DNA of 64,000 bases from Magnetovibrio sp. (GTDB taxonomy: Bacteria; Pseudomonadota; Alphaproteobacteria; Rhodospirillales; Magnetovibrionaceae). This document shows, piece by piece, positions 1 through 64,000 of this stretch. A model generated the notes under the pieces. That model ran no database searches. It was not told the DNA's origin and worked only from the letters and a program-made list of their open reading frames with translations. The translations under genes and the position numbers were made by a program. The stretch is taken from positions 62,001-126,000 of the forward strand of contig NZ_DATCTF010000007.1 of the NCBI RefSeq assembly GCF_036568125.1. Direction: 5' to 3'. How positions within the stretch are numbered: position 1 is the stretch's first letter; each line of letters begins with the position of its first letter.

Positions 1-2
1 CG

Positions 3-1301
3 GTACTGATCGGCATTGCGGCGTTGTTCGCGGCCACGATGATCAAATCGGGGCCGCAACCAGCGACCAGAGAAGAGCGCGCTGCCAAGGTGCGCGTCAT
101 CAAGGTGTCCAAATTGGATGTCGTGCCGCATGTTTCCGGTTATGGCGCTGCCCAACCCGGGCGGGTGTGGAGCGCAGTGGCCGAAGTCGCGGGGCCGATC
201 GTGTGGGTTTCGCCCAATCTGGAAAATGGCAAACAAATCGCGGCGGGCGAGGAGGTTCTGCGCATCGACGAGGCCAGCTACCGCCTGAACCGCGCGCAGA
301 TCGACGCGCAGATGCGCGCGTCCGAGATCAAGGACAAGACCACCGCAGCCTCCCTGGCCATCGCCGAGCGGGATCTGAAGCTGTTGCGCGACGATTATGC
401 GCGCAAAAAGGAACTGGCCGCCAAGGGCGCGGTGTCGAAAACCAGCCTCGAAGCCGCTGAACGCCAGATGTTGAGCGGCGAAACTCAGGTGCAGAACCTG
501 AAAAACAATTTGGCCGTCAACGCCGCCGACCGCGAGGTCCTGGCCTCGCAATATGCATTGGCCGAGCTGGATTTGAGCCACACCCTGATCACCGCGCCGT
601 TCGACGTGCGCATCACCCAGGTCAACGCCGATCTGGCGCAGTACGCCAGCAAGGGGCAGACGTTGTTCCAAGGCGACGGCACGGACATGGCCGAGGTCGA
701 GGCACAGTTTCCCATCGGTTCACTGCGTCCGCTGATCGCCGGGCGACAAATTGCCCAAGGCGGCACGCCTTCGGCGCTATCGCCCATGCAAGGCGCGTTG
801 GGCTTGGACGCGACGATTCGCCTGAATGCGGGTACCCATACGGTCGAATGGCCGGCCAAGGTGACGCGGGTGTCGGGCACCATCGACGCCGCGACGCAGT
901 CCGTGGGCATCGTCGCCAGCGTTGCCGATCCCTACCAGCAAGCCAGCCCCGGCCAGCGCCCGCCCTTGGTGCGCGGCACCTTTGTCGAGGTCAAACTGCA
1001 GGGTGCGCCGATCGAAGGGCAACTCGCGGTGCCCGCCGAAGCGGTGCGACAAGGCAAGGTCTATGTGGTCGGCGAAGACAACAGACTGGTCATACAGCCG
1101 GTCGAGGTCGCCTTCACCCAGGCGGGTTTCAGCGTTCTGTCCAAGGGGCTCAAGCCCGGCAGTCTGCTGGTGGTCAGCGATCTGGTGCCGGCCATCGCGG
1201 GCATGTTGCTCGATCCCGTCGAGGACAAGAAAACTAAAATGAAGCTGGTCGCGGATGCGACCGGGCAACAACCCGATCCGTCCAAACGCCAGAAGCAGTA
1301 G
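3..1301 (+). CDS. RND efflux periplasmic adaptor (HlyD/AcrA family), 5' truncated
   Basis: Periplasmic membrane-fusion subunit of a tripartite RND pump; it should bridge the inner-membrane permease encoded next to it and an outer-membrane channel. The reading frame is open to the left window edge, and the first visible residues (VLIGIAALFAATM) look like the end of an N-terminal membrane anchor, so the true start lies upstream. Then come a lipoyl-like half (GRVWSAVAEVAGPIVWVSP, about residues 50-75), an alpha-helical hairpin rich in K/E/A (about 95-175), the second lipoyl half (LDLSHTLITAPFDVRI) and beta-barrel segments to the C-terminus. Only 9 bases separate it from the permease, so the two are co-transcribed. 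Substrate is not visible. Family assignment is firm; a drug or metal specificity would be a guess. Confidence 0.9.
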   Translation, partial: VLIGIAALFAATMIKSGPQPATREERAAKVRVIKVSKLDVVPHVSGYGAAQPGRVWSAVAEVAGPIVWVSPNLENGKQIAAGEEVLRIDEASYRLNRAQIDAQMRASEIKDKTTAASLAIAERDLKLLRDDYARKKELAAKGAVSKTSLEAAERQMLSGETQVQNLKNNLAVNAADREVLASQYALAELDLSHTLITAPFDVRITQVNADLAQYASKGQTLFQGDGTDMAEVEAQFPIGSLRPLIAGRQIAQGGTPSALSPMQGALGLDATIRLNAGTHTVEWPAKVTRVSGTIDAATQSVGIVASVADPYQQASPGQRPPLVRGTFVEVKLQGAPIEGQLAVPAEAVRQGKVYVVGEDNRLVIQPVEVAFTQAGFSVLSKGLKPGSLLVVSDLVPAIAGMLLDPVEDKKTKMKLVADATGQQPDPSKRQKQ

Positions 1302-1310
1302 GCCGTCGCC

Positions 1311-4300
1311 ATGATCCGTTATTTTGCGCAGCATCCGACGGCGGCCAATCTGATGATGGCGGCGGTCCTCATTCTCGGTTTTACGGCGCTGCCGAAATTG
1401 CAGCGCGACACCTTTCCGACCATACCCGCGACCGAGGTCGAAATTCGTGTCGCATACCCCGGCGCGACCCCGGCCGAGGTCGAGGACGCGGTTTGCCAGC
1501 GCATCGAAGACGCACTCGAAAGCGTCACCGACCTGGTCGAGGTGCGGTGCGATGCGCGTGAGAACGTCGCCATCGGCGTTGCCGAAATGCGCGAAGGCGC
1601 GGACCTGGGCACCTTTTACGACGATGTGAAATCGCAGATCGAAGCGATCACCAGCTTTCCCGCCGAGGCCAAGTCGCCGTCGGTGATCAAGCTGGAGCGC
1701 ACTGCCGTGGTTGCCTCCATCGCCATTACCGGCGACATGGAACCGCGCATGCTCAAGGCCTATGCCGAAAAGGTCAAAGACCGCATCAAGCGCGACGGCC
1801 GCATCGCCCAGGTGGTGGTGAAGGGCTTTTCCGATCAAAACATCGCCATCGAGCTGCCGGTAGAGGTGCTGCGCCGGTACGGGTTGTCCATTTCCGACGT
1901 CACCGCCGCGCTGGAACGCCAAAGCCTGGATCTGCCCGCCGGGGTGATGCAGGCCCAAGGCGGTGATTGGATCGTGCGCTTCACCGGCCAGCGGCGCGTG
2001 GTCGAGGATTTCAAGAACCTCGTTGTGACCTCCAGCCGCGCGGGCGGGCGGGTGTTTTTGGGCGACATCGCGCGCATTCACGTCGAATTCGACGCGCCGG
2101 AAGAAAAGGTCTTGTTCAACGGTCAACGCGCGGCGTTGCTGGAAGTGTCGAAGACTGAAAACCAAGACGCTTTGCGGGTGATGACCGCCATTCAGGAAAA
2201 TCTGCAACGCGAACGCGCCGCCGCGCCGCGCGGGGTACGTTTCGATATCAGCCAGGACACCACCTCCAACATTCGCGACCGTCTGCGGTTGTTGACGGAA
2301 AACGGCGCCATGGGCTTGGTGCTGGTGTTTTTAGTGATGTGGGCGTTTTTCAGCCTGCGCTTTAGCTTTTGGGTCACCATGGGCTTGCCGGTGTCGTTCT
2401 TGGGCGCGGTGTTCGCCATGAACGCGCTGGGCTATTCCATCAACATGATCACCATGGTGGCGTTGTTGGTCGCCATCGGTTTGTTGATGGACGACGCCAT
2501 CGTCATCGCCGAAAACATCGCCGCCCAGGCGCGCAAGGGCAAAAAAGCCCTGGACGCGGTGGTCGACGGCACGCGCCAAGTGCTGCCTGGGGTGTTCGCG
2601 TCGTTCGTCACCACCATTTTGGTGGTCGGGCCGCTGGGGCTGATGATGGGCAAGATGGGGGCGGTGCTCAAATTCATGCCGATCATCTTGGTGATCACCT
2701 TGGCGGTCAGCCTGATCGAGGCGTTTTTGATCCTGCCCGCGCACCTGCGCCATGCCGTCGATAGCGCCCACGGCGACGACCGCAACCGCGTGCAGCGCTG
2801 GGCGGAAGGCAAGTTTGGCGCCCTGCGCGACAATATACTCGGCCCGTGGGTGGATCGCGCCATCGCCCGGCCGTACCTGACGGTGGGCACGCTTTTGGGC
2901 GTGGTGCTGGTGTCCGTGGCGACCATTCCAGCGGGGCTGTTCAAGTACCAAGCATTCCCCGACCTGGAAAGTGACACCATTCAGGCGCGTATTCTGTTGC
3001 CCCAAGGGACGCCGCTCGCTCGCACCGAAGAGGTGGTGGCCTTGGTCGACGCGGCGCTCAAACAGGTCGACGACGAATATTCGGCACACCAAAAAGGCGG
3101 GCAACGGTTGGTGCAAAACGTCACCATTCAATACAACACCAACATCGACGCGTTCGAAAGCGGCCCGCACATCGCCACCGTCAGCGCCGACTTGCTGCGC
3201 GCGGAAAAGCGCAACGGCAAAATCGTGGATATGCTGGCGCGCTGGCGCGAACTCACCGGCGCGGTGCCCGACGTTATCGCCTTTAAGTTCACCGACAAGG
3301 AACGCGGCGTCGCGGGCAAGGCCATCGACGTGCGCCTGCACGGCAACAACCTCGATCAACTGAAAAAGGCCTCGGTCGAGCTGCAAACGTGGCTGCGCGG
3401 GTTCAAGGGCGTGTTGGATCTCAGCGACGACCTGCGTCCGGGCAAGCCGGAATACCAGATCAGTCTGAAAGACAGCGCCGGCAGTTTCGGCGTGACGTCG
3501 CGCGCCATCGCCGCCGAGGTCCGCGCCGCGGTGCAGGGCTCGACCAATTTGGAAATCGCCGCGAGGGATGAGACCTATGACGTGGTGGTGCGTGTCGCGG
3601 GCGATGACCTGAAAGGGTTGAACGACCTGCGCGAACTGACCGTCACCGCCGCCGATGGCCGTCAGGTGCCGTTGTTCGCCGTCGCCGACATCACGGAAAC
3701 GCGGGGCTTTTCGCGCATCAACCGGGTCGGCGGGGCGCGCACCGTGACCATCCAGGGCAAGCTCGACACTGATGTCGCCAACGCCCGCGAGCTGATGGCG
3801 GCGATGAAAGCCAAGTTCATGCCCCAATTGAAGGAAAAGTATCCGGGCATTCGTTTCTCGTCCCAAGGCCAAGACAAGGAAACGGCGGCCACCGGCAATT
3901 CCTTGCAGACCAATCTACTGATCGGTCTGGTGGGCATCTTCTTGGTGTTGGCCTTGCAATTTAAAAGCTATCTCCAACCCGTCGCGGTGCTGATGTCGAT
4001 CCCCATGGCGGTGATCGGCGTGATCTGGGGCCATTTGGCGCTGGGCCATGAGTTGACCATGCCGTCGATGGTCGGCCTGGCGACGCTGGCGGGCATCGTC
4101 GTCAACGACAACATCTTGCTGGTGGCGTTCATCAAGGAACGCTTGGCCGCAGGCGAAGACGTCGCCCATGCCGCCCGCCAGGCCGCGCGCGACCGGTTTC
4201 GCGCCATCATGCTGACGTCGTTGACCACCATTGCCGGATTGCTGCCGTTGCTGATGGAAACCAGTACCCAGGCGCAGTTTTTGATCCCGCTGGTGATCAG

Positions 4301-4430
4301 CCTGACGTTCGGGCTGTTCAGCGCCACGGTGCTGGCGTTGTTGATGGTGCCGTCGATGTTCATGATCTTCGATGACTTAGGCCTGCTGAAGGCCGAAACC
4401 GCCGCCGCGCCGGTTAACGAGAAGAATTGA
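1311..4430 (+). CDS. RND family efflux permease (AcrB/AcrD/AcrF family)
   Basis: Inner-membrane proton-driven exporter of 1039 residues, the usual RND length. It opens with a transmembrane helix (HPTAANLMMAAVLILGFTALP), followed by the periplasmic porter domain (YPGATPAEVEDAVCQRIEDAL is the typical PC/PN motif), a first membrane block around residues 330-480 containing the paired acidic residues of the proton relay (LLMDDAIVIAENI), a second porter region, and a second membrane block from about 860 (GLVGIFLVLALQFKSYLQP). It starts 9 bases after the adaptor gene. The sequence resembles the branch of RND permeases common in marine Proteobacteria rather than E. coli AcrB itself. No outer-membrane factor gene is in view; it could lie upstream of the window or be TolC supplied from elsewhere. 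Confidence 0.93.
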   Translation: MIRYFAQHPTAANLMMAAVLILGFTALPKLQRDTFPTIPATEVEIRVAYPGATPAEVEDAVCQRIEDALESVTDLVEVRCDARENVAIGVAEMREGADLGTFYDDVKSQIEAITSFPAEAKSPSVIKLERTAVVASIAITGDMEPRMLKAYAEKVKDRIKRDGRIAQVVVKGFSDQNIAIELPVEVLRRYGLSISDVTAALERQSLDLPAGVMQAQGGDWIVRFTGQRRVVEDFKNLVVTSSRAGGRVFLGDIARIHVEFDAPEEKVLFNGQRAALLEVSKTENQDALRVMTAIQENLQRERAAAPRGVRFDISQDTTSNIRDRLRLLTENGAMGLVLVFLVMWAFFSLRFSFWVTMGLPVSFLGAVFAMNALGYSINMITMVALLVAIGLLMDDAIVIAENIAAQARKGKKALDAVVDGTRQVLPGVFASFVTTILVVGPLGLMMGKMGAVLKFMPIILVITLAVSLIEAFLILPAHLRHAVDSAHGDDRNRVQRWAEGKFGALRDNILGPWVDRAIARPYLTVGTLLGVVLVSVATIPAGLFKYQAFPDLESDTIQARILLPQGTPLARTEEVVALVDAALKQVDDEYSAHQKGGQRLVQNVTIQYNTNIDAFESGPHIATVSADLLRAEKRNGKIVDMLARWRELTGAVPDVIAFKFTDKERGVAGKAIDVRLHGNNLDQLKKASVELQTWLRGFKGVLDLSDDLRPGKPEYQISLKDSAGSFGVTSRAIAAEVRAAVQGSTNLEIAARDETYDVVVRVAGDDLKGLNDLRELTVTAADGRQVPLFAVADITETRGFSRINRVGGARTVTIQGKLDTDVANARELMAAMKAKFMPQLKEKYPGIRFSSQGQDKETAATGNSLQTNLLIGLVGIFLVLALQFKSYLQPVAVLMSIPMAVIGVIWGHLALGHELTMPSMVGLATLAGIVVNDNILLVAFIKERLAAGEDVAHAARQAARDRFRAIMLTSLTTIAGLLPLLMETSTQAQFLIPLVISLTFGLFSATVLALLMVPSMFMIFDDLGLLKAETAAAPVNEKN

Positions 4431-4496
4431 ACCTTTTTTCGCATTTGGGGGTGGTGATCGGCCCCCCCACACCCCAAATTCTTGGTGAACAATCGA

Positions 4497-4520
4497 GGGG
4501 GCCGAATTTACGGCCCCCTT
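4497..4520 (+). terminator. Rho-independent terminator after the RND operon
   Basis: GGGGGCCG (4497-4504) pairs perfectly with CGGCCCCC (4511-4518) across a 6-base AT-rich loop and is followed by TT. It lies 66 bases beyond the permease stop codon and just before clpS. The U-tract is short, so termination strength is uncertain. A second weaker pairing, TTTGGGG with CCCCAAA, sits just upstream at about 4444-4479. Confidence 0.65.
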
Positions 4521-4618
4521 CGTTCGCGCTATGATTTGACGGTTGAGGTGATTCCCTGGCCATGTCGGCGCAAGATCACGGACGGCGGAGATTTGAACAC
4601 GTGAGCAGAAGTTTTCTG

Positions 4619-4957
4619 ATGAGCCAGACCGGCGGCAGCGGCGGCGGTCGTGACGACGACCACGATACGGGGCTGGTCCTCAAAACCCGGCAAAAGACCA
4701 AAAAACCGTCCATGTACAAGGTTTTGATGCTGAACGACGACTACACCCCGATGGAATTCGTGGTGCATATCTTGGAGCGCATCTTCAACAAAACCCAGGA
4801 AGAAGCCACACAGATCATGCTGCACGTGCACCAAAAGGGCGTCGGTGTGTGCGGCGTGTTCACTTATGAGGTTGCCGAAACCAAGGCCGCCCAGGTGATG
4901 GACTTGGCGCGCCAAAATCAGCATCCTTTACAGTGCACAATCGAAAAAGATGCCTAA
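4619..4957 (+). CDS. clpS: ATP-dependent Clp protease adaptor ClpS
   Basis: N-degron adaptor that delivers substrates with destabilising N-terminal residues to ClpAP. The core is textbook Clp[22 protein letters not shown] forms the substrate pocket (the N-D-D-Y-T-P-M motif), followed by the [27 protein letters not shown] region and the [11 protein letters not shown] tail. The chosen ATG gives 112 residues, matching alphaproteobacterial homologues. Earlier in-frame starts exist at 4562 (ATG, preceded by GAGGTG) and 4601 (GTG, preceded by GGCGGAG), so the flexible N-terminal tail may be longer. clpA follows 78 bases downstream, the usual functional pairing. Confidence 0.95.
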
Positions 4958-5035
4958 ATAAAGAAGACGAAAGATACGCAACCTCATAAAAACAGCGCCC
5001 CGATCAAACGGACGCACAGCGGAGAGTGAACGACG

Positions 5036-7420
5036 ATGTTGTCGAGAAACCTAGAGCAGTCCTTGCACCGCGCCCTCAACATCGCGGGTGAATACCACCA
5101 CGAATTCGCCACGCTGGAGCACCTGTTGCTGTCGCTGATCGAAGACCCGGATGCGGTCTCGGTGCTGCGCGCATGCGATGTGGATCTCGACAAAATCCAC
5201 GACGATGTCATCAATTTCCTCGAAAACGAGTTGGTCTTGCCGCCGCTCGACGGCTTGGAAGACCCCAAGCCGACATCCGGCTTTCAACGCGTGATTCAGC
5301 GCGCCATCATCCACGTCCAGTCGTCCGGCCGCGAAGAAGTCACCGGCGCGAACGTATTGGTGGCGCTGTTTTCCGAACGCGAATCCCATGCCGTCTACTT
5401 CCTGCAAGACCAGGATATGACCCGACTGGATGCGGTCAATTACATCAGTCACGGTATCGCCAAGGCGCCGGGCGCGTCCGAAGAGCGTCTGGTCACCGGC
5501 GCAGACGAGGATCTAGACGAAGAGGGCGGGGCGAAAAAGGGCGAAGATGCGCTTAAGACCTACTGCGTCAACCTCAACGACAAAGCCGCCGAGGGCAAAA
5601 TCGATCCGTTGATCGGGCGCAGCGACGAGATCGAGCGCACCATTCAGGTGTTGTGCCGCCGTACCAAGAACAATCCGCTTTACGTCGGCGATCCGGGGGT
5701 TGGTAAAACCGCCATCGCCGAAGGCTTGGCGCGGCGCATCGTCGAAAAAGACGTGCCCGAAGTGCTGCTGGACGTCAAAATCTGGGCTTTGGACATGGGC
5801 GCGCTGTTGGCCGGCACGCGCTATCGCGGCGATTTCGAAGAACGCCTCAAGGCGGTCATCAAGGAAATGGAAGCCACCCACGAAAACGTCCTGTTCATCG
5901 ACGAAATCCACACCGTGATCGGTGCGGGGGCGACCTCGGGCGGGTCGATGGACGCATCGAACATCTTGAAGCCGTCGTTGGCCGCGGGGGCGCTGCGCTG
6001 CATCGGATCGACAACCTATAAGGAATACCGCAACCATTTCGAAAAGGATCGCGCCCTGGTGCGCCGGTTCCAGAAAATCGACGTGAACGAGCCTTCGGTC
6101 GAAGACACGGTCAAGATCCTGCGCGGCCTCAAACCCTATTACGAAGAGCACCACAAGGTCCATTACACCGACGCTGCGCTGCGTTCGGCGGTGGAGCTGG
6201 CGGCGCGCTACATCAACGATCGCAAGCTGCCCGACAAAGCCATCGACGTCATCGACGAGGTCGGCGCATCGCGGATGCTGGTGGCCGAAAGCAAACGCAA
6301 AAAGAACGTTTCGGTAAAGGACGTGGAAGCCGTGGTCGCCAAGATCGCACGCATCCCACCGAAAAGTGTTTCAAGCGATGATGTCAAAGTTCTCAAGAAC
6401 TTGGAACGTGATCTTAAGTCAATGGTTTATGGTCAGGATCAGGCCATCACCGCACTTTCAAGCTCTATTAAGCTGGCGCGGGCGGGTCTTCGCGAACCCA
6501 ACAAGCCGATCGGCTCGTACCTGTTCTCCGGTCCCACCGGGGTCGGCAAGACCGAGGTCGCGCGTCAACTGGCCATGACCATGGGCGTGGAACTGGTGCG
6601 CTTTGACATGTCCGAATACATGGAACGCCATTCGGTCTCGCGCCTGATCGGCGCGCCGCCGGGCTATGTCGGCTTCGACCAAGGCGGTCTGCTCACCGAC
6701 GCGGTGGATCAGCAGCCGCACTGCGTTTTGCTGTTGGACGAAATCGAAAAGGCCCACCCGGACCTGTTCAACATCCTGTTGCAGGTGATGGACCACGGCA
6801 AGCTGACCGACAACAACGGCAAGACCATCGATTTCCGCAACGTGGTGTTGATCATGACCACCAACGCGGGCGCGGCGGATCTGGCCAAGGCGGCCATCGG
6901 GTTCGAGCGCACGGTGCGTGAAGGCGACGACCAGGAAGCCATCGAGCGGATGTTCTCGCCGGAATTCCGCAACCGTCTGGACGCCATCATCCCGTTCGCC
7001 AACCTGTCGCCGGAAGTCATGAGCCAAGTGGTGGACAAGTTCGTCATGGAACTCGAAGTCCAGCTTGGCGAGCGCAACGTCACCATCGAACTGACCGACG
7101 AGGCACGCGTGTGGCTGGGCAAGAAGGGTTATGACCGTAACTTCGGCGCCCGGCCCTTGAGCCGCGTCATTCAAGAGCACATCAAGCGGCCCTTGTCCGA
7201 AGAATTGTTGTTCGGTGCGCTGGTCAACGGCGGCGTGGCGCGGGTCAAGGTCGAAGACGGCAAAATCGCGTTCGATTATCCCGAACCCGCTCCCAAGGCG
7301 CCGCCGAAAAAACGCGGCGGACCCAAGGGTGGAAAAGGCGGCCCCAAAGGCTCTCAAGACGGACAGGGCGGTCTGCCGGTGAAGGCCGGGCGCTCGCCGG
7401 TTCCGGCGGTGGTGAAGTGA
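5036..7420 (+). CDS. clpA: ATP-dependent Clp protease ATP-binding subunit ClpA
   Basis: AAA+ unfoldase of the ClpAP protease. A Clp_N domain (residues 1-145) binds ClpS; D1 carries Walker A GDPGVGKT and Walker [10 protein letters not shown]2 carries Walker A GPTGVGKT and Walker [14 protein letters not shown]; a ClpB_D2-small domain follows. GGAGAG 8 bases before the ATG supports the start. At 794 residues it is about 36 longer than E. coli ClpA, and the excess is a C-terminal tail of roughly 45 residues dominated by Lys, Gly and Pro ([17 protein letters not shown]). The tail follows the folded D2 domain and has no counterpart in E. coli. Between the two ATPase domains, around bases 6360-6480, synonymous codon choice shifts briefly to more A/T-ending codons. 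Confidence 0.97.
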
Positions 7421-7474
7421 TCTGAAGCCGTCGTCGCTTTTGTGCCGCAGTTAATTTCCGACATGAACTTCACA

Positions 7475-7513
7475 AACATCTCTCCTTTTGCGTTAAGCAA
7501 AGGGGGAGATGTT
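7475..7513. repeat. 17-bp RNA-type inverted repeat between clpA and a small gene
   Basis: The arms 7475-7491 and 7497-7513 are fully complementary as RNA over 17 pairs (15 Watson-Crick plus two G-U wobbles) around a 5-base GTTAA loop. It begins 55 bases after the clpA stop and ends 117 bases before the start of the 57-codon gene. No U-tract follows, so a simple Rho-independent terminator is unlikely. It may protect the clpA 3' end from exonucleases or form a processing or regulatory site in the small gene's leader; the sequence alone does not decide. Confidence 0.7.
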
Positions 7514-7629
7514 CGGTTTCGTCTCATCAAATGTGTGAGAAGTATTTCTCAGTACATTGATTTAAAACAAAAGATGCGAGCCGCCTCTCTTCCCCCGCCT
7601 GGCACACAGCTTGATCGGAGGACATGATT

Positions 7630-7803
7630 ATGGGCATCAACGTTTATATGGGCCGCAAATTCAACGCCAACCATCAATTGGCGATTTTGCTGACCCGTCA
7701 CCTCGGTTTCGATGGGGCGCGCCAGGAAGCGCGTAAAAACGGCTGGAAAGGCGTTTTGGCCGCGTTGGACGAGCAGAACGCCATCGTTACCGTGCCGCGC
7801 TAG
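7630..7803 (+). CDS. Small conserved-looking hypothetical protein (57 aa)
   Basis: A short gene with a strong ribosome binding site: GGAGGA (7617-7622) lies 7 bases before the ATG at 7630; an ATG at 7624 is too close to the site to be used. The product begins MGINVYMGRKFNANHQLAIL and ends in TVPR. It is soluble, basic and mixed alpha/beta, with no signal peptide, membrane segment or cysteine. GC-rich third positions match the neighbouring genes, supporting real coding. I do not recognise the family. It sits alone between clpA and a convergent gene, downstream of a long hairpin, so it may have its own promoter in the AT-richer stretch 7510-7580. Confidence 0.7.
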   Translation: MGINVYMGRKFNANHQLAILLTRHLGFDGARQEARKNGWKGVLAALDEQNAIVTVPR

Positions 7804-7812
7804 CGCACGACG

Positions 7813-8160
7813 TTATTGCCCCGTGGGGCCTGCAGAGGGGCCTGCAGCGGGCGCACCCGCTGTGGGGCAAGCGCTTTCGGTGACGATCCGCGTCAGTCCT
7901 GGGCCACGAAACGACAGCAGCTGGTGGGTGCCGCCGGGTATGTTGAAATCGCGCTGATTGGGCGTGCCGAGGTTTTGCCCCGGGCGGCTGCGTTCGACCT
8001 TGACGGTGATGCAGGTTTGGCAGGCGTTGTAGACGGTTTCGCGTCCCGCCGCGTCGCGCAAGATGCGCGCACAGCGGTTGATGGCCATGGCCTCCGCCAC
8101 ACTGGCGAGCGCGACAACGCCGAACATCGCCACCACGGTGATTTTGTAAAAATTCGCCAT
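7813..8160 (-). CDS. Small secreted hypothetical protein with paired cysteines
   Basis: A 115-residue product with a clear signal peptide (MANFYKITVVAMFGVVALASVAEA, probable cleavage after AEA). The mature part has C-x-R-I-L and a C-Q-T-C pair (INRCARILRDA, YNACQTCITVKVERSRPG), suggesting a small disulfide- or metal-stabilised domain, then an IPGGTHQLLSF segment and a Pro/Ala/Gly-rich tail. An alternative TTG start at 8175 overlaps the stop codon of the upstream acyltransferase gene by 4 bases and has GAAGGG before it, so translational coupling is possible; I chose the ATG because it gives a compact signal peptide. Function unknown. Confidence 0.72.
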   Translation of the reverse strand: MANFYKITVVAMFGVVALASVAEAMAINRCARILRDAAGRETVYNACQTCITVKVERSRPGQNLGTPNQRDFNIPGGTHQLLSFRGPGLTRIVTESACPTAGAPAAGPSAGPTGQ

Positions 8161-8171
8161 GGCCGATCTTA

Positions 8172-9350
8172 TCAAAGCCCTTCGCCCTGGCGATAGGGAC
8201 TTTCTTCGTGCAGCAATTCGCGTTCGTGGTGGATGGCGCGCCGCTCTTGGTCGAGGAACTGCGCCACCGCCCGGCGAAACCCGGGATCGGGAATGAAGTG
8301 GGCGGAATGAGTCAGAACCGGCACGTAGCCGCGCGCGATCTTGTGTTCACCCTGGGCCCCGGCCTCGACCCGCGCCAAACCCAGTTCGATGGCGGCGTCG
8401 ATGGCTTGATGGTAGCAGACTTCGAAGTGCAGGTAGCGCACGTCCTCTATGCAGCCCCAGTATCGGCCATACAGCGCGTCGGTGCCGATCAGGTTGAGCG
8501 CGCCTGCGATGATGTCGCCGTCGCGCATCGCCATCACCAACATCACCCGGTCCGCCATGCGTTCGCCCAAAAGCTGGAAAAAGTCGCGATTGAGGTACGG
8601 TTGGCCCCATTTGCGATTGCTGGTGTCGAGATAAAAGCCGTACAGGGCATCCCAATGGTGGGGGCGGATCGCGTCGCCGCTGAGGCGTTCGACCCGCACC
8701 CCGCTGTCTGCGGTGGCGATGCGGCGTTCCTTTTTCAGCGCCTTGCGCTTGCGCGACGACAGCGCGCCCAGAAAATCGTCGTAACTGCCGTAATCGCGGT
8801 TGTGCCAATGGTATTGCAGGCCGACGCGCGAAAGATACCCCGCGTCGTTGAACACGGCGACATCCGCGTCGGGGATAAAATTGGCGTGCAGACTGGACAG
8901 ATCGGCACCCTGGGCGGCACCGGCCATGGTTTCGGCCAACTGGCGCTTGAGCGTGGCACGGACCGTCGTACCGAGGTCACCGCGCACCAACAACCGCGGC
9001 CCGGTCACCGGGGTGAACGGCACCCCCGACATCAGTTTGGGATAATAGGTGCCGCCCGCGCGCTCGTAAGCTTCCGCCCAGCCCCAGTCGAACACGTATT
9101 CGCCCATGGAATTGCCCTTGAGATACAAAGGGCTGGCGGCCAGCAGCGCGCCGCTATGATCCTTGATCAGAACGTGACGCGGCGACCATCCGGCTTTGGC
9201 GTCGACGCACCCGGCGTCTTCCAAACTGGCCAGAAAGGCATAGCTGAGGAACGGGTTTTCCGCCCCCGCGCAGGCATCCCACTCGTCTGGCGAAACACCG
9301 CTTAAGCGCTCCGCCACCGATACATCGAACTGTTCGCTTCCGTCAGGCAT
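8172..9350 (-). CDS. COG3146/DUF482 family N-acyltransferase (FemAB/GNAT-like)
   Basis: A 392-residue cytosolic protein of the family annotated as predicted N-acyltransferase or peptidogalycan-type protein. Recognisable family segments are NPFLSYAFLASLEDAGC, SPLYLKGNSMGEYVFDWGWA, YYPKLMSGVPFTPVTGPRLL, the basic helix LSSRKRKALKKERR and the C-terminal ARVEAGAQGEHKIARGYVPV. The fold is a double GNAT-like domain; the natural acceptor is not established for the family. It lies 60 bases downstream of ridA on the same strand, a pairing often seen in alphaproteobacteria, and runs directly into the small secreted protein gene. Confidence 0.85.
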   Translation of the reverse strand: MPDGSEQFDVSVAERLSGVSPDEWDACAGAENPFLSYAFLASLEDAGCVDAKAGWSPRHVLIKDHSGALLAASPLYLKGNSMGEYVFDWGWAEAYERAGGTYYPKLMSGVPFTPVTGPRLLVRGDLGTTVRATLKRQLAETMAGAAQGADLSSLHANFIPDADVAVFNDAGYLSRVGLQYHWHNRDYGSYDDFLGALSSRKRKALKKERRIATADSGVRVERLSGDAIRPHHWDALYGFYLDTSNRKWGQPYLNRDFFQLLGERMADRVMLVMAMRDGDIIAGALNLIGTDALYGRYWGCIEDVRYLHFEVCYHQAIDAAIELGLARVEAGAQGEHKIARGYVPVLTHSAHFIPDPGFRRAVAQFLDQERRAIHHERELLHEESPYRQGEGL

Positions 9351-9410
9351 GGCCTAGAGATGTGAGTCCGTTGTACGGATCGCAAGGATATTTGTCGCAA
9401 CCAGGGTGGC

Positions 9411-9890
9411 TTATTCGATTTCGAACATGCCCTCGACCTCGACCGCGACGCCGAGCGGCAGGGTGTTGACGCCGACGGCGGCGCGGGCGTGCTTGCCGGC
9501 GTCGCCGAAGACTTCCGCCATCAGGTCGGATGCGCCGTTGATGACTTTGGGTTGGTCGGTGAATTCGGCGGTACAGTTGACGAAACCGCCCAGGCGCACC
9601 ACCCGCTTGACGCGGTCCAGATCGCCGCCACACGCCGCTTTGAGCTGGGCGATGAGGTTGAGGCCGCACAGTTTGGCGGCTTCGTAGGCTTCTTCGGTGG
9701 TGAAATCCTCGCCCACCCGGCCGACGTATTTCAGCTCACCGTTTTCCAACGTGATTTGTCCCGAAATCACCACCAAGTTGCCCGTCTGCACGTAAGGTAC
9801 GTAGTTCGCAGCCGGTGTGGCGGCTTGGGGCAGGGTGAGGCCGAGTTCGTCCAAGCGGGCTTGCACGCGGTTGGTGGGGGTGGCGGACAT
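9411..9890 (-). CDS. RidA family (YjgF/YER057c/UK114) enamine/imine deaminase
   Basis: A 159-residue RidA-superfamily protein; archetypal members hydrolyse the reactive enamine intermediates released by PLP enzymes such as threonine dehydratase. Segments NYVPYVQTGNLVVISGQIT, GVNTLPLGVAVEVEGMFEIE and AACGGDLDRVKRVVRLGGFVN are typical. The longer N-terminus and the Thr in GVNTLPLG, where RidA itself has the Arg-containing R-x-x-V-x-V-x-x-LP block, place it in one of the Rid sister clades rather than RidA proper, so deaminase activity should not be assumed. AGAGG precedes the ATG. Probably co-transcribed with the acyltransferase downstream. Confidence 0.88.
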   Translation of the reverse strand: MSATPTNRVQARLDELGLTLPQAATPAANYVPYVQTGNLVVISGQITLENGELKYVGRVGEDFTTEEAYEAAKLCGLNLIAQLKAACGGDLDRVKRVVRLGGFVNCTAEFTDQPKVINGASDLMAEVFGDAGKHARAAVGVNTLPLGVAVEVEGMFEIE

Positions 9891-10111
9891 GGGAACCTCT
9901 AATCATCGGTGAACGGAATGGGCGCACTTTAGCCTTGGCACGCAGACATCACAAGCCGTCTTGGCGATGTCGAAGCTTGGTCGATAGAGATCATGTAATC
10001 CGTTTGGTTATGGCCGCATCAGCGTGTCAGACTACAACTAAAGAGTACTAAAATATGTGGGGCGGCACCCTATATACTATAGATGGTTTTGGCATTTTCC
10101 GAGGAAAGCGT

Positions 10112-10606
10112 ATGCCGAACATCTTGATTGTCGATGACGACGACAATATCCGCCAGTGGCTTTCAACGGTATTGAAAGCCACCGGTTATAGCGTGATCGA
10201 GGCAGAATCCCCTGAACACGTGATACGCCAGTTGTTGGGCGGGGACGTCGATCTGGTGTTGATCGATTACCATATGCCGGGCCAGGATGGACTGTCTGTT
10301 TTGCGCGATATTCGTGCCATGCGCATCACCACGCCGACGATCGTCTTGACCCATGACAACTCCCAATCGGTTGCGGTGGAATGCTTTCGCAACGGCGCCG
10401 TGGATTTCGTCGCCAAGCCCATTGATCCCGATTATCTGGCCATCGTCGTCCAACGCGCCTTGGACACGCACGCGGGTACGCTGAAAAACGTGGCTTATCG
10501 GGCGTTGGGCTACGTTCAGCACAAAAAAGAATGCAGCCATTTCGTTAATTCTCAAACCTGCAGCTGCGGGCTCAAGGACGTGATCGAAAACATCCAAGAT
10601 TTTTAG
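10112..10606 (+). CDS. Stand-alone response regulator (CheY-like receiver) with a Cys/His tail
   Basis: A 164-residue single-domain response regulator. The receiver domain (residues 1-122) has the acidic pocket DDDD near the N-terminus, the phospho-acceptor Asp in LVLIDYHMPG (about residue 53), the Thr of IVLTHDN and the Lys of FVAKPID. The C-terminal 40 residues hold no DNA-binding or enzymatic output domain but a compact C-S-H-F(x4)-T-C-S-C motif that could bind a metal. GAGGAAA 7 bases before the ATG fixes the start; a longer upstream frame has no such site. It could be a phospho-sink or interact with a partner kinase; two orphan-type kinases are encoded at 27.0 and 41.6 kb, but a link is unproven. 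Confidence 0.88.
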   Translation: MPNILIVDDDDNIRQWLSTVLKATGYSVIEAESPEHVIRQLLGGDVDLVLIDYHMPGQDGLSVLRDIRAMRITTPTIVLTHDNSQSVAVECFRNGAVDFVAKPIDPDYLAIVVQRALDTHAGTLKNVAYRALGYVQHKKECSHFVNSQTCSCGLKDVIENIQDF

Positions 10607-10696
10607 GTTTTTGTGCGATCTCAGCTTGCGCGAACGGGCATCACGGAGTTACATGCCGCGACCACCCAGTTCGTGTTTCCAGTTGGAGAGAAAAAC

Positions 10697-10978
10697 GTGT
10701 TTCCCGTGAACGAATATTTCGACGGCAACGTCAAATCCATCGCCTTCGCCGGCGAACAGCTTCCCGCCACCGTCGGTGTGATGGCGCCCGGTTCTTACGA
10801 ATTTTCCACCAGCAAAAAAGAAGTCATGACGGTCGTTTCCGGTGCGCTGACCGTGAAATTGCCGGGAGCGGCGGATTGGCAGACCTTTGCGTCGGGCGCA
10901 TCGTTCGAAGTGGCGGCGGACCAGAGCTTTCAGCTCAAAGTCGAACACGACACGGCTTATCTCTGCACTTACGAATAA
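10697..10978 (+). CDS. ppnP: Pyrimidine/purine nucleoside phosphorylase PpnP
   Basis: Small beta-barrel (cupin) enzyme that phosphorolyses several ribonucleosides to free base and ribose-1-phosphate, as known for E. coli PpnP (YaiE). The product is 93 residues, the family length: [56 protein letters not shown] and AYLCTYE align along the whole chain. The GTG start is chosen because GGAGAG lies 7 bases before it and because homologues begin at NEYF; an upstream in-frame ATG at 10613 would add 28 residues with no family match. Confidence 0.93.
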
Positions 10979-11010
10979 GTCTCAGAGCCAACCGATTCGC
11001 CGCGCCTCGT

Positions 11011-11490
11011 TCAGTTGACGACGCGCCACGTGCCGTCGGGTTGCCGGCATGCGGTGCCATAGGCTTTTTGTTCTTCACCGGCGACGATGACGACCTGTTC
11101 GTATTCGCGGCAGTACGTGCCGCTATCGTTTTGGTACGTCTTGGTCGGGGTAACCGTGCCGCTGTGGCCGCTATCGGGGTTGGACCATGTCGACGTCGCG
11201 CCTGTTTTGGTGTGTTCCAGGGACGCCTGACTGGTGCGTTCCATCATCAAGCGATCGGTGTTGTCCAGCGACCGACCTACCGACGATCCCGCGATCGCGC
11301 CGATGATTGCGCCTGCGCCGGTAGCCCACAACTGGCCTTCGCCGCCGCCGACTTTAGAACCGAGAAAACCGCCGAGAACCGCGCCGGTGATGGCGCCGAG
11401 GGTTTCTTTCTGGCCGGCTTGTTGGGTGGTGTCGCATCCACCGACAACCAACGCTGCCGAAAGGGCAAGGGGAATCCAAACGCGTTTCAT
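11011..11490 (-). CDS. Glycine-zipper surface lipoprotein (17-kDa antigen/RT0821 family)
   Basis: A 159-residue outer-membrane lipoprotein. A signal peptide ends in the lipobox LVVGGC (lipidated Cys about residue 19). A glycine-zipper 2TM stretch follows (LGAITGAVLGGFLGSKVGG, TGAGAIIGAIAGSSVGR), then a C-terminal region with ATSTWSNPDSGHSGTVTPTKTY and YCREYEQVVIVAG, characteristic of the 17-kDa rickettsial antigen family. CAGGAGG lies 7 bases upstream of the ATG. Monocistronic, convergent with ppnP. A role in envelope structure is inferred from the family. Confidence 0.88.
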   Translation of the reverse strand: MKRVWIPLALSAALVVGGCDTTQQAGQKETLGAITGAVLGGFLGSKVGGGEGQLWATGAGAIIGAIAGSSVGRSLDNTDRLMMERTSQASLEHTKTGATSTWSNPDSGHSGTVTPTKTYQNDSGTYCREYEQVVIVAGEEQKAYGTACRQPDGTWRVVN

Positions 11491-11578
11491 TTCGACCTCC
11501 TGTTTATGGTCGTGTTGTTGTTGATTACTATCTCATGAGTATACGACTTTTTTGTGACGCGGTTAACCGTCGTGCGGC

Positions 11579-11830
11579 TTACGGTTTCGGTTCAAGGGCG
11601 TTGTGCGCGCCGTCGCAATAGGGCGGATTTTTCGTCTGTTTGCACATGCACAGCCAGGCTTGGCCGGATTTTTTGGCGGTGAACACCACGGGCTGGTGAT
11701 CGGTGCCTTTGTGCGATCCGTCGCAATAGGGTTGGGTCTTGGACCGGCCGCATGCACACCAGGCGTACTTTTTTCCAATCTCCAAAACGACTTCGACGGG
11801 GTGGTCGGCGGCGACTTCGGGCTTGCTCAT
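11579..11830 (-). CDS. CDGSH iron-sulfur domain protein (two motifs)
   Basis: A small (83-residue) redox protein carrying two CDGSH-type 2Fe-2S motifs in tandem: CACGRSKTQPYCDGSH and CMCKQTKNPPYCDGAH, each with the 3 Cys + 1 His ligand set. Tandem motifs in one chain are the class seen in bacterial and CISD3-like proteins, which fold as a monomer instead of a dimer. The start at MSKPEV follows AGGAG by 9 bases and matches homologues; an alternative ATG at 11854, preceded by GGAGAAA, would add 8 residues. No membrane anchor. Physiological role (electron transfer or Fe-S/redox sensing) is inferred only. Confidence 0.9.
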   Translation of the reverse strand: MSKPEVAADHPVEVVLEIGKKYAWCACGRSKTQPYCDGSHKGTDHQPVVFTAKKSGQAWLCMCKQTKNPPYCDGAHNALEPKP

Positions 11831-11925
11831 GGGCTTTATCTCCTGGGCTGCCATTGTGAAATTTCTCCATTGGGTTATATGGGGAAGGTAAGAGCCAATG
11901 AAAACCTCATAGGAAGGTCGATACC

Positions 11926-12261
11926 ATGCGTACACGTACCACTCTGTTTGCGTTCGTTCTTTTCGGCGGGCTTTCGACGGGATTGGCCGTGACCAGCCCG
12001 GCTTTCGCTCAATCTGGCGGACAATCCGGTGTCCAATCCGTACAGGCCGGGCCACAATACGGCGGCGAAAACCCGAAGGAATTGTTCGAGGGCGCGACGC
12101 GCATGGCGATGAAGGCGCTGGAACTGCTGATCAGAACGCTGCCCCAGTACGAGCCGCCGGTGGTGTTGGAAAACGGCGACATCTTGATCCGACGCAAACC
12201 GGTCAATCCGCCCGTGAGCCCGCCGGACAGTGATGGTGGGGCCGACGCCCACCGCATTTAA
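11926..12261 (+). CDS. Secreted hypothetical protein ending in the NGDILIRRK motif
   Basis: A 111-residue exported protein: signal peptide MRTRTTLFAFVLFGGLSTGLAVTSPAFA with cleavage after AFA, a Gln/Gly/Ser-rich linker, an amphipathic helix (LFEGATRMAMKALELLIRTL), then YEPPVVLENGDILIRRK. The Y-x-P-P-x-x-L-x-NGDI-x-IRRK ending is shared by many small alphaproteobacterial periplasmic proteins, some of which are labelled AAA+ ATPase in databases; no ATPase motif exists here. GGAAGG lies 9 bases before the ATG. Its promoter region overlaps the 5' end of the divergent CDGSH gene. Confidence 0.78.
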   Translation: MRTRTTLFAFVLFGGLSTGLAVTSPAFAQSGGQSGVQSVQAGPQYGGENPKELFEGATRMAMKALELLIRTLPQYEPPVVLENGDILIRRKPVNPPVSPPDSDGGADAHRI

Positions 12262-12389
12262 TCGGCCCAATTCCCATCCGTGCCTAGGGCGTGCGGGGGA
12301 ATGTTGGCTGGGGTATACTGATCGCACGCGGGAATCGAGGCCATAGGACGTGAAGTCTTGAGCCAACAAGGGCAGGGAGTATCCGGGCG

Positions 12390-14000
12390 ATGAAGGTGCA
12401 ATTCAGGTTTACGGCGCTTGTGTTGGCGATGCTCGTCGGCGCGTCGAGCCTTGTGGCCGCACCTTCGGCATGGGCGCAGGTGCGTTCGGGCAGCCTCGAA
12501 GAAGACCTGTTCGACAGCGTGCGCAACAAGGATATGAACGGCGTGCGCGCCGCCTTGAATGCCGGTGCGGATGTGTTCGCCACCGACATCTTGGGCAATC
12601 GCGCCGCCGACGTCGCCGTCGATCTCGGCCAGTTCGATATCGCCCATTATCTGTTAACGGTCATGGATCGCCGCAGCGCCGCGGCGAAAGACGCGGCAAA
12701 AGTGGTGCTGACGCCGCCTCCTTCCACGGTGCAAACTGCACCCGTTACGCCCACCGTCACGCCACCCGTCGCAGCGCCCATCGTCGCGCCGCCGCCGGTT
12801 GTGGCGGCTCCGCGCGTGGTGCCGCAGCCCGCGCCAGCCGCTTCCAAACAGATCCCAAGCCAGATTCCAGGGCCCAACCCGTTTGCGGTGAACACGCCGC
12901 CGCGGTCTTTGAGTGCCGCGGCATCGCCGCCAGCCCCCACCGTCGTCAGTCTGAGCAAGCCGCAACTGCGCATGGCCGGGGCGAAACCGAGCACGCCCGC
13001 CAGCGTGCCCGCGGCGCCATTGGCGACGCCCGAGAGGGAGCCGCAATCGACCCTGCACATCCAGCCCGGTGAGGCCACACAAAAGCCAACCGATCCAACC
13101 GCGTCAGCTACACCAGCTACACCGGCAACGCCAGCCGCACCGGTTGGCGCTCCAGCTTTACCCGCGTCCGCTTTTAAGGCGGCCACGCCTACGGCGACAC
13201 CCGCGCCCGAGCAGCGCCTCGCAGCAGCAGAAGAGCCGGGCTGGTTCAGCAAGATGACCAGCTTTTTCAGCAGCGACGAGGTCGATGAGCCCGCAGCCGC
13301 GCCGACACCGGCTGCGACACCCGCCGCAATACCGCCGACAGAACCGACGCGCGCGCCGCAACAGGCCGAGGTCGCGGCGTTGACCGCGCCGGTGAAAGCT
13401 GCCCCGGTTGCACCGTCTTCGCCGGGCGCGTCCAAGCGCGACAGCATCGTGCTCACGGCGGCGTTGGCGCTGGGTAAGGCGCCGCCGCCAAAACCCGCCG
13501 CGCTGCCCGCCGACAGCATGCAGCTTCAGGCCGATTGGCCATGCGTCAGCAAGGGCCACTGGGGCATCGTGTGCTTGGAACAGGCGCGCTGGCCGGACGC
13601 CATCGGCGCGCATTTCGACACGGTGCACAACACGCTCTATCGTGGCCGCAAGGCGGTGGTCGGTTATGAAAACGACCGCGCGGACTTCTTCTATGTGGTG
13701 TTCAACTCAAGCGGCTTTAAAGACATCGTGGCGGCGTTCAGTCAACGCCTCGGGCCGCCCGATTTGGTCAGCCAGCGTCAAATCAAACCGTTCCAAAAGC
13801 TGCTCGAGGTCAATCCCGTGCGCAGCTGGTTCGCCCGCGATCCGCAAACGGGACGGGAAATGGTGTTGGAAATTTCCATGTTCGAAGATCAGGCCTCGAC
13901 CTTCCCGGTGATGGACGAAGGCGCGATCAAGCTGACCTACGTCGACGAAGACAGCGTGTTCCGCTATCTCAGCCCGATGGAACTGCAACGTTTCAATTGA
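12390..14000 (+). CDS. Exported ankyrin-repeat protein with long Ala/Pro linker
   Basis: A 536-residue protein with a signal peptide (cleavage near PSAWA, residue 29). Residues 35-95 form one or two ankyrin-like repeats (DLFDSVRNKDMNGVRAALNAGADVFATD, GNRAADVAVDLGQFDIAHYLL). Residues 110-380 are a low-complexity Ala/Pro/Thr linker with a WFSKMTSFFSSDE island. The last 140 residues form a compact domain with a Cys pair (DWPCVSKGHWGIVCLEQARW). The architecture suggests an envelope-spanning scaffold. GGGAG lies before the ATG. The homopolymeric Ala/Pro region creates a long antisense open frame that is not a gene. Confidence 0.8.
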   Translation: MKVQFRFTALVLAMLVGASSLVAAPSAWAQVRSGSLEEDLFDSVRNKDMNGVRAALNAGADVFATDILGNRAADVAVDLGQFDIAHYLLTVMDRRSAAAKDAAKVVLTPPPSTVQTAPVTPTVTPPVAAPIVAPPPVVAAPRVVPQPAPAASKQIPSQIPGPNPFAVNTPPRSLSAAASPPAPTVVSLSKPQLRMAGAKPSTPASVPAAPLATPEREPQSTLHIQPGEATQKPTDPTASATPATPATPAAPVGAPALPASAFKAATPTATPAPEQRLAAAEEPGWFSKMTSFFSSDEVDEPAAAPTPAATPAAIPPTEPTRAPQQAEVAALTAPVKAAPVAPSSPGASKRDSIVLTAALALGKAPPPKPAALPADSMQLQADWPCVSKGHWGIVCLEQARWPDAIGAHFDTVHNTLYRGRKAVVGYENDRADFFYVVFNSSGFKDIVAAFSQRLGPPDLVSQRQIKPFQKLLEVNPVRSWFARDPQTGREMVLEISMFEDQASTFPVMDEGAIKLTYVDEDSVFRYLSPMELQRFN

Positions 14001-14024
14001 AGTAAAGCATTTGGACAAAAGGGG

Positions 14025-14054
14025 AGGGCGCAGCGGTTTCCCGCTCGACGCCCT
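14025..14054 (+). terminator. Hairpin after the ankyrin gene
   Basis: AGGGCG-c-AGCGG (14025-14036) pairs with CCGCT-cga-CGCCCT (14041-14054) around a TTTC loop, 25 bases past the stop codon. There is no clear T-tract, so it is a terminator by position more than by sequence. Confidence 0.5.
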
Positions 14055-14087
14055 CTAAGTGATCCAGGGAGGAGTCTGGATCTGGGT

Positions 14088-14122
14088 GTGGAGGGCCCCT
14101 CCACGTTCCCTGGGCCCTCCAC
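14088..14122. repeat. Perfect 11-bp inverted repeat between convergent genes
   Basis: GTGGAGGGCCC (14088-14098) and GGGCCCTCCAC (14112-14122) are exact reverse complements 13 bases apart. It lies between the convergent ankyrin and nrdJ genes, 50 bases past the nrdJ stop, so it can act as the nrdJ terminator/3' end structure; on the minus strand the sequence after it is not T-rich. Confidence 0.6.
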
Positions 14123-14172
14123 GTTCGATGTCCCCTTTTGCGATGCAATCCCTTACGGATGGCTGCCGGTGC

Positions 14173-17100
14173 TTACGAGCAGCCGGTGGTGCCTCCGCAG
14201 GTGTCGCACTTCAAGCAGGTGCCGTTGCGCACCAGCGTGAAGTTGCCGCATTCGGGGCAGCTGTCCCCTTCGTAACCGCGCATGCGGGCTTCGCGCACGC
14301 GCTCCATGTGGATGTCGACGGTTTCGACCAAGGTGGTCTCGACGTTCATCATGCCGCCGGCTTCGGCCATGCCGCCGGAAACCGACTGGGGCATGCCGCC
14401 GCCGGATGCCGCAACCGCCTGGGTGGCTTCCGCGACCGCCGGTTGGGGCTTGGCTTTTTTGTCCGCCGCGCCGCCTTTGATGACGGTCAGCTTTTGCGAA
14501 CGCACGAAGCCTTGGCTGGTCAGTTTTTCGACCGCGTTGATGGCGTCTTCGACCATGCCCATGTCGCTTTCGTCATGGCCCGAACCCATGGCGTCGGGCA
14601 TCAGGTCGGCGGGCTTGGCGTGGGCCAAGTCGTTGCGCGCCAGATAGCTGACCGCCAGTTCGCGGAAGATGTAGTCGAGGATCGAGGTCGACATCTTGAT
14701 GGTTTCGTTGCCTTCGACCAAGCCTGAGGGCTCGAAACGGGTGAAGGTGAACGCTTCGACGAACTCTTCCAGCGGCACGCCGTATTGCAGGCCGATGGAA
14801 ATGGCGATGGCGAAGTTGTTCATCAACGAGCGGAACGCCGCGCCTTCCTTGTGCATATCGATGAACACCTCACCGATGCGCCCGTCGTCGTATTCGCCGG
14901 TGCGCAGGTACACCTTGTGGCCGCCGACGATGGCCTTTTGGGTGTAGCCCTTGCGACGGTCGGGCAGCTTTTCACGCTCGACCATGCGCTCGATCACGCG
15001 TTCGGTGATGATTTCGGCGCGCGCCGCAGCGGCGGCGTTGTCGTTGTAGGCTTCCGCCAGGGTTTCTTCGTCATCACCGAGGTTGTCGTCGTCGAGCAAG
15101 GATGCCTGCAGCGGCTGGCTGAGCTTGGAGCCGTCGCGATACAGCGCGTTGGCCTTCAGACCCAACTGCCAAGACAGCATGTAGGCGTCTTTGCAATCGT
15201 CGACGGTGGCGTCGTTGGGCATGTTGATGGTCTTGGAGATCGCCCCGGTGATGAACGGCTGGCTGGCCGCCATCATGCGGATGTGGCTTTCGACGCTGAG
15301 CACGCGCTTGCCGATGCGGCCACACGCGTTGGCGCAATCGAACACCGACAGGTGTTCATCGGCCAAATGCGGCGCGCCTTCCAAGGTCATCGCACCGCAC
15401 ACGAAGGTGTTGGCGGCTTCGATGTCGTCCTTGCTGAAGCCCAGGTGCGACAACATGTCGAACGACAAATCGTCGAGCTGGCTGGCTTCGATGCCCAAGG
15501 TCTGGGTGCAGAAATCTTCGCCCAGCGACCACTTGTTGAACGCGAACTTGATGTCGAAGGCGTCTTTCAACGCGACTTCCAGCGCGGCGAGGGCTTCGGT
15601 GGTGAAGCCTTTGTCCTTCAGCGCGGCGTGATTGATCGCGCCGGTGAAGTTTTTCAACGAGCTGTGGCCCAAAGCATAGCGTTCGATGCTTTCAACTTCC
15701 GCTTCGCTGTAGCCGAGGCGTTCGAGCGCCGCCGGAACCATGCGGTTGATGATCTTGAAGTAACCACCACCGGCGAGCTTCTTGAATTTCACCAAGGCGA
15801 AGTCGGGCTCGATGCCGGTGGTGTCGCAATCCATGACCAGGCCGATGGTGCCGGTCGGCGCGATCACCGTGGTCTGGGCGTTGCGATAGCCATGCAGTTG
15901 GCCGAGTTCGAGCGCCTGGTCCCACGATTCACGAGCGGCAACGACCAGCGCGCCGTCGGGGCAGCTGTCGGCGTCGAGCGGCACCGGCAGAACCGACAGG
16001 CCTTCGTAGCCGGTGGATTCCGAGTGCGCCGCGCGGCGGTGGTTGCGGATCACCGTGAGCATGGCGTCGGCGTTCTTGGCGTAGCCTGGGAACGCGCCCA
16101 TTTGACCGGCCATTTCGGCCGACGTGGCGTAGGACACACCGGTCATCAGCGCGGAAATCGCACCGCAGATGGCGCGGCCTTCGTCGCTGTCATAGGAGTG
16201 ACCGGCCGCCATCAGGAAGCCGCCGATGTTGGCGAAGCCAAGGCCCAGGGTGCGGTATTCGTAGCTGAGTTGGGCGATCTCGGCGGACGGGAACTGCGCC
16301 ATCAAGACCGAGATTTCCAACGTCACCGTCCACAAGCGCACGGCATGTTCGAACGCCGGTACGTCGAGCGAGGCGTCGGGCTTTTGGAAGTTATAGAGGT
16401 TCAGCGATGCCAAGTTGCACGCCGTGTCGTCGAGGAACATGTATTCCGAGCACGGGTTGGACGCGTTGATGCGACCCGATTCCGGACACGTGTGCCATTC
16501 GTTGATGGTGGTGTCGTACTGGATACCGGGGTCCGCGCACGCCCATGCGGCGTGGCCGATGTTTTCCCACAGGTCGCGGGCCTTGATGCGCTTGTGCACT
16601 TCGCCGTTGGTGCGGCGGATCAATTCCCACTCGCCGTCTTGCAGCACGCGCTCCAAGAAGTCGTTGGTGATGCGCACGGTGTTGTTGGAGTTCTGACCGG
16701 CGACGGTCATGTAGGCCTCAGAGTCCCAGTCGGTGTTGAATTCCGGGAACTTGACGTCGGTGTAGCCTTGGCGGGCGAATTGGATCACGCGCTGGACATA
16801 GTTTTCCGGGATCATCGCGCGGCGCGCGGCTAAGATGGCCTTTTTCAGCGCCGGGTTTTCTTTGGGATCGAAGCGGTTTTCGTCGTCGCCGTCACCGCCG
16901 CCGTGGCACGCCGCCATGACTGCGTTCATGTGTTTGGACACGGTCTTGGAACCGGTGACCAGGGCCGCGACCTTCTGTTCTTCGGTGACTTTCCAGTTGA
17001 CGAAGTTTTCGATGTCGGGGTGGTCGACGTCGACCACGACCATCTTGGCCGCGCGGCGGGTGGTGCCGCCGGATTTGATCGCGCCCGCAGCGCGGTCGCC

Positions 17101-17880
17101 GATCTTCAAGAAGCTCATCAGGCCCGAGGACTTGCCGCCACCGGACAGGGGCTCGTTTTCGGCGCGCAGGTTGGAGAAGTTGGTGCCGGTGCCGGAACCG
17201 TATTTGAACAGGCGCGCTTCGCGCACCCACAAATCCATGATGCCGCCTTCGCCGACCAGATCGTCACCGATCGATTGGATGAAGCAGGCGTGGGGCTGGG
17301 GGTGTTCGTAAGCGGATTTGGATTTCACCAACTTGCCGGTGGTGAAATCGACATAGTGGTGGCCCTGGGCGGGACCGTCGATGCCGTAGGCCCAGTGCAG
17401 GCCGGTGTTGAACCATTGGGGCGAATTCGGGGCGGCCATCTGCTTGCACAACATATAGCGCATTTCGTCGAAGTAGGCGGATGCGTCCTCTTCGCTGTCG
17501 AAGTAGCCGCCTTTCCAGCCCCAGTACGCCCAGGTACCGGCGAGTCGGTCGAACACTTGCTTGGCGCTGGTTTCGCTGATCGAGCGGGCGTCGGCGTCGA
17601 GCTTTTTCAGCGCCGCCTTGTCGGGCTCGGAGCGCCACAGGAATTCCGGCACGTCTTTTTCTTCGACGGGCTTGAGCGCCGCAGGCACGCCGGCCTTGCG
17701 GAAATATTTCTGGGCGATGACGTCGCACGCCACCTGGGTCCATGCGGCGGGAGCCTCCATGTCGTCCAGGCGGAACACGATCGAGCCATCCGGATTGCGG
17801 ATTTCGCTCGTCGTGGAACGGAATTCGATGTTGGCGTAAGGCGATTGGCCTTTTTTGGTGAAGTGACGCTGAATACGCAT
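14173..17880 (-). CDS. nrdJ: Vitamin B12-dependent (class II) ribonucleotide reductase
   Basis: Adenosylcobalamin-dependent enzyme making deoxyribonucleotides without oxygen-dependent radical generation; 1235 residues. The N-terminal domain ([21 protein letters not shown]) matches alphaproteobacterial NrdJ starts. Central catalytic segments include [51 protein letters not shown] and [22 protein letters not shown]. The C-terminus carries the redox/zinc-finger region [27 protein letters not shown]. An upstream in-frame ATG at 17925 would add 15 residues unlike homologues. No nrdA/B or nrdR gene is in view. Two NrdR-box-like sites lie 137-184 bases upstream, implying repression when dNTP pools are full. 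Confidence 0.96.
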
Positions 17881-18016
17881 ATGAGCCCAGACCCCAGGTT
17901 CTTGTGGTTGCTTACAGTGGTGCATGGATAGGAGACACGAGGCATCCCCCCAACTCCCCCCAGATTGCCCCGAAAAGGCCGTTTGCTACGGCTCTATGGC
18001 GCGACATGGTGGTTTG

Positions 18017-18032
18017 ACACTACCAAATGTGC
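18017..18032. promoter_or_regulatory. NrdR-box-like operator 1
   Basis: ACACTACCAAATGTGC matches the NrdR consensus (aCaCwAtATaTwGtgt) at 11 of 16 positions, including both outer ACAC/GTG blocks. It starts exactly 32 bases from the second box; NrdR sites characteristically occur as pairs about three helical turns apart upstream of nrd genes. It sits upstream of nrdJ. Confidence 0.65.
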
Positions 18033-18048
18033 TGCCAGTGACGGTGCG

Positions 18049-18064
18049 ACACAATATGTAGCCT
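18049..18064. promoter_or_regulatory. NrdR-box-like operator 2
   Basis: ACACAATATGTAGCCT matches the NrdR consensus strongly in its left half (ACACAATAT), about 12-13 of 16 positions. Together with the box at 18017 it forms the expected 32-base tandem. From here to the start of the NDUFA12 gene at 18500 I see only AT-richer spacer without a convincing gene. Confidence 0.65.
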
Positions 18065-18499
18065 AAGACGAGTTAACGCTCAATGAATCATCGCAGTTTC
18101 GACCACAAAAAATTGTGCATAAAACTCTACTAGCCGCTAAATGTTGTGCTCTTTCAAAACCTTGTCGAGCGTCCATTAGGAATTGCTTGAACTCGGCGTG
18201 GTTGTTCTAATCCGTTTCATCTAGGGCGTCGCTTAAGCCGAGGCTGGACCTAGGAAAACCCCCGGCAAATGGCGCGAACGGCTCGCATCTGCGGCGGGGC
18301 GGGACTGTTGCGGTGCTGAAATGACCGGGTGAGAATCGATTACTTTCGATTTTGCTTATATAAAAGAGGCGTTTGTCGCGTTTCGATACCCTAGACGGAT
18401 TGGGGTGCTCATGCGATAAAAGTGCCGCCCACTCGTCTTGGTGATTCCTTTCAAGCAGGGGGTGGAGCGCAGTCATCTATATGTGGAGACGCAGAACCC

Positions 18500-18859
18500 A
18501 TGGATATCGGCAGTATCGGCACGCACCTTTACACCATGCTCAGCGGCGAGCAGGTGGGTTCCGACGAATTCGGCAACAAGTATTATCGCAACAAGACCAA
18601 GCTCAATGGTCGCGAGCGGCGCTGGGTGATTTTCAAAGGCAAGAAAGAGGCGTCGAAAATTCCGCCCGAATGGCATGCCTGGATTCATCACACCACCGAT
18701 GCGCCCTTGTCCGAAGCTGCGGCCCAGCCCGAAGACTGGCAGGCGCAGCACATTCCCAATTTAACGGGTACGCTCAACGCCTATCGTCCCCAAGGCAGCG
18801 ACCAGCACGGTGGCAAGCGTGCCGCCAGCAGCGCCGATTACGAATCCTGGTCGCCGTGA
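18500..18859 (+). CDS. NDUFA12-family complex I accessory subunit
   Basis: Bacterial counterpart of the mitochondrial B17.2/NDUFA12 accessory subunit of NADH:ubiquinone oxidoreductase, found in alphaproteobacteria. The family core is intact: GTHLYTMLSGEQVGSDEFGNKYYRNK, RRWVIFKG, ASKIPPEWHAWIHHTTDAP and the tail AYRPQGS. The product is 119 residues. The chosen ATG gives MDIGSIGTHLYT; GGAGA is 11 bases upstream. It is followed after 16 bases by two MlaD-like genes, the usual alphaproteobacterial neighbourhood. Confidence 0.92.
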   Translation: MDIGSIGTHLYTMLSGEQVGSDEFGNKYYRNKTKLNGRERRWVIFKGKKEASKIPPEWHAWIHHTTDAPLSEAAAQPEDWQAQHIPNLTGTLNAYRPQGSDQHGGKRAASSADYESWSP

Positions 18860-18875
18860 ACGGAAAGCTTTGAAC

Positions 18876-19382
18876 ATGCGCAACAATGACAATCGCGACG
18901 CGCTGGTGGGCGGGCTGGTGATGGTGGTCGTGGCCGCGCTGTTCGCTTTTTCCTATGGCGGCAAGGATCTCAGCGCCCAGGCCAACGTCGGTAGCTATCC
19001 GGTCACCGCGGTGTTCAATCGCGTCGACGGCTTGTTCGAAGGCGACGAAGTGCGCCTCGGCGGCATTCGCATCGGCACGGTCGGGGCGCAGCGGCTCGAC
19101 GATAATTTTCGCGCCGTGGTGACGTTGAACATCGCCAACGCGGTGAAGTTGCCCACCGACAGCGCCGCAGCGATTCACACCGACGGTTTGTTCGGGTCCA
19201 AGTTCGTGGTGATGGAACCGGGCGTGGAAGAAAAAAATCTGCAAGCCGGCGATGACATCGAATACACCCAAGGCGCGGTGATCGTGGGCGAACTGTTGAA
19301 CCTGATCATCGAAGAGGGCCGCGCGCGCAAAGGCCAAAACAACCCAGAGCAGGCGAACACGCCACAAGAGCAAGGAAACTGA
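18876..19382 (+). CDS. MlaD-like MCE domain protein 1
   Basis: A 168-residue single-pass inner-membrane protein with a periplasmic MCE domain, as in the MlaFEDB phospholipid transporter. One TM helix (LVGGLVMVVVAALFAFSYGG, about residues 11-30) precedes the MCE core: YPVTAVFNRVDGLFEGDEVRLGGIRIGTV ... GLFGSKFVVMEPG. Residues after 130 form a helix (VIVGELLNLIIEEGRAR) and a hydrophilic tail. CGGAAAG lies 9 bases before the ATG. The second MCE gene begins 2 bases after its stop, so both should be made together and may form a mixed hexamer. Which copy is the MlaD orthologue is less clear; the second fits better. Confidence 0.88.
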   Translation: MRNNDNRDALVGGLVMVVVAALFAFSYGGKDLSAQANVGSYPVTAVFNRVDGLFEGDEVRLGGIRIGTVGAQRLDDNFRAVVTLNIANAVKLPTDSAAAIHTDGLFGSKFVVMEPGVEEKNLQAGDDIEYTQGAVIVGELLNLIIEEGRARKGQNNPEQANTPQEQGN

Positions 19383-19384
19383 TC

Positions 19385-19846
19385 ATGGGCCGCAATGCGA
19401 TTGAAACCGTTATGGGCGCCGCCGTTTTGCTGGTGGCGGCCGTGTTCGTCTACTTCGCGTACAACACCGCTCAAATCAAGGCGGTGACGGGTTACGAAGT
19501 TTCGGCCCGGTTCTTCAAGATCGGCGGCTTGGGCAAGGGCTCGGACGTGCGCATCAGCGGCATCAAGGTCGGTACGGTGGTTTCCAACACCCTCGACCCG
19601 GTGACGTTCGACGCCATCGTGACGATGTCGATTCGCCCCGACATCAAGCTGTCTACCGACACCGTCGCGACCATCGCCTCGTCGGGTATGCTGGGTGACA
19701 AATACGTGATGCTGTTGCCGGGCGAAGCACCGGAGAAACTCGGCGTCGGCGGTATGATCAGCAAAACCAAGGATTTCCGTTCGCTCGAAGACCAGGTTGG
19801 CGAAATCATCTTCCTCGCAACCGGCGGCGACGAACCGGCCCAATAG
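19385..19846 (+). CDS. mlaD: Outer-membrane lipid asymmetry protein MlaD
   Basis: A 153-residue substrate-binding subunit of the Mla phospholipid trafficking system. It has an N-terminal TM helix (IETVMGAAVLLVAAVFVYFAYN) followed by the MCE core GYEVSARFFKIGGLGKGSDVRISGIKVGTV and SSGMLGDKYVMLLPGE, and the helical C-terminus SLEDQVGEIIFLATGG. GGAAACTGATC precedes the ATG, which lies 2 bases after the upstream MCE gene. The transporter genes mlaE/mlaF are not adjacent, as is usual in this synteny block. Confidence 0.93.
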   Translation: MGRNAIETVMGAAVLLVAAVFVYFAYNTAQIKAVTGYEVSARFFKIGGLGKGSDVRISGIKVGTVVSNTLDPVTFDAIVTMSIRPDIKLSTDTVATIASSGMLGDKYVMLLPGEAPEKLGVGGMISKTKDFRSLEDQVGEIIFLATGGDEPAQ

Positions 19847-19952
19847 GACTTCCCATTAAGCTTATGCTGCAATGCAAAAATGACGGTTGATATTTACAGG
19901 TGTTTTTCGTAAATAGAAAGTCTTCCCCAGGTTTAAGCAAAGAGACCGTCTC

Positions 19953-20711
19953 ATGATCAAAGCGCAGCAAACATGGAGCCCTGAAACCTATCTTCGGCAC
20001 GGGGCTTTCGTGTCGTTGTTGGGCGAGCCGGTGGTGCAGGTCCTTGCCCCCAAGGCGGGTGAGAAAATTCTCGACCTGGGCTGCGGCGAAGGCATCCTCA
20101 CCGAGAAAATCATCGCCAGCGGGGCCGACGTTTTGGGCATGGACAACAGCGCCGACCAAATCGAAGGCGCGCAGCATCGCGGCTTGAAGGTCGTGTGCAT
20201 GGATGCGCTGGAAATGAAATTCGACAACGAATTCGATGCGGTGTTTTCCAATGCGGCGCTGCATTGGATGAGCCCGCTGTCGAAGGTGTTCGAAAACGTT
20301 TTTCGTGCGCTCAAACCCGGCGGGCGGTTTGTCGCCGAAATGGGTGGGTCGGGCAACATTCAAACCATCCGCATGGCGCTCTACAACGCCTTGATGCATC
20401 GCGGCATCGATCCGGCGCAGTACGATCCGTGGTCGTACCTGGGTGACAGCTCGGCCAAGGCCATGCTGCAACGCGTCGGCTTCGAAACCCGTTCGGTTAC
20501 GCTGATCCGTCGCCCCACCGACTTGCCGGGCGATATCGGTCCGTGGCTGGAAACGTTCGCCGGCAGCTTCTTGCAGGCCGTGCCCGAAGATCAGCATCCG
20601 GCACTGATCGACGAGGTTCGCGATACCTTACAGCCGACCTTGTTCGACCCCCATAACAAGTGGGTGGCCGATTACGTGCGTTTGCGGTTCAAAGCGGTGA
20701 AGCCTGCATGA
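19953..20711 (+). CDS. Class I SAM-dependent methyltransferase
   Basis: A 252-residue Rossmann-fold methyltransferase. Motif I EKILDLGCGEGILTEKI binds SAM; further motifs are VLGMDNSADQIEGAQ and FDAVFSNAALHWM. The TrmB/Tam-like layout, with HWM after motif IV, resembles trans-aconitate and malonyl-ACP methyltransferase relatives (COG4106), but the acceptor cannot be named. AAAGAGA lies 10 bases before the ATG. Its stop codon overlaps the start of the DUF2155 gene (ATGA), so those two are translationally coupled, and it interrupts the usual direct DUF2155-mlaD adjacency. Confidence 0.88.
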   Translation: MIKAQQTWSPETYLRHGAFVSLLGEPVVQVLAPKAGEKILDLGCGEGILTEKIIASGADVLGMDNSADQIEGAQHRGLKVVCMDALEMKFDNEFDAVFSNAALHWMSPLSKVFENVFRALKPGGRFVAEMGGSGNIQTIRMALYNALMHRGIDPAQYDPWSYLGDSSAKAMLQRVGFETRSVTLIRRPTDLPGDIGPWLETFAGSFLQAVPEDQHPALIDEVRDTLQPTLFDPHNKWVADYVRLRFKAVKPA

Positions 20712-21133
20712 CAAAAGCAATGCGGAACGGTCTAACGGTTTTTGCTTTGACGGTGAGCGCCTTTGGCGGCGCGGCCATGGCTGAGCCTTATCAAACCGCC
20801 GTTTTGCAAGGCTTGGATAAAGTCACCGCGCGGGTCACCACCTTGCAAGCGAACCTGGGCGAGGTGGTTCGGTTCGGCACCTTGGAAATCATCGTGCGCA
20901 CTTGCGAAAAACGCCCGCCCGAAGAAACGCCCGAAAGCGCGGCGTTTTTAGATATTTGGGAAGTGCGTCCGGGCGAAGCGGCGGTGGGCGCGTTTCGCGG
21001 CTGGATGTTCGCCTCGAGCCCCGGCCTCAATGCACTGGAGCACCCGGTCTACGACGTGTGGCTCAAGGATTGCGCGAACAAGCTTTCGATCTCCGACGAC
21101 ACTTCCGCAACGGAAGGATCGGTCGGGAACTGA
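20708..21133 (+). CDS. DUF2155 periplasmic protein
   Basis: A 141-residue exported alphaproteobacterial protein of unknown function. The signal peptide is TVFALTVSAFGGAAMA (residues 10-25); the mature part has the family segments AVLQGLDKVTARVTTL, FGTLEIIVRTCEKRPPEE, AAFLDIWE and FRGWMFASSPGLNALEHPVYDVWLKDC. It starts inside the methyltransferase stop (ATGA). Its last 85 bases overlap the 3' end of the convergent aat gene, so both transcripts share antisense sequence there. Confidence 0.9.
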   Translation: MTKAMRNGLTVFALTVSAFGGAAMAEPYQTAVLQGLDKVTARVTTLQANLGEVVRFGTLEIIVRTCEKRPPEETPESAAFLDIWEVRPGEAAVGAFRGWMFASSPGLNALEHPVYDVWLKDCANKLSISDDTSATEGSVGN

Positions 21134-21759
21134 GCGTCGACGGTGAAGGCGCGTTCCAGACGGTCCAGATACTCCTGACCGGCGATTTCCACCCCGCCCA
21201 TGGTGAGCAGATGTTCGGTGATGAACTGGGTGTCGAGCAGCACGAATCCGCCCAACCTGAGCCGCGCCACCAGATGCACCAGCGCGACCTTTGAGGCGTT
21301 GGTGCGGGTCGAAAACATGCTTTCACCCATGAACGCACCCTTGAGGCTGATGCCGTACAGCCCGCCCACCAGTTCCTTGCCACCGGGGCCGTCCTGCCAA
21401 CATTCGATCGAATGGGCCAGTCCGATGTCGTGCATTTCGACGTAGGCGCGGATGATCTCGTCGTTGATCCAGGTTCCCATCTTGCCGTCTTGGCCGGGAC
21501 GCGGTCGGGCGCAGGCTTCGATGACGTCGGCGAAGGCGCGATCAGCGGTGACCTCGAACTCTTCGCGGCGCAGAACCTTGCGCAGCGATTTGGAAATGTG
21601 CAGTCCGTCAAGCGGCAACACCCCGCGCATGTCCGGGTCGACCCAAAAGATGGTCGGGTCGTCGCGCGCCTCGGACATCGGAAACACCCCCGCGGCATAG
21701 GCGCGCACAAGGATTTCTGGCGTCAGTTTATGCGGTCCGGGGATGGGGCGTGCGGCCAT
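21049..21759 (-). CDS. aat: Leucyl/phenylalanyl-tRNA-protein transferase
   Basis: Transfers Leu or Phe from aminoacyl-tRNA to proteins with N-terminal Arg or Lys, creating primary N-degrons read by ClpS, whose gene is 16 kb away in the window. 236 residues, the normal length. Motifs: LVRAYAAGVFPMSE, WVDPDMRGVLPLDGLHISKSLRK, HSIECWQ, LVGGLYGISLKGAFMGESMFS and FVLLDTQFITEHL. Homologues start near the chosen ATG (MAARPIPGPHKLTPEIL), although an in-frame ATG at 21831 exists; neither has a clear ribosome site. Its tail overlaps the convergent DUF2155 gene by 85 bases. Confidence 0.95.
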   Translation of the reverse strand: MAARPIPGPHKLTPEILVRAYAAGVFPMSEARDDPTIFWVDPDMRGVLPLDGLHISKSLRKVLRREEFEVTADRAFADVIEACARPRPGQDGKMGTWINDEIIRAYVEMHDIGLAHSIECWQDGPGGKELVGGLYGISLKGAFMGESMFSTRTNASKVALVHLVARLRLGGFVLLDTQFITEHLLTMGGVEIAGQEYLDRLERAFTVDAQFPTDPSVAEVSSEIESLFAQSLSHTS

Positions 21760-21924
21760 ATGGGCAGGGGTCCGTGAACGACGATTTTCAAGGTGTCTGT
21801 CCAATATAGGCTTGGCTTGAACGTATTTCATCCACGATGTGCGGTGCGGGATCATTTGCACTGAACATGCGCTTGGTGCTAGCCTATTTGAAAGAATAAG
21901 ACGTCCCAAGACAGGAGCCGCGTT

Positions 21925-22269
21925 ATGCCTATTTTAGTGCGTTTTTTGTTGATTCACGCTGCGATCGGCTTTGGCCTCGCGTTTGTGTTCGTGAGCGTTT
22001 TGGTGGCGCTTGATACCGGCGGGCTGCGCACCTTGATGATGAGCTCGGACGTGGGGTTTGTGGCGTTTTTTCTGCTGGTGTTTTTGAACGGCCTGACCTT
22101 CGGCAGCGTGCAGATCGGCGTGGCCGTGATGTTGTTGGGTGAAGAGGATGGCGACCGCCGCGGGGGCGGGCGTTCCCAGTGGGACCGGGCTTGGAACCAA
22201 GTCCGCCAATGGTTGGCCCCGCCGCCGAAACGCGTCGCGGTCCCCATCCCTTCCAAGCGTCGTCGCTGA
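21925..22269 (+). CDS. Small two-helix membrane protein, unknown function
   Basis: A 114-residue protein with two hydrophobic segments (FLLIHAAIGFGLAFVFVSVLVAL at 7-29; VGFVAFFLLVFLNGLTFGSVQIGVAVMLL at 44-72) and a basic C-terminal tail (PPPKRVAVPIPSKRRR) that should face the cytoplasm. CAGGAG lies 8 bases before the ATG. It is divergent from aat. I do not recognise a named family; similar two-helix proteins are common in alphaproteobacteria. Confidence 0.75.
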   Translation: MPILVRFLLIHAAIGFGLAFVFVSVLVALDTGGLRTLMMSSDVGFVAFFLLVFLNGLTFGSVQIGVAVMLLGEEDGDRRGGGRSQWDRAWNQVRQWLAPPPKRVAVPIPSKRRR

Positions 22270-22340
22270 GCGCCCCGTAAATATCCTCAACGTTTCCGTT
22301 TCAGACGTCGACGCGCAGCGTGTGTACGCCCGCTTGCCCT

Positions 22341-22472
22341 TTATTGGGGGGTGGCGAGAACCATGTCGCCAACAAAGAACATCCAGCTGAGCATGACCGC
22401 GCCGATGATGACGAACAGCAAAGGCAGGTTGTCACTTCCCAGACTCCAGATAAAAGCGGCGACTTTCGACAT
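22341..22472 (-). CDS. Putative 43-aa membrane microprotein
   Basis: A short open frame with a near-perfect ribosome site (AAGGAG, 7 bases before the ATG). The product starts MSKVAAFIWSLGSDNLPLL and consists largely of one transmembrane helix (LPLLFVIIGAVMLSWMFFVGDM) with a short polar end (VLATPQ). It is flanked on both sides by non-coding sequence, so it is not a fragment of a longer gene. No family recognised; the strong start site and clean helix make it credible. Confidence 0.6.
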   Translation of the reverse strand: MSKVAAFIWSLGSDNLPLLFVIIGAVMLSWMFFVGDMVLATPQ

Positions 22473-22634
22473 AGGTATTTCTCCTTGTTAGGGGTTTTTT
22501 ATAAGCGGGGAGGCGGGGGGAAAATTTCATATATGAGAAAAATGTCAATTAAATAAAATAAATCCAATCTAGTGCTGTAACTTGTTGATAGTATTTCTCT
22601 TTTAAGTGGTAATTCGGGTCCAGTTCGGCACAAA

Positions 22635-22667
22635 AAAGCCCCCGATCCGTGTGGATGCGGGGGCTTT
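22635..22667 (-). terminator. Rho-independent terminator of the aroQ-accB-accC operon
   Basis: AAAGCCCCCG and CGGGGGCTTT form a 10-bp stem, with an inner ATCC/GGAT pairing, followed on the minus strand by a T-run. It starts 22 bases past the accC stop codon. Confidence 0.85.
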
Positions 22668-22689
22668 AAAAAGGGGCGAGTGGCGCGGG

Positions 22690-24036
22690 TCAGTCCGAGC
22701 CTTCCTCCATGAAGTGTTCGAGCCAGTGGATGTCGTAATCGCCGTTGACGATGTCTGGCGCGGTGACCAGCCTTTGGTGCAGCGGAATGGTCGTTTTCAG
22801 GCCATCGATGACGTATTCCGACAACGCCCGGCGCAACCGCATCAGGCATTCGTTGCGATTGGTGCCGTGCACGATCAGCTTGGCGATCATGCTGTCGTAA
22901 TGCGGCGGCACGTTGTAGCCGGTGTAGAGGCCGGAATCGACACGCACCCCCAAACCACCCGGGGCATGATAGATACCGACCTTGCCGGGGCACGGCATGA
23001 AGGTTTCGGGGTCTTCCGCGTTGATGCGGCATTCGATCGCGTGACCGATGAAGGGGATGTCCTCTTGGGTGTAGCCCAGCGGCGCACCGGCGGCGATGCG
23101 GATCATTTCACGAACCAGGTCGAGACGCGTGATCATTTCCGTGACCGGGTGTTCGACCTGCAAACGGGTGTTCATTTCAATGAAATAGAAATTGCCGTCT
23201 TCGTACAGGAACTCGATGGTACCGGCCGAGCGATAGCCGATTTTTTTGACCGCCTCTGCGGCGATGGCGCCGATTTCTTCGCGCTGTTCTTTGTTCAGCG
23301 CGGGCGAGGGGGCTTCTTCCAAGACCTTTTGGTGACGGCGCTGCAATGAACAGTCGCGTTCACCCAGATGCACCACGTTGCCGTAGTGATCGGCGAGAAC
23401 CTGAATTTCGATGTGGCGCGGCTTGGTGAGGAACTTTTCGATATAGACCTCGCCGTTGCCGAACGCGCTTTCCGCCTCGGAGCGCGCGGAACGATAGGCC
23501 AGTTCCAGGTCGGCCGCCGTGGGGGCCATCTTCATGCCGCGGCCGCCGCCACCGGCGGTGGCTTTGATGATCACCGGATAGCCGATGTCGTTGGCGACCT
23601 TGACCGCTTCTTCATAGGTGCCGACGCCGCCGTCGGATCCGGGCACCACCGGGATGCCGGCTTTCATCACCGCTTCCTTGGCGGCGATCTTGTCGCCCAT
23701 CAAGGTGATGTGTTCGGCGGTCGGGCCGATGAAGACGAAACCGTGCTCTTCGACCATCGATGCGAAGTGGGCGTTTTCCGACAAAAAGCCGTAGCCCGGG
23801 TGGATCGCGTCGGCGCCTGAAATCTGCGCCGCCGATAAAATGGCGGCGATGTTGAGGTAGCTGTCTTTGGCCGCGGGCGGGCCGATGCATACGGCTTCGT
23901 CCGCAAGGCGCACGTGCATGGCGCTTTCGTCCGCCGTGGAGTGCACGGCGACGGTGCGAATGCCCATTTCGTGGCACGCGCGCAAAATGCGGAGGGCGAT
24001 TTCACCTCGGTTGGCGATGAGGACCTTGTCGAACAT
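22690..24036 (-). CDS. accC: Biotin carboxylase subunit of acetyl-CoA carboxylase
   Basis: ATP-dependent carboxylation of biotin on AccB, the first half-reaction of malonyl-CoA synthesis. 448 residues, full length. N-terminal [28 protein letters not shown]-grasp glycine loop [12 protein letters not shown], metal/ATP site [19 protein letters not shown] and bicarbonate-site residues in [10 protein letters not shown]-like [17 protein letters not shown] are all present. It lies 19 bases after accB and ends before a strong terminator. Confidence 0.97.
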
Positions 24037-24055
24037 GGATGCGCTGCCTCGCCGC

Positions 24056-24502
24056 TTATTCGATGATCAGAAGAGGTTCGCCGAATTCGACTGGTGAGCC
24101 GCTTTCCACGAGGATTTTCTTCACCGTGCCGCTGCGCGGGGCCTTGATCTGGTTGAACACCTTCATGGCTTCGATCAGCAGGACCACTTGGCCTTCGGAA
24201 ACCGCATCGCCGATGTTGACGAACGGGGCAGCGCCGGGTTCGGCGGCGGTGTAGGCGACGCCCACCATCGGTGACGTGACCACGCCCGGATGATCGGCGT
24301 GAGAAACCGGAGCCGCTTCCGTCGAAGCCGCCGGCGCTGGGGCTGCGGCGACCGGTGCCGCAGCGGCGGCGATCGTGCCGCCACGGGCGACGCGGACGGT
24401 GAAATTGTCTTGCCCGATCTCGATCTCGGTCAAGCCGGTGTCGTCCATCAGGCCAGCCAGTTTGCGGATCAGGTCGTCATCGACGTCGATTTTTTTGCTC
24501 AT
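24056..24502 (-). CDS. accB: Biotin carboxyl carrier protein of acetyl-CoA carboxylase
   Basis: A 148-residue biotin-bearing subunit. N-terminal domain ([24 protein letters not shown]), an Ala/Pro-rich flexible linker (residues 43-68), and the biotinyl domain with the EAMKV motif whose Lys (residue 114) is biotinylated; the thumb-like [12 protein letters not shown] insertion is typical of AccB. It starts 12 bases after aroQ ends and is followed by accC. Confidence 0.96.
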
Positions 24503-24514
24503 GAGCTATTTATC

Positions 24515-24958
24515 TCACTTCTTGGTCAGCGTGCGTGCAGCCGATTCCAACGCCATTTCGTAACCGAAGCCGCCAAAGCCGCAGATCATGCCTTGGGCGA
24601 CCTTGGAGACATAGGAGTGATGGCGAAAGTCCTCGCGCTGGTGAATGTTGGAAAGGTGTACTTCGATCACCGGCAGGCTCACCGCTTTCAGCGCGTCGAG
24701 CAGCGCCACCGACGTGTGCGTGTAGGCACCGGCGTTGACGATCAGCAGGTCGTGCGTGTCGCGGGCTTGTTGAACCCAATCGACCAGCTGGCCTTCGGTG
24801 TTGGTTTGACGGAATTCGATATCCAGGCCCAGCCCCTCTGCGCGCGCGCGGCAATTGGCCTCGATGCTCGCCAGCGTTTCCGCGCCGTAAACATCGGGTT
24901 CTCGCGTTCCCAGAAGGTTGAGGTTCGGCCCGTTGAGGACCAAGACCTTGCCAGACAT
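24515..24958 (-). CDS. aroQ: Type II 3-dehydroquinate dehydratase
   Basis: Third step of the shikimate pathway (trans-dehydration of 3-dehydroquinate). 147 residues: [20 protein letters not shown] carries the catalytic Tyr/Arg loop, [16 protein letters not shown] the substrate-binding Asn, and [23 protein letters not shown] the catalytic His region. AAGGGGAA 9 bases before the ATG fixes the start. First gene of aroQ-accB-accC, the standard alphaproteobacterial operon. Confidence 0.96.
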
Positions 24959-25164
24959 GTTCGAGTTCCCCTTTTGAACGTTCAGGGTCTTAAGGAGTGC
25001 GAATACCACAGTTTGGTGGTTAATCCCTAAGATTCTGTATGCGCGGTTTATAGCACGCACAATCGCTTGTGGAATAGGGACTTTGGCCTATGTTAAAACC
25101 CACATCATCGATCCATCGCCGAAACGGCGACAATAGCAGATTAAAAATGGAAGGGCATAGGGAC

Positions 25165-26166
25165 ATGCGTCTCACCATCAACGGCGAATCCCAGGATTTC
25201 GAAGCGTCACTCACGGTCAACGAGCTGCTGAGCCGAATCGGTCTCGACCCAGCCAAGGTCGCGGTCGAGCGCAATTTGGAAATCGTGCCCAAGTCCACGT
25301 ATGGCGAAACCGCGCTCGACGACGGCGATAAGCTGGAAATCGTCCACTTTATCGGTGGCGGCGCTCCGGACCATCCGTGTGACGATCCCAACACCAAGGG
25401 CGATTGCTTCGAGGTTGCGGGCGAAACCTATTGGTCGCGCCTGTTGGTCGGCACCGGCAAATACAAGGATTTCGAGGAAACCAAGAAAGCCATCGAGGCT
25501 TCGGGCGCGGAAATCGTCACCGTGGCGGTGCGCCGGGTCAACGTGTCCAACCCCAAGGAACCGATGCTGACCGATTACATCGATCCCAAGACCTACACCT
25601 ATCTGCCCAACACCGCAGGCTGCTTCAGCGCCGACGAAGCGGTGCGCACCTTGCGCTTGGCGCGCGAAGCGGGCGGCTGGGACTTGGTCAAATTGGAAGT
25701 GCTCGGCGATCAAAAGACCTTGTATCCGAACATGCCCGAGACCTTGAAAGCCGCGCAAACCCTGATCGACGAAGGCTTCAAGGTGATGGTTTACTGCGCC
25801 GATGACCCCATCCAGGCGAAAATTCTGGAGGAAATGGGCTGCGTCGCGATCATGCCGCTGGCCGCGCCGATCGGTTCGGGCCTGGGGGTGCAAAACCCCA
25901 TTTCCATCCGCATGATCATCGAACAGGCCAATGTGCCGGTTCTGGTCGACGCGGGCGTGGGTACCGCGTCCGACGCGGCGGTGGCGATGGAACTGGGCTG
26001 CGACGGGGTGTTGATGAACACCGCGATTGCCGAAGCCAAGGACCCGATCAAGATGGCCCGCGCGATGAAAATGGCGGTCGAAGCGGGACGCCTGGCGTAT
26101 CTGGCCGGACGCATGCCGAAAAAGATGTACGCCGATCCCTCGTCGCCGCTGGCGGGACTGATTTAA
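25165..26166 (+). CDS. thiG: Fused sulfur carrier ThiS - thiazole synthase ThiG
   Basis: Bifunctional protein for the thiazole half of thiamin. Residues 1-65 are a ThiS ubiquitin-like domain ([22 protein letters not shown] ... [15 protein letters not shown]). After a linker with two Cys ([17 protein letters not shown]) residues 90-333 form the ThiG TIM barrel: [79 protein letters not shown]. The ThiS Gly-Gly is internal here, not C-terminal, which is the oddity of the ThiSG fusion class. AGGG precedes the chosen ATG; a longer frame to 25090 lacks a family match. No other thi gene is adjacent. Confidence 0.93.
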
Positions 26167-26177
26167 GGATCGCGGCC

Positions 26178-26798
26178 ATGAGCCTGGAGCTGTGGTCGTC
26201 CTTCGTTGCCGTGACGTTGGTCACGGTGTTATCGCCGGGACCCGCAGTGTTGCTGGCGGTGACGCACAGCGCGCGGTTTGGTGTGCGCCGGGCGGTGGTT
26301 CCGATCCTCGGCAACATCACCGGATTGGCGATTTTGGTGAGCCTGACAGCATTCGGCTTGGGCACCGTGATGGAAGCTTCGTCACAGGCCTTTACGGTGT
26401 TGCGTTTGGCGGGCGGAGCGTACCTGATATACCTGGGCATCAAGCTGTTGCGCGCTAAGGCGCTTGACCTGTCGAATGCCGACGGTTTGATCGTTCAACC
26501 GTCGCGGCGCAAAAGCTATCTGCAAGGCATCGCGGTGGCGTTGAGCAACCCCAAAGCGATCGTATTCATTGGTGCGCTGTTTCCCCAATTCATCGACTTA
26601 GCCCATCCGATTTGGAGCCAGTTGGCCATCATGGGGCTGACCTTGATGGCCATGTCGTTCGGCGGTCTGATGGTTTGGGCCACGCTGTCGAGTGCGCTGG
26701 TTGTCAAAGGACGCAAATCGCTTTGCGGCAAAATCAACAAGGTCAGCGGGACTTTGTTCATCGCCTTTGGGGCAGCCTTGGCGGCGGGCAGCCGCTAG
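26178..26798 (+). CDS. LysE/RhtB family amino-acid exporter
   Basis: A 206-residue inner-membrane exporter with about six hydrophobic segments. The family signature SPGPAVLLAVTHSARFGVRRAVVPILGNITG lies at residues 18-48, and SNPKAIVFIGALFPQFID in the second half is typical of RhtB/LysE proteins. It starts 11 bases after thiG and may be co-transcribed with it. Substrate (homoserine lactone, threonine, lysine or other) cannot be told. Confidence 0.9.
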   Translation: MSLELWSSFVAVTLVTVLSPGPAVLLAVTHSARFGVRRAVVPILGNITGLAILVSLTAFGLGTVMEASSQAFTVLRLAGGAYLIYLGIKLLRAKALDLSNADGLIVQPSRRKSYLQGIAVALSNPKAIVFIGALFPQFIDLAHPIWSQLAIMGLTLMAMSFGGLMVWATLSSALVVKGRKSLCGKINKVSGTLFIAFGAALAAGSR

Positions 26799-27017
26799 CG
26801 CCATTCTTTGCATTCGAAAAATTAATGAGGGTTTTCAGGCTGTTCGGAGGGGTGAGGCCGTCACCGTTCCCGATCAAAACAACACCAAAATATTGCTAAA
26901 TGTAGTAAGCTGGGAAATAATCATTGGCAATATAGTCCATTCTACATACATAGTGATGTATCGCGGATATACTTTATCAACAATTGATAAAATGGGCTTC
27001 GTTTTGGGAACTCGATA

Positions 27018-28832
27018 ATGCTTGTTGATCTTGCCAAAAGCGCGGCTCTGGTTTTATCGCTCAGCTTTCTGCTGAGCTTTATCGTGCGGCGCTGGCAGCA
27101 GGAGCAGATCTTCGGCCAAATTGTGTCGGGCTTATTGTTCGGCGGTATTTGCATCACCGCCATGGCCGCCCCTATTGAGTTTGCCGAAGGGGTGATTTTC
27201 GATGCCAGGTTCGTGATCCTGTCGGTCGGAAGTTTTTACGGCGGCCCGGTGGTCGGTGTGATCGCGGGTATCATTTCATCGGTCTACCGCTTGTCGATCG
27301 GCGGCCCTGGGGCTGTGGTGTCGATTGGCGCCGTTGCGACTTCGATCATCATTGGCTTGAGTTATCGTTACGGCCGCAAACATCGCGGTTGGCCCGTTGG
27401 GCCTGTGCCATTTTTGATGTTTGGTTTGGTCGTGCATTTGGGGGTGACGCTGTGGTTCTTCCTGTTGCCGCCCGATATTGCGTTGCGCGCGATTCAAAAC
27501 GCAGCCGTTCCGTTCTTGGCGGTGTTCGCCCCGGCGACGGCAGTGTTTGCTTTTATTCTCGACGATATCGACCAGCGCTTGATGACAGAGCGCGCGCTGC
27601 GCGAAAGCGAGGTCAACTTTCGCTCGGTGACGGAATTGGCGCCGACCACACTGGCCATATCCCGTCAAGACGACGGTTCTATTCTGTACGCCAATGGCAC
27701 GTTTTGCGACACCTTCGGTTTGTCGCCCAAAGATTTTGGCGTTGCCAAAAGCCCAGATTATTGGAAAGACCCCGAAAAACGATTGCAGGTTCTGGAACAA
27801 GTCCGCGCAACCGGGCGGGTCGACAGCACCGCCGTTACGGCGATCAAACCCGATGGAACACATATCCATTTGTTGGTGTCGATGCGTCCGATCGTCTTTC
27901 ATGGACAAGAAGCGTTTCTTGCCGTTGGCCAAGATATCACCCGGCGTATCAACATGGAGAGGGACCTGGAAAAAAGCCGCGATGCGTTGCGAAAAGCGCA
28001 CGACGAGTTGGAAGAGCGCGTCCGCGAGCGCACGCGGGAACTGACACGCGAAATTGCCGTTCGCGAGCATGCCGAAGAAGAGTTGCTGGCCTCTCAGCAA
28101 GAACTGATCAAGGCCAAGGATTACGCGGAACTGTGCAGTCAGGCCAAATCGGCGTTTCTCGCCAATATGAGCCACGAATTACGCACGCCGCTGAATGCGA
28201 TCATCGGTTTTTCCGATACCATCAATCACCAGATTTTGGGGCCGATCGGTAATGAAACCTATCGCGAATACAGCGGCCACATCTACAATTCAGGGCGTCA
28301 TCTTCTGCAGATCATCAATGACATTTTGGATATTTCCGCGATCGAAGCCGGAAAGCTCACACTCTACAAAAGCGATGTTGATCTATCTGAACTGGTACAA
28401 GCATCGGTAATGCTGGTACGCGAGCAAGCCTCGCAAAAAGGTGTCGATATCAGCATTGCGGCCCCCCCCTCTGTCCTGCAGCTCCGCGCAGACGAATTGC
28501 GTGTGCGACAGGTCATCGTCAATCTTTTGACCAATGCCGTGAAGTACACGCCCGATGGCGGTGAGATCTCGGTCTCCTACAATGGCGACAGTGGCAGGTT
28601 CGTGGAAATCGCCGTCAAGGACACAGGCATCGGGATGGACGAAGCCGGTATCGTAAAAGCCTTACGGCCCTTTGAACGCCCCGACAACCATGAACAAACC
28701 GCCGAGGGTACCGGACTGGGGTTGCCGCTCAGCAAACAACTGGTGGAGCTGCACGAAGGGGAGATGCTCATCGATAGTTCGCCGGGTGAGGGGACGTTGG
28801 TGCGCTTGCGGTTCCCCATGCCGGCGTCGTGA
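27018..28832 (+). CDS. Sensor histidine kinase with LytS-like 5TM domain and PAS
   Basis: A 604-residue membrane kinase. Residues 1-185 hold six hydrophobic segments of the 5TM-5TMR_LYT type (VILSVGSFYGGPVVGVIAGIISSVYRL), residues 195-315 a PAS domain with a C-terminal GQDITRR, residues 315-372 a coiled coil, then HisKA with the phospho-acceptor His386 in NMSHELRTPLNAIIGF, and HATPase_c (N-box NLLTNAVKYT, DTGIGM, EGTGLGLPL). It has no receiver domain and no adjacent regulator, so it is an orphan kinase. It is preceded by a 219-base AT-rich gap that likely holds its promoter, and followed by a strong terminator. Confidence 0.92.
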   Translation: MLVDLAKSAALVLSLSFLLSFIVRRWQQEQIFGQIVSGLLFGGICITAMAAPIEFAEGVIFDARFVILSVGSFYGGPVVGVIAGIISSVYRLSIGGPGAVVSIGAVATSIIIGLSYRYGRKHRGWPVGPVPFLMFGLVVHLGVTLWFFLLPPDIALRAIQNAAVPFLAVFAPATAVFAFILDDIDQRLMTERALRESEVNFRSVTELAPTTLAISRQDDGSILYANGTFCDTFGLSPKDFGVAKSPDYWKDPEKRLQVLEQVRATGRVDSTAVTAIKPDGTHIHLLVSMRPIVFHGQEAFLAVGQDITRRINMERDLEKSRDALRKAHDELEERVRERTRELTREIAVREHAEEELLASQQELIKAKDYAELCSQAKSAFLANMSHELRTPLNAIIGFSDTINHQILGPIGNETYREYSGHIYNSGRHLLQIINDILDISAIEAGKLTLYKSDVDLSELVQASVMLVREQASQKGVDISIAAPPSVLQLRADELRVRQVIVNLLTNAVKYTPDGGEISVSYNGDSGRFVEIAVKDTGIGMDEAGIVKALRPFERPDNHEQTAEGTGLGLPLSKQLVELHEGEMLIDSSPGEGTLVRLRFPMPAS

Positions 28833-28860
28833 AGCGGAAGGATCATGGGAAAAAAATGCG

Positions 28861-28888
28861 AAAGGCCGGAGTTTCCTCCGGCCTTTTT
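28861..28888. terminator. Bidirectional terminator between kinase and SulP genes
   Basis: AAAGGCCGGA pairs with TCCGGCCTTT across a short loop, followed by T's on the plus strand and by T's on the minus strand side as well. It lies between the stop codons of the convergent genes ending at 28832 and 28942. Confidence 0.88.
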
Positions 28889-28941
28889 TGATGTGCTGTG
28901 CTCTGACAAACCCGCGTGGCGAGAAGCCTCGGCAAGCTGAG

Positions 28942-30696
28942 TTACTCAGCCGCTTCCGCTTTGCATTCCTGGAATACCTGCAAAGAGCAATTTTCGCATG
29001 CGCCTTGTTTGCGGAATAGGCGACGCAGGGTTCGGATGGCGTCTTTCTTTTCATCGAAGAAGTGCCAATTTTTGATGTCGCGGATCAGGTGCGCCTTGGC
29101 CATCGACTGATAGACGCCGGGCTTGAGACCGCAGAAATACAATCCACCACCCTTTTTTTCCAAGTGCTGAGACAGATGCAACAGCATTTCCGAACCACTG
29201 AGGTCCACCAGGTTTATGCCGGCGCCCATAATCAGAATGTGCTGAACGCCCTGTTTTTCCGAAATGTCGTAGAGTTTCTTTTCGATGTGGTTGAGGGAGC
29301 CGAAATAGATCGACATATCCACACGCACGATCTTCAGGCGCGGGCACTCCGCCAAGGGCTTGGCGGTGACATCGGTGAGGATGTGGCGGCCAAAGCGAGG
29401 ATCGACATCCGGGGCCAGGGTCACGATTTCGGGGAATGAGGTGCGCGCCAGGAAGATCACCAAGGACACCAGCACGCCCAGATAAATCGCGAATTCCAGT
29501 TCCAAGAACAACGTCGAGAAAAAGGTCGTCAGCAAGATCGCGGATTCTGTTTTCGATGAAACCAGAACATGCTTGATCTGCTTGATGTCGATGAGGTTCA
29601 ACGCGACGACCATGATGACGCCTCCCATGGCCGCCAGCGGCAGATAAGCCGACAAAGGCGCCACCAGCAACACGATGCCCATCAGAAACACGGCGGCAAA
29701 GATGGCCGACAACGGCGTCTGCGCGCCAGCGGTGTAGTTCACGCCAGAGCGGGTGAACGAGCCGGAACCGGCATAGCTGGACAGGAAGCTGCCGACGATG
29801 TTGGACAGGCCCTGGCCGACGAATTCCTGGCTGCTGTCGATGCGTTGGTGGGATTTCGCGGCGATGGAGCGGCTGATGGATACGGCCTCGATCAAGCCCA
29901 ACAAGGCGACGGCGAAGGCTTGGGGCGCCAGCATCTTGACGGTCGCAAACGAGAACGTGGGGCTGGACAGGGGAGGAAGTTGCGCGGGAATCTCACCAAC
30001 CACCGTCACGCCATGGCTTTCACCGCCCAAGACGTAGGACAGGACGCTGCCAGCGATCAGGGCAAGCAATAGATTGGGAATACGGGGCTTCCAACGTTTG
30101 ATGGCGAGCGCCAGGACCAAGGTCGTCATGGCCACCAAGAACACATAGCCGTTAAACGATCCCAATGTGTCCCAGATATTGACCCACGTGTGCAGGAAGC
30201 TATCGCCCCGGACCGCATTCACGCCAAGGACGTTTTTCATCTGCGAAGTCGCGATGAGGATGGCTGCGCCCGCAGTGAAACCCACGACCACCGTATGAGA
30301 TACGAAGTTCACCACCATACCCAAACGCGCGAGGCCGAAGGCGAATTGATAAACACCCGCCAAAAATGTCAGCGTGAGCGCGAGAGAGATGAACTCCGGC
30401 GTGCCCGGCGTTGCATAGCCGCTGATGGTGGAAAACACCACGATGGAAATGGCCGTGGTCGGACCGGAAATCAAATGCTTGGATGAACCGAACAGCGCCG
30501 CGACAATCGGTGTCACCATGGCCGTGTACAAACCGTACTGCGGCGGCAGTCCGGCGATCATCGCGAACGCCACACCTTGGGGCAGAACAATCACCGCACC
30601 GGTGATGCCCGCGATGATATCGGCGCGCAAAGTTTCCTTGGTGACCATGGGGAACCAAGCGAGAAACGGGAAAAACATTCGTAAATTCAATAGCAT
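28942..30696 (-). CDS. SulP family inorganic anion transporter with STAS domain
   Basis: A 584-residue SLC26/SulP transporter. The membrane domain begins with LRADIIAGITGAVIVLPQGVAFAMIAGLPPQYGLYTAMV, the SulP signature, and spans to about residue 430; a cytoplasmic STAS domain follows (LKIVRVDMSIYFGSLNHIEKKL ... ILIMGAGINLVDLSGSEMLLHL). The C-terminal end carries a Cys-rich tail (GACENCSLQVFQECKAE), unusual for SulP. The chosen ATG (MLLNLRMFFPFLAWF) fits homologues; an open extension upstream overlaps a terminator and is unlikely to be translated. Substrate could be sulfate, bicarbonate or another anion; no specificity residue is decisive. Confidence 0.92.
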   Translation of the reverse strand: MLLNLRMFFPFLAWFPMVTKETLRADIIAGITGAVIVLPQGVAFAMIAGLPPQYGLYTAMVTPIVAALFGSSKHLISGPTTAISIVVFSTISGYATPGTPEFISLALTLTFLAGVYQFAFGLARLGMVVNFVSHTVVVGFTAGAAILIATSQMKNVLGVNAVRGDSFLHTWVNIWDTLGSFNGYVFLVAMTTLVLALAIKRWKPRIPNLLLALIAGSVLSYVLGGESHGVTVVGEIPAQLPPLSSPTFSFATVKMLAPQAFAVALLGLIEAVSISRSIAAKSHQRIDSSQEFVGQGLSNIVGSFLSSYAGSGSFTRSGVNYTAGAQTPLSAIFAAVFLMGIVLLVAPLSAYLPLAAMGGVIMVVALNLIDIKQIKHVLVSSKTESAILLTTFFSTLFLELEFAIYLGVLVSLVIFLARTSFPEIVTLAPDVDPRFGRHILTDVTAKPLAECPRLKIVRVDMSIYFGSLNHIEKKLYDISEKQGVQHILIMGAGINLVDLSGSEMLLHLSQHLEKKGGGLYFCGLKPGVYQSMAKAHLIRDIKNWHFFDEKKDAIRTLRRLFRKQGACENCSLQVFQECKAEAAE

Positions 30697-30805
30697 AGGA
30701 TGATGGCCGTATATTAGAAAAGCGCAATCTACTCCCATTGATACGAAAGTTCCAGTGTAAACCCTGGTTCGAGTGTGGGAATGATCCACGTTGATTGGTA
30801 AACGC

Positions 30806-30833
30806 ATAAGGCCGGGATGTCTCCCGGCCTTAT
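30806..30833 (-). terminator. Terminator after the ODC-acetyltransferase operon
   Basis: ATAAGGCCGGGA (30806-30817) and TCCCGGCCTTAT (30822-30833) form a perfect 12-bp stem around TGTC, 20 bases past the acetyltransferase stop. It separates that operon from the SulP gene on the same strand. Confidence 0.8.
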
Positions 30834-30852
30834 TTGACGTGTCTTGTTGAGC

Positions 30853-31386
30853 CTAGTGGGCTGCGCGTTTGACCATGCCGGAGGCGGATTGCAGCGCGCC
30901 GTCCGTCAGTTCAAGCCCCAAGAACCGCGCCGGATCGACCGGACCGGGCAGGGCCAGATTTTCGGCCAAAGCGCGGCGGAAGCCAAAACGGCGGTAGTAC
31001 GGTTCGTCGCCGACCAAGATCACCGCATCCCAGCCCAACGCCTTGGCGTTGTCGAGGCTGGTGATCATCAACGTGCTGCCGATGCCTTGACCCTGATGGT
31101 CGGGGTGGATGGCGATCGGTCCCAACAGCAAGGTCTTGGGCGCGCCCGCGACATGCACCTGCCAATAGCGGATGGTGCCGAGCAGGCGAGAGCCGTCCAC
31201 GGCGACCATGCCGAGGTCGGAGATCGGCGCCACGCCGTCGCGCAACCGATAGGCGGTCTTGCGCAAGCGGTCGGGTCCGAAGTCCAGGTCCACCAAGGCT
31301 TCGATGGCTTCAGCATGGTGAGGGCGTTCCGTCGTCACCGTGACGTGAAACGGGTGCAGGGCTTGAGGCTGCTGCAGGGCGTACAT
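30853..31386 (-). CDS. GNAT N-acetyltransferase (YhbS-like) paired with ODC
   Basis: A 177-residue GNAT acetyltransferase. Acetyl-CoA loop LLLGPIAIHPDHQGQGIGSTLM is the Q/R-x-x-G-x-G/A motif; AVILVGDEPYYRRFGFRRAL is typical of the YhbS/COG3153 branch. GAGGG lies 8 bases before the ATG. It starts 17 bases after the ornithine decarboxylase gene on the same strand, a pairing seen widely in alphaproteobacteria, which makes a polyamine or related amine a plausible but unproven acceptor. Confidence 0.88.
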   Translation of the reverse strand: MYALQQPQALHPFHVTVTTERPHHAEAIEALVDLDFGPDRLRKTAYRLRDGVAPISDLGMVAVDGSRLLGTIRYWQVHVAGAPKTLLLGPIAIHPDHQGQGIGSTLMITSLDNAKALGWDAVILVGDEPYYRRFGFRRALAENLALPGPVDPARFLGLELTDGALQSASGMVKRAAH

Positions 31387-31403
31387 GGGCCCGGTCCCTC
31401 GAC

Positions 31404-32654
31404 TTAGATGCACACGGCTTCAAGCGGCGCGAAGCCGTTGAAGTTCACCGCGGAGTAGGTGGTGGTGTACGCACCGGTGGACAGGATCAGCACTTTGTCG
31501 CCGGCTTCCAAGGCCAACGGCATTTCGTACGCAGTTTTTTCGTACAAGATGTCGGCGGAATCGCAGGTCGGGCCGGCCAGCACCACGGGGCCGGTTTCGC
31601 CGCCGTCGTGCGGGGTCAAAATGCGATACTTGATCGCTTCGTCCATGGTTTCTGCGAGGCCTGAGAATTTACCGATGTCCAGATACACCCAACGTTTGTC
31701 TTCGCTGGCGCTTTTCTTCGACGTCAGGACGACTTCGGCCTGGATGACGCCCGCGTCGCCAACCAGAGAACGCCCCGGTTCGAGGATCATTTCCGGCAAG
31801 GCGGCGCCGAAGTGGCGCACCATCGCGGACATGATTTTGTCGGCGTAATCTTCCACCGGCTGCACGTCGGCGCGATAACGCGACGGGAACCCGCCGCCCA
31901 TGTCGATCATGCGCAGGTCCACACCCTGAGCTGATGCGCGTTCGAACAGCTTGGCGACTTGCGCAATGGCCGGGTCCCATTGGTTGAGGTTGGTCTGCTG
32001 CGAACCGACGTGGAACGACACGCCGATCGGGTCCAGGCCCAAATCTTGGGCTTTGAGCAACAGGTCCAACGCCATGTCCGGTTCGCAACCGAATTTGCGC
32101 GACAGCGGCCATTCGGCGCCTTCGCTTTCCACCAGAATGCGGCAATAGACTTTCGAGCCCGGCGCGCTGATGGAGATCTTTTCCAATTCGGCTTCACTGT
32201 CGAACGCGAACATGCGGATGCCTTGGGTGTAAGCATAGGCGATGTCGGCCTGTTTCTTGATGGTGTTGCCATAAGAAATGCGCGACGGCGCAACGCCGAG
32301 GTTCAGGCACAGATCGATTTCGCCAGGGCTGGCGGTGTCGAAATTCGAACCCAGTTCGGCCAAGCGAGCGACGACTTCTGCGGCCGGATTGGCTTTGACC
32401 GCGTAATAGACGTGCGCCAACGGCAAGGCATGGGTCATCTGCATGTAATTGTGTTCGACGATATCGACGTCGATCACCAGACACGGCGACGGCAATTCAT
32501 GCGTGGCGATGAATTTCGCGATTCGCGGCGAAAGTCCGCCTTGTTCGTCGGGCAGTTGAATGCCTTCGGCAAGATCCGGAACCAGCGAGATTTGCGGTTT
32601 TTGAGAAATTTGACGTCGGAATCGGGCATTGCTGCCCAGATCGGTTGCAAACAT
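31404..32654 (-). CDS. Ornithine/lysine decarboxylase, PLP fold-type III
   Basis: A 416-residue alanine-racemase-fold decarboxylase making putrescine (or cadaverine). PLP-Lys in VYYAVKANPAAEVVARL; GSNFDTASPGEI; the phosphate-binding glycines in MIDMGGGFPSRY; EPGRSLVGDAGV; and the active-site Cys-Asp motif GPTCDSADILYE contributed across the dimer. The C-terminus GAYTTTYSAVNFNGF is typical of bacterial eukaryote-like ODCs. An extra N-terminal segment of about 45 residues (MFATDLGSNARFRRQISQ) is longer than in most homologues. AAGGGG lies 8 bases before the ATG. Substrate preference between ornithine and lysine is not decided by the sequence I can read. Confidence 0.92.
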   Translation of the reverse strand: MFATDLGSNARFRRQISQKPQISLVPDLAEGIQLPDEQGGLSPRIAKFIATHELPSPCLVIDVDIVEHNYMQMTHALPLAHVYYAVKANPAAEVVARLAELGSNFDTASPGEIDLCLNLGVAPSRISYGNTIKKQADIAYAYTQGIRMFAFDSEAELEKISISAPGSKVYCRILVESEGAEWPLSRKFGCEPDMALDLLLKAQDLGLDPIGVSFHVGSQQTNLNQWDPAIAQVAKLFERASAQGVDLRMIDMGGGFPSRYRADVQPVEDYADKIMSAMVRHFGAALPEMILEPGRSLVGDAGVIQAEVVLTSKKSASEDKRWVYLDIGKFSGLAETMDEAIKYRILTPHDGGETGPVVLAGPTCDSADILYEKTAYEMPLALEAGDKVLILSTGAYTTTYSAVNFNGFAPLEAVCI

Positions 32655-33088
32655 CGGTACACCCCTTTTAGACCCGGCCTCGACCGGCGTTGTCAAAAAA
32701 GGACGCGTTCGTCGTTGCATAAACCACTATGGGCCAGCGGCACGTGCGTGTGCGTCTATGAGCCGTGAATTAGTCCCCTTACCCTTTGAATGCAATATAA
32801 AAAATGCACCTTGAAAATATTATTTTCGACTGTTTTCGATTTTAAACAGGGCTTCTTTGTAAAAGGCGGATTTGTTCATTTTTGACGGTGACGTTGACCT
32901 TTCATGTCAAATATAGAAAACGGCTGTTGTGCCTCGAAAAAGGTTGAAACGACCGCGCTGAGGTATGCAAGACGATTTACGATGGCCGCATGGTCCGTAT
33001 TGGGGATTGAGAAAGAGTCGTAATCTTGCTACCCAGAGAGCAATAGAGACGCAACAAAAGTGCGCTCAGAGCTCAAAAGGGAAAAAAC

Positions 33089-34009
33089 ATGGGGACCGCT
33101 CAATCTTCCTCTTCGGAAGGGCGTCCTGTCGTTGTGCTGCCGGAAACGATTCTGGAGGGCATCAGCGGCATTGAACGCGCGATTTCACAGCAGACCGATT
33201 GGTTCAAGAAATGGCATGACCGGGTTGTGGTCAATCACGACACCAGTGCCTTTACGGTGGACGGTATCGGCGATATACCGCTGGGCAAATGGTACGAAGG
33301 CGATGAGTCCAAGGCGTTTCGCAACAATCCCGGCTTTATCGTTTTGGGCGAACGTTTGGGCCAACTGGTTGAGCAGGTCCAAGGTTTTTTGACCGCTAGC
33401 CCCGATGGCGAACCGCACCCGGTCGACGACTACACGCATTTTATGAACACTCTGTTGGACTTGAACGACCTGGTTCAGCATCTGCAAAACGACGCGTGGC
33501 GCGGTCTGACCAAAATGGACCCGCTGACCGGGGTGCGCAATCGCCACGACATGATGGTCGAATTGGATATCGAACGCGAACGCGCCCGGCGCACCAACAC
33601 CCTGTGTTCGGTGGCGATGGTCGACCTGGATCACTTTAAGGCCATCAACGATACCTATGGCCACGTGGTGGGCGATATGGTGTTGCGGCATGTTTCCGGC
33701 ATGATCGGCGACCAACTGCGGCCCTACGACATGGTTTATCGCTATGGCGGGGAAGAATTCTTGTTGTGCCTGCCCAATACCGATCTGGATACCGCGGTGA
33801 TGGTCTTGGAACGATTGCGCGTCAAACTGGACCAGACCACCATGCCGTATGGGCCGGGCGGCAAGGAGTTGAACATCACCGCGTCGTTCGGCGTGGCGGA
33901 AATCGACACGGTCGAACACATCGTCAAAACCATCGAGCGTGCCGATATGGCGCTCTACGACGTCAAAAAGAACGGCCGTGACGCGGTCAAAGCCTGGAAG
34001 GGCGACTGA
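33089..34009 (+). CDS. Diguanylate cyclase with degenerate CZB-like N-terminal domain
   Basis: A 306-residue soluble c-di-GMP synthase. The GGDEF domain (residues 140-306) has an intact active site GGEEF (220-224) and an intact inhibitory site RPYD (211-214), exactly five residues before it; MDPLTGVRNR and VDLDHFKAINDTYGH are canonical. Residues 25-125 resemble the chemoreceptor zinc-binding (CZB) domain of DgcZ in the I-P-L-G-K-W-Y-E-G block, but the zinc-binding Cys position is Ile and the later H-x3-H helix has neither His, so it probably does not bind zinc the same way. The 434 bases between it and the divergent odc gene hold no gene I can support. Confidence 0.9.
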   Translation: MGTAQSSSSEGRPVVVLPETILEGISGIERAISQQTDWFKKWHDRVVVNHDTSAFTVDGIGDIPLGKWYEGDESKAFRNNPGFIVLGERLGQLVEQVQGFLTASPDGEPHPVDDYTHFMNTLLDLNDLVQHLQNDAWRGLTKMDPLTGVRNRHDMMVELDIERERARRTNTLCSVAMVDLDHFKAINDTYGHVVGDMVLRHVSGMIGDQLRPYDMVYRYGGEEFLLCLPNTDLDTAVMVLERLRVKLDQTTMPYGPGGKELNITASFGVAEIDTVEHIVKTIERADMALYDVKKNGRDAVKAWKGD

Positions 34010-34047
34010 CCGCGCTGTCGAACTCAGGAGTGAACTCAGGGGCGAAC

Positions 34048-35763
34048 TCAGTCTTCGGATGAAGCCGGTGTTTCCGTTTTCGGTGCTGCCTTTTTGCGGG
34101 GCGCGCGCTTTTTCGGCGCGGCTTTCTTCGCGTCAGCTTTTTCTTCCGATTTGGCCGCCGGGGCGCTTGAAGGGGCGCTTGGGGGGCGCATCAAGAAGGC
34201 CGGCATGTGGCCGTCGCAAATTTCGTTGTGGATTTCACGGCGCGCGCCACGTTCACGGCCGCCACGCTCACGTCCACCCCGTTCACCACGGTCGCGTTCT
34301 CCGCGCTCGCGTCCGCCGCGCTGGCCACGATCCGAACGCTCATTTCGAGCGCCACGCTGCGGGGCGGATTCTTTCTTTTCGGCAGGCTTTTCGCTTGCCG
34401 CAGGTACCGGTTCAGGTGCCGCTGCAACAGGTTCGGCTTTAACTGGTTCTGCTGCACTCTCAGGCGCTGGTTTGGCTTCGCTGTCTCGTTTGGGGCTACG
34501 GCCGCCACGTTCTTTTGCGCGCCCGCCACGTTCACCACCCCGTTCGCCACCACGGCCACCGCGTCCACCACGACCGCCACGACCGTCGTCTTCGCTCAAC
34601 TCCGCACTTGCGAAGCCATCCATGTTCAAACGCGGAATTTCCTTGCCGACGAGTTTTTCGATGGCGGTGACGAACTTGCCGTCTTCGGGCAGGGCGATGG
34701 AATAGGCGTGGCCTTCCTTGCCTGCGCGCCCGGTGCGCCCGATGCGGTGCACGTAATCTTCGGCATTGATGGGAATGTCGTAGTTGAACACGTGGCTCAG
34801 GTTCGGCACGTCCAGGCCGCGCGCGGCGACGTCGGAACAGACCAACAGGTTGAACTCTTTGTTCTTGAATCCGGCAAGCATTTCGGTACGTGCCGGTTGG
34901 CTCATGTCGCCATGCAACTGGCCGACTTTGTAGCCGCGCTTGTGCAGCGATTTATAGACCGCCGCGACGTCCGTCTTGCGATTGCAGAAAATGATCGCGT
35001 CGTTGACGGCTTCGTGGTCGATCATGGCGCGCAGCACGTCGCGCTTGAGCTTCTTTTTGCCGTCCATGCCGCGGTGCTCGCTGGTCGGGCGTACGATGGC
35101 CAGGCCCTGGGTCACCGTGGTCGCAGCCGAGGCTGGGGCGGATACCGAAATTTCCTTGGGGTTCATCAAGAACTTGTCGGCCAAGCGTTTGATTTCCGGC
35201 GCCATGGTGGCAGAGAAAAACAGCGTCTGACGCAGCGGCGGCAACATCGCGACGATCTTTTCGATGTCGGGGATGAAACCCATGTCGAGCATGCGGTCGG
35301 CTTCGTCGATGACGAGGATTTTCACGTCGCGCATGATCAGGTGGCCGCGTTCGAACATGTCGAGCAGACGGCCGGGGGTCGCGATCAACACATCCGCGCC
35401 GGCGTCCAAAATCTTGATCTGCGCCTTCATGTCGGTGCCACCGATGAGCAGCGCCTTGTTGAGTTTGCTGTACTTGCCGTACTTGTCGAAGTTCTCGGCG
35501 ACCTGGGTGGCCAGTTCGCGGGTCGGCTCCAAGATCAGCGAACGCGGCATGCGCATCTTCGCCCGGCCATGAGACAGGATGTCGATCATCGGCAGGGTGA
35601 ACGACGCCGTCTTACCCGTGCCCGTCTGGGCGCAGCCGAGAATGTCGCGCCCCATCAACACGGTCGGAATGGCTTTTTCCTGAATGGGGGTGGGGGTGTC
35701 GTAACCTGAATCGGTTACGGCCTTCAGTACGTGTTCGCTCAGTCCGGTCTCGGCAAAACTCAT
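34048..35763 (-). CDS. DEAD-box RNA helicase (RhlE-like)
   Basis: A 571-residue ATP-dependent RNA helicase. RecA-like core at residues 1-375: Q motif FAETGLSEHVLKAVTDSGYDTPTPIQ, motif I GCAQTGTGKT, Ia PTRELA, II VIDEADRMLDMG, III FSATM, IV-VI including DVAARGLDVPNLSHVFNYD and HRIGRTGRAG. The C-terminal 190 residues are low-complexity: RGG-rich (GGRGGRGGRGG), Arg/Glu/Gly repeats, an Ala/Pro/Lys region and a PKKRAPRKKAAPK tail, typical RNA-binding extensions. The repeats produce long open frames on the other strand which are not genes. Role in ribosome assembly or cold response is inferred from family. Confidence 0.94.
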   Translation of the reverse strand: MSFAETGLSEHVLKAVTDSGYDTPTPIQEKAIPTVLMGRDILGCAQTGTGKTASFTLPMIDILSHGRAKMRMPRSLILEPTRELATQVAENFDKYGKYSKLNKALLIGGTDMKAQIKILDAGADVLIATPGRLLDMFERGHLIMRDVKILVIDEADRMLDMGFIPDIEKIVAMLPPLRQTLFFSATMAPEIKRLADKFLMNPKEISVSAPASAATTVTQGLAIVRPTSEHRGMDGKKKLKRDVLRAMIDHEAVNDAIIFCNRKTDVAAVYKSLHKRGYKVGQLHGDMSQPARTEMLAGFKNKEFNLLVCSDVAARGLDVPNLSHVFNYDIPINAEDYVHRIGRTGRAGKEGHAYSIALPEDGKFVTAIEKLVGKEIPRLNMDGFASAELSEDDGRGGRGGRGGRGGERGGERGGRAKERGGRSPKRDSEAKPAPESAAEPVKAEPVAAAPEPVPAASEKPAEKKESAPQRGARNERSDRGQRGGRERGERDRGERGGRERGGRERGARREIHNEICDGHMPAFLMRPPSAPSSAPAAKSEEKADAKKAAPKKRAPRKKAAPKTETPASSED

Positions 35764-36016
35764 GGGGCTCAGGTGTGCTTTCTCAAAAATGCATGATACC
35801 AGCCCAGAAGTGTCGCAGATGACGCTTGGGGGCTCAATTCCTCTCCGCTCGGGAGGCGCGATAAACAACACGTTCTTACGCGTATGTCAACGGAAACCAA
35901 GGGATAGAAGCACGGAGCGCCGCTGTGCGAACGGTGTGGATGTTGCGTTGCACACGGCTCGCGGGGGAGGTAACGTGAGGACCTGACGACAACATTTCTT
36001 GCAAGGACATAACCCC

Positions 36017-36559
36017 GTGCTGATAGACGCTGCGACCTCCTGCCTTTTGGTGATCGACATTCAAGCCAAGCTCAACCCGGTGATGTTCGACCCGGCGCGC
36101 GCCCCGGTCGGGGCGGCGAAGTTGATGCTGGGGGCGGATATCTTGTCTATCCCCACCGTGGTGACGGAGCAGTATTCAAAAGGCGTCGGCCCCACCGTGG
36201 ACGATTTGCAAGATTTCATGCCCGAAGGCAGCCCATTGGAAAAGAACACCTTTTCGTGCGTGGCCGACGACGCGTTTGTGGCACGCTTTCGCGCGATGGG
36301 CAAAAAACAAGCCGTGATCGCGGGCATCGAAGCACACATTTGCGTGTTGCAGACAGCCTTGCAACTGCTGGCCGAAGGGGTCGAGGTGTTCGTGGTCGAA
36401 GACGCCACCGCGTCGCGCACACGTGAAAATCACCGCGCCGGGTTGGAGCGCATCCGCCACGAAGGCGGACGCATCGTGACGGTGGAAATGGTGCTGTTCG
36501 AATGGCTCAAGCGCTCCGGCACGCCCGAGTTCAAGCAAATCAGCCAATTGATCAAATGA
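36017..36559 (+). CDS. Isochorismatase-family cysteine hydrolase
   Basis: A 180-residue hydrolase. Catalytic Asp in SCLLVIDIQAKLNPVM, Lys in PLEKNTFSCV and the nucleophilic Cys in AVIAGIEAHICVLQTALQLL form the isochorismatase-like triad; VEDATASRTRENHRAGLERI completes the fold. The E-A-H-I-C-V-L-Q version matches the YcaC/ISOC group found next to various catabolic genes. GTG start chosen because AAGGAC is 8 bases upstream. The alpha/beta hydrolase gene begins 10 bases after it. Confidence 0.9.
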   Translation: MLIDAATSCLLVIDIQAKLNPVMFDPARAPVGAAKLMLGADILSIPTVVTEQYSKGVGPTVDDLQDFMPEGSPLEKNTFSCVADDAFVARFRAMGKKQAVIAGIEAHICVLQTALQLLAEGVEVFVVEDATASRTRENHRAGLERIRHEGGRIVTVEMVLFEWLKRSGTPEFKQISQLIK

Positions 36560-36569
36560 GGAATATCAC

Positions 36570-37277
36570 ATGAGCACCAGAGAGACCCTGATCCTCATTC
36601 CCGGACTGTTGTGCGACGCGGCGTTGTGGGCGCACCAAGTGATCGGGTTGTCCGACTTGGTCGACGTGCACGTCGCCGACATCGCCGACGACAACACCAT
36701 GGAGACGATGGCCGCCGCGATCTTGGATTACGCGCCGGACAACTTCGCGCTGGCGGGGCTCAGCATGGGCGGTTACGTGGCCCAGGAAATCATGCGCCAG
36801 GAACCGGGCCGGGTGACCCACCTGGGATTGTTGGACACCAACGCACGCGCCGATTTGCCGGAACAAAGCGAAACCCGAAAAGCGCTGATGGCGGAAGCCG
36901 ATGCCGGACACTTCGACGCCATCGCACCCAAGCTGCTGCCCAAGTTGGTCAACGCCGCGCACGCGCAAGACCCGGCCATCGCCAAGGTCGTCTTGCAAAT
37001 GGCCGAACGGGTCGGGGTGGATGGGTTCATCAACCAGCAAAACGCGATCTTAAACCGCGTCGACGGGCGTCCCGACCTCGCCAAGATCGATTGTCCGACG
37101 TTGGTGCTGTGCGGCGCGGACGACGCCATGACGCCACCTTCCGTGCACCAGGAAATGGTCGACGGTATCGGCGCCAACGCCACTTTGACGGTGATTCCCG
37201 ATTGCGGTCATCTCAGCCCGCTGGAACAACCCGACGCCGTTACGGCGGCGATGCGCGCGTGGCTGGGCCGGTCTTGA
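36570..37277 (+). CDS. Alpha/beta hydrolase
   Basis: A 235-residue soluble alpha/beta hydrolase. Oxyanion region LIPGLLCDAALW, nucleophile elbow GLSMGG (Ser65), acid in VLCGADDAMTPP and His in IPDCGHLSPLEQPD are all in place, so it should be active. It resembles the small esterase/haloperoxidase-like group without a cap. Starts 10 bases after the isochorismatase-family gene; the two likely act on related small molecules, which cannot be named. Confidence 0.88.
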   Translation: MSTRETLILIPGLLCDAALWAHQVIGLSDLVDVHVADIADDNTMETMAAAILDYAPDNFALAGLSMGGYVAQEIMRQEPGRVTHLGLLDTNARADLPEQSETRKALMAEADAGHFDAIAPKLLPKLVNAAHAQDPAIAKVVLQMAERVGVDGFINQQNAILNRVDGRPDLAKIDCPTLVLCGADDAMTPPSVHQEMVDGIGANATLTVIPDCGHLSPLEQPDAVTAAMRAWLGRS

Positions 37278-37322
37278 GCCAGCGCATTTGATCAGCGCGC
37301 TTGATCCCGCGCGGATATTTCC

Positions 37323-38705
37323 TCACGCGCGTTCGGGAAACACCAGCCGCGACTTGAAGCTTGCGCTGCCTTGGGTCGGGGCTTTGACGTTGAGCACCCC
37401 GTAATTGCGCACGGCCACCAAGTTTTCGTGTTTGCAGGTGAACTTGCCGGCAATTTTGGCGCTTTTTTTGAGGTTGCTTTTGATCACCCCATACAGCGGC
37501 GCGATGTTCGGCAGGTTGGTGATCGGGCTGGCGACGGTTTGACGGAAAATTTCCTTGCCGTTTCTCATCACCGACGTGTTGCTGGCCAAGTGTACGTCGC
37601 CGCCGATGACCTGGAGAATGCGACGTGAATCGGCGGCCTTCCATTTGGCGAGGCATTTGAGCATGCGCAATTGTTCGGCGGCATGGGGCGGCCAGCTCCA
37701 ATGATCTTCGACGTTGTCGGAATACTTGCGCAACTTTTTGATTTGCGTGGTGTTGTAATAGACAAGCGGCACGGGCGTTGCGACCACCAGGGCGGTGGTG
37801 TTGGCGAACAGACCGCCGGGGCTCAGGGCTTGTTCGATGCGCCGCCATTGCGCCGCGCCCAGATAGGGGCTGCTGTCATCAAGCTGGCGGCCGCCGCGCT
37901 GGTCCGTCATCAGCACGCCGATGGTGCCGAAAACATGCATGTGATCTTCGTAAGTCGAACTGGGAACCGTGGGGTCGTCGTCGGCCCACAATTGTCGTTG
38001 GTATTCGCGATAGACTTGGCGGGCCAGGGTGCCGATGTGAAAGGCGGGGTGGTTGGGGTCGTGATCTTGGGGCTTGCCACCCCAGCCGTCACGGACTTCA
38101 TGGTCGTCCCATATCATCAGGTTGGAAACATTGGCGAGCACCTGGCGGGTTCCCGGCTCGGTCCAGTTGTCCCGGTATTCATCGCGATACATGCTCAAAA
38201 TCATGTTGCTTTCGGTGGCGTTCGGCGGTGTATCGCGCCGCGCAGCAGGACGGTTCGCGAGATACCGCATCGCTTTTTTGAAGGTACGGTCTGCGTACAC
38301 CTGATCGCCCAAGTGCAACAGAATATCGATTTTTCGGGTGTTGACGTGGCTGTCGAACAGGTATGCCCATTGATCCGTCGGATCGTCGTTCAGAGACCAG
38401 GGTTTGTTGCAGCTGAGAAAACCAAAATTCAACCGTTCGGGATTTTGCGGCAGGGTTTTGAAGGAGCCCTGCACCGGACAATTCGCGCCGTCGATTTCGA
38501 GCGTGTAAAGCGTGTCCGGCCGCAAGCCCGTCAGTGTATAGGGTTGAACGGTTTTGGCTTTCAGGGTGTGGCTGAGCGGTTCGCCGCTGTGGTCGGCACC
38601 GACGGCCTTAAGCGTCACGGTGGCTTTTGAAGCCGTTTCGATCAGAATGCGTGCGCTGTCGTGGGTCACTTTACCGATGATCGGGCCGAGGGTGATGGTG
38701 GCCAT
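37323..38705 (-). CDS. PhoD-like metallophosphatase (alkaline phosphatase D family)
   Basis: A 460-residue PhoD-type phosphatase/phosphodiesterase. An N-terminal fibronectin-like beta domain (residues 1-85, ITLGPIIGKVTHDSARILIE ... YTLTGLRPDTLYTLEID) precedes the metallophosphatase core: FLSCNKPW, LHLGDQVYAD, IWDDHEVRDGWGG and VIGGDVHLAS. There is no signal or Tat peptide, unlike classic secreted PhoD, so it should be cytoplasmic. AAGGGGAG lies before the ATG. Convergent with the hydrolase gene. Confidence 0.87.
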   Translation of the reverse strand: MATITLGPIIGKVTHDSARILIETASKATVTLKAVGADHSGEPLSHTLKAKTVQPYTLTGLRPDTLYTLEIDGANCPVQGSFKTLPQNPERLNFGFLSCNKPWSLNDDPTDQWAYLFDSHVNTRKIDILLHLGDQVYADRTFKKAMRYLANRPAARRDTPPNATESNMILSMYRDEYRDNWTEPGTRQVLANVSNLMIWDDHEVRDGWGGKPQDHDPNHPAFHIGTLARQVYREYQRQLWADDDPTVPSSTYEDHMHVFGTIGVLMTDQRGGRQLDDSSPYLGAAQWRRIEQALSPGGLFANTTALVVATPVPLVYYNTTQIKKLRKYSDNVEDHWSWPPHAAEQLRMLKCLAKWKAADSRRILQVIGGDVHLASNTSVMRNGKEIFRQTVASPITNLPNIAPLYGVIKSNLKKSAKIAGKFTCKHENLVAVRNYGVLNVKAPTQGSASFKSRLVFPERA

Positions 38706-38867
38706 GTCCTACTCCCCTTTTTCGATGAGCACATCCGAATGAGGGATCATTTTATCGGCTCTCCACCTTTTGCGCGAGTCTGCAACGCGGTGTTTTTCCC
38801 CGCGCGTGCGCGTGCTAGAACTTTGGGACAGCCCGATGACGTCCTCGCAGCATTCAAGGTTCCGGTC

Positions 38868-39392
38868 ATGCCACTTATTTTGCCTTATCACGGCGTATCG
38901 CCACACATCGACGACAGTGCCTTCGTCGCGCGCACGGCGGTGGTCAGCGGCGATGTGACGATCGGTGCGGACAGCGGCATCTGGTACGGCTGCGTGGTGC
39001 GCGGCGATGTCAATTCCATCCGCATCGGCGTGGGCGTGAACATTCAAGACGGCACCGTGGTGCACGTCTCGCGCCCGTGCCCGACCGTGATCGGGGATCG
39101 GGTGTCGATCGGCCACATGGCGCTGATCCACGCCTGCACCTTGGAAGATGACAGTTTTGTCGGTATGAAGGCCTGCGTGATGGACGGCGCGGTGGTGGAA
39201 CGCGGCGCGTTGGTCGCCGCCGGGTCGCTGGTGACGCCGGGCAAGCGCATTCCCGCAGGGCAGATGTGGGCCGGATCGCCGGCGCGCTATGTGCGCGATG
39301 TGAACGACAAAGACCGAGAGATGATGAATTACGTGCAGCCCAATTACGTCACCTTGGCGCACGAATACAAAAAGACCGAAAGCGAGACTTGA
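38868..39392 (+). CDS. Gamma-class carbonic anhydrase-like protein
   Basis: A 174-residue left-handed beta-helix protein. Hexapeptide-type turns run through the chain, with zinc-ligand His residues in DGTVVHVSRPCPTVIGDRVSIGHMALIHACTL and the R-G-D-V-N-S-I-R-I-G motif. Such proteins (YrdA/PaaY/CaiE relatives) range from active carbonic anhydrases to thioesterase-like variants, so activity is not certain. Its stop codon overlaps the meaB start by one base (TGATG), linking the two translationally. Confidence 0.9.
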   Translation: MPLILPYHGVSPHIDDSAFVARTAVVSGDVTIGADSGIWYGCVVRGDVNSIRIGVGVNIQDGTVVHVSRPCPTVIGDRVSIGHMALIHACTLEDDSFVGMKACVMDGAVVERGALVAAGSLVTPGKRIPAGQMWAGSPARYVRDVNDKDREMMNYVQPNYVTLAHEYKKTESET

Positions 39393-40366
39393 TGGCTGAC
39401 GATACCCACGCTTCGACGCACACGCTGGTGGCGGATGTTTTGGCGGGCAAGACCCGCGCGATCGCACGCGCCATGTCCATCGCCGAAGGCCGCAGTGCAG
39501 ACGCCGAAGCCCTGATGGCGGACATCCATCGCCACGCCGGACGCGCCCATGTGGTCGGACTGACCGGCGTTCCCGGCAGCGGCAAATCGACCTTGGTCGC
39601 GGCGTTGACGCGCGAATTTCGCAAAGCGGGCAAGACCGTCGGCATCGTCGCCATCGACCCGTCGAGTCCGTTTTCCGGCGGCGCGATCTTGGGCGACCGG
39701 GTGCGCATGACCGGGTTCGCCGATGACGATGGCGTGTTCATTCGTTCCATGGCGACGCGCGGCGCGCTGGGCGGTCTGGCGCGCGCGTCGCTCGACACCG
39801 TCGACGTGTTGGACGCGGCGGGTTTCGACGTGGTGTTGATCGAAACCGTCGGCGTGGGCCAGGACGAGGTCGACATCGTTCAGGCCGCGCACACCGTGAT
39901 CGTGGTGTCCGCGCCGGGGCTTGGCGACGAAATCCAAGCCATCAAGGCGGGGGTATTGGAAATCGCCGATATTCATGTGGTCAGCAAAAGCGACAAACCC
40001 GATGCACCGCGCACCATTCAGGATTTGACCGGGATGCTGCATTTGGGCCGTCCCGGAAAGGGTGACAAGACGTGGGCGATCCCGGTGGTGCCCACCAGCG
40101 CGGAAACGGGCGAGGGCATCCATGAGCTTGCGAACAAGATCGCGGCCCATTACGAGCACCTCGACAGCAGTGGCGAGATGGACGTGCGCAAGCGCCAGAT
40201 TTTGCAAATGCGCATCATCAAAACGGCCGAGGACATGCTGCGCGAACGCTTGCTGCGCGAACGCGAAGGCGCGTTGCAAGAGCTGCTGGATAGCGCCTAT
40301 AAACGCGACATCGACGTGCGCGCCGCGGCGCGCGAGTTGCTCGATGCGACAACGAAAAAAGGATAG
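39392..40366 (+). CDS. meaB: MeaB/ArgK GTPase, methylmalonyl-CoA mutase chaperone
   Basis: G3E GTPase that loads and protects B12-dependent methylmalonyl-CoA mutase. 324 residues: P-loop GLTGVPGSGKSTLV, VAIDPSSPFSGGAILGDRVRM, switch region ATRGALGGLARAS, IETVGVGQDEVDI and the base-recognition SKSDKPDA (S/N-K-x-D). The C-terminal helical dimerisation region is complete. TGATG overlap with the carbonic anhydrase gene; slyX follows after 8 bases. The mutase itself is not in the window. It adds to the evidence that B12 coenzymes are used here, along with nrdJ. Confidence 0.94.
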   Translation: MADDTHASTHTLVADVLAGKTRAIARAMSIAEGRSADAEALMADIHRHAGRAHVVGLTGVPGSGKSTLVAALTREFRKAGKTVGIVAIDPSSPFSGGAILGDRVRMTGFADDDGVFIRSMATRGALGGLARASLDTVDVLDAAGFDVVLIETVGVGQDEVDIVQAAHTVIVVSAPGLGDEIQAIKAGVLEIADIHVVSKSDKPDAPRTIQDLTGMLHLGRPGKGDKTWAIPVVPTSAETGEGIHELANKIAAHYEHLDSSGEMDVRKRQILQMRIIKTAEDMLRERLLREREGALQELLDSAYKRDIDVRAAARELLDATTKKG

Positions 40367-40374
40367 AGCGGATC

Positions 40375-40590
40375 ATGAGTGACGAACTGGAACGCCGCGT
40401 CCAGGCGCTGGAAGAAATGCTCGCCCATCGCGACGGCGAGGTGCAGGATCTGTCCGACATGGTCAGCCAGCAGTGGAAGCGCATCGAGAAATTGGAACGC
40501 GAGATCGAGCGCACCAAAGACCGCATCATCACCTTGGAAGACGAGGTCGGCGACGGCCCCGAAGCCAGTCAAAAACCACCGCATTGGTAA
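40375..40590 (+). CDS. slyX: SlyX family protein
   Basis: A 71-residue coiled-coil protein: heptads run from residue 3 to 55 (LERRVQALEEMLAHRDGEVQDL ... WKRIEKLEREIERTKDRI) and the family ending PPHW is present. Function of SlyX is unknown. Eight bases after meaB and ten before the next gene, so it is in the same operon. Confidence 0.92.
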   Translation: MSDELERRVQALEEMLAHRDGEVQDLSDMVSQQWKRIEKLEREIERTKDRIITLEDEVGDGPEASQKPPHW

Positions 40591-40599
40591 GGATCTGAA

Positions 40600-41511
40600 A
40601 TGAAAGCCAAGACATTGTGCACCATCGCCGCCATCGTATGCGCCATCGGGACGATCGGCATCACCGGTGCAAGTTTGGCGGAAGGGTTTCAGACCCCGTA
40701 TCACAACATCGCCAACGAAAAGGCCCGTTGGTGGGATGATGCCTGGTGGGACGACGGACAACTGCCCGAGGTGCAAAACCACAAAGTTGTCGAACGCGTC
40801 GTTAGCTATAAGAACGGCGACGTCGAGGTGCCTGCCGTGGTGCTGCGCCCCGACGACGATAAGCAATACCCAGCAGTTCTGTTTCAGCATGGCCGCGCCG
40901 GTTGGATGGATTTGATCCACCGCCATGCACGGCGTTTGGCGGCGCGTGGCTTTGTGGTGTTGGCGCCCGACGTTTACGCGGCGCGTTTTCTCGATCCGCG
41001 CCCCATCGAACACGATTATGCGACCGAAGGCGACGTCAACGCCGGCGTCGATTATCTGTTGTCGCTGCCGGATGTTTCGACCAAAAGGGCGTGCCTTTAT
41101 AGCCACACCCGCGGCGGTTACTACACGCTCAAGGTCGCGGTGACGTACAAGCGCCAAGACGATGCGGTCGGCTGTTACGTATCTTATTATCCGCACATGC
41201 AAGATCCCAACGCGCCGGAACCCGAACAAGTTTATCGCTATGCCTCCGAGGCCGATGCGCTGACCATTCCGGCGATGATCTTCATCGGCGAGCACGAGCA
41301 ATATCAACGCAAGCGTTCCATCGAAACGGCAGTGAAGTCGATGCTGGACCGCAAACACGACGTCACTCTGATTACCTATCCGGGAGTCGGGCGCGGCTTC
41401 GATTTTCGCCCCGACAACGTGCGTACTTTTGCCGATGACTTGGCGTCCAAGGATGCCGTGGCCCGCGCCGCCCAATTCATGCGCAAACGCTTGAAGTTAT
41501 ATGCAAAATAG
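40600..41511 (+). CDS. Exported dienelactone-hydrolase-like protein, probably catalytically dead
   Basis: A 303-residue alpha/beta hydrolase-fold protein with a signal peptide (MKAKTLCTIAAIVCAIGTIGITGASLA). The fold motifs are clear (PAVLFQHGRAGWMDLIHRHARRLAARGFVVLAPD), but the triad is not: the nucleophile elbow reads S-H-T-R-G-G with Thr170 where Cys or Ser is expected, the acid strand reads IFIGEHEQ, and the usual H-G-F histidine motif is G-R-G-F with Arg265. A binding or sensing role, or an unusual mechanism, is more likely than standard hydrolysis. It shares the meaB-slyX operon. Confidence 0.82.
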   Translation: MKAKTLCTIAAIVCAIGTIGITGASLAEGFQTPYHNIANEKARWWDDAWWDDGQLPEVQNHKVVERVVSYKNGDVEVPAVVLRPDDDKQYPAVLFQHGRAGWMDLIHRHARRLAARGFVVLAPDVYAARFLDPRPIEHDYATEGDVNAGVDYLLSLPDVSTKRACLYSHTRGGYYTLKVAVTYKRQDDAVGCYVSYYPHMQDPNAPEPEQVYRYASEADALTIPAMIFIGEHEQYQRKRSIETAVKSMLDRKHDVTLITYPGVGRGFDFRPDNVRTFADDLASKDAVARAAQFMRKRLKLYAK

Positions 41512-41643
41512 CGATAAATGTTCTGGCTTCGCGGCTGTTGGCGTTGACGCGGATAGCGTGGGGCAGGATACTCGGTCGGTAGTGAGGCCGGATCGAGTCT
41601 CCGTGGGCAAAAGATATTTTGATGTGAGGGGAAACTAACGCCG

Positions 41644-43842
41644 GTGTCGCCGAAGATACCCGTGCGTAAAAGCATAGGCGTCAGGGTCTTTATGTTGATC
41701 TTGGCCGTGGTCGTTCCGCTGGCCGGATTCAATTTCTATAACAGTTCCAAAGAAACAGAGCGCTGGATTGCGGAGATCACCCAAGATCTCAATGTGTCGA
41801 CCCGTGAATCCGCGAACAAGATCGAGGATTTGATCAACGCGTCCGAAGACCTCCTGGCGGTCTTGATCGCGACCGAAGCCGTGACCGACGGAAATTTGTT
41901 CGCCTGTACGCGGGTGTTGCACAACATCCAGGCACAGTTTCCCAAATACACAAATTTTTCGGTTGTCAACGCAGACAAGTACATCGTTTGCAGTTCCGGT
42001 ACGTTGCGTGCGCCCAAGCATGTCGGCACGTCTCCCAATATCATCGAAGCGTTCAACACCAAGTCCTTCGCCATCAGTCCTTTTAAGTTCGGGGTGCTGA
42101 CGGGCAAACCGGTGCTGGTCTTTTCCAAGCCCATTATTGGCGCCGACGGTCAGGTTCGAGGCACCGTCAACAATGGCCTCAGCTTGACGTGGTTAAGCGA
42201 ATTCCTGTCGGGGCTTTCTCATCTTGATGGGCAGCGCATGGTGGTGTTCGACGGCCAGGGCAGGGTGATGGCCGGTCACCCTCACGACCAATTTCTGATC
42301 GGATCGTCGCTGTTCGACACGGCGCTCGGTCGCGCGGTGATCGGGAAAAAGGATGGCGCGGTGCAGTTCATCGATGAAAACGGCGATGACATCCGCGCCT
42401 ACATTTCCTCGATCGACAGAATTCCGGGAGGTGCGTACATCGTGGCTTTCGCGCCGCTCAGCCCATTGTTGACCGACACCCGGCAGGGCTTATTCCTTCA
42501 TCTCGCACTATTGGTGGCGTTGGCCTCAACATCATTACTGATGGGCTGGATGGGGGTGCGGGTTTTGGTGCTCGACCCGATCGACAAGTTGACGGTGTTG
42601 GCGAGAAAAGTCGAACAGGGCGATCTGACGGCGCGTTCCGAAATGGCCTACCATACCGGCGATCTGGGAACTTTGGCGTTGGCTTACGATCGCATGATCG
42701 AAGCCCTGGATACGCGCACAAGCGCGCTGCGCGAAAGCGAAGCGCATTACCGTGAATTGGTGGAAAGCGAAGAACAGTTGATCCATCGCTTCCTGCCCGA
42801 CACCACCGAGGTGTTCGTCAACCAAGCCTTGGCCGATTTTTTCGGCGGTACACCCGAACAGTGGGTGGGACATAAATGGATTGACCACGTCCGCGAGCCT
42901 GATCGCACGGCCATTTTAGCTGTGCTGGAAAAATGCACACCGGCCCGGCCTGCCAATGTATTCGAAGCGATGGCCAAGAACGCTGCGGGCGAAGACCGCT
43001 GGTTGCGTTGGAACAATCGGGCCTTTTTCGACGACCAGGGGCGCGTGACGCATTTTCAAGCTGTGGCGATAGATCTCACCGACCGCAAGAAGGTCGAGCA
43101 CAATCTCGAACTGGCGATGATGGATGCGCGCGCAGCCAACCGGGCGAAATCGAACTTTCTGGCCAACATGAGCCACGAACTTCGCACGCCGCTGAATTCG
43201 ATCATCGGCTTTTCCGAAATGATGTCGTCGGGGGTGATGGGCAAGCTGCCGGAAAAATACGAAGAGTATTCGCATTTCATCAGTTCCAGCGGCCATCACC
43301 TGTTGAACATCATCAACGACATTCTCGATCTGTCGAAGATCGAAGCGGGTATGTTGGCGTTGGAAGAAGAGGAGGTTCGTCTCGACCGCGAAGTGATGGA
43401 AGTCCTGGCGATGATCCAAGATCAGGCTTTGAAAAACGGCAATGCCCTGCACAACAAGCTCGAACGCAACGATGCCTACGTTCTGCGCGCGGACCGCATG
43501 CGGGTCAAACAGGTGCTGCTCAACATCGTCAGCAACGCCGCCAAGTTTACCCACGACGGTAGGGTCGAAGTCAGCGCCCGCAAGGTCGACGGCGCGATTG
43601 CGCTGACGATCAGTGACACGGGCATCGGCATGGCCCAGCAAGACATCGACATTGCGTTGCGCCCCTTCGGTCAAGTCGATGGGCGACACCTCAACAAGCG
43701 CTACGAAGGCACCGGCTTGGGATTGCCCCTGGCGCAGCAATTGATGGAGATGCACGGCGGCGAGATGGTCATCGACAGCACGCCGGGCAAGGGAACGTCG
43801 GTGACGTTGATGTTTCCCGCCGAACGGACCGTGACGAACTGA
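41644..43842 (+). CDS. Sensor histidine kinase (dCache-HAMP-PAS-HisKA-HATPase)
   Basis: A 732-residue membrane kinase. TM1 at residues 13-31, a periplasmic dCache/PDC domain at 32-275, TM2 at 283-305, HAMP at 305-360, a PAS domain at 365-485 ending in VAIDLTDRKK, HisKA with His511 in NMSHELRTPLNSIIGF, and HATPase_c with NIVSNAAKFT, DTGIGM and EGTGLGLPL. The GTG start follows GAGGGG by 12 bases. No receiver gene adjacent. The dCache sensor commonly binds small organic ligands; the ligand is unknown. The kinase core is closely similar to that of the LytS-like kinase at 27 kb. Confidence 0.92.
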   Translation: MSPKIPVRKSIGVRVFMLILAVVVPLAGFNFYNSSKETERWIAEITQDLNVSTRESANKIEDLINASEDLLAVLIATEAVTDGNLFACTRVLHNIQAQFPKYTNFSVVNADKYIVCSSGTLRAPKHVGTSPNIIEAFNTKSFAISPFKFGVLTGKPVLVFSKPIIGADGQVRGTVNNGLSLTWLSEFLSGLSHLDGQRMVVFDGQGRVMAGHPHDQFLIGSSLFDTALGRAVIGKKDGAVQFIDENGDDIRAYISSIDRIPGGAYIVAFAPLSPLLTDTRQGLFLHLALLVALASTSLLMGWMGVRVLVLDPIDKLTVLARKVEQGDLTARSEMAYHTGDLGTLALAYDRMIEALDTRTSALRESEAHYRELVESEEQLIHRFLPDTTEVFVNQALADFFGGTPEQWVGHKWIDHVREPDRTAILAVLEKCTPARPANVFEAMAKNAAGEDRWLRWNNRAFFDDQGRVTHFQAVAIDLTDRKKVEHNLELAMMDARAANRAKSNFLANMSHELRTPLNSIIGFSEMMSSGVMGKLPEKYEEYSHFISSSGHHLLNIINDILDLSKIEAGMLALEEEEVRLDREVMEVLAMIQDQALKNGNALHNKLERNDAYVLRADRMRVKQVLLNIVSNAAKFTHDGRVEVSARKVDGAIALTISDTGIGMAQQDIDIALRPFGQVDGRHLNKRYEGTGLGLPLAQQLMEMHGGEMVIDSTPGKGTSVTLMFPAERTVTN

Positions 43843-43854
43843 ACGCGATTGCCG

Positions 43855-44556
43855 CTAATCCCGAAGATTGTCTTGAAAGGGAATGCTCTTGAGATAGTCG
43901 TGCAAACGCTTACCCGGTTCATCGCGGAAGTGTTCACTCAGCACCGTCAATGCGCGCAAACGGTCGAGACGGAAATTGCGAAACCCCGCGCGCAGTTCAC
44001 ACCATCCCAGCATCAACCAAACGGACCCGAAAAATGCGAGGGCCAACGGGCGAACGGTACGCACCGAATGCGCGCCGCTTTCATCTACGTATTCGATTTG
44101 AACGGTTTGGCGGACGCGGATGGCGCGGCGTATGGCGCTGAAGTCGACACGCCAAGGAATTTTTTGCGCACTGTGCGGGGCGAACAGGGCTACGCCTTGA
44201 AGGGCCTCGCGTTGACGTGTCCCCAACAGGGCCTTGATCTTGCCCATGGTTTGACGTGCGGTGGCGGCGGTGGTTTCGTCGGTCCAACTGCACGCCATCG
44301 ACAATCCCAAAACTAGGCACTCCAACTCTTCGGCGTCGAACTGCACCGGCGGCAAGGTGAAGGAACGATCCAAGACATAGCCAACGCCCGCTTCGCCGCT
44401 GATCGGTACGCCCGAGAGCATCAAGTCTTGGATGTCGCGGTAAATGGTGCGGGGGGTGACGCCGAATTCGACGGCGATGCGCGCAGCCGTGACCGCGCGC
44501 CTGCGTCCTTGCAGGAAATTGACGATGCGAAAAAGTCGGTCCGAACGGCGGCTCAT
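43855..44556 (-). CDS. WYL-domain transcriptional regulator (YafY/DeoR type)
   Basis: A 233-residue regulator with an N-terminal HTH_11 domain (RLFRIVNFLQGRRRAVTAARIAVEFGVTPRTIYRDIQDL) and a C-terminal WYL ligand-binding domain (VQIEYVDESGAHSVRTVRPLALAFFGSVWLMLGWCELRAGFRNFRLDR region, residues 140-200). Divergent from an SRPBCC gene with a 97-base shared promoter region containing a TGTCAG inverted/direct repeat, the likely operator. Twelve bases separate its stop from the convergent kinase gene. Confidence 0.9.
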   Translation of the reverse strand: MSRRSDRLFRIVNFLQGRRRAVTAARIAVEFGVTPRTIYRDIQDLMLSGVPISGEAGVGYVLDRSFTLPPVQFDAEELECLVLGLSMACSWTDETTAATARQTMGKIKALLGTRQREALQGVALFAPHSAQKIPWRVDFSAIRRAIRVRQTVQIEYVDESGAHSVRTVRPLALAFFGSVWLMLGWCELRAGFRNFRLDRLRALTVLSEHFRDEPGKRLHDYLKSIPFQDNLRD

Positions 44557-44579
44557 GAAATCACTCAACCACACCCTTG

Positions 44580-44608
44580 CTGACACCACGTTGTCAGTAG
44601 AGTGTCAG
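44580..44608. promoter_or_regulatory. Putative operator: CTGACA-N6-TGTCAG-N5-TGTCAG
   Basis: CTGACA (44580-44585) and TGTCAG (44592-44597) form an inverted repeat; a further TGTCAG (44603-44608) repeats at 11 bases, one helical turn. It is located between the divergent WYL regulator and SRPBCC gene, just ahead of TATAAC (44609-44614), so it would overlap the promoter. Confidence 0.6.
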
Positions 44609-44653
44609 TATAACGGTTTTGTCGATAGACAATGCAACCATTGGAGAATGACC

Positions 44654-45043
44654 ATGAACACAGTCACCAAAACCGTTCACCTGGACGCCGACCGCGATCG
44701 GGTGTTCGCGTTCGTGTCGAACATCGAAAACCTGCCCAAGTGGGCGCACAATTTTTGTCGCGACGTGAAACGCGAAGGCGACGATTACAAGGTCGTCGGA
44801 TCGGAAGGCGAAATCTATTTCACCATTGACGCCGATGCACGCACCGGCGTCGTCGACATGAGCGGCGGGCCCAGCAAAGATCAAATGGGCTGTTGGCCGG
44901 CACGGGTCGTGGGCTTGCCCGATGGCACCAGCCTGTTCGCATTCACTTGCGTTCAGTTTCCAGGTGTGACGGATGAGAGTTTCGCAGCAGACGAGGACAA
45001 CGTGGAAGCAGAATTGGAATCGTTGCGAACGTTGTTCGTTTAA
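44654..45043 (+). CDS. SRPBCC-family (START/polyketide-cyclase-like) protein
   Basis: A 129-residue soluble protein with the helix-grip SRPBCC layout: TVTKTVHLDADRDRVFAFVSNIENLPKWAHNFCRDVKREG opens the fold, and the C-terminal helix is DNVEAELESLRTLF. GGAGA lies 7 bases before the chosen ATG; an in-frame ATG at 44648 is too close. Divergently paired with the WYL regulator, which is probably its controller. Ligand unknown. Confidence 0.86.
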   Translation: MNTVTKTVHLDADRDRVFAFVSNIENLPKWAHNFCRDVKREGDDYKVVGSEGEIYFTIDADARTGVVDMSGGPSKDQMGCWPARVVGLPDGTSLFAFTCVQFPGVTDESFAADEDNVEAELESLRTLFV

Positions 45044-45046
45044 ACG

Positions 45047-45074
45047 AAAACGGAGGGGCTTGCCCCTCCGCTTT
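45047..45074. terminator. Bidirectional terminator
   Basis: CGGAGGGG-C and G-CCCCTCCG form a GC-rich stem flanked by AAAA and TTTT, between convergent stop codons at 45043 and 45079. Confidence 0.85.
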
Positions 45075-45078
45075 TCAT

Positions 45079-45462
45079 TTACTTCTTTTCCAATCCCAGC
45101 GTTTCCACCATGGATTTGATCTCGTAGACCTGGGCCGCCATGGTCAGGCGGGTGGCTTTGTTTTGCTTGACCGCAGAGAGTGTTTCTTCGGCGTAGCTTT
45201 GAATGCGGGTCATGTTGCTTTTGAGGTTTTGCAGCATCATCAAGGCGACGTCTTTTTCCTGCGTGGTCGACAGCAGCACTTCTTCCAGCTTCCACAGCTG
45301 TTCGGACATCTGCACCATCTGCTCGGTCTCGACCGCTTGCGCCTCGATCATGTTGTTGAGATCGGCTTTGAGCGCATCGTTCTCTTGCTGCAAGCTCACG
45401 ATTTGCTTTTCAGCGGCTTTGAGCAGGTCTTTGTGGTTCTTGCCCACAGGGGTGTTCGTCAT
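45079..45462 (-). CDS. Coiled-coil protein downstream of PHA synthase
   Basis: A 127-residue, almost entirely helical protein: heptads LLKAAEKQIVSLQQENDALKADL, then QMSEQLWKLEEVLLSTTQEKDVALMMLQNLKSNM. It has no signal peptide or membrane helix. Four bases separate phaC's stop from its ATG, with GAGGG inside the phaC end, so it is co-translated with the synthase. Position and composition suggest a granule-associated (phasin-like) or synthase-accessory protein, but no phasin motif is recognisable. Ends just before a bidirectional terminator. Confidence 0.8.
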   Translation of the reverse strand: MTNTPVGKNHKDLLKAAEKQIVSLQQENDALKADLNNMIEAQAVETEQMVQMSEQLWKLEEVLLSTTQEKDVALMMLQNLKSNMTRIQSYAEETLSAVKQNKATRLTMAAQVYEIKSMVETLGLEKK

Positions 45463-45466
45463 AACC

Positions 45467-47314
45467 TTATGACCCTCGTTTCAAAACGTAATCGCCAGGG
45501 GCGTCGCACAAGGCTTTCAAGCCGCCTTTGCCGGGCGTGCGCGGTTTTTGGTCTTTTTTACCGGCATAGCGGTTGACCCATTTGTTCCAGTCGTTCCACC
45601 ACGAACCCGGGTGCTGGGAAGCGCCTTCCAGCCACGCGCCGGGAGTGTCTGGTTTATTGCCATTGGTCCAGTGGCAGTACTTTTTGCGTGACGGTGGGTT
45701 GATCACCCCGGCCACATGTCCAGAGCCCGCCAACACGTATTTGGTCGGGCCCTTGAGCAGGCGGGCGCTTTCGTAAACCGTCTTCCACGGCGCGATGTGA
45801 TCGTCCTTGGTGGCGAGGAAGTAGCTGGGCGTCTTGACTTTCGACAGGTCGATGGGCGTGCCCATGATCTCGATCCCGCCCTTGGTGCGCAGCCGGTTTT
45901 CCAGATACATGTGGCGCAGGTAATAGGCGTGCATCGCGGCGGGCATGTTGGTGCTGTCGGCGTTCCAGTGCAGGATGTCGAACGGTCGCGGATCTTTGCC
46001 CAAAAGATAGCTGTTGATGGCGAACGACCAGATCAAATCGTTGGCGCGCAGCAACGAGAACGTCGAGGCCATTTCGCGTCCGGACAGGATGCCGTTGTCC
46101 TTCATGTGTTCTTCAAGACGCGACACCATGCCCTCGTCGATGAACACCGACAATTCGCCGACATCGGAAAAATCCAACAAGGTGGTGAAGAAGGTCGCCG
46201 ATTTGATGCGCTTGGATTGATCGTGCGCGGCCAGATACGCCAGCGTGGTCGCCAACAGCGTGCCGCCGATGCAGTAGCCGATGGCGTTGACTTCGCGTTC
46301 CCCGGTGGCTTGTTCGATCGCATCCAGCGCCGCCAGCGGGCCTTCGGCCAAGTAGTCCTCGAACGCCTTGGCCTTGAGGCTTTCGTCAGGATTGACCCAG
46401 GAAATGGCGAACACCGTGTGGCCTTGTTCGACCGCCCAACGGACGAAGGATTTTTCCGCGCCGAGATCGAGGATATAGAATTTGTTGATCCACGGCGGCA
46501 CGATCAGCAGGGGCGTTTTGCGCACCTTGTCGGTGCTCGGCGCGTATTGAATCAATTCCATCAAGTCGTTGCGAAACACCACCTTGCCGGGCGTGTTGGC
46601 GAGATCCTTGCCGATGGTGAACGCGCCGTCCTTGGTGGTGCGCACAGCCAGTTTTCCGTGGCCTTTTTCCATGTCCTCGATGGCCATTTCCAGCCCGCGG
46701 ATGAGGTTTTCACCCCGCGTTTCGATGGTTTCGTGTAGCGCTTCGGGATTGGTCAGCAAAAAATTCGTCGGCGCCATGGCGTCGGTCAGGCGGCGGGTGA
46801 AGAACTGCGCCTTTTGCCGTTCGTGCGGATCGAGACCATCGGCGCCATCGACGATGTCCTCAACCCAATTGGAGAACAAAAGGTACTGTTGCTTAAGAAA
46901 GTCGAAGTAGGGGTCTTCGCTCCAATCGGGGTCGAGAAAGCGTTTGTCGCCGCGATCGGGCTTGGCCACCGGATCTGGATGTTTACCCGCCAGACGGGCG
47001 TTGAAATAGCCCAGCAGCTTGAGGCCGTTTTCCCAAAATTTCATTTGCGCCTGAGCCAGATGCTCCGGCTCGGCGATCATGCGCCGGGTCAATTCGGCGA
47101 AGGTCTCGGGCAGTCCGACGATTTCCGTCAAATTCAGCTCGGATCGGGCGGTGTCTTGCCATTCGGCGTCAACCGCGTGGCGTTCGTTGAACGCCCGGAT
47201 CATATCCTGGGATCGCGCCGCCACGTCGGCGAGAATCACGGGCAGTTCTTCCAGTTTGGTCAGCGAGGTGTCAGAGGGTTTGGGGATGGGCCCTTCTGAG
47301 CGTTGATCTGGCAT
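45467..47314 (-). CDS. phaC: Class I poly(3-hydroxyalkanoate) synthase
   Basis: Polymerises hydroxyacyl-CoA into PHA storage granules. 615 residues with the N-terminal PhaC_N domain (to about 240) and alpha/beta hydrolase domain. Nucleophile Cys348 in the lipase-like box G-Y-C-I-G-G, Asp in FLATKDDHIAPWKT and His in LAGSGHVAGVINPPS make the catalytic triad; WTNGNKPDTPGAWLEGASQHPGSWW is the class I C-terminal signature. AAGGG precedes the ATG. Co-transcribed with a coiled-coil gene. Confidence 0.96.
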   Translation of the reverse strand: MPDQRSEGPIPKPSDTSLTKLEELPVILADVAARSQDMIRAFNERHAVDAEWQDTARSELNLTEIVGLPETFAELTRRMIAEPEHLAQAQMKFWENGLKLLGYFNARLAGKHPDPVAKPDRGDKRFLDPDWSEDPYFDFLKQQYLLFSNWVEDIVDGADGLDPHERQKAQFFTRRLTDAMAPTNFLLTNPEALHETIETRGENLIRGLEMAIEDMEKGHGKLAVRTTKDGAFTIGKDLANTPGKVVFRNDLMELIQYAPSTDKVRKTPLLIVPPWINKFYILDLGAEKSFVRWAVEQGHTVFAISWVNPDESLKAKAFEDYLAEGPLAALDAIEQATGEREVNAIGYCIGGTLLATTLAYLAAHDQSKRIKSATFFTTLLDFSDVGELSVFIDEGMVSRLEEHMKDNGILSGREMASTFSLLRANDLIWSFAINSYLLGKDPRPFDILHWNADSTNMPAAMHAYYLRHMYLENRLRTKGGIEIMGTPIDLSKVKTPSYFLATKDDHIAPWKTVYESARLLKGPTKYVLAGSGHVAGVINPPSRKKYCHWTNGNKPDTPGAWLEGASQHPGSWWNDWNKWVNRYAGKKDQKPRTPGKGGLKALCDAPGDYVLKRGS

Positions 47315-47464
47315 GTAGCGGCCCTTTGGTCATTTGGTCTCGTATCATTCTAATATGTCATATCAGTTTACGCATTAGAAACGAAGCTTGCGTTAAATTC
47401 TTAACAAATTCCGTTCAGTGTGCCATTAATGATCGGAAATTCAGGTATTCGGGGGCTTCCTATA

Positions 47465-48682
47465 ATGGATGCGGTTACAAAGCATAAACGGACAGAAGTC
47501 CGACACAGCGGTCTACGGGCCAAATCGAGGGTGTTGCGCGGGGTGACGTCCGTGGCGCTGTTGAGCGTCATGCTCGGCGCATGCTCGTCCGTGCCGGATG
47601 TCGTCAATCCGGTGTCTTGGTACGAAAAAACCACCGATTTCTTCTCCGGCGATTCTCAGGCGTCCGCTACGGCGCCGACCACGCCGGATGGCCAAAACCA
47701 AGGCCTGTCCGCCGATCCCAATGCCCCGCCGCCCTCGCCGAGCCCGGCGCCGAGCCAAGACGTCGCCATGGCCCCTTCGGGGTTGAGCGCCGATCAGGTG
47801 GGGGGCAATTACGCGTCTCCGCCCATCGAACGCCAGGGCGCGCCAACCAACGTATTGACACCGCAGGCTGCCGTCGCCCAGGCACCGCAAGCGGCGCCCG
47901 CACCCATGCCTGCGCCTCAGCCCAGTGTAGCGGTCGCCCCTGTGCAGCAACCGACGATGCCAGCACCCGTGCCATCAGCACCGATGACCATGGCTTCCGC
48001 GCCGCCGCCGATGCCGACCATGCCGTCGACAACGGGTGCGCCTGCGCTGAGCGCCTCAGAAGCGCCAACGGGGCCGATGACGCCGCTGCCGCCGTTCGAA
48101 TTCCCGCCCGCCAGCGCGATGAACGCCTATGGCGGCGACGGTTTTCAAACCGTGGTGATTACGGCCGACGGCATGGAAGCGATGGCCGAACCCGCGCCGA
48201 CGCCGCAATTGAGCATGTCCGGCGCGCCGACGAGCGCAGCGCAAAGCTCCGGTGCCGCAATGTTCCCGGAACCGGGCGCCACCGTTGGCGGCGATGTCGG
48301 TCCGGCCATGGTTGGCGGTATGGTGCGCGTCGCGACCATTCATTTCGCCAACAACGCCGCCAATCTCGATCAGCGTGACCGTTCGATCTTGGGTGCCGTG
48401 ATCCAATTGCAAAAAGAACGCGGCGGCCGCGTGGTCGTGGTCGGCCATGCCAGCTCGCGCACCAAGGACATGGATTACATCAAGCACCAGATGGTGAATT
48501 TCGAAATTTCCATGAACCGTGCGGGCGTCATCGGCACGGCGTTGAAGAATTTGGGACTTCCGGCCGAAACGCTTGAAGTCCAAGCGGTTTCCGATACTCA
48601 ACCGTTGTTCTTGGAGGTCATGCCGTCGGGCGAGGCGGGTAACCGTCGCGTCGAGATTTATCTCGCGGCCGCAGCCACTTGA
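47465..48682 (+). CDS. OmpA-like lipoprotein with long Ala/Pro/Met linker
   Basis: A 405-residue envelope lipoprotein. The signal sequence ends in the lipobox VMLGAC (Cys about residue 40 after an extended basic N-region). Residues 60-270 are low-complexity Ala/Pro/Thr/Met. The C-terminal 120 residues are an OmpA-type peptidoglycan-binding domain: ATIHFANNAANLDQRDRSIL, VVVVGHASSRTKDMDY, NMNRAGVI-like helix and GNRRVEIYL. An anchor linking outer membrane and peptidoglycan is the natural role. The start is uncertain: an ATG at 47465 in AT-rich DNA has only a weak ribosome site. Confidence 0.85.
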   Translation: MDAVTKHKRTEVRHSGLRAKSRVLRGVTSVALLSVMLGACSSVPDVVNPVSWYEKTTDFFSGDSQASATAPTTPDGQNQGLSADPNAPPPSPSPAPSQDVAMAPSGLSADQVGGNYASPPIERQGAPTNVLTPQAAVAQAPQAAPAPMPAPQPSVAVAPVQQPTMPAPVPSAPMTMASAPPPMPTMPSTTGAPALSASEAPTGPMTPLPPFEFPPASAMNAYGGDGFQTVVITADGMEAMAEPAPTPQLSMSGAPTSAAQSSGAAMFPEPGATVGGDVGPAMVGGMVRVATIHFANNAANLDQRDRSILGAVIQLQKERGGRVVVVGHASSRTKDMDYIKHQMVNFEISMNRAGVIGTALKNLGLPAETLEVQAVSDTQPLFLEVMPSGEAGNRRVEIYLAAAAT

Positions 48683-48819
48683 CATCGGGCGACGATCCGG
48701 GGTTTTCCGGCGCCGCCGTCTCGCAACCGGGACGGCGGCGTTTTCACTTTCGAAATCCCGCGCCGTCGGACATAACAAATGCACTTGTTTGAACTCTAAC
48801 CTTCTGGCAGAACGAGCCC

Positions 48820-50043
48820 ATGGAACAGGAATTTCACCGCATTCGCCGCCTTCCCCCTTATGTCTTCGCCGAAGTCAATAAGATGAAGGCGCGCGCCCGC
48901 GCAGCAGGCGAAGACATCATCGATTTCGGCATGGGCAACCCCGATCAGCCGACGCCTCCGCACATCGTTGAAAAATTGTGCGAAACGGCGCGCAATCCGA
49001 AAACCCACGGCTATTCCAATTCCCGTGGTATCCCCGGTCTGCGCAAGGCCTTGGCGGCGTATTACGAGCGCCGCTGGAACGTGTCGATCGATCCGGAAAC
49101 CGAAGCCATCGTGACGCTCGGCTCCAAGGAAGGCCTGGCCAACCTCGCCAGCGCCATCACTAGCCCCGGCGACGTGATTTTGGTGCCCAACCCCAGCTAT
49201 CCGATTCACCAGTTCGGGTTCATCATCGCCGGTGCGTCGGTGCGCAACATTCCGGTGTCGACGGGGCCGGAGTTTTTTCAAGCGCTGAAGAACGCCGTCA
49301 ATCACTCGGTGCCTAAGCCTTCCATGTTGGTGATCAACTATCCCAACAACCCGACCTCGGAAGTCTGCGACCTCGATTTCTACGAGGCGGTGGTCGATTT
49401 TTGCCGCCACCACGAGATCTATGTGCTCTCAGACATCGCGTATTCGGAAATTTATTTCGACGATAACCCGCCGCCGTCGATCTTGCAGGTCAAGGGCGCG
49501 AAGGATGTGTGCGTCGAGTTCACCTCGATGTCAAAGACCTACAACATGCCCGGCTGGCGCATCGGCTTCGCGGCGGGCAATCCGCATTTGATCGGCGCGC
49601 TGACGCGGATCAAATCCTATCTGGACTACGGCGCGTTCACGCCCATTCAGGTCGCCGCCACGGCGGCGCTGAACGGTCCACAAGATTGCGTGGCTGAGAT
49701 TCGCCAGCTGTACAAGGAACGCCGCGACATCCTGATCGACGGCCTGGCCAACGCCGGTTGGGACGTGCCCAGCCCGCCCGCGACGATGTTCGCATGGGCG
49801 CCGCTGCCGCCCGCGTTTGCGCATCTGGGCTCGCTGGAATTTTCCAAGTTGCTGTTGCGCGAAGCCCAGGTCGCGGTCGCGCCGGGTATCGGTTTCGGCG
49901 AACACGGCGATGGTTTCGTCCGCTTGGCGGTGGTGGAAAACAAACACCGCACGCGCCAGGCGATCCGCTCGATCAAGTCCTTCATGGACAATTATCAAAA
50001 CGTACTCGAAGACGCGGAAAAACGCCGCGCGGAGGCCAAGTAA
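48820..50043 (+). CDS. alaC: Alanine/LL-DAP-type class I aminotransferase (AlaC-like)
   Basis: A 407-residue PLP aminotransferase. DFGMGNPDQPTPPHIVEKL, YSNSRGIPGLRKALAAYY, NYPNNPTSEVCDLDFYEAVV, and the PLP-Lys in FTSMSKTYNMPGWRIGFAAGN place it in the AlaC/YfdZ group, which forms alanine from pyruvate and glutamate; some relatives make LL-diaminopimelate. It sits one base before the homoserine dehydrogenase gene, a conserved alphaproteobacterial order suggesting a role in Asp-family amino-acid metabolism. Confidence 0.9.
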   Translation: MEQEFHRIRRLPPYVFAEVNKMKARARAAGEDIIDFGMGNPDQPTPPHIVEKLCETARNPKTHGYSNSRGIPGLRKALAAYYERRWNVSIDPETEAIVTLGSKEGLANLASAITSPGDVILVPNPSYPIHQFGFIIAGASVRNIPVSTGPEFFQALKNAVNHSVPKPSMLVINYPNNPTSEVCDLDFYEAVVDFCRHHEIYVLSDIAYSEIYFDDNPPPSILQVKGAKDVCVEFTSMSKTYNMPGWRIGFAAGNPHLIGALTRIKSYLDYGAFTPIQVAATAALNGPQDCVAEIRQLYKERRDILIDGLANAGWDVPSPPATMFAWAPLPPAFAHLGSLEFSKLLLREAQVAVAPGIGFGEHGDGFVRLAVVENKHRTRQAIRSIKSFMDNYQNVLEDAEKRRAEAK

Positions 50044-50044
50044 C

Positions 50045-51352
50045 ATGACGTCCAATAAAGTATCCAGCGAACCCTTTAAAGTCGCCATCGCCGGTCTGGG
50101 AACGGTCGGCGGCGGTACCGTCAAGGTGTTGCGCGACCACGCCGACGTGATCGCCAAGCGCTGCGGGCGTCCGGTGGTCATCAGTGCGGTGTCGGCGTTG
50201 ACCAAGGAAGGCCTGGATTTCGATGTGTCCGGTTATCAGTGGTATGGTGACGCCGTCGACATGGCGAAGAATTCCGACGCCGACCTGCTGGTCGAACTGA
50301 TCGGCGGATCGGGCGGGGTCGCCAAGACGGTGGTCGAAACCGCGTTGTCCGCGGGCCGTCATGTCGTCACCGCCAACAAAGCGCTGATCGCGCACCATGG
50401 TGCGGCGTTGGACAAGCTGGCCGAAGAGAACAGCGTGAGCCTCAACTACGAAGCCGCCGTCGCCGGCGGCATTCCGGTGATCAAGTCGATCCGCGAAGGT
50501 CTGGCAGGCAACAACATCACCAAGGTGCAGGGCATCTTGAACGGCACCTGCAACTATATCCTTACCACCATGCGCGAAGAGGGCCGCGATTTCGACGCAG
50601 TGCTCAAGGATGCGCAGGCCCTGGGTTATGCCGAAGCCGATCCGGCGTTCGACATCGAAGGCGTGGATACGGCGCACAAGCTGGCGATCCTGGCATCGGT
50701 GGCGTTCGGTGTGGAGATCAATTTCAAGGACGTGCACGTTGAAGGCATCACCCACGTTTCGGCGGTCGACATTCAGTTTGCCGAAGAGCTTGGCTATCGC
50801 ATCAAGCTGCTGGGCGTGGCGTCGCGTCACAACGGCACGGTTGAGCAACGCGTGCACCCGACCATGGTGCCGCTGAGCGCGCCGATCGCCCAAGTCGAAG
50901 GCGTGTTCAATTCCGTGGTGATCGACGGCGACGCCGTCGATACGTTGGTTCTGGTCGGGCGCGGCGCGGGCGAACTGCCGACCGCATCCGCCGTTGTCGG
51001 CGACATCTGCGACATCGCGCGCGGCCTGTCGGTTCCGACCTTCTCCATCCCGGTGGCGGATTTGGAAACGGTTCCGACCCGTTCGATGAGCGAACATGTG
51101 GGCGAGTACTACGTGCGCTTGACGTTGATGGACGTGCCCGGCGTGATCGCCGACGTGGCCGCCGCGTTGCGCGACCACGGCGTGTCGATGGAACAAATGA
51201 TCCAGCGTGGCCGCGAAGCAGGCAAGCCGGTACCGGTGGTGATGACCACCCACGAAACCAGCGAGGCCAACATGGTCGCCGCGCTCGACGCCATCGCCGC
51301 GCTCGAACACGTGACCGAGCCGCCGCGCATGATCCGCATCGAAAACGCCTAA
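50045..51352 (+). CDS. hom: Homoserine dehydrogenase
   Basis: NAD(P)H-dependent reduction of aspartate semialdehyde to homoserine. 435 residues: VAIAGLGTVGGGTVKVL dinucleotide fold; VTANKALIAHHG; catalytic region NYEAAVAGGIPVIKSIREGLAGNNITKVQGILNGTCNYILT and AQALGYAEADPAFDIEGVDTAHKL; C-terminal ACT domain (YYVRLTLMDVPGVIADVAAAL) for feedback control, probably by threonine. Starts immediately after alaC. glpX, which lies between hom and recJ in many relatives, is absent. Confidence 0.95.
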   Translation: MTSNKVSSEPFKVAIAGLGTVGGGTVKVLRDHADVIAKRCGRPVVISAVSALTKEGLDFDVSGYQWYGDAVDMAKNSDADLLVELIGGSGGVAKTVVETALSAGRHVVTANKALIAHHGAALDKLAEENSVSLNYEAAVAGGIPVIKSIREGLAGNNITKVQGILNGTCNYILTTMREEGRDFDAVLKDAQALGYAEADPAFDIEGVDTAHKLAILASVAFGVEINFKDVHVEGITHVSAVDIQFAEELGYRIKLLGVASRHNGTVEQRVHPTMVPLSAPIAQVEGVFNSVVIDGDAVDTLVLVGRGAGELPTASAVVGDICDIARGLSVPTFSIPVADLETVPTRSMSEHVGEYYVRLTLMDVPGVIADVAAALRDHGVSMEQMIQRGREAGKPVPVVMTTHETSEANMVAALDAIAALEHVTEPPRMIRIENA

Positions 51353-51373
51353 GGCGACGGGGAGGGAACAGCC

Positions 51374-53179
51374 ATGCCCTCCGACCACGGTGTTCGGGAA
51401 GTCTTCGCCGACGGCAAGCTGTCGCTGACCGGCAAGCGGTGGCTGCTCAAGGAGACCGACGACCGACAGGCGTTGGCGATCAGCCAGCGTCTGCGCGTGC
51501 CAGAAGTTGTGGGGCGGGTGCTGGCGTCGCGCGATCTCGACGTGGAAACGGCGGGCGGTTTTCTCGATCCCAAGCTCAAAACCCATTTGCCAGACCCCGG
51601 CCATCTCAAAGACATGGACAAGGCCGCCACGCGCATCGCCGACGCCGTTCAGGCGGGCGAAAACATCGCCATCTTCGGCGATTACGATGTCGATGGTGCG
51701 ACCTCTTCGGCGCTGCTCAAGCGCTTCTTGCAGGCGGCTGGGGCAAACGTGCGCGTGTACATTCCCGACCGTCTGGAAGAAGGCTATGGCCCCAACGCGC
51801 CTGCGTTGTTGAAGCTGCACAGCGAAGGGGCGTCGCTGGTGGTTACGGTCGATTGCGGCCAGACCTCGTTCGAGCCGCTGGCCGAAGCTCATGACGCGGG
51901 GCTCGACGTGATCGTCGTCGACCATCATGAAGGCGAAGCGCGCCTGCCCAAGGCGGTTGCGGTGGTCAACCCCAACCGCATCGACGATCTCAGCCCGCAT
52001 GGCCAGATGGCCGCCGTGGGCGTGGCGTTTCTGGTCGCGGTGGCGGTCAATCGCAAACTCAAGGACGCGGGTTGGTACAATGACCGCGCCGCACCCGATC
52101 TGATGCAATGGTTGGACATCGTTGCGCTTGGCACCGTTTGCGACGTCGTGCCGCTGACCGGCGTCAACCGCGCGCTGGTGGCGCAAGGTTTGAAGATCCT
52201 GGCTACGCGCCAAAACATCGGCCTGCGCATGCTCGGCGATGTTGCGGGCATCAACGAAAAGCCGGGCGCGTATCACCTCGGTTTCGTGCTCGGCCCGCGC
52301 ATCAACGCCGGTGGCCGGGTGGGGCAATCGGATTTGGGCACAAGGTTGCTGTCTTCTCATAATGAAAGCGAAGCGCTGGCGCTGGCCCAACGGCTGAACG
52401 ACCTCAACGCCGAACGCCAAGAGATCGAAGCGGCGGTGCAGGACGAAGCCATCGCCCAAGTCGAAGCGCGCCTTGCGGGCGCGGACCCGGGCCCGATCGT
52501 GATCGCCCATGGCGACGGTTGGCATCCCGGCGTGGTCGGCATCGTCGCCTCGCGCCTGAAGGAAAAATACAACCGCCCGTGCTGCGTCATCAGTTGGGGC
52601 GGCGAGCAAGGCACCGCATCGGGACGGTCGGTCAGCGGCGCCGATTTGGGCAGCGCGGTGATCGCCGCGCGTCAGGCAGGGCTGTTGCTTAAGGGCGGCG
52701 GTCACGCCATGGCCGCGGGCTTTACGCTGGAACGCGCCAAACTGGATGAGGTGGAAGCGTTTCTTGCTGAGCGCATGATCAAGGCCATCGGTGAAAACCC
52801 GCCGCCGCCGGGACTCTACATCGACAGCACCACATCGGTCGCGGGCGCCAACATGCAGTTGGTGAAGACGCTCGAACAAGTGGGGCCGTTCGGCGTCGGC
52901 AATCCCGAACCGCGCTTTTGCGTCAAGGACGCCACCATCGTCAAGGCCGACCCGGTGGGCGCCGACCAAAGCCATGTGCGTTTGGTGTTGATGGGCGAAG
53001 GCGGGCAGGGGCGCTTGACCGCGATTGCGTTCCGGGCGTTCGACACGGCCCTCGGCCCGGCCTTGGTGAACCACGGCGGTCAGCCGTTCGATTTCGTCGG
53101 CCGTCTGCGCATCAACGTGTGGAACGGTTATGAAAGCGTGCAGTTGATGGTCGATGACGCTGTTCAGGCGTGGACCTGA
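51374..53179 (+). CDS. recJ: Single-stranded-DNA-specific exonuclease RecJ
   Basis: 5'-3' ssDNA exonuclease of recombination and mismatch repair. 601 residues. DHH phosphoesterase motifs: NIAIFGDYDVDGATSSALL, VVTVDCGQTSF, VIVVDHHEGEARLPKAVAVVNPNR and DHHA1 motif LLKGGGHAMAAGFTLE; a C-terminal OB-fold follows. In motif III the residue pair is C-G-Q where many RecJ have C-G-I/T-S, still within family variation. It begins 21 bases after hom with GGAGGGA 6-12 bases before the ATG. Confidence 0.95.
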   Translation: MPSDHGVREVFADGKLSLTGKRWLLKETDDRQALAISQRLRVPEVVGRVLASRDLDVETAGGFLDPKLKTHLPDPGHLKDMDKAATRIADAVQAGENIAIFGDYDVDGATSSALLKRFLQAAGANVRVYIPDRLEEGYGPNAPALLKLHSEGASLVVTVDCGQTSFEPLAEAHDAGLDVIVVDHHEGEARLPKAVAVVNPNRIDDLSPHGQMAAVGVAFLVAVAVNRKLKDAGWYNDRAAPDLMQWLDIVALGTVCDVVPLTGVNRALVAQGLKILATRQNIGLRMLGDVAGINEKPGAYHLGFVLGPRINAGGRVGQSDLGTRLLSSHNESEALALAQRLNDLNAERQEIEAAVQDEAIAQVEARLAGADPGPIVIAHGDGWHPGVVGIVASRLKEKYNRPCCVISWGGEQGTASGRSVSGADLGSAVIAARQAGLLLKGGGHAMAAGFTLERAKLDEVEAFLAERMIKAIGENPPPPGLYIDSTTSVAGANMQLVKTLEQVGPFGVGNPEPRFCVKDATIVKADPVGADQSHVRLVLMGEGGQGRLTAIAFRAFDTALGPALVNHGGQPFDFVGRLRINVWNGYESVQLMVDDAVQAWT

Positions 53180-53225
53180 GCATCATCCCCCCCCACGCAC
53201 AGCCTGCGAAGAAGATCACTTTATG

Positions 53226-53257
53226 CTTCTCCCGCGCCGGATATGGCGCAGGAGAAG
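53226..53257. repeat. Inverted repeat after recJ
   Basis: CTTCTCC-c-GCGCC (53226-53238) pairs with GGCGC-a-GGAGAAG (53245-53257) over 12 pairs around a 6-base loop. No T-tract, so it is a 3'-end stabiliser or weak terminator. Confidence 0.55.
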
Positions 53258-53298
53258 GACTTGGATTTTAGATGGGGGAGGTGGTGAGGGTGATGCCG

Positions 53299-53376
53299 TC
53301 ACTCTGCCAATTCGACGAACGTCATGCCGACAAAGCCGACGATCACAATGACCAGCATCCAGAACAGCTCGACCAT
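53299..53376 (-). CDS. Putative 25-aa membrane microprotein
   Basis: ATG preceded at 8 bases by GAGGAG. The product is essentially one hydrophobic helix: MVELFWMLVIVIVGFVG followed by MTFVELAE. Very short peptides of this sort are easily produced by chance, but the ribosome site is strong and the hydrophobic run uninterrupted. The rest of 53180-53574 holds only a hairpin and AT-rich spacer. Confidence 0.45.
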   Translation of the reverse strand: MVELFWMLVIVIVGFVGMTFVELAE

Positions 53377-53574
53377 AATTGTCACTCCTCGTTCTGAAGG
53401 GTCGCGGTTTCTTTATGAAACCGGGATGTTATTTATATTGTATAACCCTAATGTAAGCGATGAAAGCGCATACTATTTAATGCGCAATAAGATCTATGAA
53501 AATCCCAAATGGGATAAGGGCGCGAACGCACGAAGCGGGCAGTGGCGTGTGATGATAAGGTTTTCGACCAGGTA

Positions 53575-54564
53575 TCAGCCGAGCTTGCCAAACCAGAATT
53601 CCAAGCCGTTGTTGAGGAACTCGTCAAAGCGGATGTAATGCGAGCCATCGCATGAAAAGTTCAGGGCCACCATACCGTTGCAGATGTTGATCGACCCGGC
53701 GCGCAGGTAGATGTTTTCGTCCGCAAAACGCAGTTCGCGAAACATCTCGAAAATGCGCGGGATGTCTTCGGCGGGGACCACCGCACGTTTCGAATAGTCG
53801 CGGTGCGGGTACGCCAGGCAGGTGTTGGGATCGGTCAGATCTTCGAAGCTGAGGATGCGGTAGCAGTACGGATCGTCGATCAACCAGATGGTGGCGCGGC
53901 TGCTGGAAAAGTGCAGCTTGCCGTGGAACACGCCGTGATGGGTCATCAGTTCGCTCATCAAGGCCATAACGTCGTCCAGGCGTCCGTCAACTTGGCTGTC
54001 CACCCGGTGCTGTTGGAACAGGTTGCCGCGAATGGACGGATCGCCCTTGATCTGCCGCCAGGTTTGAGATTCTTCGTACAAGCCCTGGGTCGCGGGCAAT
54101 TCGCGCAGGTCGTAATCCGCGCCCAAAAAACCCACGTGGGTGTTGTCTTGGTCGCGAATGACGCGGATGGCGGTCAGCGAGGGGCGCTTGGAATTGCGGC
54201 TGATGTAGGCTTCGGACAGGCGGAAGTTGGTGGTGCCCAAAATGCCTTGCATGTAAGGCCGGTGCGAGCGGTCGCGGCCGAAATGTTCGACGTCCGGCCC
54301 GTGGCGGGTGATGTTGGACACGATCTGCACGCCGTCGGCGTCCATGACGTAGAGGTGCTTGCAGTCGGGTATTTCGTCGAGTGCCTTGGTCAAGCGCTGT
54401 TCCATGCCCGCGCGATCGTGCATCAGGGCGACGCATTCCCGCGACAATTTGCGCATGGCGCGGCTGATCATCGCGGTCAGCATCTCGCGCTGCTTGAGGA
54501 TCGCGGTCCTCAAATCCGGTGGTGTCGGTTCTGCGTTGCTTCCTTTATTCACATCAACGTTCAC
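53575..54564 (-). CDS. Soluble PDC-sensor protein without an output domain
   Basis: A 329-residue cytoplasmic protein. After a helical region (residues 15-62, with KLSRECVALMHDRAGMEQRLTKAL) comes a PDC/Cache-type sensor (KHLYVMDADGVQIVSNITRHG ... HRPYMQGILGTTNFRLSEAYISRNSKRPSLTAIRVIRD), normally found in the periplasmic part of receptors. The second half (residues 190-329) contains DDVMALMSELMTHHGVFHGKLHF and a C-terminal domain with several Cys. It has no TM helix, kinase or cyclase domain. GTG start supported by GAGGAA 9 bases upstream. A cytosolic sensor acting through partners is the simplest reading. Confidence 0.75.
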   Translation of the reverse strand: MNVDVNKGSNAEPTPPDLRTAILKQREMLTAMISRAMRKLSRECVALMHDRAGMEQRLTKALDEIPDCKHLYVMDADGVQIVSNITRHGPDVEHFGRDRSHRPYMQGILGTTNFRLSEAYISRNSKRPSLTAIRVIRDQDNTHVGFLGADYDLRELPATQGLYEESQTWRQIKGDPSIRGNLFQQHRVDSQVDGRLDDVMALMSELMTHHGVFHGKLHFSSSRATIWLIDDPYCYRILSFEDLTDPNTCLAYPHRDYSKRAVVPAEDIPRIFEMFRELRFADENIYLRAGSINICNGMVALNFSCDGSHYIRFDEFLNNGLEFWFGKLG

Positions 54565-54646
54565 GGCTGCGGTTCCTCTGCTGCATCACCACGATGACCG
54601 ATTCCTTCGCCCGAGACTAGGGCCAATAGATGGCATCCGTATGAAA

Positions 54647-54678
54647 AAAAAGGCCGCCCGGATTAGGGGCGGCCTTTT
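54647..54678 (-). terminator. Terminator of pfp
   Basis: AGGCCGCCC (54651-54659) and GGGCGGCCT (54667-54675) form a 9-bp stem, extended by A/T pairs, and are followed on the minus strand by a run of T's (complement of 54644-54650). It lies 21 bases past the pfp stop. Confidence 0.85.
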
Positions 54679-54698
54679 GATGCTCGGGTGTGCGAAGC

Positions 54699-55931
54699 TT
54701 ACTTCTTTTTCTTCGCCAAAATTTTCGCCACCGTGTTGTTGCGATCCAACCGCGACACGGTGGGCAGGCCGCCCGTGCCCAACAGCGGGGTCAGGTACTT
54801 CATGAACGTGTCGGTGACGTCGTTGCCGTCCTTGTTGATCATGTTTTTGGCCATGACCTTGGTCTTGGCGGCGACGGCGGAGACCGGCGACAGCTTGTAT
54901 TCGACCGCATAGTTGCCGGTGCGGTGGATCGTCACCGTGCCGTGCTTTTTGCCGGAGAAGTGAGCGAACTGCACCGCTTTCTCGCCGACTTCGCGCGCTT
55001 CGATCTGGTCGATGTCCGATACGCAGCCGAGGAACGAGCGTTGCAGATAGCCGAACGTGTCGCCACGCACGCGCTTGATGCCGGCCTTGTCCTTGATCTG
55101 GTCGCACAGCAGGTCCGCCAGTGCGCCGGTGCCCGAAAGCTGAACGTTGCCGTGAGCGTCTTTTTCGACGTTCTTCATCAACGAGGTGATGATCGGCGTG
55201 CCCTTGGCGTCGTGGATGCCTTCCGAAACCGCGATGATGCAACGGCCATGCTTATCGTAGACGCGCTTCACGTCCTTGATGAAGTTGTTCATGTTGAAGG
55301 TGGTTTCGGGCAGATAAATCAGATGCGGACCGTCGCCGTCATAGAGGCGCGCGCCTGCGGATGCTGCGGTCAAGAAGCCCGCATGACGGCCCATCACCAC
55401 ACCGACGTAGACGCCCTTGAGCGCCGCGTTGTCTTGGTTGATGCCGGCAAATGCCGAGGCCACGAACTTCGCCGCGGACGGAAAGCCCGGGGTGTGGTCG
55501 TTGACCATCAGGTCGTTGTCGATGGTTTTGGGAATGTGGATGCAGGTCAGGTCGTGACCGGACTTTTCAGCGTGTTCCGCGACGATGCGCGCGGCGTCGG
55601 ACGAATCGTTGCCGCCGATGTAAAAGAACGTGCCGATGTCGTGGGCCTTGAGGACCTTGGAAATTTCCTGGCAGTACTTGGCGTCCGGTTTGTCGCGGGT
55701 CGAACCCAGCGCGGAACACGGGGTCGCCGCCACGGCTTCGAGATTGGCGGTGGTTTCCTTGGTGAGATCGAGGAAATCTTCGTTCACGATGCCGGACACG
55801 CCGTGCAGCGCGCCATAGACGTGTTCGATACCGGGAAATTTGCGCGATTCGAGAATTGCGCCGACGAGTGATTGATTGATTACGGCCGTCGGGCCGCCGC
55901 CCTGAGCGATCAGGACTTTACCTTTGAGCAT
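54699..55931 (-). CDS. pfp: PPi-dependent 6-phosphofructokinase
   Basis: Reversible phosphorylation of fructose-6-phosphate with pyrophosphate. 410 residues. The PPi-specific features are G-G-N-D-S (106-110) in place of the ATP-type G-G-D-G-S, and P-K-T-I-D-N-D (134-140). GVVMGRHAGFLTA and PETTFN complete the fructose-phosphate site. The gene is monocistronic with a strong terminator and lies 223 bases from the tRNA-Glu gene. It lets glycolytic flux run both ways, consistent with a metabolism that also stores PHA. Confidence 0.95.
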   Translation of the reverse strand: MLKGKVLIAQGGGPTAVINQSLVGAILESRKFPGIEHVYGALHGVSGIVNEDFLDLTKETTANLEAVAATPCSALGSTRDKPDAKYCQEISKVLKAHDIGTFFYIGGNDSSDAARIVAEHAEKSGHDLTCIHIPKTIDNDLMVNDHTPGFPSAAKFVASAFAGINQDNAALKGVYVGVVMGRHAGFLTAASAGARLYDGDGPHLIYLPETTFNMNNFIKDVKRVYDKHGRCIIAVSEGIHDAKGTPIITSLMKNVEKDAHGNVQLSGTGALADLLCDQIKDKAGIKRVRGDTFGYLQRSFLGCVSDIDQIEAREVGEKAVQFAHFSGKKHGTVTIHRTGNYAVEYKLSPVSAVAAKTKVMAKNMINKDGNDVTDTFMKYLTPLLGTGGLPTVSRLDRNNTVAKILAKKKK

Positions 55932-56154
55932 GTGGGTATACTCCCCCTTATTGCTGTGAATTCTCCCGCGCGCAGTTTAACCGTAAATCCGCCCACGTAC
56001 AGCCCCCCATTGAGGTAGCAACCGGGGGTGTTTTTCCCGCCAAAAGGGGAAGATCAGGGGAAAACGGGTAGGGAGATGAAAAAAGAGATCTTTATCTGTT
56101 TAAAGGGCTTGATTTTGCCTCAGCGAGCGTTTAGTTAACGCGTGCTTCCAGCGA

Positions 56155-56230
56155 GACCCCTTCGTCTAGAGGCCTAGGACACCGCCCTTTCACGGCGGCA
56201 ACACGGGTTCGAATCCCGTAGGGGTCGCCA
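56155..56230 (+). tRNA. tRNA-Glu (UUC)
   Basis: A complete 76-base cloverleaf including the encoded CCA end. The acceptor arm GACCCCT pairs with AGGGGTC; the anticodon loop CCTTTCA in the stem ACCGC/GCGGC reads UUC; T-arm CGGG-TTCGAAT-CCCG. The last 9 bases (GGGTCGCCA) plus 37 bases downstream recur at 57580, so this gene is the attachment site of the accessory region that follows. Confidence 0.97.
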
Positions 56231-56267
56231 TCTTCCAGACAATTTAAGAATATTGGTTCGTTTCCGC
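56222..56267. repeat. Direct repeat copy A: tRNA-Glu 3' end plus element left end (attL-like)
   Basis: GGGTCGCCA from the tRNA followed by TCTTCCAGACAA, then AAGAATATTGG and TTTCCGC. It matches 57580-57627 at 44 of 46 positions apart from a 2-base insertion; weaker similarity (16 of 24) continues to about 56291. A small hairpin of CGTTTCCG with CGGAACG lies at its right edge in both copies. Confidence 0.85.
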
Positions 56268-56324
56268 AGAAACGGAACGACTGCTTCGTGCCGAATGTCG
56301 GCTTTATGTTCCTGCGAGATCTCT

Positions 56325-57386
56325 CTACCAAATGGGGACCTCGTCCGTGCCTGGTGTCATTGCGGGGCTTGAGCCGACCGGGCATTTCGCGGGATCGAAC
56401 TTGGCGGTCCAGGCCGCGAAATCAAGCGCTTCGGCTGGCCTCATAAGGCAGGCCGGGGTTGACCAGGGATGGCCCAAGTGCAGCAATTGGTGCCCCATTT
56501 CATGGGCCAGCATCGCAGACGCATATGACAGCGCGTCCTTTCTGGTGTAGGTGTCTCCGCTCCGAAGGGCCCGAATTTCAGGATCGTCTGAGACGTAAGG
56601 AAAGAGCGTGACCCACACAGACGCGCCCAGTGCCGATGACGGATTGTACTCTGTGGAACCACCCGTGATGCCGCCGCGCAAGGACGTATGAATGGGCACG
56701 GGAATGTACTCGACACTGGCGACGAGCTGGTTGGTGAGAACGATTTCCGCCTCAATCCCCTGACGCGCCATCAGCGTCCAATATCCGTATTCATTGAGCG
56801 GATAATCGGGGCGTCCCGGAACGGTGCCGATTATCGGGTTTCCGTCGTGAAGTTTGGCGCTGGTCCAGTATGAGAGGCGATTGTCGAAGGTTTCGACGAC
56901 CGCTTTGGAAAATGAGTCGATATCTTCTTTCTCGACTGGCCGGGTAAGGTAGGGGCGGGCGAAGGCAATTTGGTCGGCGAGAGGATCTGTCTGCTTCTCG
57001 ATCTGCTCGATCAAGTTTTTGCGAACCGTTTCCCAGTCGACCTTGCCGTGGCGGAAGTCGCCAATCAGGCCTTTAAACCCATCCGGTTCGCTGCCCACCA
57101 GTTTTGAAAAAACGTCGTCGATGTTCCGAGCGGAGATTTTGTTCGGTATGACGACATCGATACCGAAGTTCTCTTTGATCAAATGTGCGGCGCCAGCAAC
57201 AACGGTCTTAAGTTCGCCAGTCGTGAATTTTGGGAACCGCGGATTTTCAATATAGACGACGCGAGGTGCGATCCGGTTGTCCGTGATAACGGGTATGGAA
57301 ACGAATTTTGCATCTGCTGCATCGGAGCAAACAGGCAATATCGCTGCGCAGACAGCCAGCACACAGGCAAAAAATGGACGAACCAT
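56325..57386 (-). CDS. Exported zinc metallopeptidase-like protein
   Basis: A 353-residue exported protein with signal peptide MVRPFFACVLAVCAAILPVCSDAADA. The zinc motif HEMGHQLLHLGH at about residues 295-306 supplies HExxH and a third His, with a probable Met-turn in CLMRPAEALDF. The spacing to the third ligand is one residue longer than HExxHxxGxxH if the last His is used, so assignment to the metzincins is not exact. The 250 residues before it match nothing I recognise. GGGGAAG lies 8 bases before the ATG. It is the only gene between attachment-like copies A and B. Confidence 0.8.
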   Translation of the reverse strand: MVRPFFACVLAVCAAILPVCSDAADAKFVSIPVITDNRIAPRVVYIENPRFPKFTTGELKTVVAGAAHLIKENFGIDVVIPNKISARNIDDVFSKLVGSEPDGFKGLIGDFRHGKVDWETVRKNLIEQIEKQTDPLADQIAFARPYLTRPVEKEDIDSFSKAVVETFDNRLSYWTSAKLHDGNPIIGTVPGRPDYPLNEYGYWTLMARQGIEAEIVLTNQLVASVEYIPVPIHTSLRGGITGGSTEYNPSSALGASVWVTLFPYVSDDPEIRALRSGDTYTRKDALSYASAMLAHEMGHQLLHLGHPWSTPACLMRPAEALDFAAWTAKFDPAKCPVGSSPAMTPGTDEVPIW

Positions 57387-57550
57387 GGTAGAGCTTCCCC
57401 TTTTGCGACGCCTCCGGATCAAGCTAAAGAGCTTGCTCTCGGAAATCACTCATCCAATTGGCTTAGGGGTCGAAGCGGGCATTGTAGATTTCGGGAGCGA
57501 TGTCTGCTGATGGAGTGTTTTAAGACATAGGCTGCGCCAGTTTTCTGCGG

Positions 57551-57627
57551 ATTTCCCAGTGCCCATCTATCTCCGGTACGGGTCGCCATCTTTTCCAGAC
57601 AATCTAAGAATATTGGATCGTTTCCGC
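57551..57627. repeat. Composite attachment-like site B
   Basis: Left half ATTTCCCAGTGCCCATC (57551-57567) is identical to 62050-62066. After 16 unmatched bases comes the core GGGTCGCCATC (57580-57590), then TTTTCCAGACAA ... TTTCCGC to 57627, matching the tRNA-flanking copy A at 44 of 46 positions. The core is preceded by CCGGTAC, close to the tRNA's CCCGTAG, so more of the T-arm half is retained here. The mosaic is what a junction between two tandem insertions would look like. Confidence 0.8.
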
Positions 57628-57637
57628 GGGCGCGGAA

Positions 57638-57916
57638 TCACGGCTTTGTGCAGTGGTGGTTCAGGTTTCGTGCAGCGCTCAGCAACTTTGTCTCTACGGC
57701 GGTTTGACCACTCTTGTATAGGGACAGGGTGCGAAACTTTGCTTCTAAACATGCACAGCACTGATGCTCCACCTTTGGGCTTACATAGGGGCAATGATCA
57801 CAGGGTTGATTGCTGTGTTGTAAAAAATGAGTCCATGTTTCGAACGCCAGCTGAAAATCACCTTGTTCGATGTGGACGAGCAATTGATTTAGGGGCTGTA
57901 TCTCAAGATCATTCAT
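57638..57916 (-). CDS. Hypothetical Cys/His-rich protein (92 aa) coupled to a PPOX gene
   Basis: A 92-residue soluble protein. The helical N-terminal half (IQPLNQLLVHIEQGDFQLAFETWTHFLQHS) is followed by C-x-x-C (PCDHCPY), then HQCCACLEAKF, suggesting a metal- or redox-active knuckle. Its start lies inside the stop region of the PPOX-family gene (8-base overlap ATGAATGA) with GGAG before it, so it is translationally coupled to that flavoprotein. Family unknown. Confidence 0.7.
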   Translation of the reverse strand: MNDLEIQPLNQLLVHIEQGDFQLAFETWTHFLQHSNQPCDHCPYVSPKVEHQCCACLEAKFRTLSLYKSGQTAVETKLLSAARNLNHHCTKP

Positions 57917-58505
57917 AACCAAGCTCCGCTTCGAGTTCCGCGATCCGCGCATCGCGGACGGCAAGGGCGCGTTCGACGTCTTCGGCATCGAACCGAACGG
58001 GTATGTGCTGTGGGCAATTGACATCCCACGCGGAAATTTCGAAGACGACCACCTGTTCGGCGCGGGCTTGGTCGTCTTGGGGCATAAGTTGTTCGATCAG
58101 TTGTGCGTCGTCTTCGACGATGCGCGCCTCGCCCCAGATCTTGATCCGTTGGCGCTGCGCATAATCGATGAGAAAGATGTGCGCTTTTGCGGTGTCGGCG
58201 AGATTGCCTTGGGTGATGAATTGGCGATTGCCTTTGAGATCGACGAAGGCAAGCGTCGAAGGCCCAATGACCCGAAGAAAGCCGCGCGGACCGCCGCGAT
58301 GTTGAATATAGGGCGCCCCATCGCTTGAAACGGTGGCGATAAAAAAGCTTCGCTGGTCGGCGATGAACGCGGCGAGGTCGTCCGTGATCACCGTTTGCCA
58401 GCCTCCACTTTGCTCCATCCGCCGGTACGCATCACGCGATCCCTTGCGAACCTGGATCGCCTTGACGCTTGGCGTAAATGCGATGTCAGAAACGGGTTTG
58501 ACCAT
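57909..58505 (-). CDS. Pyridoxamine 5'-phosphate oxidase-family (FMN split-barrel) protein
   Basis: A 198-residue FMN-binding split-barrel protein. RSFFIATVSSDGAPYIQHRGGPRGFLRVIGPSTLAFVDLKGNRQFITQGNL is the PPOX class core; KAHIFLIDYAQRQRIKIWGEARIVED follows. It resembles the group annotated general-stress or PPOX class flavoproteins acting on unknown substrates, not PdxH itself. AGGGA lies before the ATG. The C-terminus is a coiled helix (ALAVRDARIAELEAELG). Confidence 0.87.
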   Translation of the reverse strand: MVKPVSDIAFTPSVKAIQVRKGSRDAYRRMEQSGGWQTVITDDLAAFIADQRSFFIATVSSDGAPYIQHRGGPRGFLRVIGPSTLAFVDLKGNRQFITQGNLADTAKAHIFLIDYAQRQRIKIWGEARIVEDDAQLIEQLMPQDDQARAEQVVVFEISAWDVNCPQHIPVRFDAEDVERALAVRDARIAELEAELGYE

Positions 58506-58636
58506 GGCCGCCGTCCCTATAGGCCAAGTTCAGTTGGGCGCATGATGCTCTCCTGAATTGAGCGCAAACTGTAAATTGATAAAGGCGCCGAGGGTCCCGG
58601 CGGGGGGGGGATGCCGGAACCCTCGGGCTTCGTGAA

Positions 58637-59185
58637 CTAGGCGGCGAGAGTTTCGACTCGGGGGAAGTCGATCTCGGTTCCGAGGACCTCGTTCACGTAA
58701 TTCGTCAGGGTGTTCAAGGCGACGTGCGCAACGATTTCGACGATTGCCGCATGGCTGTAGCCTGCGGTTTTCAGATCATCGAGTGCGTTGTCCTGCACTT
58801 GGCCACGATTGCGAGCAATTTCCGCGGCAAAGCGCACCGCCACGTCGGCCTTGGCGTCGGTCGACTGACCCTTGCGGTTCGCGGTCATCTCGACGTCGCT
58901 CAGTTGGGCGAGGTTCTTACCCAGGTAGCTGTGGGCCGCAAGGCAGTAGCCGCAGCCGTTGGCCTCGGCCACAGCCAAAGCGATCCGCTCACGGGTTGCA
59001 GGGTCAAGCTCACCCCCGCCAAGCGCGCTGTTGAGGCCAAGATAGCCTTCGAGCGCAGCGGGGCTGTTGGAGATGATTCGAAACAGGTTGGGAACACTGC
59101 CAAGCTGCTTTTGGACGGCATCGAGCAAACCGTGGGATGCTTTGGGTGCTTCATCGATAGACGCGGGAGTGGGGATGCGGGACAT
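58637..59185 (-). CDS. AhpD-like / carboxymuconolactone decarboxylase-family peroxidase
   Basis: A 182-residue all-helical protein. The CMD/AhpD motif is intact: ALAVAEANGCGYCLAAHSYLGKNL has the C-x-x-C pair and downstream His used in AhpD for peroxide or disulfide reduction; VPNLFRIISNSPAALEGYLGLNSAL is the N-terminal hallmark of peroxidase-related members. Divergent from a LysR regulator gene with 141 bases between, indicating that LysR controls it. Placed with a PPOX flavoprotein, a redox-stress cargo theme is plausible. Confidence 0.9.
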   Translation of the reverse strand: MSRIPTPASIDEAPKASHGLLDAVQKQLGSVPNLFRIISNSPAALEGYLGLNSALGGGELDPATRERIALAVAEANGCGYCLAAHSYLGKNLAQLSDVEMTANRKGQSTDAKADVAVRFAAEIARNRGQVQDNALDDLKTAGYSHAAIVEIVAHVALNTLTNYVNEVLGTEIDFPRVETLAA

Positions 59186-59326
59186 AATGCTTATCCTTTG
59201 CCTTTTAGGGAGCCGTCAGCGGGATTGCCGATGGTCATGGCGAAAAGATAAATAATTTTGGAAAATGGAAGAATATAGATAATATGCAAAATACCATTTC
59301 AAATAATGAAATTATGATCTTGCACA

Positions 59327-60220
59327 ATGGACCGATTACGCGCCCTTGAAGTGTTTGTCGCCGTGGCCGAGGCGGGCTCGCTCGCCGGAGCCGCCAAAGT
59401 CATGTCGATGAGCGCGCCAACGGTGACCCGCGTCCTGGGAAATCTCGAAGCCGATCTCGGCGTACTCCTCTTCCATCGCTCAACCCGGGCGACAACCCTG
59501 ACGGATCCCGGCAGATCTTTTCTGACGGACGCACAGCGTATCCTGGACGATTATCAGGCTTCGAGTGATGCGGCGCGCGGTGCGCACCGAGCGCCGAAAG
59601 GCGTGCTCAGGCTCACGGCGCCGACGCTGTTCGGGCAGGCTTACGTTTCACCGATTCTTCTCGATTTCCTCGATCAGTTTGATGAGGTCGACGCGGAAGC
59701 CATTTATCTTGATCGGGTGGTGAACATTATCGACGAAGGTTTTGACGTGGCGGTTCGCATCGGTGCGCTCACGGATACCAATCTCATGGCCGTACGGGTT
59801 GGCACGGTGCGTCGTGTCGTCTGCGCCGGAGCGGCTTATCTGTCCCAGCATGGCATTCCGCACGTTCCCGGAGATCTCGCCGGACACCGCATCATCGCAG
59901 CGCGGCCGGTTTCGGCCTCTAACGAGTGGAAGTTTGCGGACGGCAAAGCAGTCAAAATCAGCCCGCGGGTCTCGTTCTCATCCGTTCCCGCCGCCATCAC
60001 TGCCGCGAAGTCCGGTTGGGGGCTGACTCGCGTGCTGTCGTACCAAGTCGGCCCCGATCTTGATGCCGGTGATCTGAAGATCGTGCTCAGCGAATACGAA
60101 CCCGAGCCCCTGCCGGTCCACATCGTTCATGCCGAGGGACGCAACGTCTCCGCCAAGGTTCGGGCGTTTGTCGACATAGCTGCGGCAAGGCTGCGAGCAA
60201 ATTCGTTTCTCAATTTGTAG
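59327..60220 (+). CDS. LysR-family transcriptional regulator
   Basis: A 297-residue LTTR. The HTH domain occupies residues 1-60 (RLRALEVFVAVAEAGSLAGAAKVMSMSAPTVTRVLGNLEADLGVLLFHRSTR) and the effector domain the rest, with KGVLRLTAPTLFGQAYVSPILLDFL. It is divergent from the AhpD-like gene; the AT-rich 141-base interval is the shared control region. Ligand or signal not visible. Confidence 0.93.
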   Translation: MDRLRALEVFVAVAEAGSLAGAAKVMSMSAPTVTRVLGNLEADLGVLLFHRSTRATTLTDPGRSFLTDAQRILDDYQASSDAARGAHRAPKGVLRLTAPTLFGQAYVSPILLDFLDQFDEVDAEAIYLDRVVNIIDEGFDVAVRIGALTDTNLMAVRVGTVRRVVCAGAAYLSQHGIPHVPGDLAGHRIIAARPVSASNEWKFADGKAVKISPRVSFSSVPAAITAAKSGWGLTRVLSYQVGPDLDAGDLKIVLSEYEPEPLPVHIVHAEGRNVSAKVRAFVDIAAARLRANSFLNL

Positions 60221-60306
60221 TGTCGAAGCGCGCTCACGGATATCCTTTGTATTCGTAAGGATTGGCTTCATGATCGGGGATCGCGACCTCTGGGTGTCTG
60301 TTAGAT

Positions 60307-60792
60307 ATGAGAATGAAGACTTCTCCACGGCTTTCCTTCGGGCGTCTGTCCGACATTCCGCCCGATCAAATCATTGCACACATGTCCGAGCCCCGCATTG
60401 CGGAGCATATGCCCCTCCTTACGTATCGATGGGATCACGAGGCTCTCGCGCAATTTCTCGCGGCAAAGGAACAGTGTTGGCGGCGTGATGGGTTGGGGCA
60501 TTGGGCCATTCTCTGCGACGGCGGATATGTCGGATGGGGCGGGTTTCAAAAAGAAGGTGATGAATGGGATTTCGGATTGGTGCTGAAGTCCGAGTGTTTT
60601 GGTCTAGGGCCACGGATCTTCAAGAAGGCGTTGGAGTTTGCCAAGGCTGATGCGCGTATTCCGTATGTTACCTTTCTCCTGCCGCCATCACGCAAACGTC
60701 TGCGGGGACTTGCAAGACTAGGTGCTCAGTTCGTCGGAGAGGTTGAGCACGATGGCGCTTGCTTCTTGAAGTATCGACTGCAGACCAACTAG
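60307..60792 (+). CDS. GNAT-family N-acetyltransferase
   Basis: A 161-residue acetyltransferase of the RimJ/RimL-like type: LSFGRLSDIPPDQIIAHMSEPRIAEHMPLL at the start, GYVGWGGFQKEGDEWDFGLVL, and a glycine-containing CoA loop LGPRIFKKALEFAKADARI; the final RGLARLGAQFVGEVEHDGA is a usual C-terminal piece. A-T-G-A-G-A-A-T-G gives two possible starts three codons apart. Acceptor unknown. Confidence 0.82.
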   Translation: MRMKTSPRLSFGRLSDIPPDQIIAHMSEPRIAEHMPLLTYRWDHEALAQFLAAKEQCWRRDGLGHWAILCDGGYVGWGGFQKEGDEWDFGLVLKSECFGLGPRIFKKALEFAKADARIPYVTFLLPPSRKRLRGLARLGAQFVGEVEHDGACFLKYRLQTN

Positions 60793-60924
60793 CCGTCGTT
60801 TAGAGCTGCACGTGTTTGCACAGGCATGCAAAGCGATAAGCTGAGCTTATGCTCAGCATTTCTCCGTGCTTATCAAACGGTTCCTTTCTCCTTCGCGGAG
60901 CGGTCTTGGTGTGCAGAGGGCGGG

Positions 60925-61974
60925 TTAGCGCCGTTCGTACCAGCCTTTGGTGGCGTTGACGATCTTCACCACCGACAACATCACCGGGACTTCGACCAAA
61001 ACGCCGACCACGGTCGCCAGCGCCGCGCCGCTGTCAAATCCAAACAGGCTGATGGCGGCGGCGACGGCCAGTTCGAAAAAGTTGCTGGCGCCGATCAGCG
61101 CCGACGGCGCGGCGACGTTATGGCTTTCCCCGACGAACCGGTTGAGCAGGTACGCCAGCCCCGAGTTGAAATAGACCTGAATCAGGATCGGCACGGCCAA
61201 AATGGCGATGATCAACGGCTGGTCGATGATCTGGCCGCCCTGAAACCCGAACAGCAGCACCAGCGTCACCAACAGGGCGCTGATGGACACAGGATCGAGG
61301 ATATGCAGGACGCGTTCCAGACGTTCAGGACCGCCCATGGCCAAAAGGTATTTACGGATCATCTGGGCGATGGCCACCGGCACGACGATATAAATCAGCA
61401 CCGACACGAATAGCGTGGCCCATGGCACCGTAATGGCTGAAAGGCCAAGCAGCAGGCCGACGATGGGGGCGAAGGCGAAGATCATGATGACGTCGTTGAG
61501 CGCGACCTGGCTGAGCGTGAAGTGGGGCTCGCCGTCGCTCAGATGGCTCCACACGAACACCATCGCCGTGCACGGTGCGGCGGCCAGAATGATCAGACCG
61601 GCTATGTAGGACTCGATTTGCCCGGCGGGCAGGTAGGGGGCCAGCAGGTGGCCGATGAACAGCCAGCCGAGCAGCGCCATGGAAAACGGTTTCACCGCCC
61701 AGTTGACGAACAGCGTCACGCCGATGCCGCGCCAATGTTCGCGCACCCGGTTCAGTGCGCCGAAATCGATCTTCAGCAGCATCGGGACGATCATCAGCCA
61801 GATCAGGATGGCCACGGGCAAATTGACCTTGGCGATTTCCATGGCGCCGATCGCTTGGAATGGTTGGGGAAAGGCCGAGCCCAACGCAATGCCGATAACG
61901 ATGCAGAGCGCGACCCATAAGGTCAGGTATCGTCCGAATAGGCCTAAAGCCGCAGTGTTTTTGGAGGAAGACAT
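60925..61974 (-). CDS. acr3: ACR3-family arsenite efflux transporter
   Basis: A 349-residue inner-membrane arsenite (and antimonite) exporter with about ten helices. Family segments: VNLPVAILIWLMIVPMLLKIDF, NWAVKPFSMALLGWLFI, the conserved Cys in LAAAPCTAMVFVWSHLSDGEPHFTLSQVALND, and LIGASNFFELAVAAAISLFG with its catalytic Glu. Full length. No arsR, arsC or arsH is adjacent, which is unusual; regulation and arsenate reduction must come from elsewhere. It is the last gene before attachment-like copy C. Confidence 0.93.
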   Translation of the reverse strand: MSSSKNTAALGLFGRYLTLWVALCIVIGIALGSAFPQPFQAIGAMEIAKVNLPVAILIWLMIVPMLLKIDFGALNRVREHWRGIGVTLFVNWAVKPFSMALLGWLFIGHLLAPYLPAGQIESYIAGLIILAAAPCTAMVFVWSHLSDGEPHFTLSQVALNDVIMIFAFAPIVGLLLGLSAITVPWATLFVSVLIYIVVPVAIAQMIRKYLLAMGGPERLERVLHILDPVSISALLVTLVLLFGFQGGQIIDQPLIIAILAVPILIQVYFNSGLAYLLNRFVGESHNVAAPSALIGASNFFELAVAAAISLFGFDSGAALATVVGVLVEVPVMLSVVKIVNATKGWYERR

Positions 61975-62049
61975 TGGTCATTCCGTGTGAGTGAACGTTG
62001 GTGGAATCCAAGTGTAGCTTGAATTTAAACGTATCCCAATTTCACACAA

Positions 62050-62089
62050 ATTTCCCAGTGCCCATCGAGTTTTTTTGGGGGGCGCCATC
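62050..62089. repeat. Attachment-like site C (right boundary)
   Basis: ATTTCCCAGTGCCCATC (62050-62066) is identical to 57551-57567; after 16 unmatched bases comes CGCCATC (62083-62089), at exactly the same distance as in copy B. Upstream similarity to B continues weakly (11 of 18). To the right nothing resembles copies A or B, as expected of the original right flank or of a diverged neighbour element. Confidence 0.75.
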
Positions 62090-62182
62090 CGACGATTACG
62101 AAAGGCAAGCCCTTCCAAAACTTAGGTCACGTTTAAGGTCTAATGTGGACCAAACCCTGGGTCTCTTGCCGCATAATGTCAC

Positions 62183-64000
62183 CTACTGATTATCGTTTAC
62201 GGGTGTAATGGTGAGGATCGCCTTTCCGTCATTCTTGCCGTAGGTCCAAGAATAAGGCAGCGCCCAATTTCTTCCCAAGCCAAGCCCGAATACGGCATCA
62301 TTGACGTATAAAAACAGCTCACCATCCGATCTTGCCTTGTATTCATTCAATCCCGATCCGATGACAATTTCTTCATTTCCTGCGTTATCGATGCGGCCCA
62401 TGAGTTTCAGCCAAGGTTCCGAAATTCGCCGCCGAAACGGAACCCACAAACTCATTGCAAGATTGGGGCTCTCGAATCCGTTCGGGGTGGTGGATTGGTA
62501 AGGGCCGTCGGTCCAACGTGTGCGCTTCACCTGGAAGCTATAGGTGCTTCCTTTTTTCAAAGTTATTCCTGTTGCGAAGCAGGGATCGCTGATATCGAAG
62601 GTGACAGGTTGGGGCCCGGTAAGAGCCGTGCCCCCCGTGTTGTGACACAGAAAACCCAAGGCACTGCGAGCATAAAACACGGAGCGATCAGCAAAGAAAA
62701 CCAACACCGCCAGAATGGCAAGCAAAACTATAAAAGCCAGTGCCCACTTCACCGCTGTGCGTAATTTTGAGCGGGCAGCACCGCGTAGATTCGAGGTGCA
62801 GGTGGCTTTCCATATGGGCGGGCTGCCCTTGCCCTTTAACGCGGCCCAAGCATCCATGGCCTTTTGTTGTGTGGCTCTATAAGAGAAGCTCTTCAAAATA
62901 AAAAAGACGATGAATATGGCGATAAACGACCATAGCCATCCCGGGTTCTGTCGAAGAACTTCAAACCAAGGGGCAGCAAAGTCGGGGAGGGAGGTCATCG
63001 CCAACTCAAAAATGGGATCTAATGCGCAGGCGGACCCGATGCAAATTCCACCCTTGTCCCAATCAACGAATGGTAAAAAAGGCAACAAAATCAGACTGCT
63101 GGTGGCCACCAACAGGGCGGCATAGAGCCATCGTCGCCAATAGATTACATCCAGCGCCAGGTTCATGGCGTCGGCCCGCGCCGTGCTTTGCTGCGGGGTT
63201 TCGAAGGTAGGTGGCGTCCCCCGGGTGGAGACGACCTCGTAGGATGCGGGCAAGCCGGTGGGGGCGTAGGGAACGACATTGTCTTGAATTCGTTCCAGAA
63301 CGCCACGATGAATTTTGGGTTTTTTGATCCGCACATCATTGTCTGGATCGTTACAAAGGAAATCGATACTGCGCGGTTTGTAGCGGTAATAGGCTGCGAA
63401 TCCGGCGCGGGAATCGTGTTGCAGGCCGTGCCAATCGGAAAGCGCCTCATACTCGTCACGGACACGTTGAATGAAATGTAGTCCGGGTCCGTCCTCAGTG
63501 GCGGGTTCGACTTTGGACATCATCCAGTCCAGGGGCACCAACGACAGGTCGTTCATGGAATAGCCGCCACCGACATCGGAATGCACGCCGGTAAACCAGA
63601 CTTGTTCAATTCGATTGGCTTGGACTTCCCCTTCTGCTGCCAGGGTTTCTTCTTGGCTTTCGTCCCACAGGACAGGGTGAAACGTATGCCGCTCGTCATC
63701 GATGGATATGGCGTGACAGGCACGTTTGACACGCGGCGAAAGTCGCTGATCGCAAAAGCGAAGGGGAAAAATGAGCTTGTCCCAAAGGTAGGTTAGTTCG
63801 TCAATGGGCAGGCCGTAGGCATCAACGGTATCCCATACGCCGATGAACTCGATTTCAGGCTTTACGTTATCTTGTTGGATAGGCTTGGCGGGGCGAATGG
63901 ATCGATATGCGCGATAGAGAAGGCCGCTCTTAAATTTAGAACGGTTCGCGCTGAAAACTCTCCTCGCTTCTTTGTGCAAGTCCTCTTCATTTTTGTAGTT
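62183..64000 (-). CDS. DUF2235 alpha/beta hydrolase-domain protein with membrane helices, 5' truncated
   Basis: The frame is open to the right window edge, so the N-terminus, including any GxSxG nucleophile motif, is missing. The visible part has the DUF2235 segments EFIGVWDTVDAYG, RFCDQRLSPRVKRACHAISIDDERHTFHPVLWDE and WFTGVHSDVGGGYSMNDLSLVPLDWM, the Asp/His side of a Tle1-type lipase. Then come three hydrophobic helices (LYAALLVATSSLILLPFL, WLWSFIAIFIVFFILKSF, WALAFIVLLAILAVLVFFA) and a C-terminal beta-rich domain of about 170 residues. Tle1 effectors of type VI secretion share the hydrolase core, but no Vgr, PAAR or immunity gene is visible, so an effector role is unproven. Confidence 0.82.
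   Translation of the reverse strand, partial: NYKNEEDLHKEARRVFSANRSKFKSGLLYRAYRSIRPAKPIQQDNVKPEIEFIGVWDTVDAYGLPIDELTYLWDKLIFPLRFCDQRLSPRVKRACHAISIDDERHTFHPVLWDESQEETLAAEGEVQANRIEQVWFTGVHSDVGGGYSMNDLSLVPLDWMMSKVEPATEDGPGLHFIQRVRDEYEALSDWHGLQHDSRAGFAAYYRYKPRSIDFLCNDPDNDVRIKKPKIHRGVLERIQDNVVPYAPTGLPASYEVVSTRGTPPTFETPQQSTARADAMNLALDVIYWRRWLYAALLVATSSLILLPFLPFVDWDKGGICIGSACALDPIFELAMTSLPDFAAPWFEVLRQNPGWLWSFIAIFIVFFILKSFSYRATQQKAMDAWAALKGKGSPPIWKATCTSNLRGAARSKLRTAVKWALAFIVLLAILAVLVFFADRSVFYARSALGFLCHNTGGTALTGPQPVTFDISDPCFATGITLKKGSTYSFQVKRTRWTDGPYQSTTPNGFESPNLAMSLWVPFRRRISEPWLKLMGRIDNAGNEEIVIGSGLNEYKARSDGELFLYVNDAVFGLGLGRNWALPYSWTYGKNDGKAILTITPVNDNQ

Follow-up and report, generated by a model that had tools for sequence, protein, structure and literature searches.

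Two small units of DNA lie in tandem behind the tRNA-Glu gene in the 64,000-nucleotide stretch of a Magnetovibrio sp. genome that we analysed (the window), and it is probable, at roughly two chances in three, that both belong, as members without a recombinase of their own, to an element family that targets the 3' ends of tRNA genes through a CcrB-like large serine recombinase (LSR). Because the ends of the units match those of this serine-recombinase element family, they look like passengers without an engine of their own; and because no LSR was found on their contig (C7), they are at most derivatives of LSR elements, not full members.

Two adjoining units at one tRNA-Glu gene

A sequence-only reading of the window had proposed that three sites (A, B and C; Table 1) delimit two adjoining units with shared ends and differing cargo, and this anatomy held throughout. 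The cores lie at 56226 (A), 57584 (B) and 62083 (C), giving core-to-core distances of 1358 bases (A-B) and 4499 bases (B-C), that is, units of 1.36 and 4.5 kb. The alignment of site A with site B spans 75 columns and has 62 identities, 11 mismatches and one 2-base gap (BLAST E 5.9e-16), and its score of 84 compares with at most 20 in 500 shuffles; the likeness of the two X copies is real, although the figure of 44 of 46 positions first given for it requires the 2-base gap. Y (ATTTCCCAGTGCCCATC) agrees at 17 of 17 positions between B and C and is followed at equal distance in both by CGCCATC, as had been read, and the next best match to Y across 82 kb of the same contig reaches 14 of 17. The core common to A and B measures 13 bases and sits at the extreme end of the tRNA.

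Read on the minus strand, site B gives WRPVPEIDGHWEIRRKLAQPMS* and site C WRPPKKLDGHWEICVKLGYV*. On the same strand, X in site A falls within an open frame that has 42 codons ahead of the core, with its first codon overlapping the end of the cargo gene, and that enters the tRNA in the register of an LSR gene (...LSGR/WRPLRDSN...). The X copy at B carries a 2-base length change that breaks this register, so that of the two left ends tested for LSR codons A is in register and B is not; known LSR ends yielded no significant match to either.

The gene order behind the tRNA is not conserved among relatives: both units are absent from all nine of the tRNA-Glu flanks read, four of them from congeners, and the locus is variable. 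No gene is shared with one congener (G005) before that starting at 67062, and the Tle1-like gene lies within the stretch to ~67 kb that the relatives read do not share. Between site C and this gene, the flank bears a faint resemblance to a left arm known from a different type of element (22 of 31 positions; best of three shuffles, 18-20), and the array may extend past C.

Table 1. Features of the tRNA-Glu locus (positions in the window)
Feature	Position	Strand	Basis or remark
tRNA-Glu(TTC), integration target	56155..56230	+	ARAGORN; 3' end supplies core
Site A, left end of unit 1	56219..56291	+	tRNA 3' end core + X
Unit 1 cargo, single gene, 374 aa	56325..57449	-	no Pfam or NCBIfam family
Site B, right end of unit 1	57551..57590	+	Y + core
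Second X copy, left end of unit 2	57591..57651	+	alignment with A
Unit 2 ORF, 128 aa	57638..58024	-	no family
Unit 2 pyridoxamine-oxidase-like (PPOX-type) flavoprotein	57909..58505	-	Pfam above cut-off; NCBIfam below cut-off
Unit 2 AhpD/CMD-like protein	58637..59185	-	Pfam, NCBIfam
Unit 2 LysR regulator	59327..60220	+	Pfam
Unit 2 GNAT-like acetyltransferase	60307..60792	+	Pfam
Unit 2 ACR3 arsenite efflux transporter	60925..61974	-	NCBIfam TIGR00832 above cut-off
Site C, right end of unit 2	62050..62089	+	Y + degenerate core
Candidate left arm of an additional element of another type	62116..62146	+	weak: 22/31 to G010 arm
Tle1-like phospholipase gene beyond C	62183..64000	-	runs off window

Cargo without a recombinase

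By Pfam, the cargo of one unit is unlike that of the other, and the seven open reading frames between A and C include no recombinase, transposase or conjugation gene. C7 as a whole has no match to Phage_integrase (PF00589; ten matches elsewhere in the genome) or to the LSR family PF07508, whose one match in this genome is on contig C10, bearing out the earlier statement that neither unit has an integrase or transposase on board. Both attL and attR are retained, and integration genes are absent.

The translation of the unit 1 gene contains HEMGH (HExxH type), and the gene is matched in 10 of 317 genomes of the order, including its own, and in none of five congeners. We considered this gene as a mobile unit in other genomes: of stretches from eight of the nine other genomes with a match, two contain a tRNA, and one has a tRNA-Leu directly adjacent but no duplicated end, which leaves mobility there unsupported. 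PADLOC matched none of eight proteins submitted to it.

A CcrB-like serine recombinase as the probable source of the unit ends

The recombinase expected by the sequence-only reading was a tyrosine recombinase with a matching site; a CcrB-like LSR now appears most likely instead. We ran a site model (R3), built from 14 sites of other genera, over 18 sources from the own genome and genome G011 (259,520 bases), and at E<=1 it marked five distinct places, among them one on C10 (4e-8), site B (1.2e-5) and places in G011 (0.0035 and 0.006), values that are only partly independent of the locus, since the 14 sites were found through models R1 and R2, which included sites of the own genome. Site C, at E 0.017, fits the wider family less well.

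The C10 place, with its Y and core, lies ~8.2 kb from a tRNA-Lys gene, directly behind which is an LSR gene whose frame crosses the attachment core into the tRNA. The protein has LSR domains by Pfam, and its best NCBIfam match is CcrB (E 9.9e-51, below the model cut-off). Its C terminus, ...GVPSFVPKWWAHKDSNLGPAD, is tRNA antisense, and the distant Y reads WWANEDKDGHWVLLLHLE*. LSR genes likewise end over tRNA-Arg in G020 and on S. meliloti pSymB and over tRNA-Thr in Sphingomonas, and two plasmid LSRs are alike up to KWR and then diverge. A fragment on G315:C15 supplies the other state: a C-terminal LSR stretch of 50 residues, which shares 64% identity with the G020 LSR as far as WR, is followed by the Y tail and not by tRNA antisense. 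Judged from these sequences, Y on the other strand is the predicted C-terminal tail of such an LSR before integration.

Across the set, the LSRs share 34-72% identity with that on C10, and a Rep-like LSR neighbour recurs (57% identical in G066, 36% in G020:C30). The W[RW] end type is present in just 5 of 22 listed open reading frames, and the G066 LSR stops short of the core type. Beyond C7, the core shared with a tRNA is short (by eye, 9 bases for the own tRNA-Lys and 11 in G112, where a tRNA-Arg lies 6.2 kb from the site). We found no LSR in G314 or G011; the G314 site adjoins a tyrosine integrase, and its core fits the tRNA-Glu of G273, not the sole tRNA-Glu read in the genus of G314. We recovered no intact LSR whose C terminus resembles X, and comparisons of X peptides with two LSRs and with plasmids were unconvincing.

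Small tandem units with this site recur elsewhere: a 0.8 kb unit that follows an LSR element and has a single GNAT gene (G066:C33), a 0.46 kb unit with one RRM gene (G067:C25), two units, of ~1.0 and ~1.1 kb, each of which has a single methyltransferase (G011:C252) and a 1.66 kb unit (G020:C30). Eight stretches in genome contigs matched the X pattern (a search that may omit the own genome), of which that in G011 alone is plausible and seven are chance-like coding matches, as are both of those in IMG/VR. Four related viral contigs found with a shorter X pattern were set aside as coding by eye. Y patterns had no match in IMG/VR, and the tail peptide had none in phages and two weak ones in plasmids (E 4 and 7). 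Rfam left the sites blank at all ten site loci searched; its matches, to tRNA and, below threshold, to cspA, lie away from them.

A possible course of integration

The LSR gene of an intact member would lie at the tRNA side and read toward the tRNA, its last codons spanning the attachment core (the tRNA ...CCA end in reverse complement, read as W-R or W-W). In the circular form the gene would end in the Y tail; on integration this tail would come to lie at the opposite end of the element, and the LSR would gain a new C terminus from tRNA antisense. X would then be the leftover 3' end of such a gene, the LSR itself having presumably been lost from the units, which probably arrived in succession by the action of an LSR present in the cell; they would now be movable only in trans, and may still be mobile.

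A broader picture, which we regard as doubtful, is that of a cassette-like CcrB-like system in which recombinase-less units of at least one gene, closed by Y and core, stack behind tRNAs and rely on full elements (here the tRNA-Lys element on C10) to move them in trans, integration swapping the recombinase tail for tRNA antisense codons. If so, this tail swap might serve to label the integrated state or to adjust it.

Alternative explanations

Units 1 and 2 might instead be CIMEs left by an ICE or IME with a tyrosine integrase, like the island on contig C19 or an element in G010. The C19 island (35.6 kb) occupies a second tRNA-Glu, an equal type of target, and has a tyrosine integrase near its right end, as the G010 element also has one; moreover, the C19-type left arm follows the tRNA-Glu core in G010 and, faintly, at site C (the probe, taken from G010, matches at 31 of 31 positions there and at 29 of 31 in C19). 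However, A and B share a core of 13 bases against ~44 in C19, Y resembles the right end of the LSR family, and model R3 found nothing on the C19 island. Across 18 family genomes, DNA of site B matches G011 only, besides itself, and Y is absent from the relatives' tRNA-Glu stretches. As candidate cognates, the five non-Xer integrase loci of the own genome (three with a tRNA-Val, -Thr or -Ser) and its XerC locus offered no convincing X or Y arm, and in the loci covered, these and the relatives' tRNA-Glu stretches, no cognate Phage_integrase gene with matching arms turned up. Such an origin is quite improbable. It is unlikely, too, that A, B and C are not separate insertions and that a single decayed element had its ends duplicated by later rearrangement: there are just two units, both in a single genome, and X and Y each occur twice, as duplication could yield, but the cargo differs between the units and small tandem units with this site recur in G011, G066, G067 and G020.

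The refuting case named in the sequence-only reading, a dispersed repeat without a link to tRNA genes, applies in part outside the own genome; a related view is that Y and core are a dispersed intergenic repeat or a short coding remnant with no role in integration. One Y+core copy in G011 lies behind phoB and beside phoU (single-copy there), with no tRNA-Glu gene seen in that draft genome; copies are scattered across the g8 genomes; and a tRNA lies in the stretch read (up to ~10 kb each side, less near contig ends) at only 2 of the 21 wider-family sites examined, C10 and G112, leaving 19 of 21 without. Against this, the end of the core resembles that of a tRNA from its own genome on C7, on C10 (tRNA-Lys, 9 bases) and in G112 (tRNA-Arg, 11 bases), and LSR frames cross precisely such a core; a repeat or remnant with no role in integration is very unlikely. 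Two further candidates were rejected: attC-like folding, as in integron cassettes, failed at seven sites (z-scores -1.52 to 0.87 against shuffles), and for a XerCD-dif-like module the dif half site is absent by eye. The derivation of both units from CcrB-like LSR elements remains our preferred reading.

Comparison with known systems

Tycheposons and integron cassettes likewise place small units of cargo at a site that recurs, but are moved by other recombinases, and integron cassettes differ from the sites here, which form no folded attC-like site. The Mx8 integrase is a tyrosine integrase, and in this the Mx8 and SSV enzymes differ from the LSR here. As in these integrases, which span attP by the account in PMC4383910, the recombinase gene here crosses the attachment site.

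The earlier suggestion of a little-described class does not stand, given that Dehalococcoides ssrA islands, pseudo-SCC elements and CIMEs are, as far as their descriptions go, alike in kind. CIMEs likewise keep attL and attR, lose their integration genes and accrete at attR, but are described as decayed ICEs or IMEs by definition (PMC5704250), whereas the seven open reading frames here include no conjugation gene. A 2014 database paper stated that serine recombinases were not known to use tRNA genes; against this, serine recombinases are indicated here at several of them. It is difficult to account for small islands that have no recombinase, and here the end sequence alone proposes the missing enzyme: once a unit is integrated, its right end resembles the truncated C terminus of the recombinase that it formerly had, and the tail motif offers a tag for locating decayed or trans-dependent units.

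Staphylococcal pseudo-SCC/SCC composites are similar in that units without ccr lie in tandem with related elements and have the 3' end of a single gene as their site, although that target, in the account given, is orfX and not a tRNA, and the host phylum differs (PMC6243372); the link to SCC is the best NCBIfam match of the C10 LSR, CcrB. The Dehalococcoides ssrA islands, as described in PMC3146451, also target the 3' end of an RNA gene and form tandem islands, 15 of 31 of which have no integration module, and a conserved motif lies just upstream of their direct repeat. Their serine integrase, DsiB, is encoded beside attL and was compared with CcrB (PMC3146451). The tmRNA gene is their sole target in that account, whereas here several tRNAs are used and units come down to one gene; that the LSR gene itself crosses the core may be a further difference. 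Several tRNA targets, a swapped tail and single-gene units are the features new to this variant.

Two tandem units without a recombinase behind tRNA-Glu

Three attachment-like sites (A, B and C) behind the tRNA-Glu gene delimit two units in tandem, unit 1 (A to B, 1.36 kb) and unit 2 (B to C, 4.5 kb), and are built as the sequence-only reading had described: A and B share the sequence X that follows the tRNA-3'-end-like core (62 of 75 alignment columns identical; score 84, against at most 20 in 500 shuffles), and B and C share Y, a 17-base stretch ahead of the core (17/17 identical). Unit 1 carries a single gene (374 aa), and unit 2 encodes a flavoprotein, an AhpD-like protein, a LysR regulator, a GNAT protein, an ACR3 arsenite exporter and a 128-aa ORF without family; their G+C contents are 54.7% and 57.3%, against 59-60% in the flanking stretches on both sides. 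That both units lack a recombinase also held: searches of the whole genome gave ten matches to Phage_integrase and one, on contig C10, to the large serine recombinase (LSR) family PF07508, and none to either on C7, the contig of the array. A T6SS Tle1-like phospholipase gene lies past site C, in a stretch not shared by the relatives read.

Coordinates of the features described (window, G000:C7:62001-126000; window coordinates unless a contig is named; L, stretch read)
Feature	Position	Stretch
tRNA-Glu(TTC)	56155-56230	
Core of site A	56226	
Core of site B	57584	
Core of site C	62083	
Tle1-like phospholipase gene	62183-64000	continues into L038
Gene order shared with G005 restarts	67062	
Gene order shared with G003 restarts	68202	
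LSR element at tRNA-Lys	G000:C10:144142-152477	L241
Distant tail of that element	C10: 152438	
Island at second tRNA-Glu	G000:C19:166975-202661	L039, L040
tRNA-Glu locus of G002 (contig C22)	L043:940-5600	L043

The flanks of tRNA-Glu were compared in nine relatives, including four congeners (G002-G005; a fifth, G001, gave no tRNA-Glu match). The gene upstream, which we read as phosphofructokinase-like, is present in five of the nine, judged from short upstream stretches only, and the DNA 3' of the tRNA varies among them. Gene order conserved from the tRNA past 62.1 kb, which the sequence-only reading had set against its own claim, was not seen in these flanks, and order shared with congeners restarts only farther downstream; the locus is therefore variable, with the right border of the array somewhere between 62.09 and 67.06 kb. 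The same hairpin terminator immediately follows tRNA-Glu in G002, G007 and G008, with a different one in G021 (by eye); the former type also stands 3' of a displaced tRNA half in the C19 island, and a pattern search covering C7 from position 53000 onward did not find it.

Other arrangements occur at tRNA-Glu genes. In G002, genes encoding a LonB-like protease and amino acid permease come after the tRNA and its terminator; the decayed half of a tRNA lies some 4.6 kb further, and the contig has no Phage_integrase match. In the 35.6-kb C19 island, a tyrosine integrase sits close to the right end and about 44 bases of the tRNA 3' end are duplicated. On G010:C36 (L047), the left arm of an element of the C19 type stands in tandem behind a tyrosine-integrase element.

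Relatives of the Y and core site

Searching 317 genomes of the order at the DNA level with site B returned only our genome and G011, a Rhodospirillaceae MAG; two further weak matches were rejected as site copies by eye (G273, inside tRNA-Glu genes; G121, coding-like). On G011 contig C252 (JAOUJU010000054.1), three cores are separated by intervals of about 1.0 and 1.1 kb, each with a single methyltransferase gene, and Y is absent from the first core. On C64 and C252 of this genome (L150, L051), two tRNA-Glu-end cores are preceded by a nearly identical stretch of about 90 bases that includes a 10-base inverted repeat, and past them the contigs diverge into different DNA; in C64 this stretch follows a pentapeptide-repeat gene.

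A sequence-only model of Y plus core (R1, five sites) found weak matches sharing both parts in other genera, amid many chance matches. With a threshold of E<=0.02, a second model (R2, ten sites) had matches in 43 genomes out of 314, and ten of its 19 places below 1e-4 were training sites. Wherever sites lie less than 5 kb apart (five loci: our own, G011, G066, G067 and G020:C30), all have the same orientation. The unit of G067:C25 measures 0.46 kb and holds one RRM gene, and that of G020:C30 measures 1.66 kb; G066:C33, a contig without any tRNA, carries an LSR gene (443 aa, stopping short of the W-R stretch) with adjacent genes, then Y plus core, a unit of 0.8 kb holding a single GNAT gene, and a second Y plus core.

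An LSR family with a proposed exchange of C-terminal tails

The single PF07508 LSR of our genome belongs to an apparently complete element at tRNA-Lys, about 8.3 kb long. It has all three LSR domains and shares 34-72% identity with the other LSRs of the set; among NCBIfam models it is best matched by CcrB of SCC elements (E 9.9e-51, under that model's cut-off). A Rep-like gene stands beside the LSR here and in G066 and G020:C30; a Rep_trans match, sub-threshold, was obtained for the G066 protein only.

Translated on the minus strand, the sites read as short C-terminal tails that fit W(R/W)A..(D/E)(E/K)DG(H/N)W.... before a stop. A pattern search of the collected loci yielded 21 distinct tails, a count that is not independent, most loci having been picked by the DNA models. 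The C10 LSR (573 aa from its listed start) lies immediately behind tRNA-Lys and reads toward it, its C terminus falling in tRNA-Lys antisense (...GVPSFVPKWWAHKDSNLGPAD), and the distant tail, about 8.2 kb behind the tRNA, reads WWANEDKDGHWVLLLHLE to the stop. A circular form would join the two at WWA. On G315:C15, a 50-residue LSR C-terminal fragment has 64% identity with the G020 LSR as far as WR and then continues ALSEEDGHWTCAISLP to a stop, showing an LSR-to-tail joint of this kind.

LSR ends lie over tRNA-Arg in G020 and S. meliloti pSymB and over tRNA-Thr in a Sphingomonas plasmid; Enterobacter and Brevundimonas plasmid LSRs (n=2) are alike up to KWR and different after. Among 22 listed ORFs, the W(R/W) end occurs in five and a ...GFEP..FRL end in four, two of these over tRNA-Met, the remainder being truncated, of other types or, in one case, no LSR at all. 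In stretches of G019 and G315 (L250, L261, L266), this second end type (...GFEPTTFRL or ...FERATFRL) overlaps tRNA-Met.

On the minus strand, X of site A lies in an open frame that has 42 codons ahead of the core and continues into the tRNA in the register of the LSR genes (...LRKRTNILKLSGR/WRPLRDSN...); site B encodes a similar peptide out of register. We infer that X may be a leftover LSR 3' end; its peptide had no convincing match in two LSRs compared or in plasmids.

Origin of the units

We favour the explanation that units 1 and 2 are recombinase-less derivatives of a tRNA-targeting, CcrB-like LSR family. A third model (R3), built from 14 sites of other genera, was run over 18 sources from our genome and G011 and recovered the C10 site (4e-8), site B (1.2e-5), two G011 sites (0.0035 and 0.006) and site C (0.017), values that are flattering and only partly independent, as its sites came via R1 and R2, which both contain our own. 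Site A and the G011 cores C252:109 and C252:1108 were not recovered from these sources; in 25 more, R3 matched only the site pairs of G020:C30 and G066:C33, with none at the relatives' tRNA-Glu loci.

Several observations count against an LSR-family origin. A tRNA was present in the stretch read at just 2 of 21 sites examined (our C10 and G112), with few bases in common between site and tRNA by eye (9 and 11, respectively). In G011, one copy of Y plus core follows phoB and neighbours a phoU, a gene present once in that genome. The G314 site stands next to a tyrosine integrase, and its core reproduces 20 bases of tRNA-Glu from G273, a member of another family, and differs from the sole tRNA-Glu read in its own genus. 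Weighing these counts, and within the limits of draft genomes of many contigs, we place the LSR-family origin of the units at a probability of about two in three; the same counts make a dispersed repeat slightly likelier, but we still regard one as improbable.

Among the matches listed in open-access literature, we found no paper on an LSR that targets tRNA genes and has its C terminus exchanged, which does not prove absence. Recombinase-less units, which the sequence-only reading had called a little-described class, are already known: Dehalococcoides ssrA islands comprise tandem units, 15 of 31 without an integration module, with DsiB likened to CcrB (PMC3146451); pseudo-SCC are recombinase-less units within composite islands (PMC6243372); and CIMEs are recombinase-less tandem units (PMC5704250).
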